A stretch of DNA of 64,000 bases from Terriglobia bacterium (GTDB lineage Bacteria > Acidobacteriota > Terriglobia > Versatilivoradales > Versatilivoraceae): positions 62,001-126,000 of the forward strand of contig JAKUNG010000010.1 in NCBI GenBank assembly GCA_022452285.1, written 5' to 3'. Of this stretch, positions 1 to 64,000 are shown piece by piece (within the stretch, counting starts at the first letter, position 1; every line of letters begins with the position of its first letter). The notes beneath the pieces were generated by a model that was given only the letters and a program-made list of their open reading frames with translations, was not told the origin of the DNA and made no database searches. Position numbers and translations under genes: made by a program.

Positions 1-635
1 ATAATTTTGTCATACATCATTTCGATAAGTTCAGGATCATCTATATAAGACAACATAAAAGTTTCCATACCCATCATAAACCAAACACCTGTAAAAACTT
101 TTCCAATTACAACTCCAATTTTCATTCCAGGAGGTAGCATTGCCCCTACCTGATCAAGTATGGAGAAGTCAAGGTCATCTGGATTTGGCCACGGATAGGC
201 AACGAATTCATCTTTATTGGTTATTACTCCTTTATGCATTTCTGCCCAGTGTCGCTCAGTGTAGGCCTCTAACTCAGCTTTATAAGTGGTAATACTATAG
301 CTAGTAACTTGAACCCCATCGGGACTCTTTTCAATTTGTTCGTTATCAGTTTCAACTGGTTTGAGGTTAGCGTTAGACTTAGTATTCGCATTGATTACAC
401 TTAAAGAAACTGGATATGCATCGAAGCCAGCTGTTTCAAAGAATTCTATTTCTTGAGCATGGCCTTGCACTGAATGTCCCATAAATAGTTGTTTAATTTC
501 AGGCTCAATACCCATTTCAAACAGGGGAACGAGGTCGGGTTCCTGGTGTTTTAGGGCACTCTTGAGTCTTTGGTAGTCTGGTTTTCGATTTCCTTTTGCC
601 TCGAGGGCTCGCTGCACAGAATGAGGAAATGACAT
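1..635 (-). CDS. Uroporphyrinogen decarboxylase (URO-D) family protein, 3' end cut by window edge
   Basis: This is a partial gene absent from the ORF track because it runs off the left edge. I translated the reverse strand from an ATG at 635 and found 211 codons open to base 1. The protein begins MSFPHSVQRALEAKGNRKPDY and includes HQEPDLVPLFEMGIEPEIK, the typical N-terminal pattern of the URO-D superfamily (HemE, MtaA/CmuA-type corrinoid methyltransferases, anaerobic demethylases). A well-placed AAGGA lies 8 bases before the ATG. Sequence divergence from HemE suggests a catabolic methyltransferase-like member rather than haem synthesis, but the catalytic C-terminal half is missing, so the substrate is unknown. 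Confidence 0.8.
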   Translation of the reverse strand, partial: MSFPHSVQRALEAKGNRKPDYQRLKSALKHQEPDLVPLFEMGIEPEIKQLFMGHSVQGHAQEIEFFETAGFDAYPVSLSVINANTKSNANLKPVETDNEQIEKSPDGVQVTSYSITTYKAELEAYTERHWAEMHKGVITNKDEFVAYPWPNPDDLDFSILDQVGAMLPPGMKIGVVIGKVFTGVWFMMGMETFMLSYIDDPELIEMMYDKI

Positions 636-764
636 AGAAAATATCCTTATGACTTTAGAAAATGTTTATCTAACTTGTACTCTAATACTGCAGGATATTA
701 CATAGTTAGCCCCTAAAACGCAATGAACAGTTACATTTAGATCAAATATTAAATTGCCTAAGGA

Positions 765-1988
765 TCAAGCTCCAAACTTATCGTACAGGCCTGCATTAGC
801 CATCATTAACCTAATCAGAAATTTACTCTGAAAAATTCCTAATGAGCCATAATTTGCATTTATTTCAGTAAAACGGCTTAGTTTGTCACTTCCAGAACTT
901 GGGCTATGAAGTAAGACAGGTGGGGGGTGCCAGCTGTGGGCTTTCAAAGAAACGGGTGTCGAATGATCTCCAGTAATTGCTAAAACTTGGGGAGCTTTTT
1001 TAAGTAGAATTGGAAGGAATTTATCTACTTCCTCAATAACTGAAACTTTCTGTTCAAAATTACCATCTTCGCCTGCTATGTCAGTTCCTTTAATATGTAT
1101 GAAAAAATAATCAAACGCGTCAAATGAATGAACATATTGTTTAAATTGTCCTTCAATACCATGATTACTCTCCAAAGCTTTCATGCCAATAAGTTTAGCT
1201 AGACCCTTGTACATAGGATAAGTTGCAATTACCGCTGCTTCTAATTCAAAGCGTTCCGGGAAAGTTGGGATCTTTGGAGTATGACTGATACCACGTAATA
1301 AAAATCCGTTGGCGGGTCTTTCTTCTTGAAGCAGTAAAAGTGCTTTTTGATAAAATTGATTTACTATTGAAACAGCTCTGTTTGTTTTAATAGAAGAAAA
1401 TTTTGGCTTTATTTTTCTAATAGGTTCTCCTTCGGTATGAGGGTCAGAATCGGAAAGTGGACCCTCAATATTGCCACCGCGGAAGACGACTACGAAGCGA
1501 TGTGATGTTCCAGGCTGAATGATAATTTCAGTCTCTTGAATTTTTTCAATAAGTTGTAGTTTTTTACAAAGAAGCTTGTTCAGTTCACTAGTAATGCGTC
1601 CTGCTCGACGATCGATAATAATACCTTTGGTATCTATGGAGCAGAAATTTGCGCGGGCAGCTATGTCTTTAGGTTGCAATTCAATACCGAGACCCAATGC
1701 CTCAATTGCTCCTCTAGCAACTTGGGTTTCTAACGGATCATAGCCAAAAAGACCTAGATGAGCTGGTCCACTCCCCGGGGTAATACCAGGAAGAACAGGA
1801 GTTAGTCGACCCATTACTGAAGTCTTAGCTAGTTCATCTAACTGAGGGGTTCGAGCAGCTTCTAGAGGAGTTAATTGTTTACTACAACTGGAAGTGATAT
1901 CACCTATGCCGTCCAAAACCAGTAAGACAATTTTACCCTTGGGTCTTTTAGGAAGCCTTAAACTTCGATACAAATGTTCGTGTTCCAT
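765..1988 (-). CDS. apgM: 2,3-bisphosphoglycerate-independent phosphoglycerate mutase, archaeal type
   Basis: Interconverts 3-phosphoglycerate and 2-phosphoglycerate in cytosolic glycolysis and gluconeogenesis without a bisphosphoglycerate cofactor. At 407 residues it matches the ApgM family (about 400), not the longer GpmI. The alkaline-phosphatase-fold metal site is visible as VLLVLDGIGD (Asp26). The phosphorylated serine sits in the PGSGPAHLGLFGYDP stretch (Ser73), and the C-terminal metal ligands in the ITGDHSTP and HSWHP motifs. The gene stands alone, transcribed away from pyc, with a weak ribosome binding site. ApgM is widespread in archaea and scattered in bacteria, so it is a mild lineage marker. 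No damage is seen. Confidence 0.92.
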   Translation of the reverse strand: MEHEHLYRSLRLPKRPKGKIVLLVLDGIGDITSSCSKQLTPLEAARTPQLDELAKTSVMGRLTPVLPGITPGSGPAHLGLFGYDPLETQVARGAIEALGLGIELQPKDIAARANFCSIDTKGIIIDRRAGRITSELNKLLCKKLQLIEKIQETEIIIQPGTSHRFVVVFRGGNIEGPLSDSDPHTEGEPIRKIKPKFSSIKTNRAVSIVNQFYQKALLLLQEERPANGFLLRGISHTPKIPTFPERFELEAAVIATYPMYKGLAKLIGMKALESNHGIEGQFKQYVHSFDAFDYFFIHIKGTDIAGEDGNFEQKVSVIEEVDKFLPILLKKAPQVLAITGDHSTPVSLKAHSWHPPPVLLHSPSSGSDKLSRFTEINANYGSLGIFQSKFLIRLMMANAGLYDKFGA

Positions 1989-2434
1989 AATTAATCACTT
2001 TAAAACCAGAGACATCAGCTTAATCAGTTCAATATGGTTATAAAAATTAAAGGAGAATATAATATATTTTTTAAAGCAATAGTTGTTTTTAATGTAATTT
2101 TCTACTTTGATTATGTTTTAAACTTTAAAACAGCTTTTTATTTTACAACACTTAAAGGGAATCGCTCTAGAATCATACTTGAAAAAAATCCTTCAAGAAA
2201 ACAATGATCAGTGAAACAGTATTTTAAAGGAATTTTTGGAGCCGTAAAACACTTCCTAGTTTCTAGTAACCGTAAATATAATTTTTGATTTTTGTTTTTA
2301 TTTAAATGACAGATAGATTCCTCAGTTTAATTTGTTAAACTCAAATTTCCTATATAGGAAATTTGTGTGTAACATAACCACTGATTTTAGTAGTACTCAG
2401 TAACAGTTCTATTGAATTATTTAAAAAAAAATCT
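1989..2434. other. AT-rich divergent intergenic region between apgM and pyc
   Basis: This 446-base gene-free stretch separates the divergent apgM and pyc genes and must hold both promoters. I see many A/T runs but no confident -35/-10 pair. The one clear structure is the 24-bp perfect palindrome at 2342-2365, listed separately. The 84-codon minus-strand ORF overlapping its end is low-complexity and antisense to the start of pyc. Confidence 0.6.
2342..2365. promoter_or_regulatory. 24-bp perfect palindrome upstream of pyc (candidate operator)
   Basis: Each half reads CAAATTTCCTAT and the second half is its exact reverse complement, so the whole 24-bp element has no spacer and no mismatch. It ends 69 bases before the first pyc start codon, where a repressor or activator dimer would bind. 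With no loop it is a poor terminator. The binding factor is unknown and the operator role is inference. Confidence 0.5.
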
Positions 2435-5400
2435 ATGAAAAAAATTTTAATGAAAAAAATTTTAATTGCCAATCGGGGCGAAATTGCTATTCGAGTGATG
2501 CGGGCAGCTACAGAACTAGGTTTAAGAACTGTCGCTGTTTTTTCCGAGGTCGATAAACTTAGTTTGCATCGTTTTAAAGCAGATGAGGCATATGTTCTAT
2601 CCAAAAGTAAGGGACCGATTGATGCCTATCTTGATGTTGAAGAGATAATTGCCATTGCTAAAGAAAAAAATGTTGATGCTATCCATCCGGGTTATGGGTT
2701 TTTATCAGAAGAACCTAGATTTTCCAGACGGTGTGCAGAGTCGGGAATTACTTTTGTGGGACCTTCTTCTGAACTACTAGAGAAGTTAGGAAATAAAGTT
2801 GTAGCTCGTCATATTGCTAAAGGGCTAGGAATCTCAGTAATTCCTGGAGCCGATCAAGTTGTCAAAGATCTGGATCAAGCTTCTATAGTTGTTAAGGAAT
2901 TAGGATTTCCTTTAATTATCAAAGCGACCTATGGAGGTGGTGGGCGTGGGATGAGAATCATACGTAGCTCCGATCAATTGGAAAATCAATTAGAGGAGGC
3001 TCGCAGAGAAGCAGAGGTTACTTTTGGAGATGGTTCTCTCTTCATGGAGCGTTTTATTGAGCGGGCTAAACATGTGGAAGTACAAATTTTGGCTGATAGC
3101 TATGGTCAGGTCATGCATCTTTATGAGCGAGATTGTTCCATACAGAGACGTTATCAAAAAGTTGTGGAAGTGGCCCCAGCTGCAGCTATTTCTTTGAAAT
3201 TAAGAAAAGAGCTCTATGAAGCATCGATGCATTTAGCCCAGAAAATAGGATATGTCAATGCCGGAACAGTAGAGTTCCTTGTAGATCTAGATAGAGAATC
3301 CTGGTACTTCATGGAATTTAATCCACGAATTCAGGTAGAGCATACTGTGACTGAGATGGTAACCGGAATTGATCTTGTTCGATCTCAGATTTTGATTGCT
3401 CAAGGATGTCGACTTCAGGAACCACCCCTATCCCTTCCTCTTCAAAAGGAGTTGCCTCTTTATGGGACTGCTGTTCAGTGTCGTATAACTACTGAGGATC
3501 CCCAGAATGGCTTTGCTCCGGATTTTGGAAAAATAACAACTTATCGTTCTCCCTCTGGATTTGGTCTTAGGTTAGATGGCGGCAATACTGCAGCAGGTGC
3601 TGTCCTGGTTCCATTTTATGATTCTCTTCTTGTGAAAGCAACGGCTTGGGGTCGAACATTTAAAGAAGCTTGCCAGCGTATGGATCGGTCACTCAGAGAA
3701 TTTAGGATACGTGGGGTGAAAACTAACATTCCCTTTCTAGAAAATGTTATTAATCATCCTAATTTTCAAGATGGTAATTCAACCATAACATTTCTAGATG
3801 ATACCCCAGAACTTTTTCGATTTGCCCGAAAAAAAGATCGTGCTAGCAGGTTATTACGTTTTTTAGCCGAAGTCATTGTTAATGGCAATCCTCAGATCAA
3901 TGACCGGCATCAACCTGAAAAACTTATCTATGAGGATAATGGTCATAATAAAAATGATTTAATTTCTTTGCACCGGATTTCATCCTCAGAAGTACATACT
4001 TCTTCAGAGGGAACTCGACAAATCTTACTTCAATTGGGTCCAAAAAAGTTTTCCGAGTGGATCAATCAACAAAAGCGATTACTGATCACAGATACTACCT
4101 TTCGTGATGCCCATCAATCTTTGCTCGCTACTAGAGTGCGCACAATTGATTTATTGAAGATATCAGAATTGGTGGCAAATCGCTTGCCGCAGCTTTTTAG
4201 TCTTGAAATGTGGGGAGGTGCAACATTTGATACCTCTTTTCGATTTTTGAATGAAGACCCATGGCAACGTCTAGATGTTTTGCGCGAGCGTATTCCAAAT
4301 ATATGTTTTCAGATGTTGTTACGAGCTTCTAATGCAGTGGGTTATACCAGTTATCCCCAGAATGTAGTTTCTGAGTTTGTAAAGGAGTCTAAGAAACGGG
4401 GTATTGACATCTTCCGTGTTTTTGACTCATTGAACTCAGTGGAAAACATGAAAGGGGCTATGGCAGCAATTATAGAGACTAATGCTGTATGTGAAGCTGC
4501 TATCTGTTATACGGGTGACATCCTTGATAATAGCAAACCAAAGTATTCCCTATCATATTATGTTGAAATGGCGCGTAAGTTGGAAAAGTTTGGTGCTCAC
4601 ATTTTGGCAATCAAGGATATGGCAGGACTGTGTAAACCGTATGCAGCCCATCAACTAATCAAAGTTCTTCGACAAGAAATTAGTATTCCAATTCATTTTC
4701 ACACCCATGACACCAGTGGCATTAATTCTGCTTCTATTCTCAAAGCATGTGAGGCAGAAGTTGATATAGTTGATGCAGCTACTTCTTCTATGAGTGGTAA
4801 TACCAGTCAGCCGAATCTCAATTCTGTGGTAGAGGCACTCCGCTTTCAACCCAGAGATACTCAGCTTGATCCACTCATCCTGAACTACTACTCAAAATAC
4901 TGGGAAATTGTTAGGAGTTACTACCGATCTTTTGACAATGGGCTTCGATCAAGTGATTCTGGGGTTTATCATCATGAAATTCCAGGTGGGCAATATACTA
5001 ACTTGAAGCAACAGGCAGCAGCTTTAGGTTTAATTGATCGTTGGTCTGAAGTTGAGACTACCTACGCCGAGGTAAATCAGTTATTTGGAGATATTGTCAA
5101 GGTTACACCTTCGAGTAAGGTAGTGGGAGACTTAGCACTCTTTTTCATTGCTAGAGGGATGGTTCCAAATGATCTTCTCAAGTTAGATGTACAACATGAC
5201 CTAGGCTTGCCTTCATCAGTGATAGAACTTTTTGATGGTGCTTTAGGAATTCCAGCAGGAGGATGGCCAAAAAAAGTCCAGAAAATAGTGTTAAGAGGGA
5301 AAAAACCTAGCAGGACTGCGGTTGAAAATAACTTGCCTCCCGTGGATTTTGCCAAGACAAAACAGACTTTGGAACATCAGTTTGGACGTGTTGTCAGGCA

Positions 5401-5935
5401 TGACGAAGTTTTGAGTTATTTGCTATATCCAAAAGTTTTTCAGGAGTATGTTCGTAAGCGCCAACGTTTTGGTGATGTAAGCGTGATTCCCACACCGAAT
5501 TTTTTTTATGGTATGAAATCTGGCGAGGAAATCACAGTGGATTTGGAGCCGGGAAAGACTTTAGTTATTAAATTTTGGACTATTAGTGAGCCTAATCCCG
5601 ATGGACAGAGAACAGTATTTTTTGAGCTAAATGGACAGCCGCGGGAAGTAGTAGTTTTCGATGAATCAATGAAGGAACCAATACCAGCGCATCCTAAAAT
5701 AGATCCTACCCATTCGGGGCATGTTGGTCCGCCGTCAGCAGGGTTGATCACCCATGTATTTGTTCAGGCTGGTCAAAAGATTAAACGGGCTGAAAAGCTG
5801 TTTATTTTGGAAGCAATGAAAATGCAAAGCACGATTTATGCTCCAATCTCAGGTCGAATCAGTGCTGTTTTTGTAGCGGCAGGTCAGCAGGTAGAGGCAA
5901 ATGAGTTGTTATCAGTTATTGAAAGCCAACAATAG
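2435..5935 (+). CDS. pyc: Pyruvate carboxylase, single-chain
   Basis: Carboxylates pyruvate to oxaloacetate using ATP, bicarbonate and biotin (anaplerosis). All domains sit in one 1166-residue chain, the usual Pyc length. Biotin carboxylase spans roughly 7-460, with the GGGGRGMR glycine loop and HVEVQILAD. Carboxyltransferase spans roughly 548-820, starting LLITDTTFRDAHQSLLATR, with MWGGATFD and the AIKDMAGL lysine that is carbamylated in the family. The PC/OADA conserved region follows, then a biotinyl domain with EAMKMQS near residue 1126. The start is odd: the first 15 bases are tandemly duplicated, so MKKIL occurs twice and ATG at 2435 or 2450 could be used; neither has a clear Shine-Dalgarno. 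A polysaccharide-type ABC permease follows after 5 bases. Confidence 0.96.
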   Translation: MKKILMKKILIANRGEIAIRVMRAATELGLRTVAVFSEVDKLSLHRFKADEAYVLSKSKGPIDAYLDVEEIIAIAKEKNVDAIHPGYGFLSEEPRFSRRCAESGITFVGPSSELLEKLGNKVVARHIAKGLGISVIPGADQVVKDLDQASIVVKELGFPLIIKATYGGGGRGMRIIRSSDQLENQLEEARREAEVTFGDGSLFMERFIERAKHVEVQILADSYGQVMHLYERDCSIQRRYQKVVEVAPAAAISLKLRKELYEASMHLAQKIGYVNAGTVEFLVDLDRESWYFMEFNPRIQVEHTVTEMVTGIDLVRSQILIAQGCRLQEPPLSLPLQKELPLYGTAVQCRITTEDPQNGFAPDFGKITTYRSPSGFGLRLDGGNTAAGAVLVPFYDSLLVKATAWGRTFKEACQRMDRSLREFRIRGVKTNIPFLENVINHPNFQDGNSTITFLDDTPELFRFARKKDRASRLLRFLAEVIVNGNPQINDRHQPEKLIYEDNGHNKNDLISLHRISSSEVHTSSEGTRQILLQLGPKKFSEWINQQKRLLITDTTFRDAHQSLLATRVRTIDLLKISELVANRLPQLFSLEMWGGATFDTSFRFLNEDPWQRLDVLRERIPNICFQMLLRASNAVGYTSYPQNVVSEFVKESKKRGIDIFRVFDSLNSVENMKGAMAAIIETNAVCEAAICYTGDILDNSKPKYSLSYYVEMARKLEKFGAHILAIKDMAGLCKPYAAHQLIKVLRQEISIPIHFHTHDTSGINSASILKACEAEVDIVDAATSSMSGNTSQPNLNSVVEALRFQPRDTQLDPLILNYYSKYWEIVRSYYRSFDNGLRSSDSGVYHHEIPGGQYTNLKQQAAALGLIDRWSEVETTYAEVNQLFGDIVKVTPSSKVVGDLALFFIARGMVPNDLLKLDVQHDLGLPSSVIELFDGALGIPAGGWPKKVQKIVLRGKKPSRTAVENNLPPVDFAKTKQTLEHQFGRVVRHDEVLSYLLYPKVFQEYVRKRQRFGDVSVIPTPNFFYGMKSGEEITVDLEPGKTLVIKFWTISEPNPDGQRTVFFELNGQPREVVVFDESMKEPIPAHPKIDPTHSGHVGPPSAGLITHVFVQAGQKIKRAEKLFILEAMKMQSTIYAPISGRISAVFVAAGQQVEANELLSVIESQQ

Positions 5936-5940
5936 CTTAA

Positions 5941-6804
5941 ATGATGGAAAGTAATAAATACTTATCTGAAAAAACGAAGAAGCCATTAGTGATTGGATCG
6001 TTTTTTAGTTTTATAAAAAAAATTGTTCAGCATAGGGGACTTATTCGATCAATGGTTGAGCGAGATTTAAAAAACCGATACATAGGGTCAGCAATTGGGA
6101 TTATTTGGTCAGTAATTCACCCTTTGGTTCTTCTAATTAGCTACACATTTGTTTTTTCAGTCATCATTAAACATCCTCTTGGTCCTGAAAGTGGAACAAC
6201 TAGTTTTGCAATTTATTTATTTTGTGGAATTCTACCTTGGATGATGTTTCAAGAAACTCTAGTTCGTTCTAGCAATGTTTTGGTCGAGCACTCAAACTTG
6301 ATTACTAAGACACTATTCCCAGCTGAGATTTTGCCAGTTTCAGTACTAATAGCTAATTTGTTTAACCATTTGATTGGAGTTTCTATCTTTCTGGGAATCA
6401 TTTTGTTTTATCTGCAAAATTTGACTATCTACGTTCTGCTAATTCCTATTTATCTTTTTGGCTTGATGATTTTTTCCTTAGGATTGAGCTGGATTGTTTC
6501 AGGTATTCAGGTTTTTCTTCGAGACACAGCTCAAGTGGTGATAGTAATTTTAACTTTCTGGTTTTGGTTTACTCCCATTTTTTTCGATGAAAATCAGTTA
6601 AGTCGTGTTAGCAGCAAACTGGTATTTGTCATGCATTTCAATCCTTTGGCAGAGGTAGTTATAGCCTATAGAAAATGTCTATTAATTGGTGAAATGCCTA
6701 CTTGGCAGGGAATGGTAGCAATCTACGGTATTGCCCTTGTTACGTTCATTGTTGGTGGTATTTTTTTTAGATATGTTAAACGCTCTTTTGCAGATGTTTT
6801 GTAA
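5941..6804 (+). CDS. ABC-2 type polysaccharide export permease (Wzm/KpsM/TagG family)
   Basis: A 287-residue inner-membrane protein with about six hydrophobic segments. The N-terminal pattern LIRSMVERDLKNRYIGSAIGIIWSVIHPLVLLISYTFVF-like is diagnostic of O-antigen, capsule and teichoic-acid export permeases. FWFWFTPIFF and FNPLAEVVIAYRK in the C-terminal half also fit the family. Such permeases work as a dimer with a separate ATPase (Wzt/KpsT/TagH). No ATPase gene is adjacent, and the gene sits 5 bases after pyc, probably in its transcript. The partner must be encoded elsewhere, or this is a relocated fragment of an export locus. The quoted motifs make the family call secure; the exported glycan is unknown. 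Confidence 0.87.
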   Translation: MMESNKYLSEKTKKPLVIGSFFSFIKKIVQHRGLIRSMVERDLKNRYIGSAIGIIWSVIHPLVLLISYTFVFSVIIKHPLGPESGTTSFAIYLFCGILPWMMFQETLVRSSNVLVEHSNLITKTLFPAEILPVSVLIANLFNHLIGVSIFLGIILFYLQNLTIYVLLIPIYLFGLMIFSLGLSWIVSGIQVFLRDTAQVVIVILTFWFWFTPIFFDENQLSRVSSKLVFVMHFNPLAEVVIAYRKCLLIGEMPTWQGMVAIYGIALVTFIVGGIFFRYVKRSFADVL

Positions 6805-6824
6805 AAAATAGAGCGTGATATGTA

Positions 6825-7691
6825 CTAGCGTGATGCGTGCAAAATAGCCCGTTTGTAGTGGCCCCCTCCAGGTTTTATGATTCCTTCATGATGGCCAACT
6901 AGTGATACTTTTTGAAAGCTTAGCTTCTTGAGAAGTTGCTCAAAGCAAGCAAAGTTTGGCCAAAACCAGGAAACGGCATCCTGCCCAGGTTGATCGCCTC
7001 CAACATATTCCATAGCAGGTATAGAATCAAAACTAGACGGGAGACCTTGGGAAATTATTAATTTCCCCTTGCATAATGATGCTACAGTTGCTAGTGCCTT
7101 GAGAGGGTATAGAGTGTGAAGTAGAACATCTCCAATGAAAACTATATCAAAGGCCATTCCGCCAGTTTTTTCCAGAGACAAATCATAGATGTTGGAGTAA
7201 CAGCGCTTAACTTGGGATTTGAGAATCTTGCTACAAAGCTGAAACGGACCCTCTAAAAGCAAAAAATATATCTGTTCGAGAGTTTTTTCATTGAATAACC
7301 TTTCATTCTGTTCACTAGTAAAGGCAGAATGGTTATACATCATGGCCTTAATTTCAGTAAGTGTCTGATTAATGTCTTCGCCAGGGAAAACATCTAGATC
7401 GTTAAGTGACGGCACTTCGACAGAGAGGACTTCTGCACCGCGCTTTTCAAATTCAAATGAAAAAAAACCAGTGGCTGAACCTACGTCAAGGATTCTCATA
7501 CCATCCATGTCAGTAGGAAACTGGAATAATGGAAAACTTGAACGGTAATCATAACAGCCAGGAGTAGTTAGATTTTCTCCTAACTCAATGGTGTGGTACC
7601 AATAGTAATTACTTAAGTCACCATAGCCAAGCACCTTAGCTTTATCAACAAATGCGTGAGCGGCACAGAAATGCGATTCTCGAAGGTCCAC
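6825..7691 (-). CDS. Class I SAM-dependent methyltransferase (CmoB/DUF1698-like)
   Basis: A Rossmann-fold methyltransferase. The SAM-binding motif I is MRILDVGSATGFFSFEFEKRGA with an acidic strand-2 end (VLSVEVP). A post-motif aspartate lies in FDIVFIGDVLLH. The region ahead of motif I (YHTIELGEN-TPGCYDYRS) resembles tRNA-modifying CmoB-like and small-molecule methyltransferases in the DUF1698 group, but the substrate is not predictable. I prefer the GTG at 7691 over the track's GTG at 7715, because AGGGGG lies 7 bases before it and the extra residues are basic low-complexity. The gene converges with the ABC permease, with only 20 bases between them. Confidence 0.72.
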   Translation of the reverse strand: MDLRESHFCAAHAFVDKAKVLGYGDLSNYYWYHTIELGENLTTPGCYDYRSSFPLFQFPTDMDGMRILDVGSATGFFSFEFEKRGAEVLSVEVPSLNDLDVFPGEDINQTLTEIKAMMYNHSAFTSEQNERLFNEKTLEQIYFLLLEGPFQLCSKILKSQVKRCYSNIYDLSLEKTGGMAFDIVFIGDVLLHTLYPLKALATVASLCKGKLIISQGLPSSFDSIPAMEYVGGDQPGQDAVSWFWPNFACFEQLLKKLSFQKVSLVGHHEGIIKPGGGHYKRAILHASR

Positions 7692-7715
7692 TATTAACCC
7701 CCTTTTTTTAAACAC

Positions 7716-8121
7716 TAAGAAATTTTTTGTTTCCCAAAAGTGATAGATTTTCTTTCATAGAAGAAAGAATCTGAAAAAATAATTATTTAATTTGTAAAAC
7801 CATATTCTTTCATTAAAGGGTGAATTAGACCCATATGAAAATAGTGGCATTACTCTATCCAGTAATTATAACAGCAATGATCGTCTCTAAGATTTCTTGA
7901 TGGAATCTTTTGTAAATAGAAAAATGGATTTAACTTGTTAGGGGGATTAGAGATGTAATATAGATATTAATAATTTTAATGTTTCTTGGAACTAAAATAA
8001 TATTCTTACTGGCCTATTGAACAACTACTAGTTATGTTGTTCTTGAAGATGAGTATTTTTGGCAAGCGTAGGAAACTCAACAGTAAAAGGCTAGCCTATT
8101 TTAAAAGTAATAGGAGGTAGC
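7716..8121. other. Intergenic region between methyltransferase and TonB-like gene
   Basis: About 400 AT-rich bases between divergent genes with no ORF or RNA gene that I can support. It contains an inverted repeat (GAACAAC ... GTTGTTC, 8019-8042, 7-bp arms and 10-base spacer) about 80 bases before the next gene. It ends in a strong AGGAGG ribosome binding site at 8112-8117. No convincing sigma-70 promoter was identified. Confidence 0.5.
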
Positions 8122-8988
8122 ATGAAGATTCGAGGGTTTACTTGGTTTTTATTACCAAGTTTCTTTCTTACAGTAGCAGTTTTTTTGCAAGGAGCTTCTC
8201 ATTTTTCTCCTACTGTTAGCTCTTTCCACGTGTATGTAGATTCTGAGATGCTCTTTGCTTTTGAGTTGACACCTACCCAGGAAGCTTTTGTTGAAATTCT
8301 TAACCTTGGAGAGAATCGAAGGTGTCTTTCTGTGGAGCGTATTACTATGAGAACCGAGGAGGGGAAGGTTATTAAATTCAATTCCTTTCTTTATGACGGG
8401 AATACCTCTAAGTTAAAGGGAAATTCTAGAGCCTGTGTACGTCAAAAGACTCGGCGGAAATTCGAGCTGGGATATAATTTTGAGTTTCCTGGAAAAGTAC
8501 GCAAGGTAGTTTTTTTAATTGGTCGGCAAGCTTTTAGATTGCAACCACTGTCGTCAAGTGAATACGAATCATTTGTCAAGAACCTAGAAAAGATTAATGT
8601 TGAAGGTACTAGTGACTATCTTAAAATGTTTAACTTAAGAGTGTTATATGGAAATAGTTTTTATGGGTCAAAAATTCGCTATCGGCGAGTTAAAGCTTCT
8701 AGGTTAAGTTATGGTAATCGTTCCCCTATTACAATACTAAGGACGTTTCCAATACCAACTAAAGAAGCTTTAAAGAAAGGGATTACGAGTGTTAGTGTCT
8801 CTTTAAAGTTGGATGAAAATGGTGAGGTTCTTAAGGTAGTACTGACGGAACCCGTTGAAGCTGAATTTGTAGAACCTGCCCTGTATGAGGTAAGAAATTG
8901 GTGGGACTTTGCTCCTGGTTTTAAGGAAGGACAGCCAGTTTCCAGTGAACATAGGGCCACGGTAGTTTATAGGGTATTAGAGCAATGA
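8122..8988 (+). CDS. Secreted protein with C-terminal TonB-like domain
   Basis: A 288-residue protein of unknown function. It has an N-terminal hydrophobic segment (FTWFLLPSFFLTVAVFLQGA), consistent with a signal peptide or anchor. The middle region is beta-rich and I do not recognise it. The last ~75 residues follow the TonB C-terminal pattern: SVSVSLKLDENGEVLKVVL, then a helix with a paired aromatic motif (NWWDFAPGFKEGQPV), then a final strand ATVVYRV. It lacks the long Pro-rich spacer of true TonB. An accessory energy-transduction or envelope-binding role is therefore only a guess. The start is well supported by AGGAGG 5 bases upstream of ATG. It is transcribed alone. Confidence 0.65.
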   Translation: MKIRGFTWFLLPSFFLTVAVFLQGASHFSPTVSSFHVYVDSEMLFAFELTPTQEAFVEILNLGENRRCLSVERITMRTEEGKVIKFNSFLYDGNTSKLKGNSRACVRQKTRRKFELGYNFEFPGKVRKVVFLIGRQAFRLQPLSSSEYESFVKNLEKINVEGTSDYLKMFNLRVLYGNSFYGSKIRYRRVKASRLSYGNRSPITILRTFPIPTKEALKKGITSVSVSLKLDENGEVLKVVLTEPVEAEFVEPALYEVRNWWDFAPGFKEGQPVSSEHRATVVYRVLEQ

Positions 8989-9037
8989 CTTACTATACTG
9001 ATGAAATTATTAGACAGAAAAAAACTATTCTAGACCT

Positions 9038-9880
9038 TTACAAATTAATTGATTCACTAATTTCGTAATGTTTTTCCCCTTGTCGAATTCGAATAGCTTC
9101 ATAGTTGGGGTCATGTTGAAGAGCTATTAACCAATCTTCCTGGCAGGCTTGTTTTAGATAAGCCCGTTTTTCTTCAACTGTTGTTAAGGGATAGACATCA
9201 AATCCCATAAGGTAAGGTAGGGGGAGGTGAGACGCTGTTGGCATTAGGTCCCCACAAAAAAAGAGAGTAGTAGAACCATCTTGGATTCTAACCATTTCTA
9301 ATCCCGTTGTATGGCCATCTGAGATTAAAAGATCAAGACCAGGAAAAAGTTCAGAAGCTCCGTCCAACACATTTAGTTGGGAGCTATTTTGGAAAGGCTC
9401 AATGTCTTCTCGATGATAGCTGCCACGATCTTTTTCAGAAGGATTAAGTGCTCTTTCCCATTGGCTTTTTTGTGTGAAGTAGCTAGCTAATGGGAAAGTT
9501 GGTTCTAGATGTTTATCCTTATACTGAGTAGCACCTCCAGCATGGTCAAAGTGGAAGTGAGTTAAAATCACATCAGTGATATCAGTGGTCTCAAGGTCAA
9601 ATTTGGATAGAGAGTTCTTAAGACTATATTTACTGTAATCAACATTATAAATTTCTTGTTGTTTTTCTGAGAATTTATGACCACAGCCAACATCTACTAA
9701 AATTTTTCGATCTTTATAAAAAATAAGAAGGGTTCTTGAAGCAAGGTTTATTCGATTATAGGGATCACTAGGAATTTTCTTACTCCACAGGGTTTTAGGA
9801 ACCACTCCAAACATTGCACCACCATCAAGCCCAAAGCGGCCAGTTTCGATTGAAAAAACTTCATAATTGCCAATTTTCAT
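9038..9880 (-). CDS. Metallo-beta-lactamase (MBL) fold hydrolase
   Basis: A 280-residue cytosolic protein with a complete MBL dinuclear metal site. It shows HxHxDH as THFHFDHAGG (about residues 107-116), an upstream VDVGCG strand, a later histidine in ISDGHTTG, an aspartate in FFCGDLMPTASHL, and a final histidine in ALQHDPN. This resembles the lactonase/arylsulfatase-like branch of the superfamily, but the substrate is unknown. The ATG overlaps the stop of the upstream O-methyltransferase by 4 bases (ATGA), so the pair is translationally coupled and probably functions together. No signal peptide is visible. Confidence 0.8.
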   Translation of the reverse strand: MKIGNYEVFSIETGRFGLDGGAMFGVVPKTLWSKKIPSDPYNRINLASRTLLIFYKDRKILVDVGCGHKFSEKQQEIYNVDYSKYSLKNSLSKFDLETTDITDVILTHFHFDHAGGATQYKDKHLEPTFPLASYFTQKSQWERALNPSEKDRGSYHREDIEPFQNSSQLNVLDGASELFPGLDLLISDGHTTGLEMVRIQDGSTTLFFCGDLMPTASHLPLPYLMGFDVYPLTTVEEKRAYLKQACQEDWLIALQHDPNYEAIRIRQGEKHYEISESINL

Positions 9881-10503
9881 AGTTTTAAGCTCACAGTAAC
9901 GCCGTCTCTCAACGGCAGCAGGGTAGTTAGAACTAAGGGTGACTCATAGCTAAGTTTATTAAACCTCTGAATTCCCACAGTGCTGGGTGAGGGATTAGTA
10001 TCAATGACTCTCCCTTGCCAAAGGGTATTATCTGTAATGAGTAGTCCTCCCTTTTTCAATAGGGGGACTGCTAGGCTAAAAACCTTTGGATACTCGTGTT
10101 TGTCGACGTCATTTAGTATGATATCAAACAAACCTGAATCCTGATTCAAGACAGATAAAGCATCACAGACGCGATATTGTACCATGTTCTCAATTTGAGC
10201 TTGTTTAAAAAATTGGGCTGCTAAAGAAGCATTTTCATTAGATCCGTCAGTACAGAGAATCTGGCCTGTTGGGTGAATGCCTTTTGAAAACCAAATTGCT
10301 GAGTAACCAAATCCTGAACCTAACTCCAGAATCCGTTTGGCTTTTGTAAGCAGTGCTAACTGACATAAAAGACGGCCTACAAGGGGGCCAATAATTGGGA
10401 ATTCTTTTTTGTCGGCTAGTAGCTCCATTTTTTTTAATACAGGATCTTGGGTGGGAGTTAAGGAGTGAAGATAATCATTGAGCTCAGGTTTTAAAATATT
10501 CAT
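9877..10503 (-). CDS. O-methyltransferase (CCoAOMT-like, Methyltransf_3 family)
   Basis: A 208-residue SAM-dependent O-methyltransferase of the small catechol/caffeoyl-CoA type. It has the family N-terminus with PLVGRLLCQLALLTKAKRILELGSGFGYSAIWFSKG (motif I), FDIILNDVDKHEYP (metal-binding acidic motif where DxD or DxxxD is usual) and LLKKGGLLITDNTLWQGRV, a hallmark of the family. These enzymes need Mg2+ and act on catechol-like hydroxyls in known cases; the substrate here is unknown. It is the first gene of a two-gene unit with the MBL hydrolase, which it overlaps by 4 bases. Confidence 0.86.
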   Translation of the reverse strand: MNILKPELNDYLHSLTPTQDPVLKKMELLADKKEFPIIGPLVGRLLCQLALLTKAKRILELGSGFGYSAIWFSKGIHPTGQILCTDGSNENASLAAQFFKQAQIENMVQYRVCDALSVLNQDSGLFDIILNDVDKHEYPKVFSLAVPLLKKGGLLITDNTLWQGRVIDTNPSPSTVGIQRFNKLSYESPLVLTTLLPLRDGVTVSLKL

Positions 10504-10684
10504 CTGGAGATTATTTCGTAGAAAATATCTTAACTAAACAAGTAAAAATTTTATTTTACTCTTGAGAAGAATGCAATATTTAGAAAAAATCAGATAGGGT
10601 TCGTGTGTATATGGTGTTTTTTAAAAGAGTTTTTGATTTACTGCTAGACCCATGATTTAAAACAGAATGAGGAAAAGGATAAAT

Positions 10685-11173
10685 ATGTCTGATATAGAAG
10701 ATAATGATCCATCATCCAGTCTAGTAAGACCTTCTTGGGATGAATATTTTATGAGGATTGCCCAGGTAGCTTCAATGCGCAGTAACTGTATCAAGCGCAA
10801 GGTAGGAGCGCTAATCATAAGAGACCGTCGAATAATTTCCACTGGGTATAATGGGACCCCTCGTGGCACGAAAAATTGTAACGAAGGGGGATGTCCACGT
10901 TGTAACAGTTTGACGGCCTCGGGAACTCGTTTGGAGGATTGTTTGTGTTCTCACGCCGAGGAAAATGCTATTACTCAGGCGGCTTTTCATGGAACTACTG
11001 TCAAAGATGGAGTCCTCTACACTACGTTTTCACCGTGTTTAATGTGCGCTAAAATGGTTATAAATAGCGGAATTGTAGAGGTTATTTTCAATGTAGAATA
11101 CCCTTTGAATGAGATTTCATTTCAGTTATTTGAGCAAGCCGGAGTCAAAATCCGAAAGTTTAAATTGATCTAA
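10685..11173 (+). CDS. dCMP deaminase family protein (ComEB-like)
   Basis: A zinc-dependent cytidine/deoxycytidylate deaminase, most likely converting dCMP to dUMP for thymidylate synthesis. With the start used here (162 residues), the catalytic motif is HAEENA (His90, Glu92) and the zinc cysteines are in SPCLMC (Cys118, Cys121). A second zinc-type cluster, CNEGGCPRC, lies in the insertion typical of dCMP deaminases, and the substrate-binding region is GYNGTPRG. I chose ATG 10685 over the track's 10667 because GAGGAAAAGGA sits just upstream at good spacing and overlaps the codons of the longer form. It stands alone between divergent and convergent minus-strand genes. Confidence 0.88.
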   Translation: MSDIEDNDPSSSLVRPSWDEYFMRIAQVASMRSNCIKRKVGALIIRDRRIISTGYNGTPRGTKNCNEGGCPRCNSLTASGTRLEDCLCSHAEENAITQAAFHGTTVKDGVLYTTFSPCLMCAKMVINSGIVEVIFNVEYPLNEISFQLFEQAGVKIRKFKLI

Positions 11174-11276
11174 AATCGAGCAATATAGATGAATTGTTCG
11201 AGAAAATTAAACTATGAACAATGTTTATGCATTTAATTTTTAGAGTTTTTCTTAAATGAAATTTAAGCCGATAACA

Positions 11277-11945
11277 TTATTTTTTTTGGAAAAGGACTTC
11301 TAAGATGTTGTGTTTCATTAAATAGAACTTTTTACTTTCATACCCATTGAATAACTGAATGATATCCCTTATTTGATAAATTGTGGGAAGTTCCAATTTT
11401 CGACTAAGTGGAATTGCTTCTAAATAATTTTCCCCAAATATTTGATATTTATGCAGTCTAGTTGGGGTACTCTCTTTTCGTGTGTGAAAGAGTCCTAGAA
11501 CAAGGCTATTGGGTTTCATCATTGAAGAGAGCTTAATTATGAAACTCTTAGCAAATTTAGGCTCTAAAAAGCTCAAACTGTCCCAACATATAACTCCATC
11601 AAAAAAAGCTTGGGAGTATTGAAAATTTTCATCGAAAAATTTTTGTTCATCAAAAACGGGTCTGTCATCAACAGCCCGGAGGTAAATAGGTTTGGTATAT
11701 ACTTCAATTAAGTCTTCCAAATACACTTTTGTACCTAATTCTAAAAAATATTCCACGTTTGGCCCAACAACAGTCCCGATATCTAGAATCACTGCCTTTT
11801 CTTTGCGACCTAAGACCTGAAGAAATTCCCTGAGAATGTTTGATGGAAGTGTTATTGTACTCGAATTAGTTTTGTTGCAATTTTCTCTTTGTTCTACTGT
11901 GTTGGTGCTAGACAGTCTTCTCCAGATATTTAGTCGAGCTGACAT
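11277..11945 (-). CDS. SAM-dependent methyltransferase-like protein
   Basis: A 222-residue protein with a probable Rossmann methyltransferase core. AVILDIGTVVGPNVEYFLELGTKVYLEDL fits motif I and the acidic end of strand 2, and FFDGVICWDSLSFL fits motif IV. The glycine motif is degenerate (GTVVG rather than GxGxG), so activity is uncertain. It follows the bactofilin gene by about 120 bases on the same strand and may share its transcript, hinting at a cell-envelope or cytoskeleton-linked role. The substrate is unknown and the family cannot be named further. Confidence 0.55.
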   Translation of the reverse strand: MSARLNIWRRLSSTNTVEQRENCNKTNSSTITLPSNILREFLQVLGRKEKAVILDIGTVVGPNVEYFLELGTKVYLEDLIEVYTKPIYLRAVDDRPVFDEQKFFDENFQYSQAFFDGVICWDSLSFLEPKFAKSFIIKLSSMMKPNSLVLGLFHTRKESTPTRLHKYQIFGENYLEAIPLSRKLELPTIYQIRDIIQLFNGYESKKFYLMKHNILEVLFQKK

Positions 11946-12069
11946 GGTTTTTATGAGAACCTTTTGAATTTATTCTGGATTAGCTGAACTCCTTAAGAAC
12001 AGCTGACAAGGTTAGATTCAAACTAAATAGTATCTGTAAATTACCTGTTAAGATTGTTAATCCAAACTT

Positions 12070-12540
12070 TTAAAATGTTGTATTTTTTAGGTTTTTTGGT
12101 AGAGAGACTGACTGTTGGCTAAAGTTTAGTTCGGTCTTTGGAGATTCTGTTTTTTTTACTGTTTGGGTAGATTTTTTCATGTCAATACTTCCTTTGAAGT
12201 AAGCTCCATCTGCGACACTGATACGAGGAGATGAAAGATCTCCAACTACTGAACCAGAAGCTTTAATCTCTAGAAGGCCGCTAGTGCTAATGTTGCCGAC
12301 AATACTACCCATAACGGTAATGCTCTTGGCAAAAACTTCTGCTGTTATTTTCCCGTTTGGCCCTATGATAAGATTATGCTCCCTTAAATCAATTTTCCCC
12401 TCTACTCTACCTTCGATAGTTAAGTCTTCGTCTCCAGTTAATTCACCTTTGATAAAGACGGATTTTCCAATATTAACTACTCCTTCCTTGCTTAGTCCAT
12501 ACTGGTTATTAGTAGCATTTTTTCCCTCAAACGCAGTCAT
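12070..12540 (-). CDS. Bactofilin (polymer-forming cytoskeletal protein)
   Basis: Bactofilins self-assemble into nucleotide-free filaments at the membrane and organise envelope growth or polarity. The core is a run of short beta-helix rungs: VFIKGELTGDEDLTIEGRVEGKIDL, HNLIIGPNGKITAEV, KSITVMGSIVGNI, SGLLEIKASGSVVGDL, RISVADGAYFKGSIDM. Low-complexity tails flank this core. The track starts at a TTG (12624), but an ATG at 12540 is preceded by AAAGGAG at 8-base spacing and I use it (156 residues). The N-terminal extension would add only charged sequence. A methyltransferase-like gene lies downstream on the same strand. Confidence 0.9.
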   Translation of the reverse strand: MTAFEGKNATNNQYGLSKEGVVNIGKSVFIKGELTGDEDLTIEGRVEGKIDLREHNLIIGPNGKITAEVFAKSITVMGSIVGNISTSGLLEIKASGSVVGDLSSPRISVADGAYFKGSIDMKKSTQTVKKTESPKTELNFSQQSVSLPKNLKNTTF

Positions 12541-12624
12541 GAGATTGTCTCCTTTAGAGTCACTGACTTCTGTCTCCTTACCCCTTTTCTTACTCCACAA
12601 ATTGAAACTCGTTTTTAATGACAA

Positions 12625-12998
12625 CTTTTACCTCAGCGAATGAACACCACTGATGCTATTTATTAGTGTGTGGCCTCTAATTGATTTTTAATGAAGAAAG
12701 TTAGCTCTAAAATTATACATTACACAGTGAATATAGATAACAAAAGAATTGATTCTCCACATTGTTTTGACATTCCAGAACGTAACCAAACAAAGTAAAT
12801 TTCTTTCTTTTTAAGAAATCTTCTTAGTAAGAAGTTAATAGAAAGATAGAAACTATTTTTATTAAGATATTACTTTAACATGAGTAGATCCTTTGTGTTT
12901 TAATGAAATTTTAGAGCTCTCTATGAAGACAAAAAGATCATTAAATAAGCATTAGTAACGCCGCTTATTTCATTTGTTAAACTGTATTAGACAAAGTC
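12625..12998. other. Intergenic region upstream of bactofilin and downstream of glcF
   Basis: An AT-rich 374-base gap holding the presumed bactofilin promoter on the minus strand. A TATAAT-like -10 lies at 12712-12717 (reverse strand), but no good -35 is spaced correctly. A short palindrome, CTTCTTA-G-TAAGAAG, lies at 12820-12834. No gene or structured RNA is evident. Confidence 0.4.
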
Positions 12999-14303
12999 TT
13001 AAGATTTGGAGGAAGCACTATAGGCTTGGTCAAGAATTTCAATTGGGTGCATTACTTTAATCTGTGGAAGATTAGCCAAATTCAATCCGTAAGCAATCTG
13101 CATTAGACAACCAGCATTTCCTGTTGCCAGTATAGTAGGGGAGCAATTTTCTATGTCCTCAATTTTTCTTTTAAGGATACGCATTGAAAGATCATGCTGC
13201 GTTATATTATAAATTCCAGCACTTCCACAACATTGATCAGGGTTTTGTAATTCAACTAACTGGAGTTCCGGGATACGTTTTAGCAATCCTCGAGGAGCTT
13301 GGTCAATTCTCTGGGCATGCAGGAGGTGACAAGGGTCATCATAAGCTACACGAGCGTGAAATGGTCCAGGTGGAGAAAGACTAGGCAGGTCATATAAAAA
13401 TTCTGAGATGTCTACTACTTTTTGACTGAAAGTTTGGGCTCTAGATTTAAATTCGGGGTCTTGTTCTAAAAGAGAGTCATATTCTTTGAGCTTAGCCCCA
13501 CAGCCAGCAGCGTTTACTATAATCTTGTCAACCCCAGCTTTTTCAAAAGCTTCAATATTTTTTTTAGCCATTTGTTTAGCAGTCGAATTAATTCCAGCAT
13601 GGGAATGAAGTGCTGCACAACAAACTTGGGATTGTGGAACAACAACTTCACATCCATTAAGTTGTAACACTCTGATGGTTGCATGGTGAATTGAGCCAAA
13701 GATTTCGTTCATTACACACCCGGTCAGTAGTCCTACTCGATGATGAACAGAAGCTTTTGGTTTAAAAATTGAACCGATATTTATCCGATCGCTTTTTAGA
13801 GTAAGATCAGGTAACAACTGCTCCAATTCCTCCAAATGGTTAGGAAATAACTTTAATAACCGAGAATTCCGAACTAGTTTTTGTAAGCCACTACGTTGGT
13901 AAAGCCGTAGTAAATCGAAATGAAATCTCAGTTTTTTTGGAGAGGAGAATACAAACTCAAATATATAACGGCGAAGCATTTTTACTGGCCAAGGTCTGTG
14001 GAGTTGTTTCTCGACTAGTTCACGAGCATTTTCTATTAGATGACCATAGGGTACTCCAGAGGGGCATGCTGATTCACAGGCCCGACAATCAAGACAAGCA
14101 GAAATGTGTTGAGCAAAACTCCCTTGGACATCTAATTTTCCTTTCTGTTGAGCTTGCATCAAATAAATCCTTCCACGTGGTGAGTCTGCTTCCTTTCCTA
14201 GCTCAACATAGGTAGGGCAAGACTGTAAGCACAACCCACAATGAATACATTGAGGGGTTAAGTCAGTTGTTGTATTGCTATCTTGATTTTTTATAGGCTT
14301 CAT
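12999..14303 (-). CDS. glcF: Glycolate oxidase iron-sulfur subunit
   Basis: The electron-transfer subunit of the GlcDEF glycolate oxidase/dehydrogenase, which oxidises glycolate to glyoxylate and passes electrons to the respiratory chain. At 434 residues it has two N-terminal 4Fe-4S motifs (CIHCGLCLQSCPTYVELG and CLDCRACESACPSGVPYG). Two CCG-type cysteine-rich domains follow (VCCAALHSHAG, YDDPCHLLHAQRI, QCCGSAGIYN). It is the last gene of a minus-strand run rhomboid-glcD-glcE-glcF, beginning about 60 bases after glcE. Related GlcF-like subunits also serve lactate dehydrogenases, but the presence of both GlcD- and GlcE-like neighbours favours glycolate. Confidence 0.92.
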   Translation of the reverse strand: MKPIKNQDSNTTTDLTPQCIHCGLCLQSCPTYVELGKEADSPRGRIYLMQAQQKGKLDVQGSFAQHISACLDCRACESACPSGVPYGHLIENARELVEKQLHRPWPVKMLRRYIFEFVFSSPKKLRFHFDLLRLYQRSGLQKLVRNSRLLKLFPNHLEELEQLLPDLTLKSDRINIGSIFKPKASVHHRVGLLTGCVMNEIFGSIHHATIRVLQLNGCEVVVPQSQVCCAALHSHAGINSTAKQMAKKNIEAFEKAGVDKIIVNAAGCGAKLKEYDSLLEQDPEFKSRAQTFSQKVVDISEFLYDLPSLSPPGPFHARVAYDDPCHLLHAQRIDQAPRGLLKRIPELQLVELQNPDQCCGSAGIYNITQHDLSMRILKRKIEDIENCSPTILATGNAGCLMQIAYGLNLANLPQIKVMHPIEILDQAYSASSKS

Positions 14304-14366
14304 AAAGGGCCAGTTTGAAAAGTTACTTAGTTAATAATAATTGTAAAAGAATCTTGCTTGGTACAC

Positions 14367-15710
14367 TTAGACTACAAATCTGCCTGGATTTAATATTTCT
14401 TGAGGATCCAACTGATTTTTAATTTGACTCATTATTTTTAGATCCTTATAGCAATAACCCCAAGTATCAACTATTTTTTTTAGATTCTTAGGTCCAGATT
14501 CAATGATAACACTACCCCGTGAAGATCGTAGCTTCGCTCGCCATTCGTTAATTAAGTTGGCTAGTGTTTGAATAGTTGGAACAGAGTTTTCAAGATGACA
14601 ATACATTTGAATGATACCATTTCCAGCGTGTGCTTTTAGAACGACAGAGCTATTAATTCCAGCTAAATTTTCTTCTAATAGATCAATCCAGTGCACTAGT
14701 TGACTAGGAAGAATATTGATTTTTAGCTTTACATTCTTATTCAGGTACTTTGAAAGATAGGGCTTATTTTCCCTCAACATTTCCCATAAGAGGCGGTGTT
14801 GTTTGTAATTACTTACCTCAATTCCTTCATCAACATAGGGCAACCACTTTTGTTGGAGCTCCCTAACTTGCCAATTAACTGCTTTGTCTAAATCACTAAA
14901 CCTGACGATAAGTGCATAACGATTATATTTTTGGGACAAATCCATTTTTTGAAAAACAATTCTTAGGCCCTCTGAATTAAGAAATTCTAAAGCAGAAGGT
15001 TGAAGAGAACTTTTAGCAAGAAGGGACATGGCATCATAGATGTTTTGAAGGTTTTTGAATAGCATGACCACACTTTTTTCGCAGGCAGGAAGAGGTTTCA
15101 ACTTAAAATAAAAATCAGAAAAAATACCAAGAGTTCCCAAAGATCCTGTATAGAGCTTACACATGTCATAACCCGTTACATTTTTAACTACCCTTGAACC
15201 AAATTGTGTCCATGAGCCATCTGATTGAAAGATTCCAATACCTAACAAGTAATCACGAATTGTGCCATTACCAAAGCGACACGGGCCACTTGAATTTGTA
15301 GCAACAATTCCCCCTAAAGTTGATTTTTCAGAATACGGTGGATCGATTGGCAACCATAACCGGTCTGTCATTAAATGATTTTGTAACTTGCGTAGACAAC
15401 AGCCACTTTCTACTCGAACGACTAAATCTTGAGGTTCATACTCTGGAATTTGATTAAAGAACCTCGTAGAAAGAGCTAAATCAAACCGTTTTGGAGAATT
15501 GCCTATTTCTTGTTTAGTTCCTGATCCAAAAGGTGCAACACCCCAATTTGATTTCTGGGCAATCCTGATTATTTCACTCATTTCCTCTGAGGTTTTCGGG
15601 GAAGCTGCTATTCTTGGTTGAAGGCCATGAACTTTAAACTTAGAAAGCTGAGAATTTGGGAGACTGCTAGGTATAGACAACTTTGTTTTGGACTGAAATG
15701 AATCTTGCAA
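14367..15710 (-). CDS. glcE: Glycolate oxidase FAD-binding subunit
   Basis: A 447-residue FAD_binding_4 protein, the GlcE-type second flavoprotein subunit of glycolate oxidase. The FAD/PCMH fold is visible in WGVAPFGSGTKQEIGN, STLGGIVATNSSGPCRFGNGTIRDYLLGI and VKNVTGYDMCKLYTGSLGTLGI, all hallmark GlcE/GlcD segments. A C-terminal FAD-oxidase domain ends in LDPQEILNPGRFVV. It is longer than E. coli GlcE (about 350). The likely start is TTG at 15710 with a weak AGGG upstream; no better ATG lies nearby. It sits between glcD and glcF on the same strand, about 70 and 63 bases from each. Confidence 0.88.
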   Translation of the reverse strand: MQDSFQSKTKLSIPSSLPNSQLSKFKVHGLQPRIAASPKTSEEMSEIIRIAQKSNWGVAPFGSGTKQEIGNSPKRFDLALSTRFFNQIPEYEPQDLVVRVESGCCLRKLQNHLMTDRLWLPIDPPYSEKSTLGGIVATNSSGPCRFGNGTIRDYLLGIGIFQSDGSWTQFGSRVVKNVTGYDMCKLYTGSLGTLGIFSDFYFKLKPLPACEKSVVMLFKNLQNIYDAMSLLAKSSLQPSALEFLNSEGLRIVFQKMDLSQKYNRYALIVRFSDLDKAVNWQVRELQQKWLPYVDEGIEVSNYKQHRLLWEMLRENKPYLSKYLNKNVKLKINILPSQLVHWIDLLEENLAGINSSVVLKAHAGNGIIQMYCHLENSVPTIQTLANLINEWRAKLRSSRGSVIIESGPKNLKKIVDTWGYCYKDLKIMSQIKNQLDPQEILNPGRFVV

Positions 15711-15782
15711 GATAAATACCCTAAATTTAATTTTTAATGGTACAAAACTGAATACCTACGAGTATATTTCCTCTAGTTAGTA

Positions 15783-17282
15783 CTAGAACTGAACAAATTC
15801 AGGATCTTTTTCGTGGGCTATTGTTTTGCTTCTGTTAATTTCTGGATCTATAGACATTTCCCCACATCCTCGTCGCATTGGAAATATCTTTTTTGGATTA
15901 GCAAGATTATTAGGATTAAAAACAGTTTTCAGCTTGCGCATCACCTCAATCGCTTCTTCACTAAAAAAAAGAGGCATGAAATCTTTTTTTTCAAGGCCAA
16001 TCCCATGTTCTCCACTAAGTGTTCCGCCAGCTTCAACACAACAGCGCAATATATCTCCTGCTAACCCCAAAACTTTCTTTTTTGCATCTATCTGGTTAAT
16101 ATCGTAAAGAATAATTGGATGAAGATTACCATCACCAGCATGAAAAACATTCGCCATACGTAATCCGTATTGCTTTCCGAGACCATCAATACGATTAAGA
16201 ATCTCTGGGAGCTTGCTTCTTGGTATAACACCGTCCATGGTGTAGTAATTCGGGCTGATCCGCCCGTAAGCTCCAAACGCATTCTTTCGTGCTGCCCAGA
16301 GTTTTTTTCGCTCGGAAGAAGTTTGAGCAATACGAACTTCTCTTGCTTGATAATCTTTCACTACTGATAAAATTTCATCGAGCTGTTGTTCGATGCCAGC
16401 TTCTAAGCCATCAACTTCAATTAACAAAACCGCTTCAGCATCTAGAGGTATTCCTGTGGCATACACACCAGCTTCAATTGCTTGGATGGTGTTCTTGTCA
16501 ATCATTTCGAGAGCAGCTGGGATAATTCCCCGTGAGATAATACCGGAGACCGTTTTAGTTGCATCTACGACTGAGTCATAAATAACTAATAAAGTTTTGA
16601 CTGCTTGTGGGGAATAGATTAAACGAACGGTAACTTCAGTAGCAATTCCCAAAGTTCCTTCAGAGCCAACAAATGTTCCAACCAAATCGTACCCAACCTG
16701 ATCGCCAGCTGTTGTTCCTATTTGGTAATCTTCCCCATTTGGCAAGACCACCTGTAAAGCTACTACGTGATTTGTAGTTACTCCGTACTTTAAGGTGTGA
16801 GGTCCTCCAGCATTTTCAGCTACATTACCTCCGATTGTAGAGGCTACTTGACTTGAGGGGTCAGGTGCGTAGTGCAGGTTTATATTTTCAGTTGCCTGAG
16901 TTACATGTAGGTTTACTACTCCAGGTTGAACATTTGCAAGACGATTATCTTGGTCAACGGCTATGATCTTATTCATCCGAGAAAATTCCAAAATAATCCC
17001 CCCTGCTGCTGCTATAGTACCTCCACTTAAGCTAGTACCCGCCCCTCTAGCTAGGAAGGGGATCTTATATTTTTGGGCTAACGTAACAATTTTAATAACA
17101 TCTGAAGTAGAGTTGGGAAAGACGACAAAATCAGGAGGATGGGTATGTAAAGTCAGACCGTCACACTCATAGACAAGTAATTCCTCTGGTGTGTGAAGTA
17201 CCCACTCTGGTCCAAGCAAAGTTACCAGTGATTTATGGATTTTGTTTAAAGACGAATAATAATTGGAGTTGTCGACCTTCAT
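15783..17282 (-). CDS. glcD: Glycolate oxidase subunit GlcD (FAD-linked)
   Basis: The catalytic flavoprotein of glycolate oxidase, 499 residues as usual for GlcD. The FAD-binding PCMH domain shows PFLARGAGTSLSGGTIAAAGG, DPSSQVASTIGGNVAENAGGPHTLKYG and DLVGTFVGSEGTLGI. The C-terminal oxidase domain has MANVFHAGDGNLHPIILYD and the GTLSGEHGIGLEKKDFM histidine motif, ending NPNNLANPKKIFP. It follows the rhomboid gene by 10 bases, so the two are almost certainly cotranscribed. D-lactate dehydrogenases of the same family look similar, and the call to glycolate rests on the GlcE and GlcF neighbours. Several large antisense ORFs in this gene are composition shadows. Confidence 0.92.
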   Translation of the reverse strand: MKVDNSNYYSSLNKIHKSLVTLLGPEWVLHTPEELLVYECDGLTLHTHPPDFVVFPNSTSDVIKIVTLAQKYKIPFLARGAGTSLSGGTIAAAGGIILEFSRMNKIIAVDQDNRLANVQPGVVNLHVTQATENINLHYAPDPSSQVASTIGGNVAENAGGPHTLKYGVTTNHVVALQVVLPNGEDYQIGTTAGDQVGYDLVGTFVGSEGTLGIATEVTVRLIYSPQAVKTLLVIYDSVVDATKTVSGIISRGIIPAALEMIDKNTIQAIEAGVYATGIPLDAEAVLLIEVDGLEAGIEQQLDEILSVVKDYQAREVRIAQTSSERKKLWAARKNAFGAYGRISPNYYTMDGVIPRSKLPEILNRIDGLGKQYGLRMANVFHAGDGNLHPIILYDINQIDAKKKVLGLAGDILRCCVEAGGTLSGEHGIGLEKKDFMPLFFSEEAIEVMRKLKTVFNPNNLANPKKIFPMRRGCGEMSIDPEINRSKTIAHEKDPEFVQF

Positions 17283-17292
17283 TTGACTCTCA

Positions 17293-18285
17293 TTATAGCC
17301 CAGATTTGGTCTGGATAAGAGTTAAGATATTATTAGTTAGAACTGTAGAAGTTGCTGACCATCCCAACTCAAAACGGTTTTTGATTGCCATGGTGAGGGC
17401 AACTAAAGTAATTAAGAGGAGAATCCAGTAGAGTATTTTTGTAACGAAACTTCCATAGACAGTTTCTCCTTGTTTGTTGGGATCGGGGAATAAAAGCCCT
17501 AAAAGAGCTCCAGATAGCGCTCCAGCTAAGTGAGCAGCATTATTTGCACCTATTATAATTCCAAAGAAAAATGCGTAAATAATCCAATGTATTAGTTGTT
17601 GCTGTACCAGATTTCCCCAAGTGCCCCAGCGCTTAGAAATTACTACTGCTAATCCAATTAGCCCAAAAACAGATCCTGAGGCACCTGCCGTAACTAAGAA
17701 AGGAGGATAGTACCAGTTACTAAAAATAAAACTGCATACTCCTGTTGCGATATAAGTAAAAAAGAATCGTTCTTTTCCTAAACATTCTTCTAGAAGGGGG
17801 CCAATGAATATTAGTGCGTAGGAATTAAAAAAAAGGTGAATTATTCCAATGTGAATAAATAAGCCTGAAATAAGGCGCCACCATTCACCTTGAGCAACAT
17901 ATGCTCCTATGTCTGCTCCCCAGTTTATTAATGTTGTCCTATCACCTCCAAAAATCAAAAGTCCTAAATCTTCTAAGGATGCATTTTGTTCAAAAGCAAA
18001 AGTAAATATAAAAAAAAGAAAATTAACCGTCAGAAGCGTAAAAGAAATAGGCATGAATCTAGGAAAGAAATTAGTTAATAACTTGGCTAGTCCACTAGGG
18101 CGATAGTTCAACTTGGCTCCACATAAGGAACAAGAAGATTCTGCATTACTGATGAGTGCCCTACAAGATGGACACATACGTGTCTTTACCCTAGTACCTT
18201 TAAAAATATTTTCCCAAGAATTGATTTGTCCTTCTAAGCGGATGGCAAGGCGTCGTAATTTCCAGCGGAGACGAGTAATCAACAT
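17293..18285 (-). CDS. Rhomboid family intramembrane serine protease with N-terminal zinc ribbon
   Basis: A 330-residue membrane protease that would cleave substrates inside the bilayer. The N-terminus carries a zinc-ribbon-like double CxxC motif (CPSCRALISNAESSCSLC), cytosolic by inference. About six or seven hydrophobic segments follow. The catalytic serine is in GASGSVFGLIGLAV and the catalytic histidine in NNAAHLAGALSGALLGLL, with WWRLISGLFIHIGIIHLFFNSYAL matching the L1 and His/Asn region of active rhomboids, so it should be active. It is the first gene of the rhomboid-glcDEF run, 10 bases before glcD. The metabolic connection is not obvious. A promoter candidate lies just upstream. Confidence 0.9.
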   Translation of the reverse strand: MLITRLRWKLRRLAIRLEGQINSWENIFKGTRVKTRMCPSCRALISNAESSCSLCGAKLNYRPSGLAKLLTNFFPRFMPISFTLLTVNFLFFIFTFAFEQNASLEDLGLLIFGGDRTTLINWGADIGAYVAQGEWWRLISGLFIHIGIIHLFFNSYALIFIGPLLEECLGKERFFFTYIATGVCSFIFSNWYYPPFLVTAGASGSVFGLIGLAVVISKRWGTWGNLVQQQLIHWIIYAFFFGIIIGANNAAHLAGALSGALLGLLFPDPNKQGETVYGSFVTKILYWILLLITLVALTMAIKNRFELGWSATSTVLTNNILTLIQTKSGL

Positions 18286-18317
18286 AATAAACTATAAACT
18301 AAAATAAATTCGAACCT

Positions 18318-18345
18318 ATTATAAGGATAGATTATGTTAAGTCAG
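18318..18345 (-). promoter_or_regulatory. Candidate sigma-70 promoter for rhomboid-glcDEF
   Basis: On the minus strand there is a perfect TATAAT (18318-18323) preceded, across a 16-base spacer, by CTGACT (18340-18345), a 4/6 match to TTGACA. It lies about 35 bases upstream of the rhomboid start codon. The divergent ribH gene begins 230 bases away. No FMN riboswitch motif was found in this 270-base gap. Confidence 0.45.
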
Positions 18346-18555
18346 TCGATATAGAGAGACAAGTGTCCTGAAATTTTTTCTTGATAAATCAGACTAGTAG
18401 TTTGGTTGTTTCCTGAAAGAAAAAGGTTGAAATTGTGCTAGACTCCGACTTAAAAACTGCTATTATCAAACTTTAGGTCAAGCTGATAGCATTATAGGTA
18501 AAGGGTTTCGGCGGAATAAGAGTAGTTTGTAAACTCTATTAAGGAGAAATACAGG

Positions 18556-19044
18556 GTGGCAATCACTAGCCAGAAAAATTTCAACTCTCGTACCTTGAAT
18601 CTCAATTCTCAAAGCTTGAAATTCGCAATTGTTGTTAGTCAATTTAACGATTTTGTAACGGATCGCTTACTTAGAGGCGCTTTAGATGCGCTATCTGATA
18701 CGGGTACTTTGGAAACTGATGTTGATATTTTTAGAGTACCAGGTGCATTTGAAATTCCCCTTGTAGCTAAGAAAGTCGTGAAGACCAATAAGTATGACGC
18801 TGTGATTTGTCTTGGTGCTTTAATTCGGGGAGAAACTCCTCATTTTAGTTATATTTCCAGCGAGGTTACAAAAGGTATTGCTAGGGTTTCTTTAGAATCA
18901 GAGGTTCCAATAACATTTGGAGTTCTTACTACTGAAAATGTGGAACAGGCGATTGATCGAGCTGGGCTCAAATCTGCAAACAAAGGATTTGAAGCTGCTG
19001 TTTCAGCTATTGAGATGGCTAAAATCCTCAAGCAATTTTGTTAA
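18556..19044 (+). CDS. ribH: 6,7-dimethyl-8-ribityllumazine synthase
   Basis: Catalyses the penultimate riboflavin step, condensing 5-amino-6-ribitylaminouracil with dihydroxybutanone phosphate; forms a cytosolic pentameric or 60-mer shell. At 162 residues it is family-length. It shows FAIVVSQFNDFVTDRLLRGALDAL, VFRVPGAFEIPLVAKK-like (IFRVPGAFEIPLVAK), AVICLGALIRGETPHFSYI (with the active-site His) and VPITFGVLTTENVEQAIDRAG. The start is GTG with AAGGAG 9 bases ahead. It leads ribH-nusB-lysS, an arrangement (ribH then nusB) common across bacteria. The other rib genes are not in the window. Confidence 0.95.
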   Translation: MAITSQKNFNSRTLNLNSQSLKFAIVVSQFNDFVTDRLLRGALDALSDTGTLETDVDIFRVPGAFEIPLVAKKVVKTNKYDAVICLGALIRGETPHFSYISSEVTKGIARVSLESEVPITFGVLTTENVEQAIDRAGLKSANKGFEAAVSAIEMAKILKQFC

Positions 19045-19082
19045 AGTTTAATTTTTAATTAGCATTCTGAGGAAACCTTTTA

Positions 19083-19526
19083 ATGATCGGTAGAAGAAGG
19101 AGAGGGCGTGAGCATGCTTTACAAATGGTTTTTCAGTGGGATCTCTCCAAGGAGTCTTTTAAGAAGGTCCGCAGTTCATTTTGGACGCTGAATGATAGTA
19201 ATGATAGTGTAGATGTTCAAACGAAGGACTTTGCAGATCATCTTACTGCTGGTACTGTCCAACATATTAATCAGATTGATATCCTTTTGGAGCGCCATGC
19301 TGAGCACTGGCGAATTCCACGTATGTCTGTGGTTGACAGGAATATTGTTAGAATTGCTACTTTCGAACTAATGTTCGAGAGTGAAACACCCAAAATAGTA
19401 GTTATTAATGAGGCTCTTGAAATTGCTCGAAAGTTTAGTACTTCGGATTCTGTCCAGTTCATTAACGGTATTCTGGACAGTATTCTTAAAGAGCTTAATT
19501 CCCTAGGGAGTAAAAATTTTGAGTGA
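19083..19526 (+). CDS. nusB: Transcription antitermination protein NusB
   Basis: NusB binds NusE (S10) and boxA RNA for rRNA antitermination. At 147 residues it has the all-helical NusB pattern: RRRGREHALQMVFQWDLS at the N-terminus, RMSVVDRNIVRIATFELMF in the middle, PKIVVINEALEIARKFST and SVQFINGILDSI near the end, all classic positions. ATG is preceded by GAGGAAA at 8 bases. The last 8 bases overlap the TTG start of lysS, so translation of the two is coupled. It lies 38 bases after ribH. Confidence 0.94.
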   Translation: MIGRRRRGREHALQMVFQWDLSKESFKKVRSSFWTLNDSNDSVDVQTKDFADHLTAGTVQHINQIDILLERHAEHWRIPRMSVVDRNIVRIATFELMFESETPKIVVINEALEIARKFSTSDSVQFINGILDSILKELNSLGSKNFE

Positions 19527-21060
19527 ATCTAAATCTGAACAACATCTAGTTGCTCAACGTCACAATAAGCTAGAGCAGATCAGAACTTTAGGTTATGCGG
19601 TTTACCCTAATGCCTATAGGGCAACTCACTTTTTAGGGCAAATCCTGTTTCAACATCAAGATACTGCTAAATCAGAGTTAGAAGCTGAACGGATAAATGT
19701 AAAAGTGAGAGGTCGAATAGTTGCAATGAGAGGTCAGGGCAAGGCAGGTTTTATTAATTTGTCAGACGGTGATCATCGCTTACAAATTTATCTGCGTAAA
19801 GATGCTCTAGGTGAGAAGCAATTCCAGCTTTATCGACTATTAGATCTTGGAGATTTTGTAGGTGTGGAAGGGTATCTTTTTAGGACAAGAACTGAAGAGT
19901 TGACTGTTCATGCTGAAAATATTGTATTTCTGGCTAAATCGTTGCTTCCACTTCCAGAGAAGTGGCATGGGCTGTCAGATGTTGAAATTCGTTATCGCCA
20001 GCGCTACTTGGATTTGATAAGTAACAAAAAAGTGCGAACGGTATTTCAGACACGTAGCAAAATAATTAAGGGGATTCGGAATTTTCTAGATGAAATGAAT
20101 TATATTGAAGTTGAAACTCCAATGATGCAAGCAGTTGCTGGAGGGGCTTCGGCTCGTCCCTTTAAGACTTTTCATAACGCTCTTAATCTTCCATTATTTT
20201 TGAGGATTGCTCCAGAATTATACCTGAAGCGTTTAATTGTAGGACAGTTGGAACGTGTTTATGAAATCAATCGAAACTTTCGTAACGAAGGGATTTCTAC
20301 TCGACATAATCCCGAATTTACTATGGTGGAATTCTATCAGTCATATAGTGACTATTTTGAGCTGATGGATTTAACAGAGAATTTAATGAAACGGCTAGCC
20401 CTAGAGATCTTTGGCAGTTTAGAATTTGAGTATAATGGAGATCAAATCTCTTTTGATGTTTGGTCTCGTTATTCACTGAAGGATGCTATTCAAAAATTCT
20501 GGCCTACAAGTGAGTTATTTTCACTCAAATCACATGATTTGGAAGATACTGGTCGATTAAATTATGTTTGTGAAAAATGGAACGAACATGCAATTTCAAA
20601 TGAACTGGATCAAATACCTTTTAAGCCTAGTGATTCTAAAGGAAAACTTCTTGCAGGATTATTTGATGTAGTTGTAGAAAAACACTTGATTCAGCCGACT
20701 ATTATTTATGACTATCCACTAGAACTTTCTCCTTTAAGTAAAACTAAGCCTAGCGATCCCATGGTAGCAGAGCGTTTTGAGCTTTTTATTGCTGGAATGG
20801 AAATTGCTAATGCTTATAGTGAACTTAATGATCCCCAAGAACAACGAAACCGTTTTGAAGCCCAGATGGTAGCAAGGTCGGAAGGTGATGAAGAAGCGCA
20901 TCAAATGGATGAAGATTATGTTCGTGCCCTTTGTTATGGAATGCCACCGACTGCTGGTGAGGGTATTGGTATTGACCGTTTAACAATGCTATTTACTAAT
21001 TCACTATCCATCAGAGATGTGATTCTCTTTCCTCTCTTGAAACCAGGAAAAAAGAGCTAA
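19519..21060 (+). CDS. lysS: Lysyl-tRNA synthetase, class II
   Basis: Charges tRNA-Lys with lysine. The 513-residue protein has an N-terminal OB-fold anticodon-binding domain (VKVRGRIVAMRGQGKAGFINLSDG) and a class II catalytic core. Motif 1 lies around FLDEMNYIEVETPMM, motif 2 is NRNFRNEGISTRHNPEFTMVEFYQ, and motif 3 is GIGIDRLTMLFTN. The end IRDVILFPLLKP is typical. The start is TTG within the end of nusB with GGAG upstream. The stop is only 2 bases before the lolC-type permease, a linkage often seen in several phyla. Confidence 0.96.
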   Translation: MSESKSEQHLVAQRHNKLEQIRTLGYAVYPNAYRATHFLGQILFQHQDTAKSELEAERINVKVRGRIVAMRGQGKAGFINLSDGDHRLQIYLRKDALGEKQFQLYRLLDLGDFVGVEGYLFRTRTEELTVHAENIVFLAKSLLPLPEKWHGLSDVEIRYRQRYLDLISNKKVRTVFQTRSKIIKGIRNFLDEMNYIEVETPMMQAVAGGASARPFKTFHNALNLPLFLRIAPELYLKRLIVGQLERVYEINRNFRNEGISTRHNPEFTMVEFYQSYSDYFELMDLTENLMKRLALEIFGSLEFEYNGDQISFDVWSRYSLKDAIQKFWPTSELFSLKSHDLEDTGRLNYVCEKWNEHAISNELDQIPFKPSDSKGKLLAGLFDVVVEKHLIQPTIIYDYPLELSPLSKTKPSDPMVAERFELFIAGMEIANAYSELNDPQEQRNRFEAQMVARSEGDEEAHQMDEDYVRALCYGMPPTAGEGIGIDRLTMLFTNSLSIRDVILFPLLKPGKKS

Positions 21061-21062
21061 AA

Positions 21063-22298
21063 ATGACGTTTGAGGGTTTTGTCGCTTTACGTTATCTTGT
21101 AGCAAAACGTAAACAGACGTTTATTTCAATCGTTACAATTATTGCGATTCTAGGAGTGGCATCAGGAGTTGCTGCTTTGATAGTAGCATTGGCTGTTAGT
21201 ACAGGATTTCGATCTGATTTACAGAAAAAATTGCTGGGTGGTACTGCACACATTAATGTTAAACCTGTTTTAGAAATTGAAGGTATTAAAAATCATTCTG
21301 TAGTTACCAAGAAAATTGTAAAAATTCCTGGTGTCCTGAATGCATCTCCTGCTTTGTATGGTACTGTTTTGTTAAGTGCGGGCCCTCGTCAAGATGGAGT
21401 CATGTTAAAAGGGATTTCTGTTGAAGTATCTGATGTCAAGCAACATTTTTTCAAAATTATTGAAGGTGATTTGAATGAGTTGAGATTTGATTCTGCTGAT
21501 GAAGATTTTAAAAAGATTGCTGTCGGTACAACTCTTTCAAAGCGATTAGGACTTTTTTTGGGAGATACAGTTAGTATTTTTGGCGATGAAACAGTCCTGT
21601 CACCCCTTGGTGAAGTTTCACTTAATAGGCGATTTAAAATTGCAGTGATTTTTGAGTCTGGGTTGTATGATTTTGATGACCATTGGGTTTTTACTTCTTT
21701 GAAATCAGCCCAGAAGGTTTTAGGTGTAGGTAGACACGTTTCTGTCATTGAATGTCATGTAGATAATGTTGATGAGGTGGAAAAAATTTCACTTGCGATT
21801 AAAACCTTATTAGGTAAAGGTTTTGAGACTATTGATTGGAAGGAACTTAATCGTCCCGTCTTTGAGGCTCTCCGACTAGAAAAATTAGTGATGATCATTA
21901 CAATAGGATTAATTATTTTTGTGGCAGCTCTTAACATTATTACCACGCTAACCATGATGGTTATGGAGAAGACTCGAGATATTGCAGTGTTGATGTCTAT
22001 GGGTGCAACCGAGTGGAATATTCGAAAGATCTTCATCTTTCAAGGTTTGATAATTGGGATTGTCGGATCCTTTTTTGGATTAATTTTAGGGTATAGTATT
22101 TGTTGGATCTGCGACAAATATCAGTTAATCCAACTACAGGCAGATGTCTATTCTATTTCACATGTTCCTTTTGAAATGTTAATTACAGATGGTTTATTAG
22201 TCATGGTAGTAGCTATTTTTGTTAGTTTTTTGGCAACTCTTTATCCTTCCAAAAGGGCATCTCGATTGGATCCAGTCGATGCTTTGCATTATGAATAG
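21063..22298 (+). CDS. lolC: Lipoprotein-releasing ABC transporter permease (LolC/LolE family)
   Basis: An inner-membrane component of the LolCDE system that extracts lipoproteins from the inner membrane for transfer to the outer membrane. The 411-residue protein has the MacB/FtsX-type layout. An N-terminal FEGFVALRYLVAKRKQTFISIVTIIAILGVASGVAALIVALAV segment holds TM1. A large periplasmic domain runs to about residue 270, and three TM segments follow (ITIGLIIFVAALNIITTLTMMVMEKTRDIAVLMSMGA, FQGLIIGIVGSFFGLILGYS, MVVAIFVSFLATLYPSKRASRLDPVDALHYE). Only one permease is present, so a LolC/E homodimer (LolF-like) is likely. lolD follows after 76 bases. Confidence 0.9.
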   Translation: MTFEGFVALRYLVAKRKQTFISIVTIIAILGVASGVAALIVALAVSTGFRSDLQKKLLGGTAHINVKPVLEIEGIKNHSVVTKKIVKIPGVLNASPALYGTVLLSAGPRQDGVMLKGISVEVSDVKQHFFKIIEGDLNELRFDSADEDFKKIAVGTTLSKRLGLFLGDTVSIFGDETVLSPLGEVSLNRRFKIAVIFESGLYDFDDHWVFTSLKSAQKVLGVGRHVSVIECHVDNVDEVEKISLAIKTLLGKGFETIDWKELNRPVFEALRLEKLVMIITIGLIIFVAALNIITTLTMMVMEKTRDIAVLMSMGATEWNIRKIFIFQGLIIGIVGSFFGLILGYSICWICDKYQLIQLQADVYSISHVPFEMLITDGLLVMVVAIFVSFLATLYPSKRASRLDPVDALHYE

Positions 22299-22374
22299 CT
22301 TTATTAGGATTAGTGGTTTTCCATGAGATATCAAGAATCAAGCAAAACAAATATTTGAGTTTAATGGAAGATTT

Positions 22375-23088
22375 ATGGAATTAGGTAAGTGCATTATTGA
22401 CTCCCCCAACAACATTAGAATAAATAATCTTTATAAGGCTTATGATATGCCTAATGACCGTTTGGAAGTTCTAAAAGGTCTCGATCTAAAAGTTGAGCAG
22501 GGAGAAATGATTGCTATAATGGGTCAGTCAGGTGCCGGAAAAAGTACATTGTTGCACATAATTGGAGCTCTCGATCGCCCCACTAGTGGTTCTGTCCATT
22601 TTGGGGATCTGAATCTATTTAAGCTAGGCCGGGGGCCACTAGCTGATTATCGAAGATCATCAATTGGATTTATTTTTCAGTTTCATAATCTACTTCCTGA
22701 ATTTTCAGCATTAGAAAATGTCATGATGCCCAAAAGAATACAGGGGACCTATACTAATGATGATTTTGGTAAGGAACTTTTGGACCTAGTAGATCTAAAT
22801 GGAAGATTCAATCATTATCCGAGTGAATTATCTGGTGGTGAAAGGCAACGTGTAGCTATTGCTCGTGCTTTGGTAAATCAACCTCGAATTGTTCTTGCTG
22901 ATGAACCAACTGGAAACTTGGATGGTAGTACAGGTACAATGGTGTTTAACTTGATTGAGAAAATACAAGCCAAGAAAAAACATACTTTCATACTGGCAAC
23001 TCACAATGTTAAACTAGCTTCTAAATGTAATAGAGTTCTTAAATTAGAGAACGGTACCCTACAACGTATTCACGGAAACTATGTTTGA
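22375..23088 (+). CDS. lolD: Lipoprotein-releasing ABC transporter ATP-binding protein
   Basis: The ATPase of the Lol exporter, powering lipoprotein release. The 237-residue protein has all ABC motifs: Walker A GQSGAGKST, Q-loop FIFQFHNLLPEFSALENVMMP (characteristic of LolD/MacB ATPases), signature LSGGERQRVAIARAL, Walker B RIVLADEPTGNLD and the switch histidine in FILATHN. It follows the lolC-type permease. Its last 8 bases overlap the ATG of clpC, so the chaperone is translationally coupled to it. GGAAG lies a few bases before the ATG. Confidence 0.92.
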   Translation: MELGKCIIDSPNNIRINNLYKAYDMPNDRLEVLKGLDLKVEQGEMIAIMGQSGAGKSTLLHIIGALDRPTSGSVHFGDLNLFKLGRGPLADYRRSSIGFIFQFHNLLPEFSALENVMMPKRIQGTYTNDDFGKELLDLVDLNGRFNHYPSELSGGERQRVAIARALVNQPRIVLADEPTGNLDGSTGTMVFNLIEKIQAKKKHTFILATHNVKLASKCNRVLKLENGTLQRIHGNYV

Positions 23089-25519
23089 AAGATATACTGA
23101 AAAGGCTCGACGAGTAATCTTTTTTGCTCGTTATGAGGCCAGCCAATTTGGAAGTCCCTCGATAGAAACTGAGCATCTTTTGTTGGGTTTGATCCGAGAG
23201 GACAAAAGCTTAACAAATCGTTTCCTGCGGTTTAACTCCTCTATTGATTCTATTAAGAAAGATATTGAAGAGCGAACGGTAATCAGAGAAAAGGTGTCGA
23301 CTTCTATTGATCTACCTTTGAGCACTGAGTGTAAGCGAATCTTAACTTTTTCGGCAGATGAGGCTGAGCGACTTCATCATCGTCATATTGGCACGGAGCA
23401 CCTACTGCTGGGCATTTTGAGAGAGAAGAAGTGTTTAGCATCTGAGATCTTGTTCGAACGGGGTTTAGAACTAGATGCAATTCGAGATGAATTGAGTCAG
23501 GTCAAGATCGAGAAATCAACTGAAAATGCTAGTAAAGAGACCCCTCTTCTTGGAGAATTTAGTCGTGATCTGACTAGCCTGGCTAGCAAGGATAGCTTGG
23601 ATCCTCTAGTGGGACGAGACGGAGAAATTGAACGTTTGATTCATATTCTCTGTAGACGTACCAAAAATAATCCTGTGTTAATTGGAGAGCCTGGTGTAGG
23701 AAAGACAGCAATTGTTGAAGGACTAGCCCAACGAATAGTTAATAATAAGGTTCCGAGTTATTTGTCTGATAAACGAATCTTGGCATTAGATCTTTCCTTG
23801 ATAGTAGCTGGTACAAAATATCGGGGCCAATTTGAGGAACGCCTCAAGAATATTATTAAAGAATTAATCGAGAACCCGAATTTCCTAGTTTTTATTGATG
23901 AAATCCATACATTAGTGGGTGCTGGTTCTGCAGAAGGATCCTTAGATGCTGCTAATATTCTCAAACCAGCTCTTAGTCGTAGGGAAATTCAGTTTATTGG
24001 AGCAACAACACCTGGTGATTTTAGAAAGTCTATTGAGAAAGATCGAGCATTAGAAAGACGTTTTCAGTCAGTAAAAATACCCTCTCTTTCTGAAGAAGAA
24101 GCCATTTGTGTTCTTAATGGAGTTAAACAACGTTACGAAAAATTTCACATGGTTAGTTATGACTCCGCGGCAGTTGATACAGCTGTTTATCAATCTAGTC
24201 GGTATATTTCGGATCGCTTTTTACCCGACAAAGCTATTGATTTAATCGATGAGGCCGGGGCCTTGGTTAAGTTAAAGCACGATAGTCACATTCAGGAAAT
24301 GAATGAGATTCAAACCAAGATTAAAGCTTTGGAGGCTCAGCAACAAACAGCCATTTCTGGCGAAGAATTCGAAAAAGTAGAGCATCTTAAAAAAGAAGAG
24401 CAACTTGCTACGAATCACTTGAGGTCCATCAAAGGAAAATTTAACTTGGACGAATCAAGTCGCGGCATCGTAACAAAAGAAGATGTGGAAAATGTAGTTG
24501 CAAAATGGACTGGAGTTCCAGTAATGGCCATTAAAGAAGAGGAAATGGCTAAACTCATGAGAATTGAGAAAGAGATTCACCATCGGGTTATTAGTCAAGA
24601 TAAAGCAATTGGTGCATTAGCTAGGGCAATTAGGCGTTCTAGAGCAGGTCTCAAAAACCCTAATCGACCGGTAGGATCATTTCTTTTTCTAGGCCCTACT
24701 GGTGTAGGAAAAACAGAAGTTGCGAGGTCCCTTGCTCATTTTTTATTTGGTACTGAAAAGGCATTGATTCGATTTGATATGTCAGAATATATGGAAAAAC
24801 ATTCAGTATCTAAATTTATAGGTTCCCCCCCTGGTTATATTGGATATGAGGAAGGTGGTCAACTAACAGAACGCATTAAGCGTTCACCATATTCGATTAT
24901 TTTGTTAGATGAGATTGAAAAATCTCATCATGATGTTTTTAACATTTTGCTCCAAGTTTTTGAGGATGGACAACTAACTGATGGACTTGGTACGACTGTC
25001 GATTGTAAAAATACTATTATTATTATGACTTCCAATTTAGGCGCCCGGGTTTTAGAGAAGAAACATCAAATGGGATTTCATAGTTCTAATGAAGAAGCTA
25101 ACTCTGAAAAAATGGAGGAAATGGTGCTTTCAGAAGTTAAGAGAGCGTTTAACCCCGAATTTATCAATCGTTTGGATGAAATTATAGTATTTAATTCCTT
25201 GACAGACAGTGATTTGGAGAAGATTATTGAATTTCTGGTCGACCAAATTAATGAAACTATGGTGACCAAAAATGTACATATCTCTCTTACTTCTGAGGCT
25301 AAACGTTGGATTCTTGAGAAGACTTGTCATGATAGGTCATATGGAGCTAGACCACTTAGGCGTGCATTGCAACGATATGTTGAGGATCCCCTTGCCGATG
25401 CACTTATCCGGGGTGAAATAGAAGCTGGGTCAGAGATCGAAATTTATGAGGTAGATAAAGGTCTTTATTATAGGAACTTAAATCAAACAGCCATTGAGAC
25501 CTCTCTTTTATACAAATAA
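23081..25519 (+). CDS. clpC: ATP-dependent Clp protease ATP-binding subunit ClpC
   Basis: A Hsp100/AAA+ unfoldase that feeds proteins to ClpP. Its 812 residues contain two Clp N repeats ([36 protein letters not shown] and the second EHLLLGIL near 100). AAA1 has Walker [14 protein letters not shown] (about residue 203) and [21 protein letters not shown]-like coiled middle segment ([27 protein letters not shown]) marks ClpC rather than ClpA/B. AAA2 has [14 protein letters not shown] (about 540) and [23 protein letters not shown], followed by the D2-small domain. It overlaps lolD by 8 bases. Its last codons are part of an 85-bp tandem duplication running into the bamA leader. Confidence 0.95.
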
Positions 25520-25688
25520 TTTCCCAATAACTGCATCAAATACTTATGGGTTTAATTCAGAGATGTGCTTTTTATTCAATGAGACCTCTCTTTTATACAA
25601 ATAATTTCCCAATAACTGCATCAAATACTTATGGGTTTAATTCAGATACTTATGGGTTTAATTCAGAGATGTGCTTTTTATCCAAGCC
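25495..25688. repeat. Nested tandem duplication at the clpC-bamA junction
   Basis: The sequence from the last codons of clpC (25495-25579) is repeated with an 85-base period starting at 25580. Inside the second copy a 21-base unit is itself duplicated (25625-25645 and 25646-25666). Copy 2 then resumes the copy 1 sequence (AGATGTGCTTTTTAT) up to about 25681. The near absence of mismatches implies recent slippage or unequal exchange. The repeat copies the clpC C-terminal codons and stop (out of place in copy 2) and the candidate bamA start region. Confidence 0.93.
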
Positions 25689-28399
25689 ATGTTGCGGGGG
25701 AAGCCGTGGGTAAGAGACTCCTTTTTGTATTTGGAATCTTTTTTCTTATTGCGGTAAGTGGATACGAACGTCTACTTGGTCAAGATAATCAGTTTATAGA
25801 AAATATTGAGGTTAGGGGTACTAGAAGGGTGCCCCAGGAGACCGTAAAGTTCCATATGTTATCTAGACCTAATGAATTATTAAATCCAAAGTTGCTGAGA
25901 CGGGATTTCAGAACAATATGGGAAACAGGATACTTCGATGATGTGAGAGTTGAACTAGAAGATGGAGATAAGGGAAAAATTGTAATCTTCTATGTAAAAG
26001 AACGTCCTCTGATTCGGAGTATTGAGTATGAAGGGCTAAAGTCTGCTACTCAGAGTGAAGTTCTTGAAAAATATAAGGAAGAGAAGGTTGGTATAGGTAT
26101 TGAAACTCCTTTTGAACCTACTGCAATTCAACGAGCGATCGTTGCTTTGAATGACCTTTTGGCAGAAAAGGGCCGCCAATATGCAGAAATTAGTTATCGG
26201 TCAGAAAATGTTCCACCTAATGCTAGAGTTCTCATTTTTCAAATTGATGAAGGACCCAAGGTTAAAGTGAAGAAAATCAATTTTCATGGAAATACTCTTT
26301 TTTCTGATAGAGAGTTGCGTAAGTCAATGAAGTTCATTAAACAGGCAGGGTTAATTGCGTTCTTTACAGGTAAAACTAAATTTGACAAGCGAAGACTAGA
26401 AGGCTCTTTAGAGTTAGGGGTCCGAAAAAAATATGAGGAGAAGGGTTATATGAAACTTCTCATTAAGGAGCCGAAGATCGAGGTCAAAGACGTTAAGGGA
26501 ATCTCATTATTCCCAATTCCTTTTAGACGGACGAAAGGTAAAGGTGTTTATATCGATATTGAAGTAGAGGAGAATGACCAGTATCGTGTTGGCACTATTC
26601 AATTTACTGGAAATGACCTATTTGAAAAAGAAGTCTTGTTGCGTGTTTTTGGTATGCGGGAAGGTGATGTTTTTAATTCAGACTTGATTCGAAAGGGTTT
26701 TGAAAATCTCAAGAAAATTTACGGTTCAAGAGGATTTATTAACTGGACACCTATTCCTCGGCAAGAACGTGATGAGGTCAATAATGTGGTTAATATTGTT
26801 TTTGACTTTGAAGAGGGCAAACAGTTTTATCTAAGAAGATTAGATTTTGTAGGTAACACAACTACTCGAGATAAAGTGCTGCGTCGTGAGGTTTTGGTTC
26901 ATGAAGGTGAGCCCTTCAGCACAACCTTATGGGATTACAGTATCCTTAGGTTAAACCAATTAGGCTACTTTGACAGACTCAAAGCAGAAGAAGATTCAGA
27001 AATTAAACCAGACCCAGCAGCTGGAGATGAAAAAACTGGTGAAGTTGATGTCGTTTTGAAAGTTAAAGAAAAGGGTAAGAATTCAGTCTCATTTTCTGGA
27101 GGAACTAGTGGTTTTGGCGGTAATTTTATTGGAATGGGATATTCCACCAATAATTTTATGGGTTATGGTGAGTCCATCGATCTTCAGCTACAAGGTGGTA
27201 CTCGGATGTCTAATTATAATCTTACTTTTACCGAGCCCTATATTAAAAATCGCCCGTTAACTACTGGTTTTAGTATTTTTCATAGGCGTTTCAGTTTTCA
27301 TGAAGCAGATACCCTTGGATTTTTGTCTGGAATGGTCCCTTTGGGTTCAGAGCTTTTCAAACAGAAAAGTACCGGTTTTACTGTTTTTACTAGTTATCCA
27401 ATAAAACAATTCACCTATTTTGGAATGAGTTATGGTCGAGATAAATCCTCGACCGGGTTTACTTCCGATCAGAACAAGTCCTTCTTTAATGCTTTTCAGC
27501 CACCTGATCAATTTTCTGGGCGTTCTTATTTTGATAACCTTATCCGAAGCTCTATAACGCCTTCTATTACCTACAATACGGTTAATAATCCTTTTTCCCC
27601 AACCAAAGGAAAGTATTTGTCTGTTCATATGCAATTAACTGGAGGACCACTTGGTGGTGGAGCTAACGTATTCCGACCAACAATAGAAGCTAAGTGGTTC
27701 AAACCGGTGAATAAGGGAAGACAGACTCTAGGAATGAGAGCCCTTTATTCTATCGTTACTGGATTTGGCGGTTTACAACCACCAGTTTTTGAAAGAAATT
27801 TCATTGGTGGTGAAGATAGTCTTCGTGGTTTTGACATTCGACTAATTAGTCCTTTGGCTATTACTACATTTAAAAGTACAAAACCAGTGGAAATTCGCAA
27901 TCCTGATGGTTCTCCAAGGATTGATCCAATTTCTGGAGATTCCTTAGTTAGATTAGAAGATCGCTACACAAGTTCATTTCAATTTCTGGGTGGTGACACT
28001 CAATTCATTTACAATTTAGAGTATCGTATTCCCATTATGGGTCCAGTAACCCTAGCACCTTTTTTTGATATTGGAAGATCTTGGGTGACAAGAGATTCAG
28101 CACTAGTCGTTGCTGACAATAGCCAAGCTAATTTACAAGTTCTAAAAAATGGAGTTTTTCGGCCAATTGCGGCAGGGGATAACATCCAGATTATTCCAGG
28201 CACTGACAAGTGGAGAGCCAGTACGGGTGTCGAACTGCAATTTATTATGCCAGTAGTTAATGCTCCATTTAGAGTCATTGTCGGATATAATCCTCTTAGA
28301 TTTAATGAATTCGTTCCTAACCCTTCTGGAGGATTACCAATTCCTATTATGTTTGAAAGGCGCAAAGATGTTAAATTTACTGTTGGTAGAACCTTCTGA
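25631..28399 (+). CDS. bamA: Outer membrane protein assembly factor BamA
   Basis: BamA folds and inserts beta-barrel proteins into the outer membrane. The 922-residue ORF has a signal segment (KRLLFVFGIFFLIAVSG), about five POTRA domains (first around IENIEVRGTRRVPQETVKFHM, later ones at FHGNTLFSDRELRK, FTGNDLFEKEVLLRVF, FVGNTTTRDKVLRREV) and a C-terminal barrel from about 410 with FIGGEDSLRGFDIR (lid/loop-6-like motif). It ends on the aromatic residue Phe. The start is uncertain. ATG 25631 and 25652 are products of the 21-base duplication, giving a repeated MGLIQ. GTG 25706, after GGGGGAAG, would give a normal signal peptide and I think is most likely. Confidence 0.94.
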   Translation: MGLIQILMGLIQRCAFYPSHVAGEAVGKRLLFVFGIFFLIAVSGYERLLGQDNQFIENIEVRGTRRVPQETVKFHMLSRPNELLNPKLLRRDFRTIWETGYFDDVRVELEDGDKGKIVIFYVKERPLIRSIEYEGLKSATQSEVLEKYKEEKVGIGIETPFEPTAIQRAIVALNDLLAEKGRQYAEISYRSENVPPNARVLIFQIDEGPKVKVKKINFHGNTLFSDRELRKSMKFIKQAGLIAFFTGKTKFDKRRLEGSLELGVRKKYEEKGYMKLLIKEPKIEVKDVKGISLFPIPFRRTKGKGVYIDIEVEENDQYRVGTIQFTGNDLFEKEVLLRVFGMREGDVFNSDLIRKGFENLKKIYGSRGFINWTPIPRQERDEVNNVVNIVFDFEEGKQFYLRRLDFVGNTTTRDKVLRREVLVHEGEPFSTTLWDYSILRLNQLGYFDRLKAEEDSEIKPDPAAGDEKTGEVDVVLKVKEKGKNSVSFSGGTSGFGGNFIGMGYSTNNFMGYGESIDLQLQGGTRMSNYNLTFTEPYIKNRPLTTGFSIFHRRFSFHEADTLGFLSGMVPLGSELFKQKSTGFTVFTSYPIKQFTYFGMSYGRDKSSTGFTSDQNKSFFNAFQPPDQFSGRSYFDNLIRSSITPSITYNTVNNPFSPTKGKYLSVHMQLTGGPLGGGANVFRPTIEAKWFKPVNKGRQTLGMRALYSIVTGFGGLQPPVFERNFIGGEDSLRGFDIRLISPLAITTFKSTKPVEIRNPDGSPRIDPISGDSLVRLEDRYTSSFQFLGGDTQFIYNLEYRIPIMGPVTLAPFFDIGRSWVTRDSALVVADNSQANLQVLKNGVFRPIAAGDNIQIIPGTDKWRASTGVELQFIMPVVNAPFRVIVGYNPLRFNEFVPNPSGGLPIPIMFERRKDVKFTVGRTF

Positions 28400-28438
28400 G
28401 TTGAAACTTTCCGATTTTTGTGGGATATGGGACTAAAG

Positions 28439-30136
28439 ATGAAATCTTTCTTTTCTTTAATAATTGTACTTATTTTTTGTGGAAGCACCCTTGTTACGGG
28501 ACAGGAGCTTTTACTGTCTGAAGGTACCTTCCCTATTTATACAGTCGTAAGGCAGGACAGTAACGAAGCGTTAGTAGTTAGCCGCAGCGACAATTCCTTA
28601 TATATTTATGATTTAACGCCGGCTGTTCCAATCTATACTAAAGTTGCACTGGACAAGGACGCCAATGGGATACCGCTGAAGGATTCTGATGGTAACAACG
28701 TCTTAGTGAATGCACCTCTTTCGCTAGCAGTAAACGAAGTAACTAAAAAAGCAGTAGTCGTAAACTTTGGTAGCGACAATGTTTCGATAGTCAATCTGGA
28801 AGCTAAAGCTACTGAAGCAGTAGTACCAGTAGGTACAGCTGGATCTGGTCCCAGAAGTATAGCTATTGATACTAGAAATAATATTGCCATCATTACCCAT
28901 GTGAACGGGAATGTTGTTACCTTGTTGGACCTTAACACCAATACTCCTGTATTACCTACCCCTATAGAGGTTGGCTCTAACCCCATCAGTGTGGTTTTTG
29001 ATGAACAAAATGAAGTTGCAATAGTAGTGAATTATGGAGACTCCAATGTGTCCATTGTAAAATGGGATCTTTCTCTAAAGCGTGGGTGGGTGGTTAATAG
29101 CTTCTTCATTGGTAGTTCTCCTAGTGAGATTGTGTTAGATCCTATTCTGGACTTAGCTGTAATTTGTATGACCGGGACCAAAGCTCTTGGACTCTTAGAT
29201 ACTTCCAAAAGGCCCATTAAATTTAAAGGTTTAGTTCCAGTTAAAGATAATCCGACTTCTATTGGTTTGAACACAAAAACGAATATGGTGGCTGTGCTCC
29301 TTCGTCAATCTCGAAGTATTTCTTTAGTTGATTTAAAGGTGCCTGGCAAACTTACGACTCAACCGCAGTTTATTGGAAATAACCCTCAGCATGTTGCAGT
29401 TAATAATGGTAATAATACCATCTTGGTAGCTAATCCTATTGATAACATGTTACAAATTGCTACCATGGGATTTCTTAATTATTTTCCTCTAGTTATAGAT
29501 ACAGGAGAGTATCGTACAAATCTTGGAATCCGAAATTTAGGGGATACTGAGAGTACAGTTGCAGTGAGTTGGGCAAATAAAGATGGTGTAATTAGTGATG
29601 AACAAACGGTTGCATTAGGTCCAAGAGGATTTAATCAAGTAAACAATGTTTTACAATTTTTAAAAAATATGGCTGTAGCCACTAATATTTCTGGAACACT
29701 ACGTCTTTCTTCGAATAAACCTTTCCATAGTTTTGTATCAGTAATTGATAACAATACAAACGATCCTTCTTTACAGGTAGGAATGTTACAAGGTTCTTCT
29801 AGATTGCTCCTTAGTTCTTCTACTAATATAAGTCCTTTTGGTACTAGGCTGGTAATTATGAACTTAGGTAACATAGGTGCAGCGGCAAGGGTTCGTGCAC
29901 GTGATAAAGAAACAGGAGAAGTAGTTGGGTCGGTAGGTACTATACCAATTGAACCCAACGGTTTTTATGAAACCAATGATATTATAAGTGACTTGGGTTT
30001 AGGAAATGACTATGGATCCCTTGAGATTGATTCAGCAACAGGTCAACCTATAATTGCTGCTGCTTTGATTACTAGTAATTCAGGTACAGGAGGTTTTCTT
30101 GTAGCAGTTCCTGTTGACCTTCCAGTTATTGATTAA
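28439..30136 (+). CDS. Secreted YVTN-type beta-propeller protein with tandem Ig-like C-terminal units
   Basis: A signal peptide (MKSFFSLIIVLIFCGSTLVTG) precedes about 350 residues of beta-propeller repeats of the YVTN/NHL-like kind (NKAVVVNFGSDNVSIVNLE-like, NIAIITHVNGNVVTLLDLN, EVAIVVNYGDSNVSIVKWD). Two related ~95-residue beta units end the chain. Each has the pattern RTNLGIRNLG / TRLVIMNLG, then xxVxVxxxxK(D/E)G, then a glycine-rich strand and a final GTLRLSS / GSLEIDS segment. Such units occur in secreted acidobacterial proteins. The role is unknown, but the position between bamA and skp suggests an envelope function. I use ATG 28439, because the longer TTG form adds MWDMGLK ahead of the signal. 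Confidence 0.75.
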   Translation: MKSFFSLIIVLIFCGSTLVTGQELLLSEGTFPIYTVVRQDSNEALVVSRSDNSLYIYDLTPAVPIYTKVALDKDANGIPLKDSDGNNVLVNAPLSLAVNEVTKKAVVVNFGSDNVSIVNLEAKATEAVVPVGTAGSGPRSIAIDTRNNIAIITHVNGNVVTLLDLNTNTPVLPTPIEVGSNPISVVFDEQNEVAIVVNYGDSNVSIVKWDLSLKRGWVVNSFFIGSSPSEIVLDPILDLAVICMTGTKALGLLDTSKRPIKFKGLVPVKDNPTSIGLNTKTNMVAVLLRQSRSISLVDLKVPGKLTTQPQFIGNNPQHVAVNNGNNTILVANPIDNMLQIATMGFLNYFPLVIDTGEYRTNLGIRNLGDTESTVAVSWANKDGVISDEQTVALGPRGFNQVNNVLQFLKNMAVATNISGTLRLSSNKPFHSFVSVIDNNTNDPSLQVGMLQGSSRLLLSSSTNISPFGTRLVIMNLGNIGAAARVRARDKETGEVVGSVGTIPIEPNGFYETNDIISDLGLGNDYGSLEIDSATGQPIIAAALITSNSGTGGFLVAVPVDLPVID

Positions 30137-30214
30137 AGTGATTTCAAGGTCTTACTTTGAGGTAGATCAAGACTAGTATTTTTAACAGATCTACCCAATA
30201 ACGGAAATTCTCTG

Positions 30215-30220
30215 TATAAT
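30215..30220 (+). promoter_or_regulatory. Candidate -10 element upstream of skp
   Basis: A perfect TATAAT lies 44 bases before the Skp ATG in the 127-base gap after the propeller gene. No good -35 sits 16-18 bases upstream, so this would be a weak or activator-dependent internal promoter. A second AT-rich element (TATATTA) follows directly. Confidence 0.35.
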
Positions 30221-30263
30221 CTGTATATTAAAAAAAGAATTATTTATAAGGAGTTTGTTTGCC

Positions 30264-30836
30264 ATGATTAACAAGAAGATGTTTTTTGTAACAGTGCTGG
30301 TTCTTATTTTGATTGCACCCTGTATAGGACAGAGTCAAGGTTCAGGTAAAGTGGGGGTTTTTAATGTAGTCGGAGCTATTTCACAATCCGAAGAAGGTAA
30401 AGCTGCTTTTGCCGATCTTCAGAAAAAAGTAGATGCTAGAAAAGAGAGCTTTGCCAAGCAACAACAAGAAATTCAGACGCTTCAGCAACAGATACAACAG
30501 CAAGGTGCGACTTTGAATGAAGAAGCAAGAGTGGTTCTTACGAGAAATCTGGAGAAAAAGCAGACCAATTTTCAAAGAGCAACTCAAGATGCACAGCGAG
30601 AGTTTGAGCAGCTTCGGTTTGACATAATGGCTACGATTGGGAAAAAGTTGAATGGAATTGTTCAAACGTATGCCAAGGAAAATGACTTTCTGGTTATTCT
30701 TGATTCATCCAATCAAAATAATCAGGTAGTTTTTAATGCTGCAGCAGTGGACATTACAACAGATATAATTAAACAGTTTAATCTAGCCCAAACTTCTTCC
30801 ACAAGCCCAGCAGCAACTGCACCAACAGTGAAGTGA
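30264..30836 (+). CDS. skp: OmpH/Skp family periplasmic chaperone
   Basis: Skp trimers hold unfolded outer-membrane proteins in the periplasm for delivery to BamA. After a signal peptide (MINKKMFFVTVLVLILIAPCIGQ), the mature protein starts KVGVFNVVGAISQSEEGKAAFADLQKKV, the OmpH signature. A long Gln/Lys-rich coiled coil follows (FAKQQQEIQTLQQQIQQQG ... QTNFQRATQDAQREFEQL), then the closing strand FLVILDSSNQNNQVVFNAAAVDIT. A Thr/Ala/Pro tail ends it. I use ATG 30264, with AAGGAG 10 bases upstream, not the track's TTG 30255, which would sit directly on the ribosome binding site. A strong hairpin follows about 30 bases after the stop. Confidence 0.92.
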   Translation: MINKKMFFVTVLVLILIAPCIGQSQGSGKVGVFNVVGAISQSEEGKAAFADLQKKVDARKESFAKQQQEIQTLQQQIQQQGATLNEEARVVLTRNLEKKQTNFQRATQDAQREFEQLRFDIMATIGKKLNGIVQTYAKENDFLVILDSSNQNNQVVFNAAAVDITTDIIKQFNLAQTSSTSPAATAPTVK

Positions 30837-30864
30837 CTTCTTAGTTCTCGACTTTTTAAGAATA

Positions 30865-30894
30865 ATAAAGGGAGGCTTTCAAGCCTCCCTTTAT
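30865..30894 (+). terminator. Strong hairpin terminator after skp
   Basis: A 14-bp perfect stem (core AAAGGGAGGCTT paired with AAGCCTCCCTTT) with a 2-base centre forms 29 bases after the skp stop. It is followed by an AT-rich but not pure-T tract, and A-rich sequence lies before it. It probably ends the ribH-to-skp transcript and separates it from the fabZ-lpxA unit. It could act in both directions. Confidence 0.8.
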
Positions 30895-31067
30895 ATTATG
30901 ACCAACTGATTTAAGCTCTAGTTACTATCTAGTTTTCCTCTTAATCATTTTTTTTCAGCCTGTTTCGATCTTTCCTTCTGAATAAATCTGATTCTAACCT
31001 GGAGTAGCCCTGTGCTATATTTCTTTTTTATTTAAAAATGTGGGTTTCCAAAGTAGAGGGTTTGTTT

Positions 31068-31508
31068 ATGTTTTTAGATACAAATCAAATTCAAAAAATT
31101 ATTCCTCATCGGCATCCGTTTCTTTTGATAGATGCTATTGTTTCACTTGAACCAAGTAAGAAGATTGTTGGAGTTAAGAACGTAACGTTTAATGAACCTT
31201 TTTTCAAAGGACATTTCCCTAGTATTCCTGTAATGCCAGGTGTGCTAATTGTAGAAGCTTTAGCTCAAGCTGCGGCAGTTATGGTTTTAAAAGAAATTCC
31301 GGATCGAGATAAGAAACTTGTTTATTTCAGTGGTATTGATCGTGCCCGGTTTCGTCAACCAGTTGTCCCTGGTGATCAGTTAAAACTTGTAGTAGAAGTT
31401 TTGCGATTAAAGCCTAGGTTGGGGAAATTACGGGGTGAAGCATTTGTCCGGGAGAAGCTAGTTGCAGAAGCAGAGATTCTCTCTACAATTGTGGATCGGG
31501 GAGATTAA
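31068..31508 (+). CDS. fabZ: 3-hydroxyacyl-[acyl-carrier-protein] dehydratase FabZ
   Basis: Dehydrates beta-hydroxyacyl-ACP in fatty-acid synthesis and controls supply of hydroxyacyl-ACP to LpxA. The 146-residue hot-dog-fold protein shows IPHRHPFLLIDAI, FFKGHFPSIPVMPGVLIVEALAQAAA (catalytic His49 and Glu63 with this numbering) and GIDRARFRQPVVPGDQL. I prefer ATG 31068, with AGAGGG 7 bases upstream, to the track's 31038. The stop is immediately followed by the lpxA ATG with no gap, so the two are coupled, as in many Gram-negative lpx clusters. The usual lpxD partner upstream is absent here. Confidence 0.95.
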   Translation: MFLDTNQIQKIIPHRHPFLLIDAIVSLEPSKKIVGVKNVTFNEPFFKGHFPSIPVMPGVLIVEALAQAAAVMVLKEIPDRDKKLVYFSGIDRARFRQPVVPGDQLKLVVEVLRLKPRLGKLRGEAFVREKLVAEAEILSTIVDRGD

Positions 31509-32285
31509 ATGAACATTCATTCCACAGCAGTAATCAGTCCAAATGCCTCACTAGGAGATGATGTTAAAATTGGGCCTTATTCGATTATTGGTGAGGATGT
31601 AGTAATAGGATCCAGTTGTAGAATAGATCCTCATGTTGTGATTCAAGGTCCTACCACTGTTGGTAGTCATTGCCAATTCTTTTCTTTTTGTTCGATTGGT
31701 TTCCCTCCCCAAGATCTTAAGTTTCAAGGTGAACCTACCAAATTAGTGATTGGTGCTCATAATATTTTTAGGGAATACGTTACGGTGAATCGTGGAACAC
31801 TGGGCGGAGGCGGCCAAACTTTGATTGGAGATCATAACTGTATTATGGCCTATGGGCATATCGCCCATGATTGTATTCTGGGTAACCATATTCTTTTAGC
31901 TAATGCTGCTACCCTTGCTGGGCATGTGACTATTGAAGATCATGCTACTGTTGGTGCCTTTTCAGGTGTCCATCAATTTTGCAGAGTAGGTGCCTATGGC
32001 TTTGTTGGAGGCTATTCGGTTATCACCAAGGATGTACTACCCTATTCCAAAACAGTTAGTGCCCGAGAAGCCAAGAATTATGGCGTCAACACTATTGGAC
32101 TTGAGCGTCGAAGTTTTTCAGCTGAATCAATAAAAGCAATTCGTTCAGCCTATCGTCTCTTGTTGCAGTCTAATCTAAATACATCTCAGGCACTTGAAGA
32201 ACTAAAAAAAAGATTTTTGGATAACTCAGAAATTCAAATTCTCATTAATTTTATTGAAAATAGCGAACGGGGAATTATCAAGTAA
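31509..32285 (+). CDS. lpxA: Acyl-[acyl-carrier-protein]-UDP-N-acetylglucosamine O-acyltransferase LpxA
   Basis: First enzyme of lipid A synthesis, acylating UDP-GlcNAc (or its 3-amino analogue) with hydroxyacyl-ACP. The 258-residue chain is a left-handed beta-helix of hexapeptide repeats (IHSTAVISPNASLGDDVKIGPYSIIGEDVVIG) with LKFQGEPTKLVIGAHNIFREYVTVNRGT. The catalytic histidine is in GHIAHDCILGN (His120, equivalent to His125 of E. coli). A C-terminal helical domain (NTIGLERRSFSAESIKAIRSAYRLL) completes it. Directly coupled to fabZ and followed after 125 bases by lpxI. Confidence 0.95.
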   Translation: MNIHSTAVISPNASLGDDVKIGPYSIIGEDVVIGSSCRIDPHVVIQGPTTVGSHCQFFSFCSIGFPPQDLKFQGEPTKLVIGAHNIFREYVTVNRGTLGGGGQTLIGDHNCIMAYGHIAHDCILGNHILLANAATLAGHVTIEDHATVGAFSGVHQFCRVGAYGFVGGYSVITKDVLPYSKTVSAREAKNYGVNTIGLERRSFSAESIKAIRSAYRLLLQSNLNTSQALEELKKRFLDNSEIQILINFIENSERGIIK

Positions 32286-32410
32286 GTAATATTTCGTTAT
32301 CTGTTTCTTGTTATTTTTCTTTTCTTGATGGATCTTTATAGATGAAAATCAGATCAAAAAAAACTGCTTCATAATATTGATCAGTGTTTAAGTACTTCTC
32401 CTAAAGAAAT

Positions 32411-33238
32411 ATGTCAATACCCACTGGACGATATGGCCTTATTGCTGGTAACGGAAAGTTTCCTCTACTTGTGCTTGATGCAGCGAGAAGTGAATCCGTT
32501 GATATGGTTGTAATGGCTATTAAGGAAGAAGCATCGTTACAAATTGAATCGCAGGGTTATACAACGCATTGGCTTAGTCTGGGTCAATTAGGAAAACTAA
32601 TTGAGCTTTTGAAACAAGAGGGTATTAGCCAAGTTATCATGGCTGGTCAAGTGAAGCACAAACAAATTTTCAGTCGGATCATTCCTGATAGGAAACTCTT
32701 TAAACTTTTAGCTAGTTTGGGTTCGAAAAATACTGATTCCTTAATTGGCGCTGTAGCTAGGGTTTTAGAAGAAGAGGGAATTCAATTGATAGATTCTACT
32801 GTTTTTCTTAGACCCCTTATTCCAGATCCTGGGGTGCTGACAAAACGATCTCCTAGTGACCCCGAGAATAGGGATATTCAGTACGGACGTAAGATCGCTC
32901 AGGAAATTGCCAGATTGGATATTGGCCAATCAGTTGTTGTGCGAGATCAGGCTTGCATTGCAGTAGAAGCAATGGAAGGGACAGATGATATGCTTCGTCG
33001 GGCTTCCAGTATGGCTGTTAATCAGCGATTGACCCTAATAAAGGTGAGCAAACCTAATCAAGATATGCGGTTTGATGTTCCAGTTGTTGGTTTGCCTACG
33101 ATCCGTTTAATGATTGAGGCAAATGCTTCAGCCCTTGCAATCGATGCAGGTCGAACGCTACTTTTCGATCGCAATAACCTTATTAAACTAGCCGATGAAA
33201 ATGGAATTACTATTTCGGCTTTCAGACCAGGGAATTAA
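32411..33238 (+). CDS. lpxI: UDP-2,3-diacylglucosamine pyrophosphatase LpxI
   Basis: Hydrolyses UDP-2,3-diacylglucosamine to lipid X in lipid A synthesis, replacing LpxH in many non-enteric lineages. The 275-residue DUF1009 protein has the family N-terminal half RYGLIAGNGKFPLLVLDAARSE and WLSLGQLGKLIELLKQEGISQVIMAGQVKHKQIF. The C-terminal half has GQSVVVRDQACIAVEAMEGTDDMLRRA (with the catalytic acidic cluster) and FDVPVVGLPTIRLMIEANASALAIDAGRTLLFD. It lies in the expected fabZ-lpxA-lpxI order; neither lpxB nor lpxD is in the window. Confidence 0.94.
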   Translation: MSIPTGRYGLIAGNGKFPLLVLDAARSESVDMVVMAIKEEASLQIESQGYTTHWLSLGQLGKLIELLKQEGISQVIMAGQVKHKQIFSRIIPDRKLFKLLASLGSKNTDSLIGAVARVLEEEGIQLIDSTVFLRPLIPDPGVLTKRSPSDPENRDIQYGRKIAQEIARLDIGQSVVVRDQACIAVEAMEGTDDMLRRASSMAVNQRLTLIKVSKPNQDMRFDVPVVGLPTIRLMIEANASALAIDAGRTLLFDRNNLIKLADENGITISAFRPGN

Positions 33239-33326
33239 AAGTTTCATCTTGTCAAGAATGGAGTTCAGTAAGTTTCATAAACCAGAGAAGATTTGAGATT
33301 TCAAAAAATGTTTTAAGGGTTTAAAT

Positions 33327-34295
33327 ATGGAAAAGATCCGGGTTGCTGTAGTTGGAACAGGTTATCTTGGAAGGCAACATGTTAGGGTTTTGTCGGAACA
33401 GCCAAATGTTGAACTCGTGGGAATTGTAGACAAAAATCCTACAACAGCACAAAAAGTAGCAAAAGAATTTTCCACCATTGCTTACCCTAATCATGAAGTT
33501 CTGTTAGGAAAAGTGTCGGCTGTTATTTTAGCAGTGCCAACCCAAAATCATGCGGCGATTGGTTGCGATTTTTTGAACCATGGAACAGATTTATTGGTTG
33601 AGAAACCGATTGCTTCTTCATTATCGGAAGCCGAGCGTTTAATCCAAACAGCTTGCCAGCATAGTAGAATCCTCCAGGTCGGTCATCTAGAGCGTTTTAA
33701 TCCCGCTGTAATAGAAACTCGAAAGATTTTGACGGCACCGCTTTTCTTTGAGGTTCATCGACTGGGTGTTTTTAGTCCTCGCAGTTTAGATGTTGATGTA
33801 GTTCTGGATTTAATGATTCATGACTTAGATTTAGTTCTAGAGTTTTCTAAGAGTTCGGTTAAACAATTGCATGCTGTCGGGTTACCTATTCTCAGTGATA
33901 AAGTTGATATTGCAAATGCTCGGATTGAGTTTTTAAGTGGTTGTGTGGCAAATTTAACAGCAAGCCGAGTCAGCACGGAAAAAGTTCGCAAACTGAGATT
34001 TTTCCAACCCAATCAATATGTTTCTCTTGATTTTTCTCGACAAGATGTAGTGATTTTGAGTGTTGAAAAAAAAGGAAATGCAGTACAACCAGGAATTATT
34101 CCTCACAAAATTGAAACACCAAGACTAGAACCTCTAAAACTAGAAATCCAATCTTTTCTAAAATGTGTTCAGACTAGGAAACAACCTGAAGTAAACCCTG
34201 AGAGTAGTAAAGCAGCACTGGAACTTGCTTTGCAGGTTGTTTCGAAGATTCAAGAGCATAATCAGTCCGTTGTTATACCGTTGAAAAATGTTTAA
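33327..34295 (+). CDS. Gfo/Idh/MocA family NAD(P)-dependent oxidoreductase
   Basis: A 322-residue sugar or nucleotide-sugar oxidoreductase. The N-terminal Rossmann domain shows RVAVVGTGYLGRQHVRVLSEQPNVELVGIVD, and the family lysine motif is LVEKPIA. The C-terminal domain has the DLMIHDLDLVLEF His-Asp pair. Its place 88 bases after lpxI suggests a lipid A or nucleotide-sugar role. GnnA, which oxidises UDP-GlcNAc for 2,3-diamino lipid A, belongs to this family and often lies near lpxA, but its GnnB aminotransferase partner is not here. An undefined oxidoreductase is the safe call. Confidence 0.82.
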   Translation: MEKIRVAVVGTGYLGRQHVRVLSEQPNVELVGIVDKNPTTAQKVAKEFSTIAYPNHEVLLGKVSAVILAVPTQNHAAIGCDFLNHGTDLLVEKPIASSLSEAERLIQTACQHSRILQVGHLERFNPAVIETRKILTAPLFFEVHRLGVFSPRSLDVDVVLDLMIHDLDLVLEFSKSSVKQLHAVGLPILSDKVDIANARIEFLSGCVANLTASRVSTEKVRKLRFFQPNQYVSLDFSRQDVVILSVEKKGNAVQPGIIPHKIETPRLEPLKLEIQSFLKCVQTRKQPEVNPESSKAALELALQVVSKIQEHNQSVVIPLKNV

Positions 34296-34317
34296 GTTTT
34301 ATTTTTTCTAGATCATC

Positions 34318-35310
34318 ATGAAGCAACCAATCAATTTACTGACTAAACCACAATCAGAAGAAATTACATCTAATGAGAAGGGCCAGGCTTTTCTTATATC
34401 AGGGATCCTTCACCTGATTCTTCTCGTCATAGTGTTGTTTGGGCCAAGTGTGCTTCCACAAAGTCAGTTATCCAAACCTATTAAGGTATCTCCTCCAAAG
34501 CGACTAGGATTCTTAGCCTTACCAAAGGATTATCAACAGATAAAGGAAAGACAAGTGCCCTCAGTTGTGCCCCCACCAAGTAGAAGTGTTCAAGAGGATA
34601 AACCAAAGATTAATTCAAAACGTCTTTCCACTCCCTATCCTAACCAAACTAAAAAATTAGTTAATAAATTGAATGTGCCAAACCCAGCCACTCAGCCACT
34701 CAGTTCTTTAAGGGCCCCAAAAACCTCTATGACAACTCCAAATATTTCTCCAAAAATTCAAGTTGAAAGGAAGAGTTCTGATAGTAAAAAGATAGTTAAA
34801 ATAGAAAAGAAGTCGGATAAGTCAGACTTAAAGAATCTTTTTGCTGGACTGAGTCTTCCAGGAAACATGAGTTCACGTTCATTGGAAAAAGTTAATGAGG
34901 GAGGTAGTTTTGGGAAGCCTCTTTCCGATAATGATGCTATACGATCGGATTTCATTAGACGTCAACCTAATTTTTCTGTAAAGCGTCCGACAATTATTTC
35001 AGAAACGCATGGCGTTAATTTTAATCCTTGGTTAAGTTCCATTTATTTTCGTGTAAGAGATAATTGGTACTCTGTAATCCCACAAGTCTATCGAACTGGG
35101 ATGAGAGGGGTAGTAGTTATAGTCTTTGATGTTCGTAGCAATGGTGTCCTTGAGGAACTTGCAGTTGTAAAAAGTTCAGGTCGTTCTCCCTACGATCGAG
35201 CTGCAATTTCTTCACTTAAACTGTCGGAGCCATTTCCTAGTTTCCCAGCTGATTTTGTTGGAGATTACCTCACTCTCCAGTTTACTTATTTTTACAATAT
35301 TTCTTCCTGA
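34318..35310 (+). CDS. Energy transducer TonB
   Basis: A 330-residue TonB protein that would couple the proton motive force to outer-membrane receptors. An N-terminal transmembrane anchor (FLISGILHLILLVIVLFGPSVL, about 27-48) is followed by a long Pro/Ser/Lys-rich periplasmic spacer. A C-terminal TonB domain (about 250-330) has RTGMRGVVVIVFDVRSNGVLEELAVVKSSGRSPYDRAAISSLKLSEPFPSFP. ExbB/ExbD genes are not adjacent. It follows the Gfo/Idh gene by 22 bases and may close the lpx transcript. It may instead be a TonB/TolA-like envelope protein, since no receptor is nearby. Confidence 0.82.
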   Translation: MKQPINLLTKPQSEEITSNEKGQAFLISGILHLILLVIVLFGPSVLPQSQLSKPIKVSPPKRLGFLALPKDYQQIKERQVPSVVPPPSRSVQEDKPKINSKRLSTPYPNQTKKLVNKLNVPNPATQPLSSLRAPKTSMTTPNISPKIQVERKSSDSKKIVKIEKKSDKSDLKNLFAGLSLPGNMSSRSLEKVNEGGSFGKPLSDNDAIRSDFIRRQPNFSVKRPTIISETHGVNFNPWLSSIYFRVRDNWYSVIPQVYRTGMRGVVVIVFDVRSNGVLEELAVVKSSGRSPYDRAAISSLKLSEPFPSFPADFVGDYLTLQFTYFYNISS

Positions 35311-35509
35311 AACAATTATTTATTTTATAGAAAAGGCTTAGTGGTTCATTCTCTTTTCAAGCTATATAGTGAGTTCTTGACAATCATTTGTAGCACTGCA
35401 ACTATATCGATAGGTTATTTAAGAACGAAGTTCTCTAGCTGAGACTTTCTCAACTAGAATGAATAGTGACTTATCAACTAAATATTTTTGTTGGAATGCT
35501 TTTTAGCCT

Positions 35510-36865
35510 ATGAAAATCTTAATTGCCGGGGGGGGACAAACTGCTGTTCTTGTTGCCAAGCGCCTGATTAAAGAAGGTAACGAGGTTGTTATTGTCGAGA
35601 AAAATTCTGCCCGTTGTGAATATTTAGAAGAAGTCTTAGATGCCCAAATAGTTGTCGGTGATGCGGTTAGCATTAGAACTTTAGAAGAAGCGGGACTCCA
35701 AACTGCTGAAATGTTAATTGCTCTGACAAGTGAAGATCAGATTAATGTCATTGTTTGTTTAGTTGCCTCGATCCAGTCTAATATTAAAGTTAAGCTAGTA
35801 AGAATGCGCACACATGAAGTCGGTGACTGGAAAAATATTTTTGATAGATTGGGTTTGGATATTGATTTGATAATCCACCCTGAAACTGAAATAGCCGACC
35901 GCATATTAAGAGTAGTTCGCTTGCCTGGAGTATCGGATGTCATTGATTTTGCCGAGGGCAAAGTGAAGCTTTTTGGGATGAATATTGATGAAGGGAATTG
36001 GGTTGCTGGGAAAACGGTAGAGGATTTAGATAAAGCAGGACCACCTAAAAATTCTCTCATTGCAATGATTTTCAGAGGACAGGATGTCATCATTCCTCAT
36101 GGGGCACAGGTGTTAAATCCAGGCGACCATGTGTACATTGTCACCACTGATCAAGATCTGAAGGCTGTTGTACAATTTATGGGTTTAAAGAGACAGAAGG
36201 CTCTTAACCGAGTTTTTATCCTAGGAGGAAAACAGATTGGGATTAGGGTAGCAGAATTGTTGGAATCTCAAGGAGTAAGGGTTAAGATTTTTGAACGGGA
36301 CATAGATCGCTGTAACAGGATTAGCCAAATTCTGAAGCAGGCAGTGGTTATTCACGCTGATGGTACAGAGGAAGGTGTTCTAGTTGACGAAAATATTAAA
36401 GGAGTAGGAGCTTTTTTGGCAATGACTAACGATGATGAAGACAATATTATTGCTTCTTTGTTGGCTCGGAAATTAGGAGCTAATAAGATTATTGCTCTTA
36501 TTAACCGACTAAACTACCTGCCCATGATTCAACGTTTTGGTATTAATACTTCGGTTAGTCCTCGCTTGGCTACCGTTGATCGGATTCTCCAATTTGTACG
36601 GAAGGGGAGTGTCCTTTCTGTAACTAGCTTTAGGGAAGAAGAGGCTGAAGCAATCGAACTGATCGCTACTCCTGGATCTAAATATGTTGGACGTTTACTT
36701 AAAGAAATTAAATTACCTCGGGGAGCTATTGTAGGGGCCATTGCAAGGCCTAATGGTGAAGTTATTGTGCCACGTGGCGATGTTAAAGTTCAAGCAGGGG
36801 ATCGAGTCATTTTTTTTAGTCTTGAAACAATAGTCCCTCTTCTGGAGTCCACCTTCCTTAAATGA
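35510..36865 (+). CDS. trkA: Trk system potassium uptake protein TrkA
   Basis: Cytosolic NAD-binding regulatory subunit of the Trk K+ transporter. The 451-residue protein has two RCK units, each a Rossmann TrkA-N domain plus a TrkA-C domain. The first begins MKILIAGGGQTAVLVAKRLIKEGNEVVIVEKN with LIALTSEDQINVIVCLVA; the second begins NRVFILGGKQIGIRVAELLESQGVRVKIFERD with FLAMTNDDEDNIIASLLARK. TrkA-C ends appear as VHIVTTDQDLK-like and DRVIFFSLET. Full-length bacterial TrkA is about 450-460. trkH begins 18 bases later, forming a two-gene operon. Confidence 0.93.
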   Translation: MKILIAGGGQTAVLVAKRLIKEGNEVVIVEKNSARCEYLEEVLDAQIVVGDAVSIRTLEEAGLQTAEMLIALTSEDQINVIVCLVASIQSNIKVKLVRMRTHEVGDWKNIFDRLGLDIDLIIHPETEIADRILRVVRLPGVSDVIDFAEGKVKLFGMNIDEGNWVAGKTVEDLDKAGPPKNSLIAMIFRGQDVIIPHGAQVLNPGDHVYIVTTDQDLKAVVQFMGLKRQKALNRVFILGGKQIGIRVAELLESQGVRVKIFERDIDRCNRISQILKQAVVIHADGTEEGVLVDENIKGVGAFLAMTNDDEDNIIASLLARKLGANKIIALINRLNYLPMIQRFGINTSVSPRLATVDRILQFVRKGSVLSVTSFREEEAEAIELIATPGSKYVGRLLKEIKLPRGAIVGAIARPNGEVIVPRGDVKVQAGDRVIFFSLETIVPLLESTFLK

Positions 36866-36883
36866 TACCCAGAAGGAAAAAAT

Positions 36884-38332
36884 GTGATTAGGTTTCTCAA
36901 CCTTTGGTACATCATTGGAAACTTTCTAATAGCTTTGAGTGGAATCATGTTAGTTCCACTTGCATTAGCATTTTGGAATGGGAATGATGTCACCCCACTG
37001 GGCTATTCTTGTTTGATTACTATTTTTTTAGGTATTTCTTTCCGTCTTGCCTTTCCTAAGCCTAATTATGATTTGAATCGGAGAGAAGCATTACTCTTGG
37101 TTTGTTTGATCTGGTTTTTGGTATGTTTTTTTGGATCACTTCCTTTCTATTTTTCCGGTTATTTCCCTAGCTTTACTGATGCTTTTTTTGAAGCAACCTC
37201 AGGCTTTACAGCAACTGGAGCCACGGTATTAAACAATGTGGAAATTCTCACACTGGACATCCAACTATGGAGGCATCTTGCTCATTGGTTGGGGGGCATG
37301 GGAATTGTGTTACTTGGGATTGCAATCTTGCCCCTAATTGGTATGGGCGGTATGTCAATGTATAGAGCTGAATTCTCAGGTGCCAAGTCGGAGAAGCTTA
37401 GACCAAGAGTAACTCAAACCGCCCTAGCTTTATGGAAAATCTATCTTAGTCTAAGTTTTTTAGCATTTTGTGGATTCTACCTAGTGGGGATGAATATTTT
37501 TGACTCAATTTGTCATGCCTTTACTGTTGCTGCTACCGGTGGTTTTTCAACCCGTACCGCCAGTTTAGGAGCTTTTCAGAATCCTGGTGCCGAGTATGTT
37601 GCACTCCTTTTTATGGTTCTATCAGGCATGAACTTCACTTTGCATTACCGTCTCTGGGTCGAATTGAAGTTGAAACGTCTTTTCTTAGATACTGAATTGA
37701 AAATGTATTTTTTACTCCTCATAGTTTCTAGCCTTTTGGTATTTAGTGTAATGAGTGTGACCAATCAATATCCAGGAGATTTTGGTTTTCGGAGAGCACT
37801 GTTCCAGGTAGTTTCTATCCTGACTACTACTGGATTAACAACCGACAACTTTTCTATTTGGCTTCCCTTCCCTCAACTTATACTCTTGGTACTAATGTTT
37901 AGTGGGGGATGCACAGGCTCAACTAGTGGAGGACTAAAAGTATCTAGAATGCTGCTTCTAGGAAAGGTCGTTTCTCGAGAATTTAAGCGAATGGTTGAAC
38001 GGCGTGGAGTATTTCCTATTAAAATCGGTAGGCAGTTTATTGCTGAAGAGACGTTACAAAGCTTGCTGAATTTATTTTATCTGGCATTTTTGATTAACTT
38101 TGTTAGCTGTTTACTTTTAGCAGCTTCAGGGGTTGATGTTTTTACCAGTATTTCAGCGGTAGCAGCATGTATGTTTAACATAGGACCAGGTTTAGGATCT
38201 GTGGGACCTACAGAAGGCTATGGAAATTTGCCTGGACTAGCCAAATGGATTCTAAGTTTTTGTATGTTGGCTGGTCGACTAGAGTTTTATACTGCAATAG
38301 TTATTTTTACTCCTGGTTTCTGGAAAAAGTAA
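36884..38332 (+). CDS. trkH: Trk system potassium uptake protein TrkH
   Basis: The membrane channel subunit for K+ uptake. Its 482 residues have about 10-12 hydrophobic segments arranged as four M1-P-M2 repeats with recognisable filter loops: ATSGFTATGATVL, VAATGGFSTRTAS, VSILTTTGLTTDN and FNIGPGLGSVGP, plus the closing LAGRLEFYTAIVIF characteristic of TrkH/TrkG. The start is GTG with AGAAGGA 7 bases ahead; an overlapping ATG is out of frame and stops at once. It is cotranscribed with trkA. Confidence 0.94.
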   Translation: MIRFLNLWYIIGNFLIALSGIMLVPLALAFWNGNDVTPLGYSCLITIFLGISFRLAFPKPNYDLNRREALLLVCLIWFLVCFFGSLPFYFSGYFPSFTDAFFEATSGFTATGATVLNNVEILTLDIQLWRHLAHWLGGMGIVLLGIAILPLIGMGGMSMYRAEFSGAKSEKLRPRVTQTALALWKIYLSLSFLAFCGFYLVGMNIFDSICHAFTVAATGGFSTRTASLGAFQNPGAEYVALLFMVLSGMNFTLHYRLWVELKLKRLFLDTELKMYFLLLIVSSLLVFSVMSVTNQYPGDFGFRRALFQVVSILTTTGLTTDNFSIWLPFPQLILLVLMFSGGCTGSTSGGLKVSRMLLLGKVVSREFKRMVERRGVFPIKIGRQFIAEETLQSLLNLFYLAFLINFVSCLLLAASGVDVFTSISAVAACMFNIGPGLGSVGPTEGYGNLPGLAKWILSFCMLAGRLEFYTAIVIFTPGFWKK

Positions 38333-38421
38333 GAACACTTCCTAAAAAAAGTCTTTAGAAGTTAGAATGTCAACAGTAGTTTTTTGTCCGTTTCAAAACC
38401 CTGTTATTCGTTAATGTTTTT

Positions 38422-40632
38422 ATGCTCCAATTAACAAAAAAACTTAATCCACAACAAATTGAGGCCGTGGAAACTACCGAGGGTCCGTTACTAATTTTAG
38501 CAGGTGCGGGTAGTGGTAAAACGCGGGTCATTACCTTTAGAATCGGTCATCTCATTGAAAATAAGAAAGTAATCCCTAACAAGATTTTGGGAGTTACTTT
38601 CACAAACAAAGCAGCTCAGCAAATGAAAGAACGGGTTCAAACTCTCTTGACTCCTGGAAGGACAGGTAATCCAGCGCTTTCTACGTTTCATTCATTTTGT
38701 GTTCGAGTGTTGCGTCGTGACATAACTGTAATTGGGCAAGGGAGAGACTTTACAATTTATGATTCTACGGACCAATTAAAACTAATAAAGACCTGTTTAA
38801 AAGAGATGGGTCTAGAGGATAGGGTACTCTCTCCTCGGTGGACTTTGTCACGAATATCTGAAGCGAAAAATAAAGGCAAACACCCAGAGACTCTTTATCA
38901 ACAGGCTTATGATGAAAAAATTGAGCGATTGGCTGTCGCCTTTGATCTTTATCAGAAAAAATTAGCTGAAGCAAACGCCTTAGATTTTGATGACCTACTT
39001 TTAAAAACCGTTGAACTGTTGGAACAACATGACGATATTAGAAAACGGCTCAATAATCATTTTGAGTATTTAATGGTCGATGAATATCAGGACACTAATC
39101 ATGCTCAATATCGACTAATTCGTCTATTAACACAAGACCATCAAAATATTTGTGTTGTTGGAGATGAGGACCAATCAATTTATAGTTGGCGCGGTGCAGA
39201 TATCCAGAATATCTTAAATTTTGAAGAGGACTATCATAGGGTTAAAGTTATCAAGTTGGAACAGAACTATCGTTCTACTAAGAACATTCTTGGTGCTGCT
39301 AGTGCTGTAGTTGCCAATAATCAGGCTCGCAAAGGGAAACGATTATGGACCGAGAAGGAAAACGGATCTTTGATCCGTTTTTATGAAGGATCTGATGCTG
39401 AAGATGAATCACTTTTTGTCATTCAACAGATTCTCGCTCACCAACGACTCGAACCAGATGATCAGGTTGCAGTTCTTTACAGAACTAACTTCCAGTCACG
39501 TTATTTTGAAGAGGCCTGTCGTCGCTACAGTTTGCAATACTCTGTAGTGGGTGGTTTTAGTTTTTATGAAAGGGCTGAAATTAAGGATCTTTTATCCTAT
39601 CTTAAGGTCACTTCGAATCCAAAAGATCGAATTAGTCTCTTACGGATCATTAACACTCCTCCCCGCGGTATTGGAAAAGTTACTGTTGAAACCCTTCAAA
39701 ATGAATCTCAAAGTTCCCAGAGGTCGATCTTAGAAGTCATTGAGCATGTAATTTCGACAAATAAACTCTCGCCACGAGCCTTGAGAGCTCTCAAAGGTTT
39801 TAATAAGCAGATTCAATCATTTAAACAGGCCCTTGATAACAAACCACTACCTGAGTTACTAGATCTTATTCTAGAAGAATCTGGGTATGTCCGGTGGTTA
39901 AGAGAAGAAGGCACTGAAGAGAGTCAAACCCGTCTCGAGAACTTGCAGGAGCTAGTCAATGCCGCTAGGGACAGTGAGGATAGGGGAGAGACGTTACATG
40001 AGTTTTTGGATCATGCTGCTCTTGTATCAGAAACAGATAACTATGACGAAAAATCCAAAGTGAGTTTAATGACAATTCACAGTGCCAAAGGATTGGAATT
40101 TCCCCTTGTTTGTTTGGTTGGTGTAGAGGAGGGTCTCTTTCCGCATAGTCGAACACTTTCAGACTCAAATGATATCGAAGAAGAAAGGAGATTATGTTAT
40201 GTGGCTTTGACTCGAGCCCAAAAAAGATTAGTTTTGACTAGAGCAAAGTATCGTCGTTTTTTAGGTGGTGAAAGTTTTAATGAAACAGAAGTTTCACGGT
40301 TTATTGGAGAAATTCCAGTAGAACTAATAGAAAATGAAAAGAAGTCAGTTAATGTCAAAAAGAAGACTTATGACGGTCCTAGTTACAACGATGCTGAAAG
40401 TATCAAAGAGTTTTATCGAAAAAGAGGAAAGACTATCGACTTCTTACCCCAAAAACAAAAGAACTTTGGGAAAACTTTTAGAGTTGGTCATTATGTTCGC
40501 CATCCTAAGTTTGGTACAGGCAGTGTTGTCCGTTGTGAAGGATTGGGAGATGATTCTAAGTTAACTGTAAACTTTTCCCGTTTTGGACTGAAAAAGTTAA
40601 TTGTAAAATATGCAGGCCTTAAAAAAGTATAG
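38422..40632 (+). CDS. pcrA: ATP-dependent DNA helicase PcrA/UvrD
   Basis: A superfamily 1A 3'-5' helicase for nucleotide excision and mismatch repair and removal of roadblocks. The 736-residue protein contains LNPQQIEAVETTEGPLLILAGAGSGKTRVI (Q motif and Walker A), VTFTNKAAQQMKERV (Ia), MVDEYQDTNHAQYRLI (II), VVGDEDQSIYSWRGAD (III), LEQNYRSTKNIL (IV), VSLMTIHSAKGLEFPLV (V) and RRLCYVALTRAQKRLVLT (VI). The C-terminal FRVGHYVRHPKFGTGSVVRCEGLG ... LIVKYAGLKKV is the RNA-polymerase-binding Tudor-like tail of PcrA/UvrD. It is monocistronic in appearance. Confidence 0.95.
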   Translation: MLQLTKKLNPQQIEAVETTEGPLLILAGAGSGKTRVITFRIGHLIENKKVIPNKILGVTFTNKAAQQMKERVQTLLTPGRTGNPALSTFHSFCVRVLRRDITVIGQGRDFTIYDSTDQLKLIKTCLKEMGLEDRVLSPRWTLSRISEAKNKGKHPETLYQQAYDEKIERLAVAFDLYQKKLAEANALDFDDLLLKTVELLEQHDDIRKRLNNHFEYLMVDEYQDTNHAQYRLIRLLTQDHQNICVVGDEDQSIYSWRGADIQNILNFEEDYHRVKVIKLEQNYRSTKNILGAASAVVANNQARKGKRLWTEKENGSLIRFYEGSDAEDESLFVIQQILAHQRLEPDDQVAVLYRTNFQSRYFEEACRRYSLQYSVVGGFSFYERAEIKDLLSYLKVTSNPKDRISLLRIINTPPRGIGKVTVETLQNESQSSQRSILEVIEHVISTNKLSPRALRALKGFNKQIQSFKQALDNKPLPELLDLILEESGYVRWLREEGTEESQTRLENLQELVNAARDSEDRGETLHEFLDHAALVSETDNYDEKSKVSLMTIHSAKGLEFPLVCLVGVEEGLFPHSRTLSDSNDIEEERRLCYVALTRAQKRLVLTRAKYRRFLGGESFNETEVSRFIGEIPVELIENEKKSVNVKKKTYDGPSYNDAESIKEFYRKRGKTIDFLPQKQKNFGKTFRVGHYVRHPKFGTGSVVRCEGLGDDSKLTVNFSRFGLKKLIVKYAGLKKV

Positions 40633-40810
40633 GGTCCAGATTTTTTCTAAGTATTAATCAGTAGGTTCTATTCTTCTATATTCCACGATTTTAACTTTTT
40701 AGAAATTCGAATCAGGATCCCTTATCGGTTAGTTTTACACAGGATTATGCTTTTTATAGAAGATTTTTAAATTTAGTGTCAGATCTTGTTAACTGTTAAC
40801 TAGTACTTAT

Positions 40811-40839
40811 TTGACATAGAGATATTCAGATATTATATT
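40811..40839 (+). promoter_or_regulatory. Sigma-70 promoter for lon
   Basis: A perfect TTGACA (40811-40816), a 17-base spacer and TATATT (40834-40839, 5/6 match) form the best promoter in the window. Transcription would start near 40846, giving a leader of about 90 bases to the lon ATG. No CIRCE inverted repeat or sigma-32-type motif was seen. Confidence 0.75.
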
Positions 40840-40934
40840 GTCCCCGCTCTAAAAGAATAGCCAATCCACGTTTTTGAGATTAAGAAAAATCAAAAAAGGC
40901 TAAATAACTATTTTGTTTGACTGTGGGGGAGTTA

Positions 40935-43412
40935 ATGGAATCGGAAAAAAGTAAATCTGCCGAGAAGAAAAAAAAATTATATCGAAACAAAAGAAGCAAA
41001 AAGAAAGAAATCCCTTTAAAGCCTTCCAATAATAAGCGCTCAACCACTAAGAAGAAAAATGGTGGCTCGGGTCTAGTTTTAGCAAGCAAACTGCTACCAA
41101 CTCGGATTCCAATTTTAGCGATACGTCAGCGCCCCTTCTTTCCAGGATTGCCTGTTCCTTTGGAAATAATAGGGGAAAATCCTTTAAACGCTATTGATTG
41201 GGCATCAGAATCTACTAATAAGACGCTAGGTTTAGTGCTAATGAAGGACCCGTCGGGCGAAGAAGTACCTGAAAATCTTCATCGTGTAGGAGTAGCTGCT
41301 AAAATCATTAAAACAGTTGATGTTGATTCAGAAGTATTGCAGGTTTTGACGAACTGCCTGGAACGGTTCACCATTAAGAGAATTGAGGTTGGGGAAGAAG
41401 GATTATTTGCTCAGGTTGAATATCACTATGCCTTGGAACTTTCAGTGAACATGGAGTTAAAGGCATGTTCACTTGCTATTATCTCGTGTCTAAAAGAATT
41501 GGTAAAGTTAGACCCCTTACAAGCTGAGGCGATCAAGATATTTCTAAGTCGATCTAGTCTAAATGATCCTGGGAAGTTAGCTGATTTTGCTGCTCATTTG
41601 ACCACGGCAGAGGGAGTAGAACTTCAGGAGATTTTGGAAACTTTTGATGTTCGTACTCGTATTAATCGGGTATTGGCTCTTCTCCATAGAGAGTTAGAAC
41701 TATCTAAACTCCAAAGAAAAATTACTAAACAAATTGAAGAAAAAATTTCGGATCAACAAAGAAACTTTTTCCTCAAAGAGCAGCTAAAAGCTATAAAGAA
41801 GGAATTGGGACTTGAAAAGGAAGGTAAGACAACAGAAATTGAGAAATTTGAAGAACGGTTAGTGTCATTACAATTATCTCCTGAAGCCAAGCAGACACTG
41901 GATGAGGAATTAGAAAAACTTAAAGTTCTAGAACCAATTTCTCCAGAGTATACAGTCACACGAAATTATTTAGATTGGCTAACTGTACTTCCTTGGGGGA
42001 AGTACAGTTCAGACTCTTATGAGTTGGGTCAGGCACGAAAAATATTGAATCGTGATCATTTTGGACTCGAAGATGTTAAGGAGCGTATCTTGGAGTTTAT
42101 CGCAGTGGGTAAGATGAAAGGAGATATTTCTGGGTCAATACTTTGCTTGGTAGGTCCTCCAGGAGTTGGTAAGACCTCGATAGGGAAGAGTATCGCCTCT
42201 GCTCTTGGACGTCGTTTTTATCGTTTTTCCTTGGGAGGAATGAGAGATGAAGGTGAGATCAAAGGCCACAGACGGACCTACATTGGGGCTATGCCGGGGA
42301 AGTTTATTCAGTCAATGAAAACTGTTGGAACAGCTAACCCTGTAATCATGCTGGATGAAATTGACAAAATTGGGTCTTCTTTTCATGGAGATCCAGCATC
42401 GGCTTTATTGGAAGTTCTGGATCCAGAGCAGAACTCAAGTTTCCGTGACCACTATCTAGATGTTCCATTTGATCTTTCTAATGTTCTATTTGTAGTCACT
42501 GCAAATCATACGGAGACCATTCCATTAGCCTTACTTGATCGGATGGAAGTGATACGGTTAGCAGGTTATATTTTAGAGGAGAAGATGCAAATTGCACGTC
42601 GTTATCTTATTCCTAAGGTTGTACAAAGTCATGGCCTAAATCGCTCTCAAGTTAAGATTGGGGAGAGATCTTTGAGGAACATGATTAATGGTTATGCTCG
42701 TGAGGCAGGAGTTCGGAGTCTCGAAAACGTTATAAAAAAGATAGTTCGAAAATCCACACTTGAATTAGTAGAGAAAGCCAAGAAGAAGATTGTTATCAAT
42801 ACTCAAGATGTAGAGTCCTATCTTGGAAAGCCTGTCTTTGCCTCTGATGAACTTGCTGAACATATTCCCGGAGTAGTTTCAGGTTTAGCTTGGACTAATT
42901 TAGGTGGAGTCACGTTACAGGTTGAAGCGACAGCAGTTGCGAGTCAGCGTAAAGGATTCAAACAAACCGGGCAACTTGGAGTCGTCATGGTCGAAAGTTC
43001 GGAAATTGCTTATTCATATGTTATGGCTCGGTCAAAAGAGTTAGGTTTGGAATCAAATTTTTTTGACAACCACTTTGTACATTTGCATGTTCCCGCTGGA
43101 GCAATTCCTAAGGACGGCCCTTCTGCTGGGATTACTATGGCAACTGCTCTAGTTTCTTTAATTAAGAAAAAGCCATCTAAAAAAGGTCTAGCTATGACCG
43201 GTGAGCTTACTCTAACTGGAAGAATTTTGCCAATTGGTGGAGTCAAAGAGAAAGTCATTGCTGCTCGTAGGGCAAAATATAAAAGTGTAATCTTTCCTGA
43301 AGGGAACAGAAAGGATTATGAAGAACTACCCGCCCATTTAAAGAGAGGTCTTAAGGTGAAGTTTGCTTCCCACTTTGATGAAGTTTGTCAGTGGGCTCTG
43401 GGCTCAAAATAG
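40935..43412 (+). CDS. lon: ATP-dependent endopeptidase Lon
   Basis: Soluble AAA+ protease degrading misfolded and regulatory proteins. From ATG 40935 it has 825 residues: a Lys/Ser-rich tail of about 45 residues, the LON substrate-binding domain (ILAIRQRPFFPGLPVPLEI onward), coiled coil (ISDQQRNFFLKEQLKAIKKELG), AAA+ with GPPGVGKTSIGKSIA (near residue 404) and IMLDEIDKIG, and the protease domain. That domain has catalytic Ser in PKDGPSAGITMATAL (about 728) and Lys in GGVKEKVIAARRAKY. The track starts at TTG 40917; GGGGGAG lies only 3 bases before ATG 40935, so the exact start is uncertain. The basic N-terminal extension is unusual for Lon. Confidence 0.94.
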   Translation: MESEKSKSAEKKKKLYRNKRSKKKEIPLKPSNNKRSTTKKKNGGSGLVLASKLLPTRIPILAIRQRPFFPGLPVPLEIIGENPLNAIDWASESTNKTLGLVLMKDPSGEEVPENLHRVGVAAKIIKTVDVDSEVLQVLTNCLERFTIKRIEVGEEGLFAQVEYHYALELSVNMELKACSLAIISCLKELVKLDPLQAEAIKIFLSRSSLNDPGKLADFAAHLTTAEGVELQEILETFDVRTRINRVLALLHRELELSKLQRKITKQIEEKISDQQRNFFLKEQLKAIKKELGLEKEGKTTEIEKFEERLVSLQLSPEAKQTLDEELEKLKVLEPISPEYTVTRNYLDWLTVLPWGKYSSDSYELGQARKILNRDHFGLEDVKERILEFIAVGKMKGDISGSILCLVGPPGVGKTSIGKSIASALGRRFYRFSLGGMRDEGEIKGHRRTYIGAMPGKFIQSMKTVGTANPVIMLDEIDKIGSSFHGDPASALLEVLDPEQNSSFRDHYLDVPFDLSNVLFVVTANHTETIPLALLDRMEVIRLAGYILEEKMQIARRYLIPKVVQSHGLNRSQVKIGERSLRNMINGYAREAGVRSLENVIKKIVRKSTLELVEKAKKKIVINTQDVESYLGKPVFASDELAEHIPGVVSGLAWTNLGGVTLQVEATAVASQRKGFKQTGQLGVVMVESSEIAYSYVMARSKELGLESNFFDNHFVHLHVPAGAIPKDGPSAGITMATALVSLIKKKPSKKGLAMTGELTLTGRILPIGGVKEKVIAARRAKYKSVIFPEGNRKDYEELPAHLKRGLKVKFASHFDEVCQWALGSK

Positions 43413-43483
43413 ACAATGTATTCCTTAGTGATAATTGAGAAAATTCATTTTCCATATAATTCTGACAACTGTAATCAGTAGTG

Positions 43484-44341
43484 TCATAGATATTTTTTAC
43501 TGGAAAGGGTATTTTTGAACCAAGATATAGTTTTGTCGACGGCTTCTTTAAGGGCTGGGGAAGTGATAACTAAGGGATGTTGAGTATGAAATGTGTGTCC
43601 ACTCCCTTCGATGATGTGAAATGCTGAAAGTTTTTGGTCAGAGCATTTCCATAGTTGTTTTGCTTCAGAGAGTGAAACAACCTTGTCGTTTCGACCATGT
43701 AAAATTAAAGCCGGAATTGATAATTGACGTATGGCTTGGATAACATCTAATTGGTCAAGATTATTCTCCAAATCTTCTAATGCTTTAACCTTTAGTTCTA
43801 GAGGTCTGCCCTGTTTAGTACTGCCTATCCTTAAGATCCCCTCACGTTTCCATTGTTGACAAGTTGCGGAATCGAACCGTTCAAAAGTTTTAATCGCTCC
43901 CCAAGTCACTATTGATTGTATCTGTACTATTTGCCGAGAAAAAAGTATCCCATAACTACCCCCTCTACTATGTCCAACAATACCTAGTGCGTTTAACCGT
44001 AATCGTTCTATATATGGAAAATCTCCCCATAAAAGATTGTCCATTACTAAACGCCAGTCAAGTAGTTCCTGAGTGGTTGAATTTTTAGAAAAACTTTCAA
44101 TGTCATCGATTTCCAATAGATTATTGCTAATTCCTGAAAGTGCATGGTTGAAGGAGACTACTGCAAATCCCGCATTGCTCAAATGTTTGCATAGGTACGG
44201 AAAAAATCCCCAGTCCTTGAATCCTCGAAAACCATGGCCAACTATGATGGGATTGAGTTTTTGTTTTCCAGCAGGTAATCGGATAGTACAGGAAACTTTT
44301 AAACTATCCGGATGGGTAAGGGAAAAATCAGTTTCTATCAA
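43484..44341 (-). CDS. Alpha/beta hydrolase
   Basis: A 285-residue cytosolic hydrolase with no signal peptide. The nucleophile elbow is GHSRGGSYG (GxSxG). A later acid is in LILHGRNDKVVSLSEAKQLW, and the catalytic histidine is in IEGSGHTFHTQHP. An oxyanion region is suggested by IIVGHGFRGFKDWGFFPYLCKHL. It is related to the dienelactone hydrolase/acyl-peptidase-like group, but the substrate cannot be told. The apparent TTG start lacks a clear ribosome binding site. It is transcribed toward lon, with 71 bases between the stops, and divergently from mqnE. Confidence 0.8.
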   Translation of the reverse strand: MIETDFSLTHPDSLKVSCTIRLPAGKQKLNPIIVGHGFRGFKDWGFFPYLCKHLSNAGFAVVSFNHALSGISNNLLEIDDIESFSKNSTTQELLDWRLVMDNLLWGDFPYIERLRLNALGIVGHSRGGSYGILFSRQIVQIQSIVTWGAIKTFERFDSATCQQWKREGILRIGSTKQGRPLELKVKALEDLENNLDQLDVIQAIRQLSIPALILHGRNDKVVSLSEAKQLWKCSDQKLSAFHIIEGSGHTFHTQHPLVITSPALKEAVDKTISWFKNTLSSKKYL

Positions 44342-44536
44342 ATTAATTCAAAGTCACAGTAGAATTTAATCTTTCAACTTTCCACTTTATCTTGAAAGAT
44401 GTTTGTTTGCAACGACATTGTTGGAAGACTATCATTACTGATTGTCTAGGTAAAGTTGGTCAAATTTTTATTTAAAGGATAAAACCTTTGGCAATCAATT
44501 AAAAGTTTTGGTTGTTATTATTCAAATCATCAGAGT

Positions 44537-44556
44537 TAATAATCTGCAGATTATTA
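44537..44556. promoter_or_regulatory. 20-bp perfect palindrome upstream of mqnE (candidate operator)
   Basis: The half-site is TAATAATCTG followed directly by its reverse complement, with no mismatch over 20 bases. It lies 87 bases upstream of the mqnE -35 and about 195 bases from the alpha/beta hydrolase start, so it could regulate either gene. The factor is unknown. Confidence 0.45.
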
Positions 44557-44643
44557 TGGGAATTTTGTTGTGTGAATTTCAGAAAAAATAGAAAGTTTTA
44601 GATAGCTTTGGTAATAATCAGTACTACACCATTACAATCCTGT

Positions 44644-44673
44644 TTGACACCTCTTACATGGCTCGGCTATTAT
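44644..44673 (+). promoter_or_regulatory. Sigma-70 promoter for mqnE
   Basis: A perfect TTGACA (44644-44649), an 18-base spacer and TATTAT (44668-44673, 5/6 match) lie 44 bases upstream of the mqnE ATG. This predicts a leader of about 35-40 bases. Confidence 0.7.
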
Positions 44674-44717
44674 GAAGCCGAATCAACAAATGTTTAAAAA
44701 GACAAGTTTGGTTTATT

Positions 44718-45833
44718 ATGGAAAAAATGGGTATGGAGAGCCGTAGAATGCATCCCGAGCTAGTACAGATTAGTGATAAAGTATTGTCCGGGGAGCGCTT
44801 ATCTTTTAATGATGGTTTAACCTTATATCAATCTCCAGATATTCATACATTGGGATTCTTGGCTAACTGGGTTCGCGAGAAATTGAATGGGAATAAGGGA
44901 TACTACAACATCAACAGACACTTGAATCCAACCAATGTTTGTGTCGTAGACTGCAAGTTTTGTGGGTTTGCTCGCAAGCCTGACAAGGGTGGGTATACAA
45001 TGTCACTTGAGGAGGCTTTTAATCATGTTGCAGCAGATTATACTGAAGCAGTAACTGAATTTCATATTGTAGGTGGCCTCCACCCATACCTCTCTTTGAC
45101 ATACTTTACTGATTTACTTGAAGGTTTAAAAAAGCGATTCCCTAAAGTTCATCTTAAAGCCTTTACTATGGTTGAACTTGAGTTCCTTTCTCGTAGAGCA
45201 AAGTTATCGATTGAGGACACAATTCAAGCTCTGAGAGATGCAGGAATGGATAGTTGCCCTGGAGGTGGCGCAGAGATTTTTGCAGATCGTGCCCGAAGTA
45301 TCATCTGTGACCATAAAGTATCTGGAAATCGTTGGCTTGAAATTGCTGAAAAAGTTCACCAGTCTGGACTGAAGTCTAATGCAACAATGCTCTATGGTCA
45401 TGTGGAAACAATTGAAGAGCGAGTGGATCATTTAATTAAACTTAGAGAACTACAGGACAAGACTGCTGGATTTCAATGTTTTATCCCTCTTGCTTTTCAT
45501 CCTGTTAATACACAACTTGACCATTTGCCATCCCCTACTGCCATGACAGATCTCCGAACAATTGCTGTAAGCCGACTGTTATTGGATAACTTTCCGCATA
45601 TTAAGGCATACTGGATCATGATTGGAGCCAAAACGGCTCAGATTGGATTAAACTTTGGAGCTGATGATTTGGATGGAACTGTTGTGGAGGAGAAAATTGT
45701 ACATATGGCTGGTGCGAAAACTCCAATCGGAATGACACGATCAGATATCGAACATTTGGTTCGTGAAGCAGGTCGAGAGCCGATTGAGCGGGACACTCTT
45801 TATCAGCCAGTAAATCGAACCGTTGCAGCCTAG
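44718..45833 (+). CDS. mqnE: Aminofutalosine synthase MqnE (radical SAM)
   Basis: Joins chorismate-derived 3-(1-carboxyvinyloxy)benzoate to SAM in the futalosine route to menaquinone. The 371-residue radical SAM protein has the Fe-S motif CVVDCKFC (CX3CX2C, Cys75/79/82) in a NRHLNPTNVC context. It shows FHIVGGLHPYLSLTYF, SCPGGGAEIFADRAR, and KSNATMLYGHVETIEERVDHLIKLRELQDKT, which separates MqnE from its paralogue MqnC. It is monocistronic here; mqnA, mqnC and mqnD are not in the window. Its presence implies menaquinone-based respiration without the classical Men pathway. Confidence 0.93.
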   Translation: MEKMGMESRRMHPELVQISDKVLSGERLSFNDGLTLYQSPDIHTLGFLANWVREKLNGNKGYYNINRHLNPTNVCVVDCKFCGFARKPDKGGYTMSLEEAFNHVAADYTEAVTEFHIVGGLHPYLSLTYFTDLLEGLKKRFPKVHLKAFTMVELEFLSRRAKLSIEDTIQALRDAGMDSCPGGGAEIFADRARSIICDHKVSGNRWLEIAEKVHQSGLKSNATMLYGHVETIEERVDHLIKLRELQDKTAGFQCFIPLAFHPVNTQLDHLPSPTAMTDLRTIAVSRLLLDNFPHIKAYWIMIGAKTAQIGLNFGADDLDGTVVEEKIVHMAGAKTPIGMTRSDIEHLVREAGREPIERDTLYQPVNRTVAA

Positions 45834-45948
45834 TAGTGAGTACCCCACAAATACAATTCTATCAAGGGTGTGGAATAATTGATTACTTGGCTGTTTTCAA
45901 TCAGTTATCAAAACATCTCTAGGGTTTAATAATCAGATGAGTTTTTAT

Positions 45949-46356
45949 TTACATAAGTTTCTCAAAAAAGCTGTGTTCCATTTGAATTTTGGGTCTAGAT
46001 TTATTTAGTAGGTCTTGAGTTAATAAATTTTTTTTAGTGGGTATGTTGGAATAGAATCGTTCCATTTGTTCGACAAATTCCTTAATGTTAAATTGTAAGA
46101 AGTGATCGGGTAATTGACCAAAACGTTCAAGCCCTTTCTGGTAACAGCTTAAAGCTCCCTCTATATTTTCATTACCAAAATGGTATAGAGAAACTGCTGA
46201 CATGATAAGTGCCTGATAAAAAATCTTTTCTTTCCCTTTTGCCTCACTCCAAATTTCTTCCCAGACATCATGACATTCGTAATAGAACTGACGGTTGAAC
46301 AAGTCGACACCTTTAATAAATTCAGATGGTGGAAAACTTCTTTTAGTACTTAACAA
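45949..46356 (-). CDS. DUF309 domain protein
   Basis: A small 135-residue cytosolic protein of the DUF309 family, function unknown. The family core is clear: FIKGVDLFNRQFYYECHDVWEEIWSEAKGKEKIFYQALIMSAVSLYHFGNENIEGALSCYQKG, where the HDVWEEIW and Q-ALI segments are the conserved helices. The start appears to be TTG 46356, with AGGAAAGAC just upstream. It is flanked by the convergent mqnE gene and a divergent thioredoxin-like gene. Confidence 0.85.
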   Translation of the reverse strand: MLSTKRSFPPSEFIKGVDLFNRQFYYECHDVWEEIWSEAKGKEKIFYQALIMSAVSLYHFGNENIEGALSCYQKGLERFGQLPDHFLQFNIKEFVEQMERFYSNIPTKKNLLTQDLLNKSRPKIQMEHSFFEKLM

Positions 46357-46455
46357 AAGTCTTTCCTTAGATGAGATTAAGATTCAAGACACTGGTTCTA
46401 TTTAAAAATAGTTTGTAGAATACTTTATTATTAAACGTCAAGAGGTAATGAAAAA

Positions 46456-47373
46456 ATGTTTTTTTCTGTTAAAAATTGGACAAGCATGACTCTAGCTTTG
46501 GCATTTTTCCTAGGAATGCTTTTTATTGTGAGTGGACAGCAACATGAACGGGCAGCTGAGAAAAAAATCGTCCGCTACTTACAGAATAACTTGAAACCAG
46601 GAAAACCCTTATTAGTTACTGAACTACACCAAATGTTTAGCCTCCCCGAAGAACGAAAAGTTCTTAGTCGTCTTTACAACATCTTTTTTAAAATACCCAA
46701 TTTTTTAGCTCAATATTATGTTATCCATAATCAGCCGCCTAAACTTCATCAGATTGCTGAGCAATTTGATCTAACAATTCCAGGAGAAGTAGATGTGATC
46801 TTGAAAATTGTGGAATACGATAGTCGAGTTCCTCGCTTTATAACTCGAGATCCAGTAAACGGAGAAATAATCAATATAGATCTTGAAAAAATTAGAGCGG
46901 ATGCTCGTTTTAATAAGATAATTGAGAGATCTATTGCTGGTTGGGAAGGCAAGCAAGCTCCTGGATTTGTGCTCCAATTATTAGATGGAACTGATTTAAA
47001 GCTGACTCAGTTAGAAGGTAAGGTCCGACTAGTTTACTTCTGGTTTTCAAATTGTCCCCCTTGTATGAAAATTACACCTCATCTAGTTTCTTTGCAAAAG
47101 CGATTTATGGCCCAAAATTTTTCTGTTATTGGTTTAAATGCTGATCGGATTTTAGAATTATCCTATCCAGAATCTGAGCGGCTGTCTTATCTAGAAAAGT
47201 ATAAAATCAATTTTCCTATAGGACATCTAACTGGTAAGGTCCAGGAAGCTTATGGGGGAATACAGTTATTCCCAAGCCTATTTCTTGTGGATAAAAAAGG
47301 GATTATCCGCCGTCATTTTGTCAACTATCAAGATGAAGCAACCCTTTTAAAAGCAATCAGTGAGATTCTCTGA
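46456..47373 (+). CDS. Membrane-anchored TlpA-like thioredoxin protein
   Basis: A 305-residue exported thiol-disulfide protein. An N-terminal hydrophobic segment (MTLALAFFLGMLFIVSG) acts as anchor or signal. Residues of about 30-165 form a helical region I do not recognise, containing FNLPEERKVLSRLYNIFFKIP-like and ITRDPVNGEIINIDLEKI. The thioredoxin domain begins at QAPGFVLQLLDGTDLKL and has the active-site CPPC (residues 200-203) in LVYFWFSNCPPCMKITPHL, the TlpA/ResA pattern, with a cis-Pro region near IQLFPSLFLVDKKG. It likely reduces or oxidises periplasmic thiols, for example in cytochrome c maturation, but no such genes are adjacent. Confidence 0.82.
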   Translation: MFFSVKNWTSMTLALAFFLGMLFIVSGQQHERAAEKKIVRYLQNNLKPGKPLLVTELHQMFSLPEERKVLSRLYNIFFKIPNFLAQYYVIHNQPPKLHQIAEQFDLTIPGEVDVILKIVEYDSRVPRFITRDPVNGEIINIDLEKIRADARFNKIIERSIAGWEGKQAPGFVLQLLDGTDLKLTQLEGKVRLVYFWFSNCPPCMKITPHLVSLQKRFMAQNFSVIGLNADRILELSYPESERLSYLEKYKINFPIGHLTGKVQEAYGGIQLFPSLFLVDKKGIIRRHFVNYQDEATLLKAISEIL

Positions 47374-47460
47374 GATGATTCATAAAGGATTTGGCTAGTA
47401 TTTTTCTAGGACCTAATAATGTTTGAATTATTTTGAAAGAAGAGTTTAGAACCCCATCTT

Positions 47461-48138
47461 TTATCTACGATTGTTCAGAAACGGGTTGTACTGTCTCTCC
47501 TTGCCTATAGTTGTAGGGGGACCATGACCAGGATAGACAATAGTATCATCTTCAAGTACTAGGAGATGATTTTGAATCGATTGGATAATATCGTTATATG
47601 AGCCACCCCAAAGGTCAGTTCTTCCAATACTCATTTGAAATAAGGTGTCTCCGGCGAATAGCTTTCCATTTTCTGGGAAATGAATACAGAGACTGCCTGG
47701 AGTGTGACCGGGGGTAAACAAGATATTGCCACAGTATGGATTTGTTTGCTTTTCGTTACTAACAGTGGATTGATCGCCAAAAGTAATCTGATCATCTTGG
47801 TGAATAAAGTGGTCAATCTCAGTTGTAGTGGGAACAGATAGACCAAGATAATCAGCCTGAGCAGGCAGATTTTCATATAAGTACAGATCTTTTTCATGTA
47901 AGAGGGTTTTTGCACCAGTTTTGTCCTTAAGCTTTTCTAGATCACCAACATGGTCAATATGAGCATGAGTACTCAGAATATATCTTACATTTAGTTGATG
48001 TTTTTCCAATGATGGTAGGATTAATTCTATTTCGTCTCCGGGATCAATGACCAGTGCTTCTCGGGTATTCTCACATCCGAGTATGTAACAATTGCATTGT
48101 AAAGGTCCGACAGGTATATTTTCAAAAATCAAAATCAT
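47461..48138 (-). CDS. MBL-fold hydrolase, glyoxalase II-like
   Basis: A 225-residue cytosolic metallohydrolase of the hydroxyacylglutathione hydrolase-like (GloB2/YcbL) group. All metal ligands are visible: STHAHIDHVGDLEKL (HxHxDH), LFTPGHTPGSLCIHF, KLFAGDTLFQMSIGRTDLWGG and VYPGHGPPTTIGKERQYNPF. The GRTDLWGG and PGHGPxTTIGxE segments are hallmarks of this group. It acts on thioesters in known relatives; the substrate here is unproven. It lies 70 bases downstream of glyA on the same strand and may be cotranscribed. Confidence 0.88.
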   Translation of the reverse strand: MILIFENIPVGPLQCNCYILGCENTREALVIDPGDEIELILPSLEKHQLNVRYILSTHAHIDHVGDLEKLKDKTGAKTLLHEKDLYLYENLPAQADYLGLSVPTTTEIDHFIHQDDQITFGDQSTVSNEKQTNPYCGNILFTPGHTPGSLCIHFPENGKLFAGDTLFQMSIGRTDLWGGSYNDIIQSIQNHLLVLEDDTIVYPGHGPPTTIGKERQYNPFLNNRR

Positions 48139-48208
48139 CTCTCCAGACTTTGGTTAGGTTTTTCTTCAGTGGTTTATTTAGTTTAAATACACTACTAAGA
48201 TAGCTTAT

Positions 48209-49483
48209 TTAAGTTCTACTTTGTTGGTAAAGTGGAAACTTACTTGAAAGTTTTACAACACGTGAATGAACTTTCTGAATGATTTCTTGACTATCAATGT
48301 TGTCAAGAACTTGACCAATTAGTTTACCAATGATAGACATTTCTGCTTCAGTCATTCCACGAGTGGTCAAAGCAGGGGTTCCTAAGCGAACTCCACTAGT
48401 TATCATTGGAGAATTAGTGTCGAATGGAATAGTATTTTTGTTAACAGTAATTCCTGCTTTGTCTAGAGCTATCTCAGCTTGTTTCCCGGTAATTCCTTTG
48501 GAGAAAACATCTACAAGGATTAGGTGGTTGTCGGTACCTCCAGACACAATTCGATATCCACTATTTTGAATACTTTTAGCTAGCTCTGTAGCATTTTTCT
48601 TAACCTGCTGAATATAACTTTTGTATTGAGGCTGCAAAGCTTCTTTAAAACAAACAGCTTTTGCAGCAATGACATGCACAAGTGGTCCGCCTTGGTTTCC
48701 AGGAAAAACTACTCTATCCAAATCCTTTCCGAAGACCTGTTTGCACATAACCATTCCTCCGCGAGGTCCTCTAAGGGTTTTATGAGTAGTCGTGGTAACA
48801 AAATCACAGTGGGGAATTGGACTAGGATGTTCACCAACAGCAATAAGTCCAGCTATGTGAGCAATATCAGCCATTACTAAGGAGCCATTTCTTCGAGCAA
48901 TTTCTCCGATCAACTTAAAATTGATTTCACGTGGATAAGCACTCGCGCCTATTACAATTAGCTTTGGCTTATTTTCTATAACCAGGTCTTCTAGCGCAGT
49001 GTAATTGATCTTTTCTGTATCTTTACCGACTCCATAGGAAACAACATGATACATTTTTCCAGAAAAATTTAAAGGATGACCGTGTGTCAAATGTCCGCCA
49101 TGAGAAAGATCCATACCGAGCATTGTGTCCCCAGGTTGAAGCACTGTCATATAAACTGCAACGTTTGCTTGGGTTCCAGAATGGGGCTGTACATTTACAT
49201 GGTCTGCACCAAACAGTTTCTTGGCTCGAGCAATAGCAAGTCGTTCAACAACATCTGTAAATTCACAGCCTCCGTAGTAGCGACGCCCAGGGTACCCCTC
49301 TGCGTATTTATTAGTAAATACACTTCCTGTAGCTTCTAAGACTGCTTCACTTACAAAATTTTCAGAAGCAATAAGTTCAAGCTGTGAAGCTTGTCTTTGA
49401 ACTTCATTACCAATAGCTTGAAAAATCTCTGGATCACTAAGGACAAGCTTTGTTGAAAAGAAATTACTGCTGACCCCTGACAT
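48209..49483 (-). CDS. glyA: Serine hydroxymethyltransferase
   Basis: A PLP enzyme converting serine plus tetrahydrofolate to glycine plus methylene-THF, the main one-carbon source. The 424-residue protein is family-length and shows [73 protein letters not shown] and the PLP lysine motif [20 protein letters not shown]. It has SD AGAGGAAA 9 bases before ATG. A TATAAT-like element lies on the minus strand upstream at 49525-49530. No glycine or THF riboswitch was recognised in the leader. Confidence 0.96.
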
Positions 49484-49874
49484 AATGAGTTTCCTCTTAA
49501 GAATAAATATCTGATCCTGAGTAAATTATAAAAAAAAATAGGTCAAATAATTTAATAGCCAGTTTGGATTGTATCCAAGAAATAACCTAGTGACAAATTA
49601 AAAATTGCCGAGAGAATCCTGATTATCCCCTTCTAGTGTGGGTTTTCAAGGATTAACAAAATTTTTTTTCTTGACGATACAGATATTATTTTCTAGTTTA
49701 TGTTGTAATCTAAGGATATCGTATCTAGACGGTTTGGACTATTAATGACGGTAGCTCAGATTTCTTATGGATCTGTTACCTAGTTCATTTCTTTCCATTT
49801 TGATGGTTCTTGAAGCCTATTGTTTCCTTGTCTGAAGATTAGTTTGACTCTAGGTTTTTTCCCAGGGAGTAAGC
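49484..49874. other. Divergent intergenic region between glyA and proS
   Basis: A 391-base gene-free gap. On the plus strand TTGACG (49671-49676) with TAGTTT at 17-base spacing is a possible but weak proS promoter. On the minus strand TATAAT at 49525-49530 could serve glyA. I looked for a T-box leader before proS and saw neither the conserved T-box bases nor a terminator hairpin. AGGGAG precedes the proS ATG. Confidence 0.4.
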
Positions 49875-51566
49875 ATGCGTTGGACCCAAATTTTTATTCC
49901 GACACTTAGAGAGGCACCAGCAGAAGCAGAAGTTGCTAGCCACATTTTACTGCTGCGGGGTGGATACATTCGACAATTAGCCTCAGGAATTTATTCTTAC
50001 CTGCCATTAGCTCAAAAAGTAATGATGAAAATCATGAATATCGTTCGTGAAGAGTTAAATCTTGTTGGTGGGCAGGAATTTGTTTTACCTGGACTTCACC
50101 CAGCTGAAGTTTGGCAGGAGAGTGGTAGGTGGGAAACTATGGGATCAAATATGTTCCGACTAAAGGATCGATCCAATCGTGATATGTGTTTAGGAATGAC
50201 CCATGAAGAAATCTTTACAGTAATTGCTAGTAATGAATTCCGCTCTTATCGACAGTTACCTCAAATTTGGTATCAAATTCAAACTAAATTTCGTGATGAA
50301 CCAAGACCAAAATCAGGAATATTGAGGGTTCGTCAATTTACGATGAAAGATTCTTATTCCTTTGACATTGATTTTGAAGGTTTAGAAGTTAATTATCGTA
50401 AGCACTATGACCTTTACTGTCGTATATATAATCGGTGTGGTCTAAAGTTTAAGATTGTTGAGGCAAACAGTGGTGCAATGGGTGATGGTCAATCTCACGA
50501 ATTCATGGTTTTAACAGATGCAGGTGAGGATGAAATAGTTTATTGTTCTTGTGGCTATGCCGCAAATTTGGAGAAAGCAACTTCAAAATTAGATCATTTG
50601 GTAGATGAGGATGGACCGGATACTCCACATGAGGTTTCCACCCCTAACCAAAAAACAATTGAAGATATTGTCCATTTTCTTGGAATCCCCTCCTCACGAC
50701 AAATCAAGTCACTTGTTTACTTGTCAGGTAAAAAAACTTATTTGGTGTTACTCCGAGGGGATCACCAGTTGAATGAAGCAAAGCTGCAATCATTAATCGG
50801 TGGCGAACCTCGTGCCGCAAGTTTAAAGGAGATCCTGGAGATCATGGGTGCTGGTGCTGGTTCGTTAGGGCCGATAGACGTTTCTAATGTACAGATAATT
50901 TCTGATCAAGCTCTCCAAGGTAGGAAAAATCTTACTTGTGGAGCAAACAAAGATAATTTTCACTTGTCAGGGGTAACTCCAGAAAGAGACTATCAGGCTG
51001 AGTATTTTGATTTGCGTAAAGTGCAGTCTGGGGAACCTTGCCCAAAATGTGGTTCTAGTCTCAAGGTTGCTAAGGCTCTCGAAATTGGACATATCTTCAA
51101 GCTAGGCACCAAATATTCAGAAAGTTTGGGCGCTAAGGTTCTTAATTCTCAAGGTGAAGAGGTTCCTATTGTGATGGGTAGCTATGGCATTGGAATTGAA
51201 AGAATTCTTGCTGCTGCTATTGAAGCTGGTTATGACAAAGATGGGATTGTATGGCCACTTTCAATAGCCCCCTTCCAGTGTGTGCTTAGTATTTTGAGTA
51301 GTAAAGACCACCTATTAGTAGAGCAGGCAGACAAGGTTTATAAACAATTACAAGCGTTAGGCATTGAAGTATTGTTGGATGATAGAGATGAACGTGCAGG
51401 GGTTAAATTTAAAGATGCTGATCTGATTGGAATTCCTTACCGTATAAATTTTGGAAGCAAAAAGTTTGCTCAGGGCAAAGTTGAATGGGTTGAGCGGTCA
51501 ACAAAAAAAATTGTGGATGTAGACCTTTCAGATCTTGTTCGAAAAGTGCAATCTATTAATAACTAA
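49875..51566 (+). CDS. proS: Prolyl-tRNA synthetase, bacterial (ProS) type
   Basis: Charges tRNA-Pro. The 563-residue protein is the bacterial type with an editing insert. The class II core has LLLRGGYIRQLASGIYSYLPLAQKVMMKI, LPGLHPAEVWQESGRW, FRLKDRSNRDMCLGMTHEE and IQTKFRDEPRPKSGILRVRQFTMKDSYSF (motif 2). A YbaK-like editing domain lies at about 250-380 (KSLVYLSGKKTYLVLLRGDHQLNEAKL), and motif 3 is SYGIGIERILAAAIEAGYDKDGIVWP. A C-terminal anticodon-binding domain follows. The gene is complete and apparently monocistronic. Confidence 0.96.
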   Translation: MRWTQIFIPTLREAPAEAEVASHILLLRGGYIRQLASGIYSYLPLAQKVMMKIMNIVREELNLVGGQEFVLPGLHPAEVWQESGRWETMGSNMFRLKDRSNRDMCLGMTHEEIFTVIASNEFRSYRQLPQIWYQIQTKFRDEPRPKSGILRVRQFTMKDSYSFDIDFEGLEVNYRKHYDLYCRIYNRCGLKFKIVEANSGAMGDGQSHEFMVLTDAGEDEIVYCSCGYAANLEKATSKLDHLVDEDGPDTPHEVSTPNQKTIEDIVHFLGIPSSRQIKSLVYLSGKKTYLVLLRGDHQLNEAKLQSLIGGEPRAASLKEILEIMGAGAGSLGPIDVSNVQIISDQALQGRKNLTCGANKDNFHLSGVTPERDYQAEYFDLRKVQSGEPCPKCGSSLKVAKALEIGHIFKLGTKYSESLGAKVLNSQGEEVPIVMGSYGIGIERILAAAIEAGYDKDGIVWPLSIAPFQCVLSILSSKDHLLVEQADKVYKQLQALGIEVLLDDRDERAGVKFKDADLIGIPYRINFGSKKFAQGKVEWVERSTKKIVDVDLSDLVRKVQSINN

Positions 51567-51683
51567 GTGTTCGATTGTTGAGTCTTGAAAATATCATGTA
51601 GTGGGTCTAATGGTTAGAAAAGTTCTGATTGAGCGAGATTTGTTAGTAACACAAGATCAGGACTAGAGTGCTCAAAAGGTTTC

Positions 51684-52859
51684 TTACTCGGATGATAAAG
51701 TTTGTCCAACAATGTTTGCAAGTCGTTTTCGAAGATTTTTCACTCTACCTTTTCCATTAGGATGAACCCGGTTAGTTAGCAAAATAACGAAGGTTTGAAT
51801 TTTAGGGTCAATCCATAAGGACGTTCCAGTAAAACCAGTATGTCCATAAGAATCCGGAGAAAAATGAGAACCTTTTAAGGAGGAATAAGATGACTGTATA
51901 TCCCAACCAAGTCCTCGAATATCTTTTTTGCCTAAAGGTGATTGCCGAGAAATCATTTTTTTCACACTTTCTACGTTAAGTACTCTTTTTCCATCTAAAA
52001 ATCCCTCATTTAGTAGCATTTGGCAAAATCGAGCAAGATCACGAGCAGTAGAAAAAATTCCAGCGTGCCCTGCAACCCCACCTAGAAAAGCAGCTATGGG
52101 ATCGTGTACCTTTCCCCTTATAAACATTCCTGTTGCCAGTCTCTCCGTAGGAGCAATTAATCGATAATTCTTTGGGCATGGAAGAAATCCAGTATTTGAC
52201 ATCTTGAGCGGAGAAAATAAGTGCATTTTGATAAAGTGTTCAAAGGCCTGTCCTGTTTTTTTTTCAATCACTTTTCCCAATAAGATAAAACCAAGGTCAC
52301 TGTAAATAAATTCTTCTCCAGGCTTAGATAACAAGGTAATGTTATAAATTTTATTAAAGAGTTTATTTTTGGTAAAAGATTCATTTTTTGGTAGCTGGAA
52401 GAATGGAGGTAATCCTGAATAATGAGTTAGGATTTGATGGTATGTAACATCCTGTTTCCCAAACTGACCAAATTCGGGTAGATACTTGGCAACCGGATCT
52501 TTTAGTTGGAGTTTTCCGTTTTGTTCAAGAAGCATTATAGCAGGCGTAGTAGCAACTACTTTAGTTAATGAGGCTAAGTCGAACTTAGTGTCTATAGTCA
52601 TAGGTTCAATTTCTGGTTGTAGACTTCGGTTGCCGTAGGCTTTTTCAAAGATTGTTGTACCGTTGTATCCTATTAATACAACAGCTCCAGGTATTTCATC
52701 CTGTCTAATGGCTCGGTCAACAACCTTATCGATATCAGCTAATTTTGAATAGAAGCTACTTGGTTTTTCAATGGCTGGAGATTGTCCGGCTAAAAGAATT
52801 GTGGAAAAAGTAAGTTGAGTGAAGATTATAAGTAATGGAAATAAACCAGGGATACTCAT
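51684..52859 (-). CDS. Exported serine hydrolase of the beta-lactamase/class C penicillin-binding family
   Basis: A 391-residue protein with a signal peptide (LFPLLIIFTQLTFSTILLAGQ). The beta-lactamase/transpeptidase-like fold is indicated by the SxxK motif in FDLASLTKVVATTPAIMLLEQNGKL, the YxN-equivalent YSDLGFILLGKVIEKKTG and a C-terminal SYGHTGFTGTSLWIDP motif. LARFCQMLLNEGFLDGKRVL is also typical. Members are esterases, D-amino-acid peptidases or cell-wall enzymes rather than true beta-lactamases, and the substrate is unknown. It is transcribed alone, with its start about 120 bases from the divergent HAD gene. Confidence 0.85.
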   Translation of the reverse strand: MSIPGLFPLLIIFTQLTFSTILLAGQSPAIEKPSSFYSKLADIDKVVDRAIRQDEIPGAVVLIGYNGTTIFEKAYGNRSLQPEIEPMTIDTKFDLASLTKVVATTPAIMLLEQNGKLQLKDPVAKYLPEFGQFGKQDVTYHQILTHYSGLPPFFQLPKNESFTKNKLFNKIYNITLLSKPGEEFIYSDLGFILLGKVIEKKTGQAFEHFIKMHLFSPLKMSNTGFLPCPKNYRLIAPTERLATGMFIRGKVHDPIAAFLGGVAGHAGIFSTARDLARFCQMLLNEGFLDGKRVLNVESVKKMISRQSPLGKKDIRGLGWDIQSSYSSLKGSHFSPDSYGHTGFTGTSLWIDPKIQTFVILLTNRVHPNGKGRVKNLRKRLANIVGQTLSSE

Positions 52860-52976
52860 TTAATAGAGCTAGTTTCTTGTTTTAGGTGTCATGGTATTAG
52901 GAGTTTCTTTTATTCGTGGCACTCGATATGTTAATTTCTTTGATTATACCTGACTTGACTATGATTTGGAGATGAG

Positions 52977-53810
52977 ATGGGTGTGAAATGGGTAGCAGTT
53001 GATATTGATGGAACGTTACTAGATAGTTCTGGTCGAATTCCTGAAGGGAACATCAAGGCAATTAATCAGGTTATCAATTGTGGTGTTAGGGTAATTTTGG
53101 TGACAGGAAGGAGACTAAGTGGTGCGCTTTGGGTAGCTGAAACTCTCGGTTTATCATCTCCTCTTATCGTACACAATGGAGCTATGATTAAATCTTCTAG
53201 AGAATCAAGACGTTTCGCTGCCTGGTTTCTTCAATCCAAAGTAGCCAGATCTATTTTAAAGGTAACAGAATCTTTTGTAGATTGTACAGTTTTACACAAG
53301 GATAGATCCTTGTCAGGCCAGATAGTAGTTTGTTCTCAGTTCAAGGCGAATGGACCTTTACATGCTTATCTCTCAAGAGTTTCTGAGTCTGTGGTTCTCG
53401 TAAAATCCTTAAAGGATGAAGTTGACGACGACTTGATCCAGATCATGTTTAGTGGATCAATTGATTTAATGGATACTGTTGAAGAATGTATTCAGGAATC
53501 CGGTTTGCTGGAAGAAGTAAAAATTGCTAAAACTTATTATAAGAAAAGAAATTTAGGAATCATTGATGTGCTAAATAAAGATTGTTCGAAGTCCCGTGCT
53601 CTGAAATTTTTAGCCGATTCTAATCAAATTAATCCTGCAAATATTTTAGCAATCGGAGATAACTATAGTGACCTTGAAATGTTGGAGTATGCGGGGGTTG
53701 GGGTGGTGATGGCAAATTGTGTAGAAGAACTCAAAGGAAGAGGGTTCTATTTAACTGCTAGTAATGATGACTTAGGGGTGGCTAAGGCACTAAATCAATT
53801 TGTCCTCTAG
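52977..53810 (+). CDS. Cof-type HAD-IIB phosphatase
   Basis: A 277-residue haloacid dehalogenase-superfamily sugar-phosphate phosphatase. Motif I is AVDIDGTLLDSSGRIPEGN. Motif II lies at RVILVTGRRLSGALWVAETLGL with the LIVHNGAMI strand. The C2B cap is in the middle, and motifs III/IV appear as DCSKSRALKFLADSNQINPANILAIGDNYSDLEMLEYAGVGVVMAN, all standard for the Cof/YidA group. These act on various phosphorylated metabolites, and no specific substrate is indicated. It converges with the CYTH gene, 11 bases apart. Confidence 0.9.
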   Translation: MGVKWVAVDIDGTLLDSSGRIPEGNIKAINQVINCGVRVILVTGRRLSGALWVAETLGLSSPLIVHNGAMIKSSRESRRFAAWFLQSKVARSILKVTESFVDCTVLHKDRSLSGQIVVCSQFKANGPLHAYLSRVSESVVLVKSLKDEVDDDLIQIMFSGSIDLMDTVEECIQESGLLEEVKIAKTYYKKRNLGIIDVLNKDCSKSRALKFLADSNQINPANILAIGDNYSDLEMLEYAGVGVVMANCVEELKGRGFYLTASNDDLGVAKALNQFVL

Positions 53811-53821
53811 AAATTGATTTA

Positions 53822-54409
53822 CTAGGATGGGTTTTTAAGCGCATCATTCGTGAAAATCATAGAGGTACTTGATGAATCTGGGAATAATTCACGGTAAAGT
53901 TTCATATAACTTTTCACAATAAAAGCTGGCGTTTCATAACCAAGTTGGGCAGCAAGACTGCATATGTTTATAGAAGATCCTTCAATTTCGAGAAAATTGC
54001 CAATTGGTGTTTCATCAAGTGTTACAGTTAATTCATGTTCTGAGTAGTTAGAATGTGTAAAGACCGTACGAAATTTTTGATAATGGAAGCTGGGTTTTAT
54101 ACCAAACCGATGAAGTATCTCTTTACCTATCGAAGGTTCTCCAATCTCTGTTTCTAATTCCTCTCTTACTTTGAACTGATTTGAATTCTCGGAAGGAGTT
54201 TTGAGAGTAATCCATGCCCGATTATTAAAAGTGCGTATCCGTAATAACCAATGACGCCGAGATAAATCTTGGTTTGGAGAATCAAAGATCCAATTATCTT
54301 CGAAGGAGCGATTTATTTTGATGTGGAAACCTAAAAGCTTTAATTTTTCAGAAATCTTTTGGAGATTATGGATCTTTATTTTAATCTCAGTCTCAATTGA
54401 TTTGGGCAT
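53822..54409 (-). CDS. CYTH domain protein
   Basis: A 195-residue member of the CYTH (CyaB/thiamine triphosphatase) superfamily of triphosphate-tunnel metalloenzymes. The signature ExExK opens the protein (IETEIKIKI), followed by the alternating strands expected for the tunnel (RRHWLLRIRTFNNRAWITLKTPSEN, KVREELETEIGEP, LTVTLDETPIGNFLEIEGSS). Relatives hydrolyse inorganic or thiamine triphosphate, or act as class IV adenylate cyclases. The reaction here cannot be chosen from sequence. It is transcribed alone. Confidence 0.85.
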   Translation of the reverse strand: MPKSIETEIKIKIHNLQKISEKLKLLGFHIKINRSFEDNWIFDSPNQDLSRRHWLLRIRTFNNRAWITLKTPSENSNQFKVREELETEIGEPSIGKEILHRFGIKPSFHYQKFRTVFTHSNYSEHELTVTLDETPIGNFLEIEGSSINICSLAAQLGYETPAFIVKSYMKLYRELFPDSSSTSMIFTNDALKNPS

Positions 54410-54732
54410 AAGAATTTATTTTCAATAACCTAAGATACTTGTTAGATTTGTGTTTTTCCTTGAAGATAAAAGGCCTTCAAAATCTTTGTTCTAGGTGCGG
54501 TTTTGTTCATAAAAAAGTTTAAGTTAATATTAATTGTCTAGTTACCAAATTAAATTTAAAAAGTCATTTTAGTAATTATAGGCAAACTCTGTTAAGCAAG
54601 AAGTCATTTCCAACTGAACAAAAATGTTTTAGATTTTAATAATTATGAGTCATTGGTAAGGAGCGTTGACAACTTTGGAAAGAGATGTTAGAAAATCAAC
54701 CCCATAGTTTCTCTATTGTAGTTCTCCTCGTC
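54410..54732. other. Intergenic region carrying the tRNA-Gln promoter
   Basis: About 320 AT-rich bases between the divergent CYTH gene and tRNA-Gln. The right end holds a good tRNA promoter (54666-54694). A 6-bp hairpin (TTGAAG ... CTTCAA) is present near 54460-54480. No gene is evident. Confidence 0.5.
54666..54694 (+). promoter_or_regulatory. Sigma-70 promoter for tRNA-Gln
   Basis: A perfect TTGACA (54666-54671), a 17-base spacer and TAGAAA (54689-54694, 4/6 match) place a transcription start about 30 bases before the tRNA, a normal distance for a tRNA leader. Confidence 0.6.
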
Positions 54733-54806
54733 TGGGAGGTCGTCTAATGGTAGGACAGCAGGTTCTGGACCTGCTTATCGGGGTTCGAATCCCTGCCTCC
54801 CAGCCA
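54733..54806 (+). tRNA. tRNA-Gln (anticodon CTG)
   Basis: A complete cloverleaf with encoded CCA. The acceptor stem TGGGAGG pairs perfectly with CCTCCCA, followed by discriminator G and CCA. The D arm contains TAATGGTAG. The anticodon stem GCAGG/CCTGC encloses loop TTCTGGA with anticodon CTG at 54765-54767 (reads CAG, glutamine). The T arm is CGGGG-TTCGAAT-CCCTG. A promoter lies upstream and an AT-only inverted repeat (54815-54847) lies downstream. It is the only tRNA I found in the window. Confidence 0.97.
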
Positions 54807-55405
54807 ACTTTTCTTTAATAATGTTTCTGATTTTTATAAATTATTAAGAACATCAGCAATTGAGTTGTAAAGGCTAGACACATTCCTTTTAAAACTCCTT
54901 TTTAACAATTCGATTTTTCGATTACAAAATTCAATGACCATTGGTGTTTCGAGACCATTAAAAATATTTAAAACCTCTTAAAACTTGTTTACTCATTTTG
55001 CAATGAGAACTAAAAAAGATGTACAAAAAAACTATTCACAGTTTTTGTGGGAAATCCTGTGGAAAAACAGAATTAAAGTACTGAAACTTATTGTTAAACA
55101 AAGACAAAGACCAAGTTGCACATAAAAAGAGGCATCTCCTAAATCTTTGAAAAATAATATATTTATATCGAGAAAACTAGATCCAGAAATCTTTTTCAGA
55201 GATCATAAGCTCACACACCTTATAGGGATTGACTTTTCCACAAGGCGTTTGTGGAATGACACTCTGGACAAGGATTTTGAAGGACGTTGTTGTCGTATCA
55301 TAGTGACAGTTTTACTTTTCATGAATTCCCTTTTGCTAAGAACTGCTATTTATTGATAACTACCGTCAGAGAAATAAAGAATGGCCTTATAGAACACTAC
55401 TATTT
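54807..55405. other. Gene-free AT-rich region with clustered DnaA-box-like sequences (possible oriC)
   Basis: About 600 bases between tRNA-Gln and pdxJ with no credible gene. DnaA-box-like 9-mers (TTWTNCACA) occur at 55032-55040 (plus strand, one mismatch), 55046-55054 (minus, one mismatch), 55058-55066 (minus, exact) and 55234-55242 (plus, TTTTCCACA, exact). A weaker one lies at 55250-55258. Three lie within 35 bases. A/T-rich sequence precedes them (54815-54990), including an AT-only inverted repeat and a small hairpin at 54992-55007 (CTCATT ... AATGAG). The 69-codon ORF at 55147 overlaps a box and looks spurious. The function is inferred; dnaA and dnaN are not nearby. Confidence 0.45.
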
Positions 55406-56152
55406 CTATTGTGTTTTCAGATGAGCTATCTGAATAGTTTCAAGGTATTTGTTCAGAGTAACCTCTAAACCATAATCTATTGAATCAACAGCAATGGCAT
55501 GGCCAATTGAAACTTCTAAGATTTTGGGTATGGTAAGGAAGAGGCCTAGGTTGTGAAGATTTAGGTCGTGGCCAGCATTTACTCCTAAACCTAATTCCTG
55601 AGCTTCCATCGAAAGTTTTCGATATTGTTCAAGAACGTCTTCCTGGGATTCTTTGCCAAATGAATTGGCAAAAGTTTCTGTGTAGAGTTCAATTCGGTCG
55701 GTACCTAGCATTTTAGCTAAACTGATTTGATTAGAATCTGGATCTAAAAAAATGCTTACGCGGATTCCTAATTTCTGGAGATCATTCACAATTGGTTTAA
55801 GTCTTTCTGTGTTATGACGAAGGTCCCAGCCATGATCAGAAGTTAGTTGGTTAGGAGAATCAGGCACAAGGGTACACTGATTTGGTTTGACCTGTTTGAC
55901 TAATTCTAAGAATGAATAAATGGGGTTACCTTCAACGTTAAATTCAATGGTCGGGAATTTTTTAATTAGAGAGGCTAAATCATAGACATCCCGGTATTTG
56001 GTATGTCTCTGGTCTGGACGTGGGTGAACTGTTATGCCGTTGGCGCCAGCTTTGATACAACGCCTAGCTAAACTAATGATGTTAGGTGAATTCTTGTCTC
56101 TGGAATTTCTAAGTAAGGCAAATTTATTTAGGTTTACGCTTAGCGCTGTCAT
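55406..56152 (-). CDS. pdxJ: Pyridoxine 5'-phosphate synthase
   Basis: Condenses 1-deoxyxylulose-5-phosphate with 3-amino-2-oxopropyl phosphate to pyridoxine 5'-phosphate (DXP-dependent vitamin B6 pathway). The 248-residue TIM barrel shows LSVNLNKFALLRNSRDKNSPN, GANGITVHPRPDQRHTKYRDVYDL, EFNVEGNPIYSFLELVKQVKPNQCTLVPD, IRVSIFLDPD, GTDRIELYTETFA and LGVNAGHDLNLHNLGLFL, all diagnostic of PdxJ. It is a complete gene, with its 3' end adjoining the DnaA-box-like region. Other pdx genes are not in the window. Confidence 0.95.
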   Translation of the reverse strand: MTALSVNLNKFALLRNSRDKNSPNIISLARRCIKAGANGITVHPRPDQRHTKYRDVYDLASLIKKFPTIEFNVEGNPIYSFLELVKQVKPNQCTLVPDSPNQLTSDHGWDLRHNTERLKPIVNDLQKLGIRVSIFLDPDSNQISLAKMLGTDRIELYTETFANSFGKESQEDVLEQYRKLSMEAQELGLGVNAGHDLNLHNLGLFLTIPKILEVSIGHAIAVDSIDYGLEVTLNKYLETIQIAHLKTQ

Positions 56153-56620
56153 ATTTGTCTCAATGGAAATTGATCTATTTGATGTAATTGATAAGGTGTA
56201 GAGAAAATTGATTTTTACCCAAAGTATAAAGAGTATTTTTCCTTTTACATGGATTCAATTTAGATAATTAACAAAGGTAGAAAAAAGCAAATGAATTGTC
56301 ACAACGACCACCATTGATGTTTGTATCTAAATATAGCTTATTAATACTCAATTCTTTGTGTCAAATTCCTAAGAGTATACTTTTAATTGAATATGTACGT
56401 CATTTTTTATGTTTCAATAAACTCTATTTTTGTCTTGAGGGGTTATTTAGTTAAAGTGTTCTATTGAATTTTCTATTTTTAGCCAATCAGAATTAAAATG
56501 ATCACAATAGGGGGAATGCCTTGTAGAATAATTTTTCTGACTGTTGTGATCCGGTAAGGAATCAAAATTTAAATAGTTGACTGACTCTGTGAATTAATTT
56601 GAATAATTAAATAGTTCTGC
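56153..56620. other. Intergenic region before the accessory catabolic cluster
   Basis: About 470 AT-rich bases between the divergent pdxJ and sialidase-like genes. No gene is seen. An inverted repeat (GATCACAATAG at 56500-56510, CTGTTGTGATC at 56541-56551, one G-T wobble) encloses 30 bases including GGGGAATGCC. It could be an RNA leader stem or a protein-binding site, listed separately. Confidence 0.45.
56500..56551 (+). promoter_or_regulatory. Long inverted repeat, possible leader RNA stem
   Basis: Eleven-base arms pair with one G-T wobble around a 30-base loop, 145 bases upstream of the preferred sialidase-like start. The shape could be a leader RNA stem or paired half-sites for a regulator. 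It matches no riboswitch consensus I know. Confidence 0.3.
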
Positions 56621-56695
56621 ATGTTTATGTATCGTGATTTAAGAAAGGAATTAATAATCGATTACAAACACCGCTGTCTAAGGGGGCAATCAGCA

Positions 56696-57712
56696 ATGAC
56701 AAGATTAATCTTAATGTTCTTATTTATTTTGGGATTCTTGACTGGAAAACCATTACTTTTGCTGGGTGAAAAACCGGAAATTGTTTCAGTAAAAAAAATT
56801 TGGGACCAGGCTCCGCATAACGCTTTTACTGATCTTATTCGATTTCAGAGAAAATGGTTTTGTATCTTCAGAGAGGCTGATTTTCATGGAACCCGGCCAA
56901 CGAAAGCAGTAATGCCAGAAGGAAAAGAAGGTCGTAATGGGGAGGTGAGAGTTATTGTTTCTGAGAATGGTGAAAACTGGAAATCTGTGGCTCTTTTGCG
57001 TGAAAAAGGGGTGGATTTGCGTGATCCCAAACTTTCAGTAATGGCAGATGGTCGTTTAATGTTACTAGCTGGCGGTATTATTAATGACCCTAAAAAAAAG
57101 GAACAATGGGGATACCTCACACGATCCCCTCGGGTTGCGTTCTCGAAGGATGGAATCAATTGGACTCCTACCCAAAGGGTTTTAGCAGAAGATCATTGGT
57201 TATGGAGAGCAACTTGGTATCAGGGTAAAGGATATGCCCTTTCTAAAATGGGCGAGACGCCAAATCCTAGGAGAGGGTTTTTGTACTGGACAACAGATGG
57301 TCTTAACTGGCAGTGGTTAACCGAATTTAAAGTTAAGGGAGTTAGTGAAACTACATTGAGAGTAATGCCTAATGGTGAAATGCTGGCTCTGATAAGACCT
57401 CGTTATTTGGGAAGAAGTTTGCCACCTTACAAAAAATGGATATTCAACGAAATAGATCATAGTATAGGAGGTCCGAACTTTATCCGTATAACGGATGGAA
57501 GTCTTTGGGCAGCAAGTAGGTTACAGGGAAAGACTGTACTTTCAAGAATGACTACTGATAGTTTCGACCCAGTATTAACATTGCCGAGTGGGGGAGGTGA
57601 TACTAGCTATCCTGGTATGGTGTGGCATGACCAGTTACTTTGGATAAGTTACTATTCTTCCCACGAAGGTCAATCTAGCATCTACTTAGCGCAAATACGT
57701 TTTGTTTCTTGA
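56696..57712 (+). CDS. Secreted sialidase-like beta-propeller protein
   Basis: A 338-residue exported protein (signal MTRLILMFLFILGFLTGKPLLLLG) with a probable six-bladed sialidase/neuraminidase-like fold. It has repeated Asp-box-like turns (VSENGENWKS, FSKDGINWTP, WTTDGLNWQW), which match SxDxGxxW, and WLWRATWYQGKGYALSKMG. Catalytic residues cannot be verified, so it may be a glycosidase, a lyase or a binding protein. I choose ATG 56696, with AGGGGG upstream, over the track's 56621, whose extra residues precede the signal peptide. It begins a plus-strand run with an Nramp-like transporter and an isomerase. Confidence 0.72.
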   Translation: MTRLILMFLFILGFLTGKPLLLLGEKPEIVSVKKIWDQAPHNAFTDLIRFQRKWFCIFREADFHGTRPTKAVMPEGKEGRNGEVRVIVSENGENWKSVALLREKGVDLRDPKLSVMADGRLMLLAGGIINDPKKKEQWGYLTRSPRVAFSKDGINWTPTQRVLAEDHWLWRATWYQGKGYALSKMGETPNPRRGFLYWTTDGLNWQWLTEFKVKGVSETTLRVMPNGEMLALIRPRYLGRSLPPYKKWIFNEIDHSIGGPNFIRITDGSLWAASRLQGKTVLSRMTTDSFDPVLTLPSGGGDTSYPGMVWHDQLLWISYYSSHEGQSSIYLAQIRFVS

Positions 57713-57743
57713 CATGAGATTACTAAACAACCGATGATTTAAG

Positions 57744-59258
57744 ATGAGATCTAACATGAATTCTAAACAACCCCAACTACAAGAACCACCTAAAGCTTTA
57801 ATCTCAACTAACCCTTTACGCTGGCTTCGGTTTTTTGGTCCAGGAGCAATTTTAGCCTCTGTAACTGTAGGCAGTGGAGAAATTTTGTTTCCCTCTAGGG
57901 GTGGGGCTATTTTTGGTTTTAAAATTCTATGGGTAATTCTCTTTGTGGCGTTACTGAAGTGGATCTTTGTCTATTCTAGTATTAGACACATGATCATAAG
58001 TGGAGGACATCCTCTAGAGCGGTGGCGAAAACTTCCCGGCCCTAGCGGTTGGTTCCCACTTTTCCTTATCATTATCGTTGTTATTGCAACGCCACTGTGG
58101 TTTTCTTTTCTGAGTGCATTAACCGGACAGATTTGCAGTACGATTACTGGAATTGGGGATCAATATATTTGGGCTACAATCTGTGTAGTGGCAGCTATGA
58201 TTCTTTTATCATTAGGGGGTTATGATTTTCTCGAAAAAACGCAAACAGCTATCCTTGGGTTAATGGTGATTTGTATAATTGTGGCTGTTTTTTACGTTTC
58301 TCCCCAATGGGGGCAGGTAATCAAGGGCTTCTTCCCACAGGTTTTAAGTTATCCAGACTGGTTATATGGTGTAATGCCGCAAATGCGTGACCGTTCAGTC
58401 TGGGTTGAGGTTGTTGTCTATTCTTCTGCAATTGGGGGACAAAGCTACGATTACCTGGGGTACCTGTCTTTTTTGCGTGAAAAAAAATGGGGCTGGAGTC
58501 ATCTGGAAACTGCTAGTCCAGAGCAACTAAAAACGATTGAGCAGCAAAAAGATCATCCAGCTCGTATTTGGGTTCGAGCAGCATTTATCGATACGACAGC
58601 TAGTTTTTTTATGGTTGTTTTTATTGGGGCTTGCTTTGCTATTTTGGGAAAAATCATTCTTCAACCCAATGAACAGGTCCCTGAAGGACTTAACATGCTG
58701 ACATATCAAGCTGCTTTTTTAACTACCCTGCATCCTTGGTTGCTACCTCTCTATTATTTAGCAGTGTTTCTAGCTTTTTTTGGCATCCTATATGGAGGTC
58801 CAGAACTTAGCTATAGAGTTCTCTTGGAATATTTAAAATCCCTTCCGCGTTTCCGTTCTGGCGTCCCTTTAAAACGACTTCGAGCTGGTTGGATTATCTG
58901 GGGGTTAGGTGGTGGTGTTATTGTCCTCTGGTGGAGTCGCTTCAACCCTGATGTTAGTCTTCTAGAAATTGTAACTCCTGCGGGTATTTATACAGGAGTC
59001 CTTTCCTGTGGCTTTTATGCCCTAATAAATGTTTGGGTGGATAGGCATTTTTTGCCAACTTCTATTCGTATGGGATCTACATTAGTTGCCCTCAATATTA
59101 TTTCTGGACTAGTTCTTTCTTGTTTTGGCCTCAAAGCCCTTTGGGACTACGATCCAGTTTGGGGATACGTTGTACTGGCACTCTTTTTGGCTGTTTGTTT
59201 TGTGTTAGCTTGGAAGATGCGCTTTTTAAATCAAGAGAAATCATCCATAAAAGTTTAG
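57744..59258 (+). CDS. Divergent Nramp-like transporter
   Basis: A 504-residue integral membrane protein with about 11-12 hydrophobic segments. The N-terminal FFGPGAILASVTVGSGEILFPSRGGAIFGFKILWVILF aligns with TM1 of the Nramp family, but the metal-binding DPGN motif is replaced by TVGSGE. The TM6 region VEVVVYSSAIGGQSYDYLGYLSFL lacks the MPH motif. Related proteins without these motifs are not canonical Mn/Fe importers, and the substrate may be another ion or an organic solute. It lies 31 bases after the sialidase-like gene and 48 before a TIM-barrel isomerase, probably in one operon. The start may be ATG 57744 or 57756. Confidence 0.78.
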   Translation: MRSNMNSKQPQLQEPPKALISTNPLRWLRFFGPGAILASVTVGSGEILFPSRGGAIFGFKILWVILFVALLKWIFVYSSIRHMIISGGHPLERWRKLPGPSGWFPLFLIIIVVIATPLWFSFLSALTGQICSTITGIGDQYIWATICVVAAMILLSLGGYDFLEKTQTAILGLMVICIIVAVFYVSPQWGQVIKGFFPQVLSYPDWLYGVMPQMRDRSVWVEVVVYSSAIGGQSYDYLGYLSFLREKKWGWSHLETASPEQLKTIEQQKDHPARIWVRAAFIDTTASFFMVVFIGACFAILGKIILQPNEQVPEGLNMLTYQAAFLTTLHPWLLPLYYLAVFLAFFGILYGGPELSYRVLLEYLKSLPRFRSGVPLKRLRAGWIIWGLGGGVIVLWWSRFNPDVSLLEIVTPAGIYTGVLSCGFYALINVWVDRHFLPTSIRMGSTLVALNIISGLVLSCFGLKALWDYDPVWGYVVLALFLAVCFVLAWKMRFLNQEKSSIKV

Positions 59259-59306
59259 TAAGAATGTTAAAAAATAGAAATACACTTCTTAAATGAGGAG
59301 GGTAGT

Positions 59307-60314
59307 ATGAAACTTGGAGTGATCTCTTCTAACCTAATGCAGTTTGAATTTGAGGAAGGTCTGCGTTATGCAAAAAAACTTGGGCTTGGTGCGGTAGAGG
59401 TAGGAGCCTGTGGACTTGCAAGCAATAAAAAATACTGTGATCGAGAACACCTTGTAAGCCATAGGGATGAAATTCCAGCTTGGCTGGATGCTTTTGCCAG
59501 AAATGATTTAGAGATTAGTGCTCTAATTGGACATGGTGCTCCACTGATGCCAAACAAAGATATAGCCAAAGAGTATTCCCGTCAATTTAGACAAACCTGT
59601 CAACTAATGGAATGGGCAGGAATTAGGCGAATGACCCTACTAGCTGGTTTGCCAGAGGGAGCCGAAGGAGATACCACTCCAGTTTGGGTCACTTTTGCGG
59701 ATTTACCTTTTTTACGTGATACCGTTGAGTGGCAATGGGAAAAAAGACTTATTCCTTATTGGAAGGAGCATGGGAAAATTGCTAGTGACCATGGAGTCAC
59801 TCTATGTTTCGAGATGCACGGAGGAGATCTTATTCATAACCCAATTACATTGAAGAGATTGCATGAAGAAGTAGGTTCAGTAGTAGCATGTAACTTCGAC
59901 ATTTCTCATGTATGGTTCCAAAGTATTAATCCCGGTGAAGCTGTGCGTTATCTGGGTAAGCTGGTACAGCACGTTCATGCTAAAGATACCCATATACAGG
60001 AGCACAATGTTCGCTTAAGGGGGTTTAATGACTCAACTTCTACCGAATGCCCGGAAAAACGTCCGTGGAATTTTACCATTCCCGGTTGGGGACATAATGA
60101 ATCTGATTGGAAGGACTTTGTGACTGCTCTAGATTTTGTAGGCTATGATCACGTTTTGTCTATTGAGATGGAATGTGAATATCTAAATGTTGAGGAAGGT
60201 TTAAAGAAATCTGTTGATTTTCTGAAACCTATTCTATTAGAAAAAAAACCTGGTCCTAAATGGTGGGAAATAGCTGGGATGAGTGATGCCGGAAGCCTAT
60301 GGAAGGAGGATTAA
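59307..60314 (+). CDS. Sugar phosphate isomerase/epimerase family protein (TIM barrel)
   Basis: A 335-residue AP-endonuclease-2/xylose-isomerase-like TIM barrel. MKLGVISSNLMQFEFEEGLRYAKKLGLGAVEVGACG opens the barrel. Metal ligands are suggested by VTLCFEMHGGDLIHN, CNFDISHVWFQSINPGEAVRYLGKLVQHVHAKDTHI and LSIEMECEYLNVEEGLKKSVDFL. Members isomerise or epimerise sugars, inositols or keto-sugars, and the exact reaction is unknown. GAGGAGGG lies 4 bases before ATG. The next gene starts 3 bases after its stop, so the pair is tightly coupled. Confidence 0.88.
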   Translation: MKLGVISSNLMQFEFEEGLRYAKKLGLGAVEVGACGLASNKKYCDREHLVSHRDEIPAWLDAFARNDLEISALIGHGAPLMPNKDIAKEYSRQFRQTCQLMEWAGIRRMTLLAGLPEGAEGDTTPVWVTFADLPFLRDTVEWQWEKRLIPYWKEHGKIASDHGVTLCFEMHGGDLIHNPITLKRLHEEVGSVVACNFDISHVWFQSINPGEAVRYLGKLVQHVHAKDTHIQEHNVRLRGFNDSTSTECPEKRPWNFTIPGWGHNESDWKDFVTALDFVGYDHVLSIEMECEYLNVEEGLKKSVDFLKPILLEKKPGPKWWEIAGMSDAGSLWKED

Positions 60315-60317
60315 GGG

Positions 60318-61016
60318 GTGTCTCTCTCAATCGAGTGGGTTGGATTAGCGTGCTTCCGTCTTTGGAAAAATGGTAGGCCCTGGCTGGTTTTGGACCCTTA
60401 TACCCCCTCAGCGGTAGGAGTAGGGGGCCCTGATACCCCTTTTCTCCAAGCAGATCAAATAATCGTAAGCTCTTTAACTGATAAGGGGCATTCATGCATT
60501 AAGATTGTAGAGGGTAATCCTCCAGTGATCAATGCCCTGGACCTGTCCGAAGGATATCAACAAGCTGAAATAGACGGTGAACCTATTTTAACAGTTAAAG
60601 CTGCAGAAGCTGCTGATCACCCTGAAGGGGCAGATGACAACGCTCTTTTTGCTTTTAAAGCTGAAGATCTCTGGATAGTACATATGGGAGACCTTGGCTA
60701 TGGACTTACCGCGGAACAGCTCAAACCTTTTATTGGTCATTGTGATGTTTTATTGGCTATTGTGGGTGAGAAATTGACGTTGACACTTGACGAACTGGAT
60801 CCAATGATCGATATTTTGAACCCAAGATGGATTCTGCCAATGCATTACTATCTTCCTCCTATTGATGGTGGCATGACTCCTCTGGATGGCTTTTTAAAAC
60901 GTCATCCTCAGGAACCTCTTTTCTTTGTTCGTCATCACACTATTTCTTTACCGATCCTTAGTGTTAATAATCATAGACCAACTGTAGTAGTGCTGGAACC
61001 CTCAGGTTATCAGTAG
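60318..61016 (+). CDS. Degenerate MBL-fold (UlaG-like) protein
   Basis: A 232-residue protein resembling the Lactamase_B_3/UlaG-like branch: IEWVGLACFRLWKNGRPWLVLDPY at the N-terminus, DLWIVHMGDLGYGLTAEQLKPF in the middle, and LNPRWILPMHYYLPP near the end. Where the metal-binding HxHxDH motif should sit, after IIVSS, the sequence reads LTDKGHS. Most ligands are lost, so catalysis as a dinuclear hydrolase is doubtful. It starts with GTG, preceded by GGAGG, and follows the isomerase by 3 bases. It may be a lactonase that lost its activity or an unusual metal site. Confidence 0.75.
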   Translation: MSLSIEWVGLACFRLWKNGRPWLVLDPYTPSAVGVGGPDTPFLQADQIIVSSLTDKGHSCIKIVEGNPPVINALDLSEGYQQAEIDGEPILTVKAAEAADHPEGADDNALFAFKAEDLWIVHMGDLGYGLTAEQLKPFIGHCDVLLAIVGEKLTLTLDELDPMIDILNPRWILPMHYYLPPIDGGMTPLDGFLKRHPQEPLFFVRHHTISLPILSVNNHRPTVVVLEPSGYQ

Positions 61017-61156
61017 AACTAAAATCAAAACAAGAATCTCCTAGATTGATTTTTTTTGAAGAGGTTGACTAACTGAATATTTGGTTAGGAAATCTAAGTC
61101 TTGAAAACTATTTAGGCTCTATATCATCTTAAAGGTGGTATTAGTTAATTAGTGGT

Positions 61157-61933
61157 TTATTCTGTGAATACTTCCCGAAAACGGTTCATGGCTAAATGAT
61201 CATCGCTTTGTGGAAAGGCTTCTAATCCAATCACTCCATTATATTTTATCTCTTTAAGCACTGAAACTACGTGAGGGTAATTAATTTCTCCTGTGCCAGG
61301 CTCATGTCGACCAGGGACATCTGCTACATGAATGTGTCCGATCAGTTTTTGATAATCCCTAATTCCTTGAATGATATTACCCTCCTCTATCTGGAGGTGG
61401 TAGATATCAACTAACATCCGTATTCGGGAACTCCCAACCTGTTCAATCAACCGAGCTGCATCCTCCAGTTTAGGAAAGGGATAACCAAAGTGGTCAACTT
61501 TGGTATTTAGGACCTCGAAATTATAAAAAATATTGTTTTGCTCAGCTACTTCCGCTAGTTCACTTAGACATCGATAGGCAGTTATCCATACATCAGCAGG
61601 ATGTGAGGCGATAGAATGAATGACCTTGCCTTCTTTGTCGAGCTCACCTGTTGCAATGGCCAAACTTCGGCAATTAAGTTTTTTGGCGATCTCTAGATTC
61701 TTTTTGGTACCGGTAAGGAAAGTAGCTACGCCATCAGGATGGACCATACTCCCTGGACCCCACCCTGGCATTGAGGCAATCTTAATCTTAGGATCATTAC
61801 TAATATCTTCTAAGGAGTCATTTTCCCAACCCCACAGCTCTATGGAAAATCCAGCTTTGGCAACTTCTTTAACACGCTGTTTGAAGGGGAGATCAGGAAA
61901 AAAAGTTCCTTCACAAACTGACAATTCAAACAT
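61157..61933 (-). CDS. Hydroxypyruvate isomerase family protein (TIM barrel)
   Basis: A 258-residue xylose-isomerase-like TIM barrel close to the Hyi (hydroxypyruvate isomerase) group. FELSVCEGTFFPDLPFKQRVKEVAKAGFSIELWGW opens the barrel. IFYNFEVLNTKVDHFGYPF, RMLVDIYHLQIEEGNI, LIGHIHVADVPGRHEPGTGEINYPHVVSVLKEIKYNGVIGLEAFP supply the metal and substrate residues, and HVADVPGRHEPGTGEIN is the Hyi hallmark. It would interconvert hydroxypyruvate and tartronate semialdehyde, or a related keto-sugar. AAGGAG lies 7 bases before ATG. It is oriented opposite to the neighbouring operon. Confidence 0.86.
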   Translation of the reverse strand: MFELSVCEGTFFPDLPFKQRVKEVAKAGFSIELWGWENDSLEDISNDPKIKIASMPGWGPGSMVHPDGVATFLTGTKKNLEIAKKLNCRSLAIATGELDKEGKVIHSIASHPADVWITAYRCLSELAEVAEQNNIFYNFEVLNTKVDHFGYPFPKLEDAARLIEQVGSSRIRMLVDIYHLQIEEGNIIQGIRDYQKLIGHIHVADVPGRHEPGTGEINYPHVVSVLKEIKYNGVIGLEAFPQSDDHLAMNRFREVFTE

Positions 61934-62108
61934 AATTAGCTCCTTTTAATTTGTTACATAATTATTTGTCATTCCGCTGTTTTGTTTTTCACAGTATTAT
62001 TTAAAAAGAAATTTATTTGTAGCGGGAAATTTTTCTTCGACCTTATTTTACTTCAAAGAAGGATTAAAAAACCTATTTTTGGGTCTACTTTTTCATATAG
62101 GGGGATAC

Positions 62109-62882
62109 ATGAGTGGTCGTTTTCGTGAACTACTGAAAAAAAATGAAGTACTTTATGGAGTAATTTGTAGGGATGTTTCAATAACGGACTTGGAACTAAT
62201 GGCTCAGATTGGTTATACAGTGGTTTTTTTGGATCTTGAACATAGTTCACAATCAACAGCTGAGGTTCTGCGTTTAGGCCGTGTCATTCATCATTTAGGA
62301 ATGGTTCCATTAGTCAGAATTCCTGAATTGTCTCGATCTCATGTTCAGTGTTTATTAGATGGTGGAATTGAGATTTTAACCTTGCCAGATGTTAAAAGTT
62401 CTGACCAGGCGTCACAGTTTGTTCAGCTAGGAAAATTTCCTCCCAAAGGCCAACGGGGGATATCTACCTCCTGTGCTGGAACAAATTTTACATTAGGGGT
62501 CGATCCTAAGCAAACTTTGAAAAATGTCAATGAAGGTACTTCACTGATGGTTATGATTGAAAGTGATGAAGGATATCATGCCTTAGACGAAATCCTTGAA
62601 GTAGAGGGGATTGATCTCTTAACAATAGGAGAAATGGATTGGTCGGTTAGTTTAGGTATTTTTGGAGATGAGGCAAAAAGAGTGCTTCGTCCAAAAATAG
62701 AGGAGGTTTTGGTTAAGGCTCATAAAAAGGAAAAAATTTTGGCGATGGGAGGTAGTTCACCTGAACAGATTGCTCACTATCGAAACCTTGGGGTGCGTCT
62801 GTTTTTTGTAGGTGTTGACGTGAATCTCAAACGTAAAATACTAGCAGATAGTCTCTCCACTTTTCGGGAAAGTGTCGGGTAA
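62109..62882 (+). CDS. HpcH/HpaI aldolase family protein
   Basis: A 257-residue class II (metal-dependent) 2-keto-3-deoxy acid aldolase-like protein. VLYGVICRDVSITDLELMAQIGYTVVFLDLEHSS is the family's LEHSxxD-like N-terminal motif. VQCLLDGGIEILTLPDVKSSDQASQFVQLGKFPPKGQRGIS and VMIESDEGYHALDEILEVEGIDLLTIGEMDWSVSLG carry the metal-binding Glu/Asp. It is related to 4-hydroxy-2-oxoheptanedioate and 2-keto-3-deoxy-L-rhamnonate aldolases. I use ATG 62109, after AGGGGG, rather than 62079. With the Hyi-like gene it suggests cleavage of a keto-deoxy sugar acid. Confidence 0.86.
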   Translation: MSGRFRELLKKNEVLYGVICRDVSITDLELMAQIGYTVVFLDLEHSSQSTAEVLRLGRVIHHLGMVPLVRIPELSRSHVQCLLDGGIEILTLPDVKSSDQASQFVQLGKFPPKGQRGISTSCAGTNFTLGVDPKQTLKNVNEGTSLMVMIESDEGYHALDEILEVEGIDLLTIGEMDWSVSLGIFGDEAKRVLRPKIEEVLVKAHKKEKILAMGGSSPEQIAHYRNLGVRLFFVGVDVNLKRKILADSLSTFRESVG

Positions 62883-62963
62883 AATGATCTTCTAATATAG
62901 GTGGTGTAACTAACCATGCCTAATAATATTAGTCTCTGGAGATGCTTGCAATCTGAAGAAGAA

Positions 62964-62990
62964 CCGCTGTAAAATTGTAGAAACTTCCAA
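62964..62990 (+). repeat. Copy A of a 27-base upstream block
   Basis: This 27-base block (CCGCTGTAAAATTGTAGAAA...) lies 17 bases before the Sel1 lipoprotein start. It matches copy B (63628-63654, upstream of the tnpB remnant) at 23 of 27 positions, and both contain TGTAAAAT. The shared sequence could be a promoter or the edge of an element. Confidence 0.65.
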
Positions 62991-63007
62991 AACAAACAGG
63001 TAATACC

Positions 63008-63574
63008 ATGAGGATTCTGAACTACCTCCTAATAGCAGTTCTCTTTCTTGCTGGATGCACCAGTGTGTTTGGACAGGACTATTCCAAGAAATCAGTTAAA
63101 GAATTGTTCTCACTAGCTGAACAAAGTGATGCTGAGGCTCAATACAATTTAGGGGTGAGGTATGAAAATGGTCGAGGGGTCAGAAAGAACCAACAGAAAG
63201 CTTTTTGGTGGTGGAGAGTAGCTGCTGAACACGGACATCCTCAGGCTCAATACAATTTAGGACAGATGTATGATAAAGGTCATGGTGTTCCTCAAAGTTC
63301 CCAATTAGCCGTCAGGTGGTACAGAAGATCTGCTGCACAGGGTAATGCTCAGGGTCAATTCTTTTTAGGATTTAGTTATAAGGATGGTGAAGGAGTTCCA
63401 AAGGACCATGTCCTAGCCTACAAGTGGTTCAACCTAGCTGCTGTTCAAGGACAGAGAAGGGCTGCTGAAGTCAGAGATGAGCTAGCCACATTCATGACAC
63501 CCTCCCAAATATCTGAAGCCCAGAAACTAGCCAGAGAATTCAAACCTAGAAGTGAAATGCCCCACCGGTTTTAA
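63008..63574 (+). CDS. Sel1-repeat lipoprotein
   Basis: A 188-residue envelope lipoprotein. The signal MRILNYLLIAVLFLAGC has a lipobox with Cys17. The rest consists of Sel1/TPR-like repeats of about 36 residues (DAEAQYNLGVRYENGRGVRKNQQKAFWWWR, HPQAQYNLGQMYDKGHGVPQSSQLAVRWYR, NAQGQFFLGFSYKDGEGVPKDHVLAYKWFN) followed by a helical tail. Such proteins mediate protein-protein contacts in the envelope; its partner is unknown. A repeated 27-base block and a tnpB remnant lie around it, suggesting past transposition near this locus. Confidence 0.85.
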   Translation: MRILNYLLIAVLFLAGCTSVFGQDYSKKSVKELFSLAEQSDAEAQYNLGVRYENGRGVRKNQQKAFWWWRVAAEHGHPQAQYNLGQMYDKGHGVPQSSQLAVRWYRRSAAQGNAQGQFFLGFSYKDGEGVPKDHVLAYKWFNLAAVQGQRRAAEVRDELATFMTPSQISEAQKLAREFKPRSEMPHRF

Positions 63575-63627
63575 ATCCCGATGAAATATTTTTAGTGGAC
63601 CTGTTAGATCTTGCTCCTCCAAAAAAT

Positions 63628-63654
63628 CCGTTGTAAAATCTTAGAAACTTCTAA
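63628..63654 (+). repeat. Copy B of the 27-base upstream block
   Basis: Same block as 62964-62990 with four differences, ending 29 bases before the tnpB remnant ATG. The divergence suggests that duplication of this region is not recent. Confidence 0.65.
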
Positions 63655-63683
63655 CAAAAATCTAACAAGTAAGGATCGCTGCC

Positions 63684-63800
63684 ATGAAACGGCTTCAAGC
63701 CTATAAGTATGAACTGATGCCTAACGGGGAACAAAAACGGAACATGAGACGTTTTGCCGGATCTAAGCGCGGATTGTTACTTTTGTCAAAGCATGCCTAA
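63684..63800 (+). pseudogene. tnpB: Truncated IS605-family tnpB (OrfB) remnant
   Basis: Not in the ORF track. The first 27 codons read MKRLQAYKYELMPNGEQKR followed by NMRRFAGS, the well-known N-terminal helix-turn-helix of IS200/IS605 TnpB (usually continuing CRFVYNKAL). After FAGS the reading diverges, then stops at 63800, inside the coding 3' end of a minus-strand aldo/keto reductase. Full TnpB has about 370-400 residues, so more than 90% is missing; only a fossil start remains. The breakpoint lies at about 63764, some 21 bases before the reductase stop codon. No IS ends or catalytic domain are seen. Confidence 0.8.
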
Positions 63801-64000
63801 GGGTACGTCGTAGTCAGGAGCTGGAAAAGCTTGATCAATTATCTCTATGTCTTCTTTCAATAAGTCCCAATCAGTTGAACCACTGTTTTCATGTACGTGC
63901 TGGGTTTTGCTAGCTTTGGGTATTGTGAAAACAGCTGGATTCCTAGTAAGGAAGTTTAAGATGATTTGTCGAATAGTTCGACCGCGGCTACTAGCAATTT
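63786..64000 (-). CDS. Aldo/keto reductase, C-terminal fragment (5' end beyond window)
   Basis: Not in the ORF track. The minus-strand reading from the window edge to TGA at 63786 gives 70 residues ending IIDQAFPAPDYDVPLGML. Ahead of that, SSRGRTIRQIILNFLTRNPAVFTIPKASKTQHVHENSGSTDWDLLKEDIEIID matches the C-terminal part of NADPH-dependent aldo/keto reductases: the IPKAS cofactor loop and the N-x-G segment followed by L-x-x-(E/D)-D-I. The active-site tetrad lies upstream, outside the window. The tnpB remnant abuts and overlaps its 3' end. Confidence 0.82.
   Translation of the reverse strand, partial: IASSRGRTIRQIILNFLTRNPAVFTIPKASKTQHVHENSGSTDWDLLKEDIEIIDQAFPAPDYDVPLGML

Follow-up and report, generated by a model that had tools for sequence, protein, structure and literature searches.

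In Escherichia coli, ADP-DnaA is made by the RIDA step, DnaA-reactivating sequences (DARS), at which spent DnaA is recharged, have been described, and IHF and Fis have a stimulating role at one of these sites, DARS2. DARS1 and DARS2 share the spacing of their boxes and a box I turned against the other two, and do not share their flanks (PMC5742627); the head-to-head box pair is functionally essential in DARS (PMC10380432). According to a 2014 paper, conservation of the DARS2 core is specific to gamma-proteobacteria; a later review mentions DARS-like sequences in 'many proteobacterial species'. DnaA-box clusters outside oriC, to which the locus described here also belongs, occur in Bacillus subtilis, a bacterium without DARS loci (PMC13220808). 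We found no report of DARS in Acidobacteria/Acidobacteriota in the open-access literature; an earlier mention is possible.

The E. coli loci were extracted from MG1655 and scanned for box geometry, and boxes I-III were assigned from the spacing common to both loci together with the deletion primers given in PMC4585315. The DARS1 core (bioD-uvrB, about 101 bp) reads TTATCCACT-attcc-TGTGGATAA-cca-TGTGTATTA and the DARS2 core (locus of 455 bp) reads TTATTCACC-ttttc-TGTGGATAG-agt-TGTGAAGAA, both with the 9-5-9-3-9 arrangement. The same MG1655 scan detected no (5,3) triple in datA.

Locus and DnaA-box geometry

The window, i.e., the whole stretch of 64,000 nucleotides analyzed here, covers positions 62001-126000 of contig C2, which is 156,274 bases long and part of a 3.24-Mb draft genome from the phylum Acidobacteriota (G000, 7% contamination). 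A gap of 599 bases separates tRNA-Gln (ending at 54806) from the end of pdxJ (55406), both of which converge on the element, and the box cluster starts 226 bp downstream of tRNA-Gln. The features of the locus are as follows:

54733..54806, plus strand: tRNA-Gln (CTG), the upstream neighbour, conserved in the related genus
55030..55290, plus strand: whole conserved element in the family view (alignment A1, 82% mean column identity, 264 columns)
55032..55040, plus strand: DnaA box I of the DARS-type core (CTATTCACA), one mismatch; TTCACA/TCCACA kept in relatives
55046..55054, minus strand: DnaA box II (TTTCCCACA), one mismatch; opposed to box I, 5-bp spacer
55058..55066, minus strand: DnaA box III (TTTTCCACA), exact match; 3-bp spacer from box II
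55107..55122, plus strand: second conserved motif (AAGACCAAGTTGCACA); its TTGCAC, at 55116, lies exactly 49 bp beyond box III
55234..55242, plus strand: further DnaA box (TTTTCCACA), exact match; unchanged in all aligned family copies
55406..56152, minus strand: pdxJ (Pfam PF03740, E 3e-83), the convergent downstream neighbour

A sequence-only reading of the window had named four boxes, two exact matches to TTWTNCACA (55058-55066, minus; 55234-55242, plus) and two with one mismatch (55032-55040 and 55046-55054), all of which we confirmed. To that reading we add the box geometry, the second motif (55107-55122) and the finding that the element is conserved in other genomes. Exact boxes are no more frequent than usual across the whole window (11 observed vs 8.6 expected), and a surplus of them was rejected on this count. 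What stands out is how the boxes are arranged.

The arrangement was scored over 27 positions for the layout box(+)-5-box(-)-3-box(-). The core in the window scores 25/27, boxes I and II having one deviation from the consensus each. Across 273 spacings, this core is the sole triple with a score of at least 25/27 on the 156 kb of C2, and 260 kb of a second contig of the genome, C1, contains one such triple, likewise at (5,3). No (5,3) triple of at least 25 was found in 200 Markov controls of the contig's size (31 Mb; best score 24). The three-box arrangement is real and non-random. The same box(+)-5-box(-)-3-box(-) layout is found in the window, in the C1 copy, in genomes G009 and G004, and in the DARS1 and DARS2 cores of E. 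coli. Phylum-wide, box triples at other spacings are also common, with (2,3) exceeding (5,3) (31 vs 24), and some of the triples at (2,3) or other spacings sit at oriC.

Conservation and the second motif

The sequence-only reading had proposed checking the boxes in related genomes. A blastn search with the region from tRNA-Gln to pdxJ detected the non-coding stretch 55034-55126 at 72-80% identity in seven genomes from a second genus within the family, in each case beside the same tRNA-Gln(CTG); for two of the seven, a downstream pdxJ was also confirmed. The alignment spans 260 bases, including the exact box at 55234, which does not vary among the aligned copies; the position of box II reads TTTTCCACA in relatives. 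A second copy of the element was detected in G000 at C1:644,864-644,969 (L059:1365-1470), on a contig of opposite skew, between an amidase gene and an ORF of 290 aa that matches no Pfam family, a context that differs from that of the second copies in the related genus. C1 and C2 are likely from one organism (one Acidobacteriota-like dnaA).

The strict core pattern, applied to 84,980 species, yielded 66 loci, 47 of them labelled Acidobacteriota; together with the window and the C1 copy, these give 68 core loci. In 51 of the 68, box III is followed by [CT]TGC at +48 to +50, most often at +49, and the motif of the window scores 10.9 bits against the motif matrix. Among the 47 Acidobacteriota core loci, only three (L154, L175, L179) are without the +49 motif, and all three adjoin dnaA. 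The motif reads TTTTGCACA, a perfect box, in some clades. In five loci (L183, L176, L188, L211, L157), it has dyad symmetry with clade-specific letters (TTTGCACCATCGTGGTGCG, TTGCACAACTGGTTGTGCG, TTGCCCTGATTCGGGGCAT, TTTGCCTATTGGGAAGGCA), resembling the site of a dimeric protein. Matches to an IHF-like site between the core and the +49 motif were seen by eye in one genus only.

A sequence-only model, R1, was built from the 51 loci of the strict core pattern that remained after loci without the +49 motif were left out. Box III is invariant in these 51 loci, partly by selection, since the seed pattern demanded it, and the same holds for the invariance of box II in the alignment; the +49 motif lies outside the seed pattern. 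R1 matches the window at 55032-55137 (56.2 bits, E 2.5e-16). It matches 170 of the 250 genomes of the class (E<=0.01) and 178 of the 297 Acidobacteriota genomes of the phylum (E<=0.001), thresholds at which few chance matches are expected, with E-values being rough. The matches are mostly full length, often two per genome.

The flanking genes vary by clade and, by inspection of their sequences, resemble icd and serA, ftsK, or recN. The tRNA-Gln neighbour is confined to one family; in other clades, the surroundings mostly lack a tRNA. Since the flanks differ by clade, it is the element itself that is kept, as a stand-alone cis site and not as the promoter of one gene. In six Blastocatellia/Pyrinomonadaceae-type genomes (L163, L171, L190, L199, L209, L212), the element adjoins a long ORF, which resembles ftsK by sequence in L190 and L199 and fits by length only in the others.

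Outside the phylum, the two-part element is also present in two genomes of the betaproteobacterium Massilia (L157:7284-7313, L195), where the +49 motif reads TTTGCC, hinting that the element may extend into betaproteobacteria. Elements much like the Acidobacteriota ones also occur on contigs that bear the labels Woeseiaceae, Verrucomicrobia and Bifidobacterium breve (L172, L201, L213), and these are likely mislabelled or mixed bins.

Chromosomal position relative to dnaA

The proposal that the cluster is a replication origin did not survive the analysis of GC skew, which has no sign change at the site. The skew is positive along nearly all 156 kb of C2 and does not change at the element. The dnaA gene of G000 is on another contig, C23, where the skew turns from negative to positive at dnaA, followed by ORFs sized as dnaN, recF, gyrB and gyrA. 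The closed relative G009 (single contig) has a skew change at 880-885 kb, with dnaA at 885,341, and a second one between about 3.65 and 3.80 Mb; its two copies of the element, at 1.578 Mb (1,578,022, well within the positive arm) and 4.849 Mb, lie one per replichore, 0.69 and 1.14 Mb from dnaA.

The distance between the element and dnaA in single-contig genomes (six closed, 0.4-2.8 Mb; genome sizes rounded except for G009) is 2.51 Mb in G412, 2.81 Mb in G587, 1.34 Mb in G439, 0.43 Mb in G307, and 0.91 and 1.14 Mb in G411. The element is thus neither linked to dnaA nor single copy, two copies being present in G000 as well as in G009.

Box triples of (2,3) spacing, with the +49 part of the model unmatched, were detected at the oriC end in G412:C1:7480064 and G587:C1:6468731 (L307, L306). 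This combination is a possible signature separating origins from DARS-type sites. A second dnaA with its own skew flip, followed by ORFs sized as dnaN, recF, gyrB and gyrA, is present at G000:C34:25129-25605 (L012). The DnaA encoded on C34 shares only 46% identity with the C23 DnaA and with the related-genus proteins, and the contig therefore probably belongs to a different organism within the bin.

Discussion

We suggest, with a probability of about 0.7, that the element is a DARS-type site for DnaA control on the chromosome and not an origin, or, in a weaker form, at least a conserved DnaA-control locus. As in E. coli DARS1 and DARS2, three boxes are present with box I opposed to boxes II and III and with measured spacers of 5 and 3 bp, the site is intergenic and chromosomal, between oriC and the terminus and away from oriC, and it is often present in two copies per genome. 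A further conserved stretch beside the core may correspond to the flanking regulatory stretch of the E. coli sites. Of the two options offered by the sequence-only reading, the titration or regulatory cluster was supported and sharpened to a DARS-core layout conserved across the phylum, and the oriC option was not retained.

The element differs from the E. coli sites in being from another phylum, in having TTTTCCACA rather than TTATCCACA boxes, and in its other gene neighbours; no Hda-like protein was detected in the four genomes searched. Its new TTGCAC motif at +49 is not significantly similar to the DARS1 and DARS2 flanks. A resemblance of the +49 motif to GCGGCTTGCAC at +38 in DARS1, striking by eye, was rejected (p about 0.18 against 19 kb of E. 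coli). R1 does not match the DARS1 and DARS2 loci of MG1655, and similarity beyond the boxes is no stated defining feature of DARS. The single deviations in boxes I and II and the frequency of other box spacings in the phylum also count against the DARS reading.

The boxes at the dnaA locus of G000 itself are of the same type (TTTTCCACA, TTATTCACA), and this identity of box type supports DnaA binding at the element, which we would expect by analogy with E. coli. ADP-DnaA left from replication would bind the facing pair of boxes, I and II, as well as box III. The AAA+ domains on boxes I and II may then touch head to head, assisted by box III, leading to ADP release, and the apo-DnaA would leave, take up ATP and become competent to initiate at the dnaA-linked oriC. 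At the +49 TTGCAC, a helper or a further DnaA may bind and stimulate the core, as IHF and Fis do at DARS2. Both the nucleotide exchange and the role of the +49 motif are modelled on the E. coli sites.

Searches with the DnaA ATPase family (PF00308) detected no convincing Hda in G000, G004, G007 and G009. Weak Bac_DnaA matches on C1 and in G009 were rejected as Hda candidates and assigned to DnaC/IstB-like helicase loaders. The RIDA step may be missing here; if Hda is absent, ADP-DnaA would arise by other routes, e.g., the ATPase of DnaA itself.

Among the other explanations, a titration or datA-like site, soaking up DnaA or stimulating its ATP hydrolysis and thereby lowering initiation, would account for the box cluster including the distal box at 55234, and the position 226 bp past tRNA-Gln recalls E. 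coli datA, a DnaA-box cluster away from oriC and downstream of the tRNA-Gly genes glyV, glyX and glyY (PMC10950094). For titration, however, opposed boxes at a fixed 5/3 spacing would not be needed, nor would the +49 motif; E. coli datA differs in box geometry by lacking the (5,3) triple, and the tRNA link of the element holds in one family only. We consider this explanation unlikely. Another protein recognizing TGTGGAAAA-type motifs could be proposed from the dyad symmetry of the +49 motif in several clades, where a different protein may bind. The TGTGGAAAA-type motif nevertheless agrees with the DnaA box consensus and with the box type found at dnaA in the organism itself, and the DARS of E. 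coli, established DnaA sites in the literature, have exactly the same layout. We give such a protein a very slim chance of being the explanation.

An intergenic location adjoining a tRNA gene is also compatible with transcription control of tRNA-Gln or pdxJ, by DnaA or another factor, or with a non-coding RNA belonging to either neighbour. Both neighbours converge, and the element is therefore not an upstream region; the neighbours also vary between clades, and we rejected a promoter or terminator, since no terminator-like site was found and promoter-like sites were not above shuffles. The element has no Rfam match, and its consensus fold is the box I/II inverted repeat only, with no compensatory change; no structure-preserving covariation was seen and an RNA role is therefore unlikely, and regulation of a neighbour is, overall, quite improbable. 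As for a replication origin, at which DnaA boxes beside AT-rich DNA would open the duplex and start replication, the element shares the DnaA-box consensus, the AT-rich neighbourhood and the gene-free region with oriC of the dnaA-dnaN type. Unlike oriC, it has no skew switch on C2 and is commonly found in two copies per genome, one per replichore in G009, far from dnaA in six closed genomes; the skew changes sign at dnaA, both on C23 and, at 0.885 Mb, in G009. The dnaA-adjacent box triples of the phylum are also without the +49 motif that the element carries. We give the origin practically no weight.

If the element is a DARS-type site, DnaA reactivation by DNA sites would be no proteobacterial speciality. 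We propose tentatively, at somewhat less than even odds, a phylum-wide two-part Acidobacteriota DARS, composed of the core and TTGCAC at +49, commonly present twice per chromosome, Hda-free and with a helper protein at the second motif. The same core geometry across many Acidobacteriota families suggests that the recharging of DnaA on chromosomal DNA is an older or more general means of timing replication. The +49 motif provides a second, independent flank architecture for tracing the helper factor, and the element makes it testable whether DARS-type sites work where Hda is not found.
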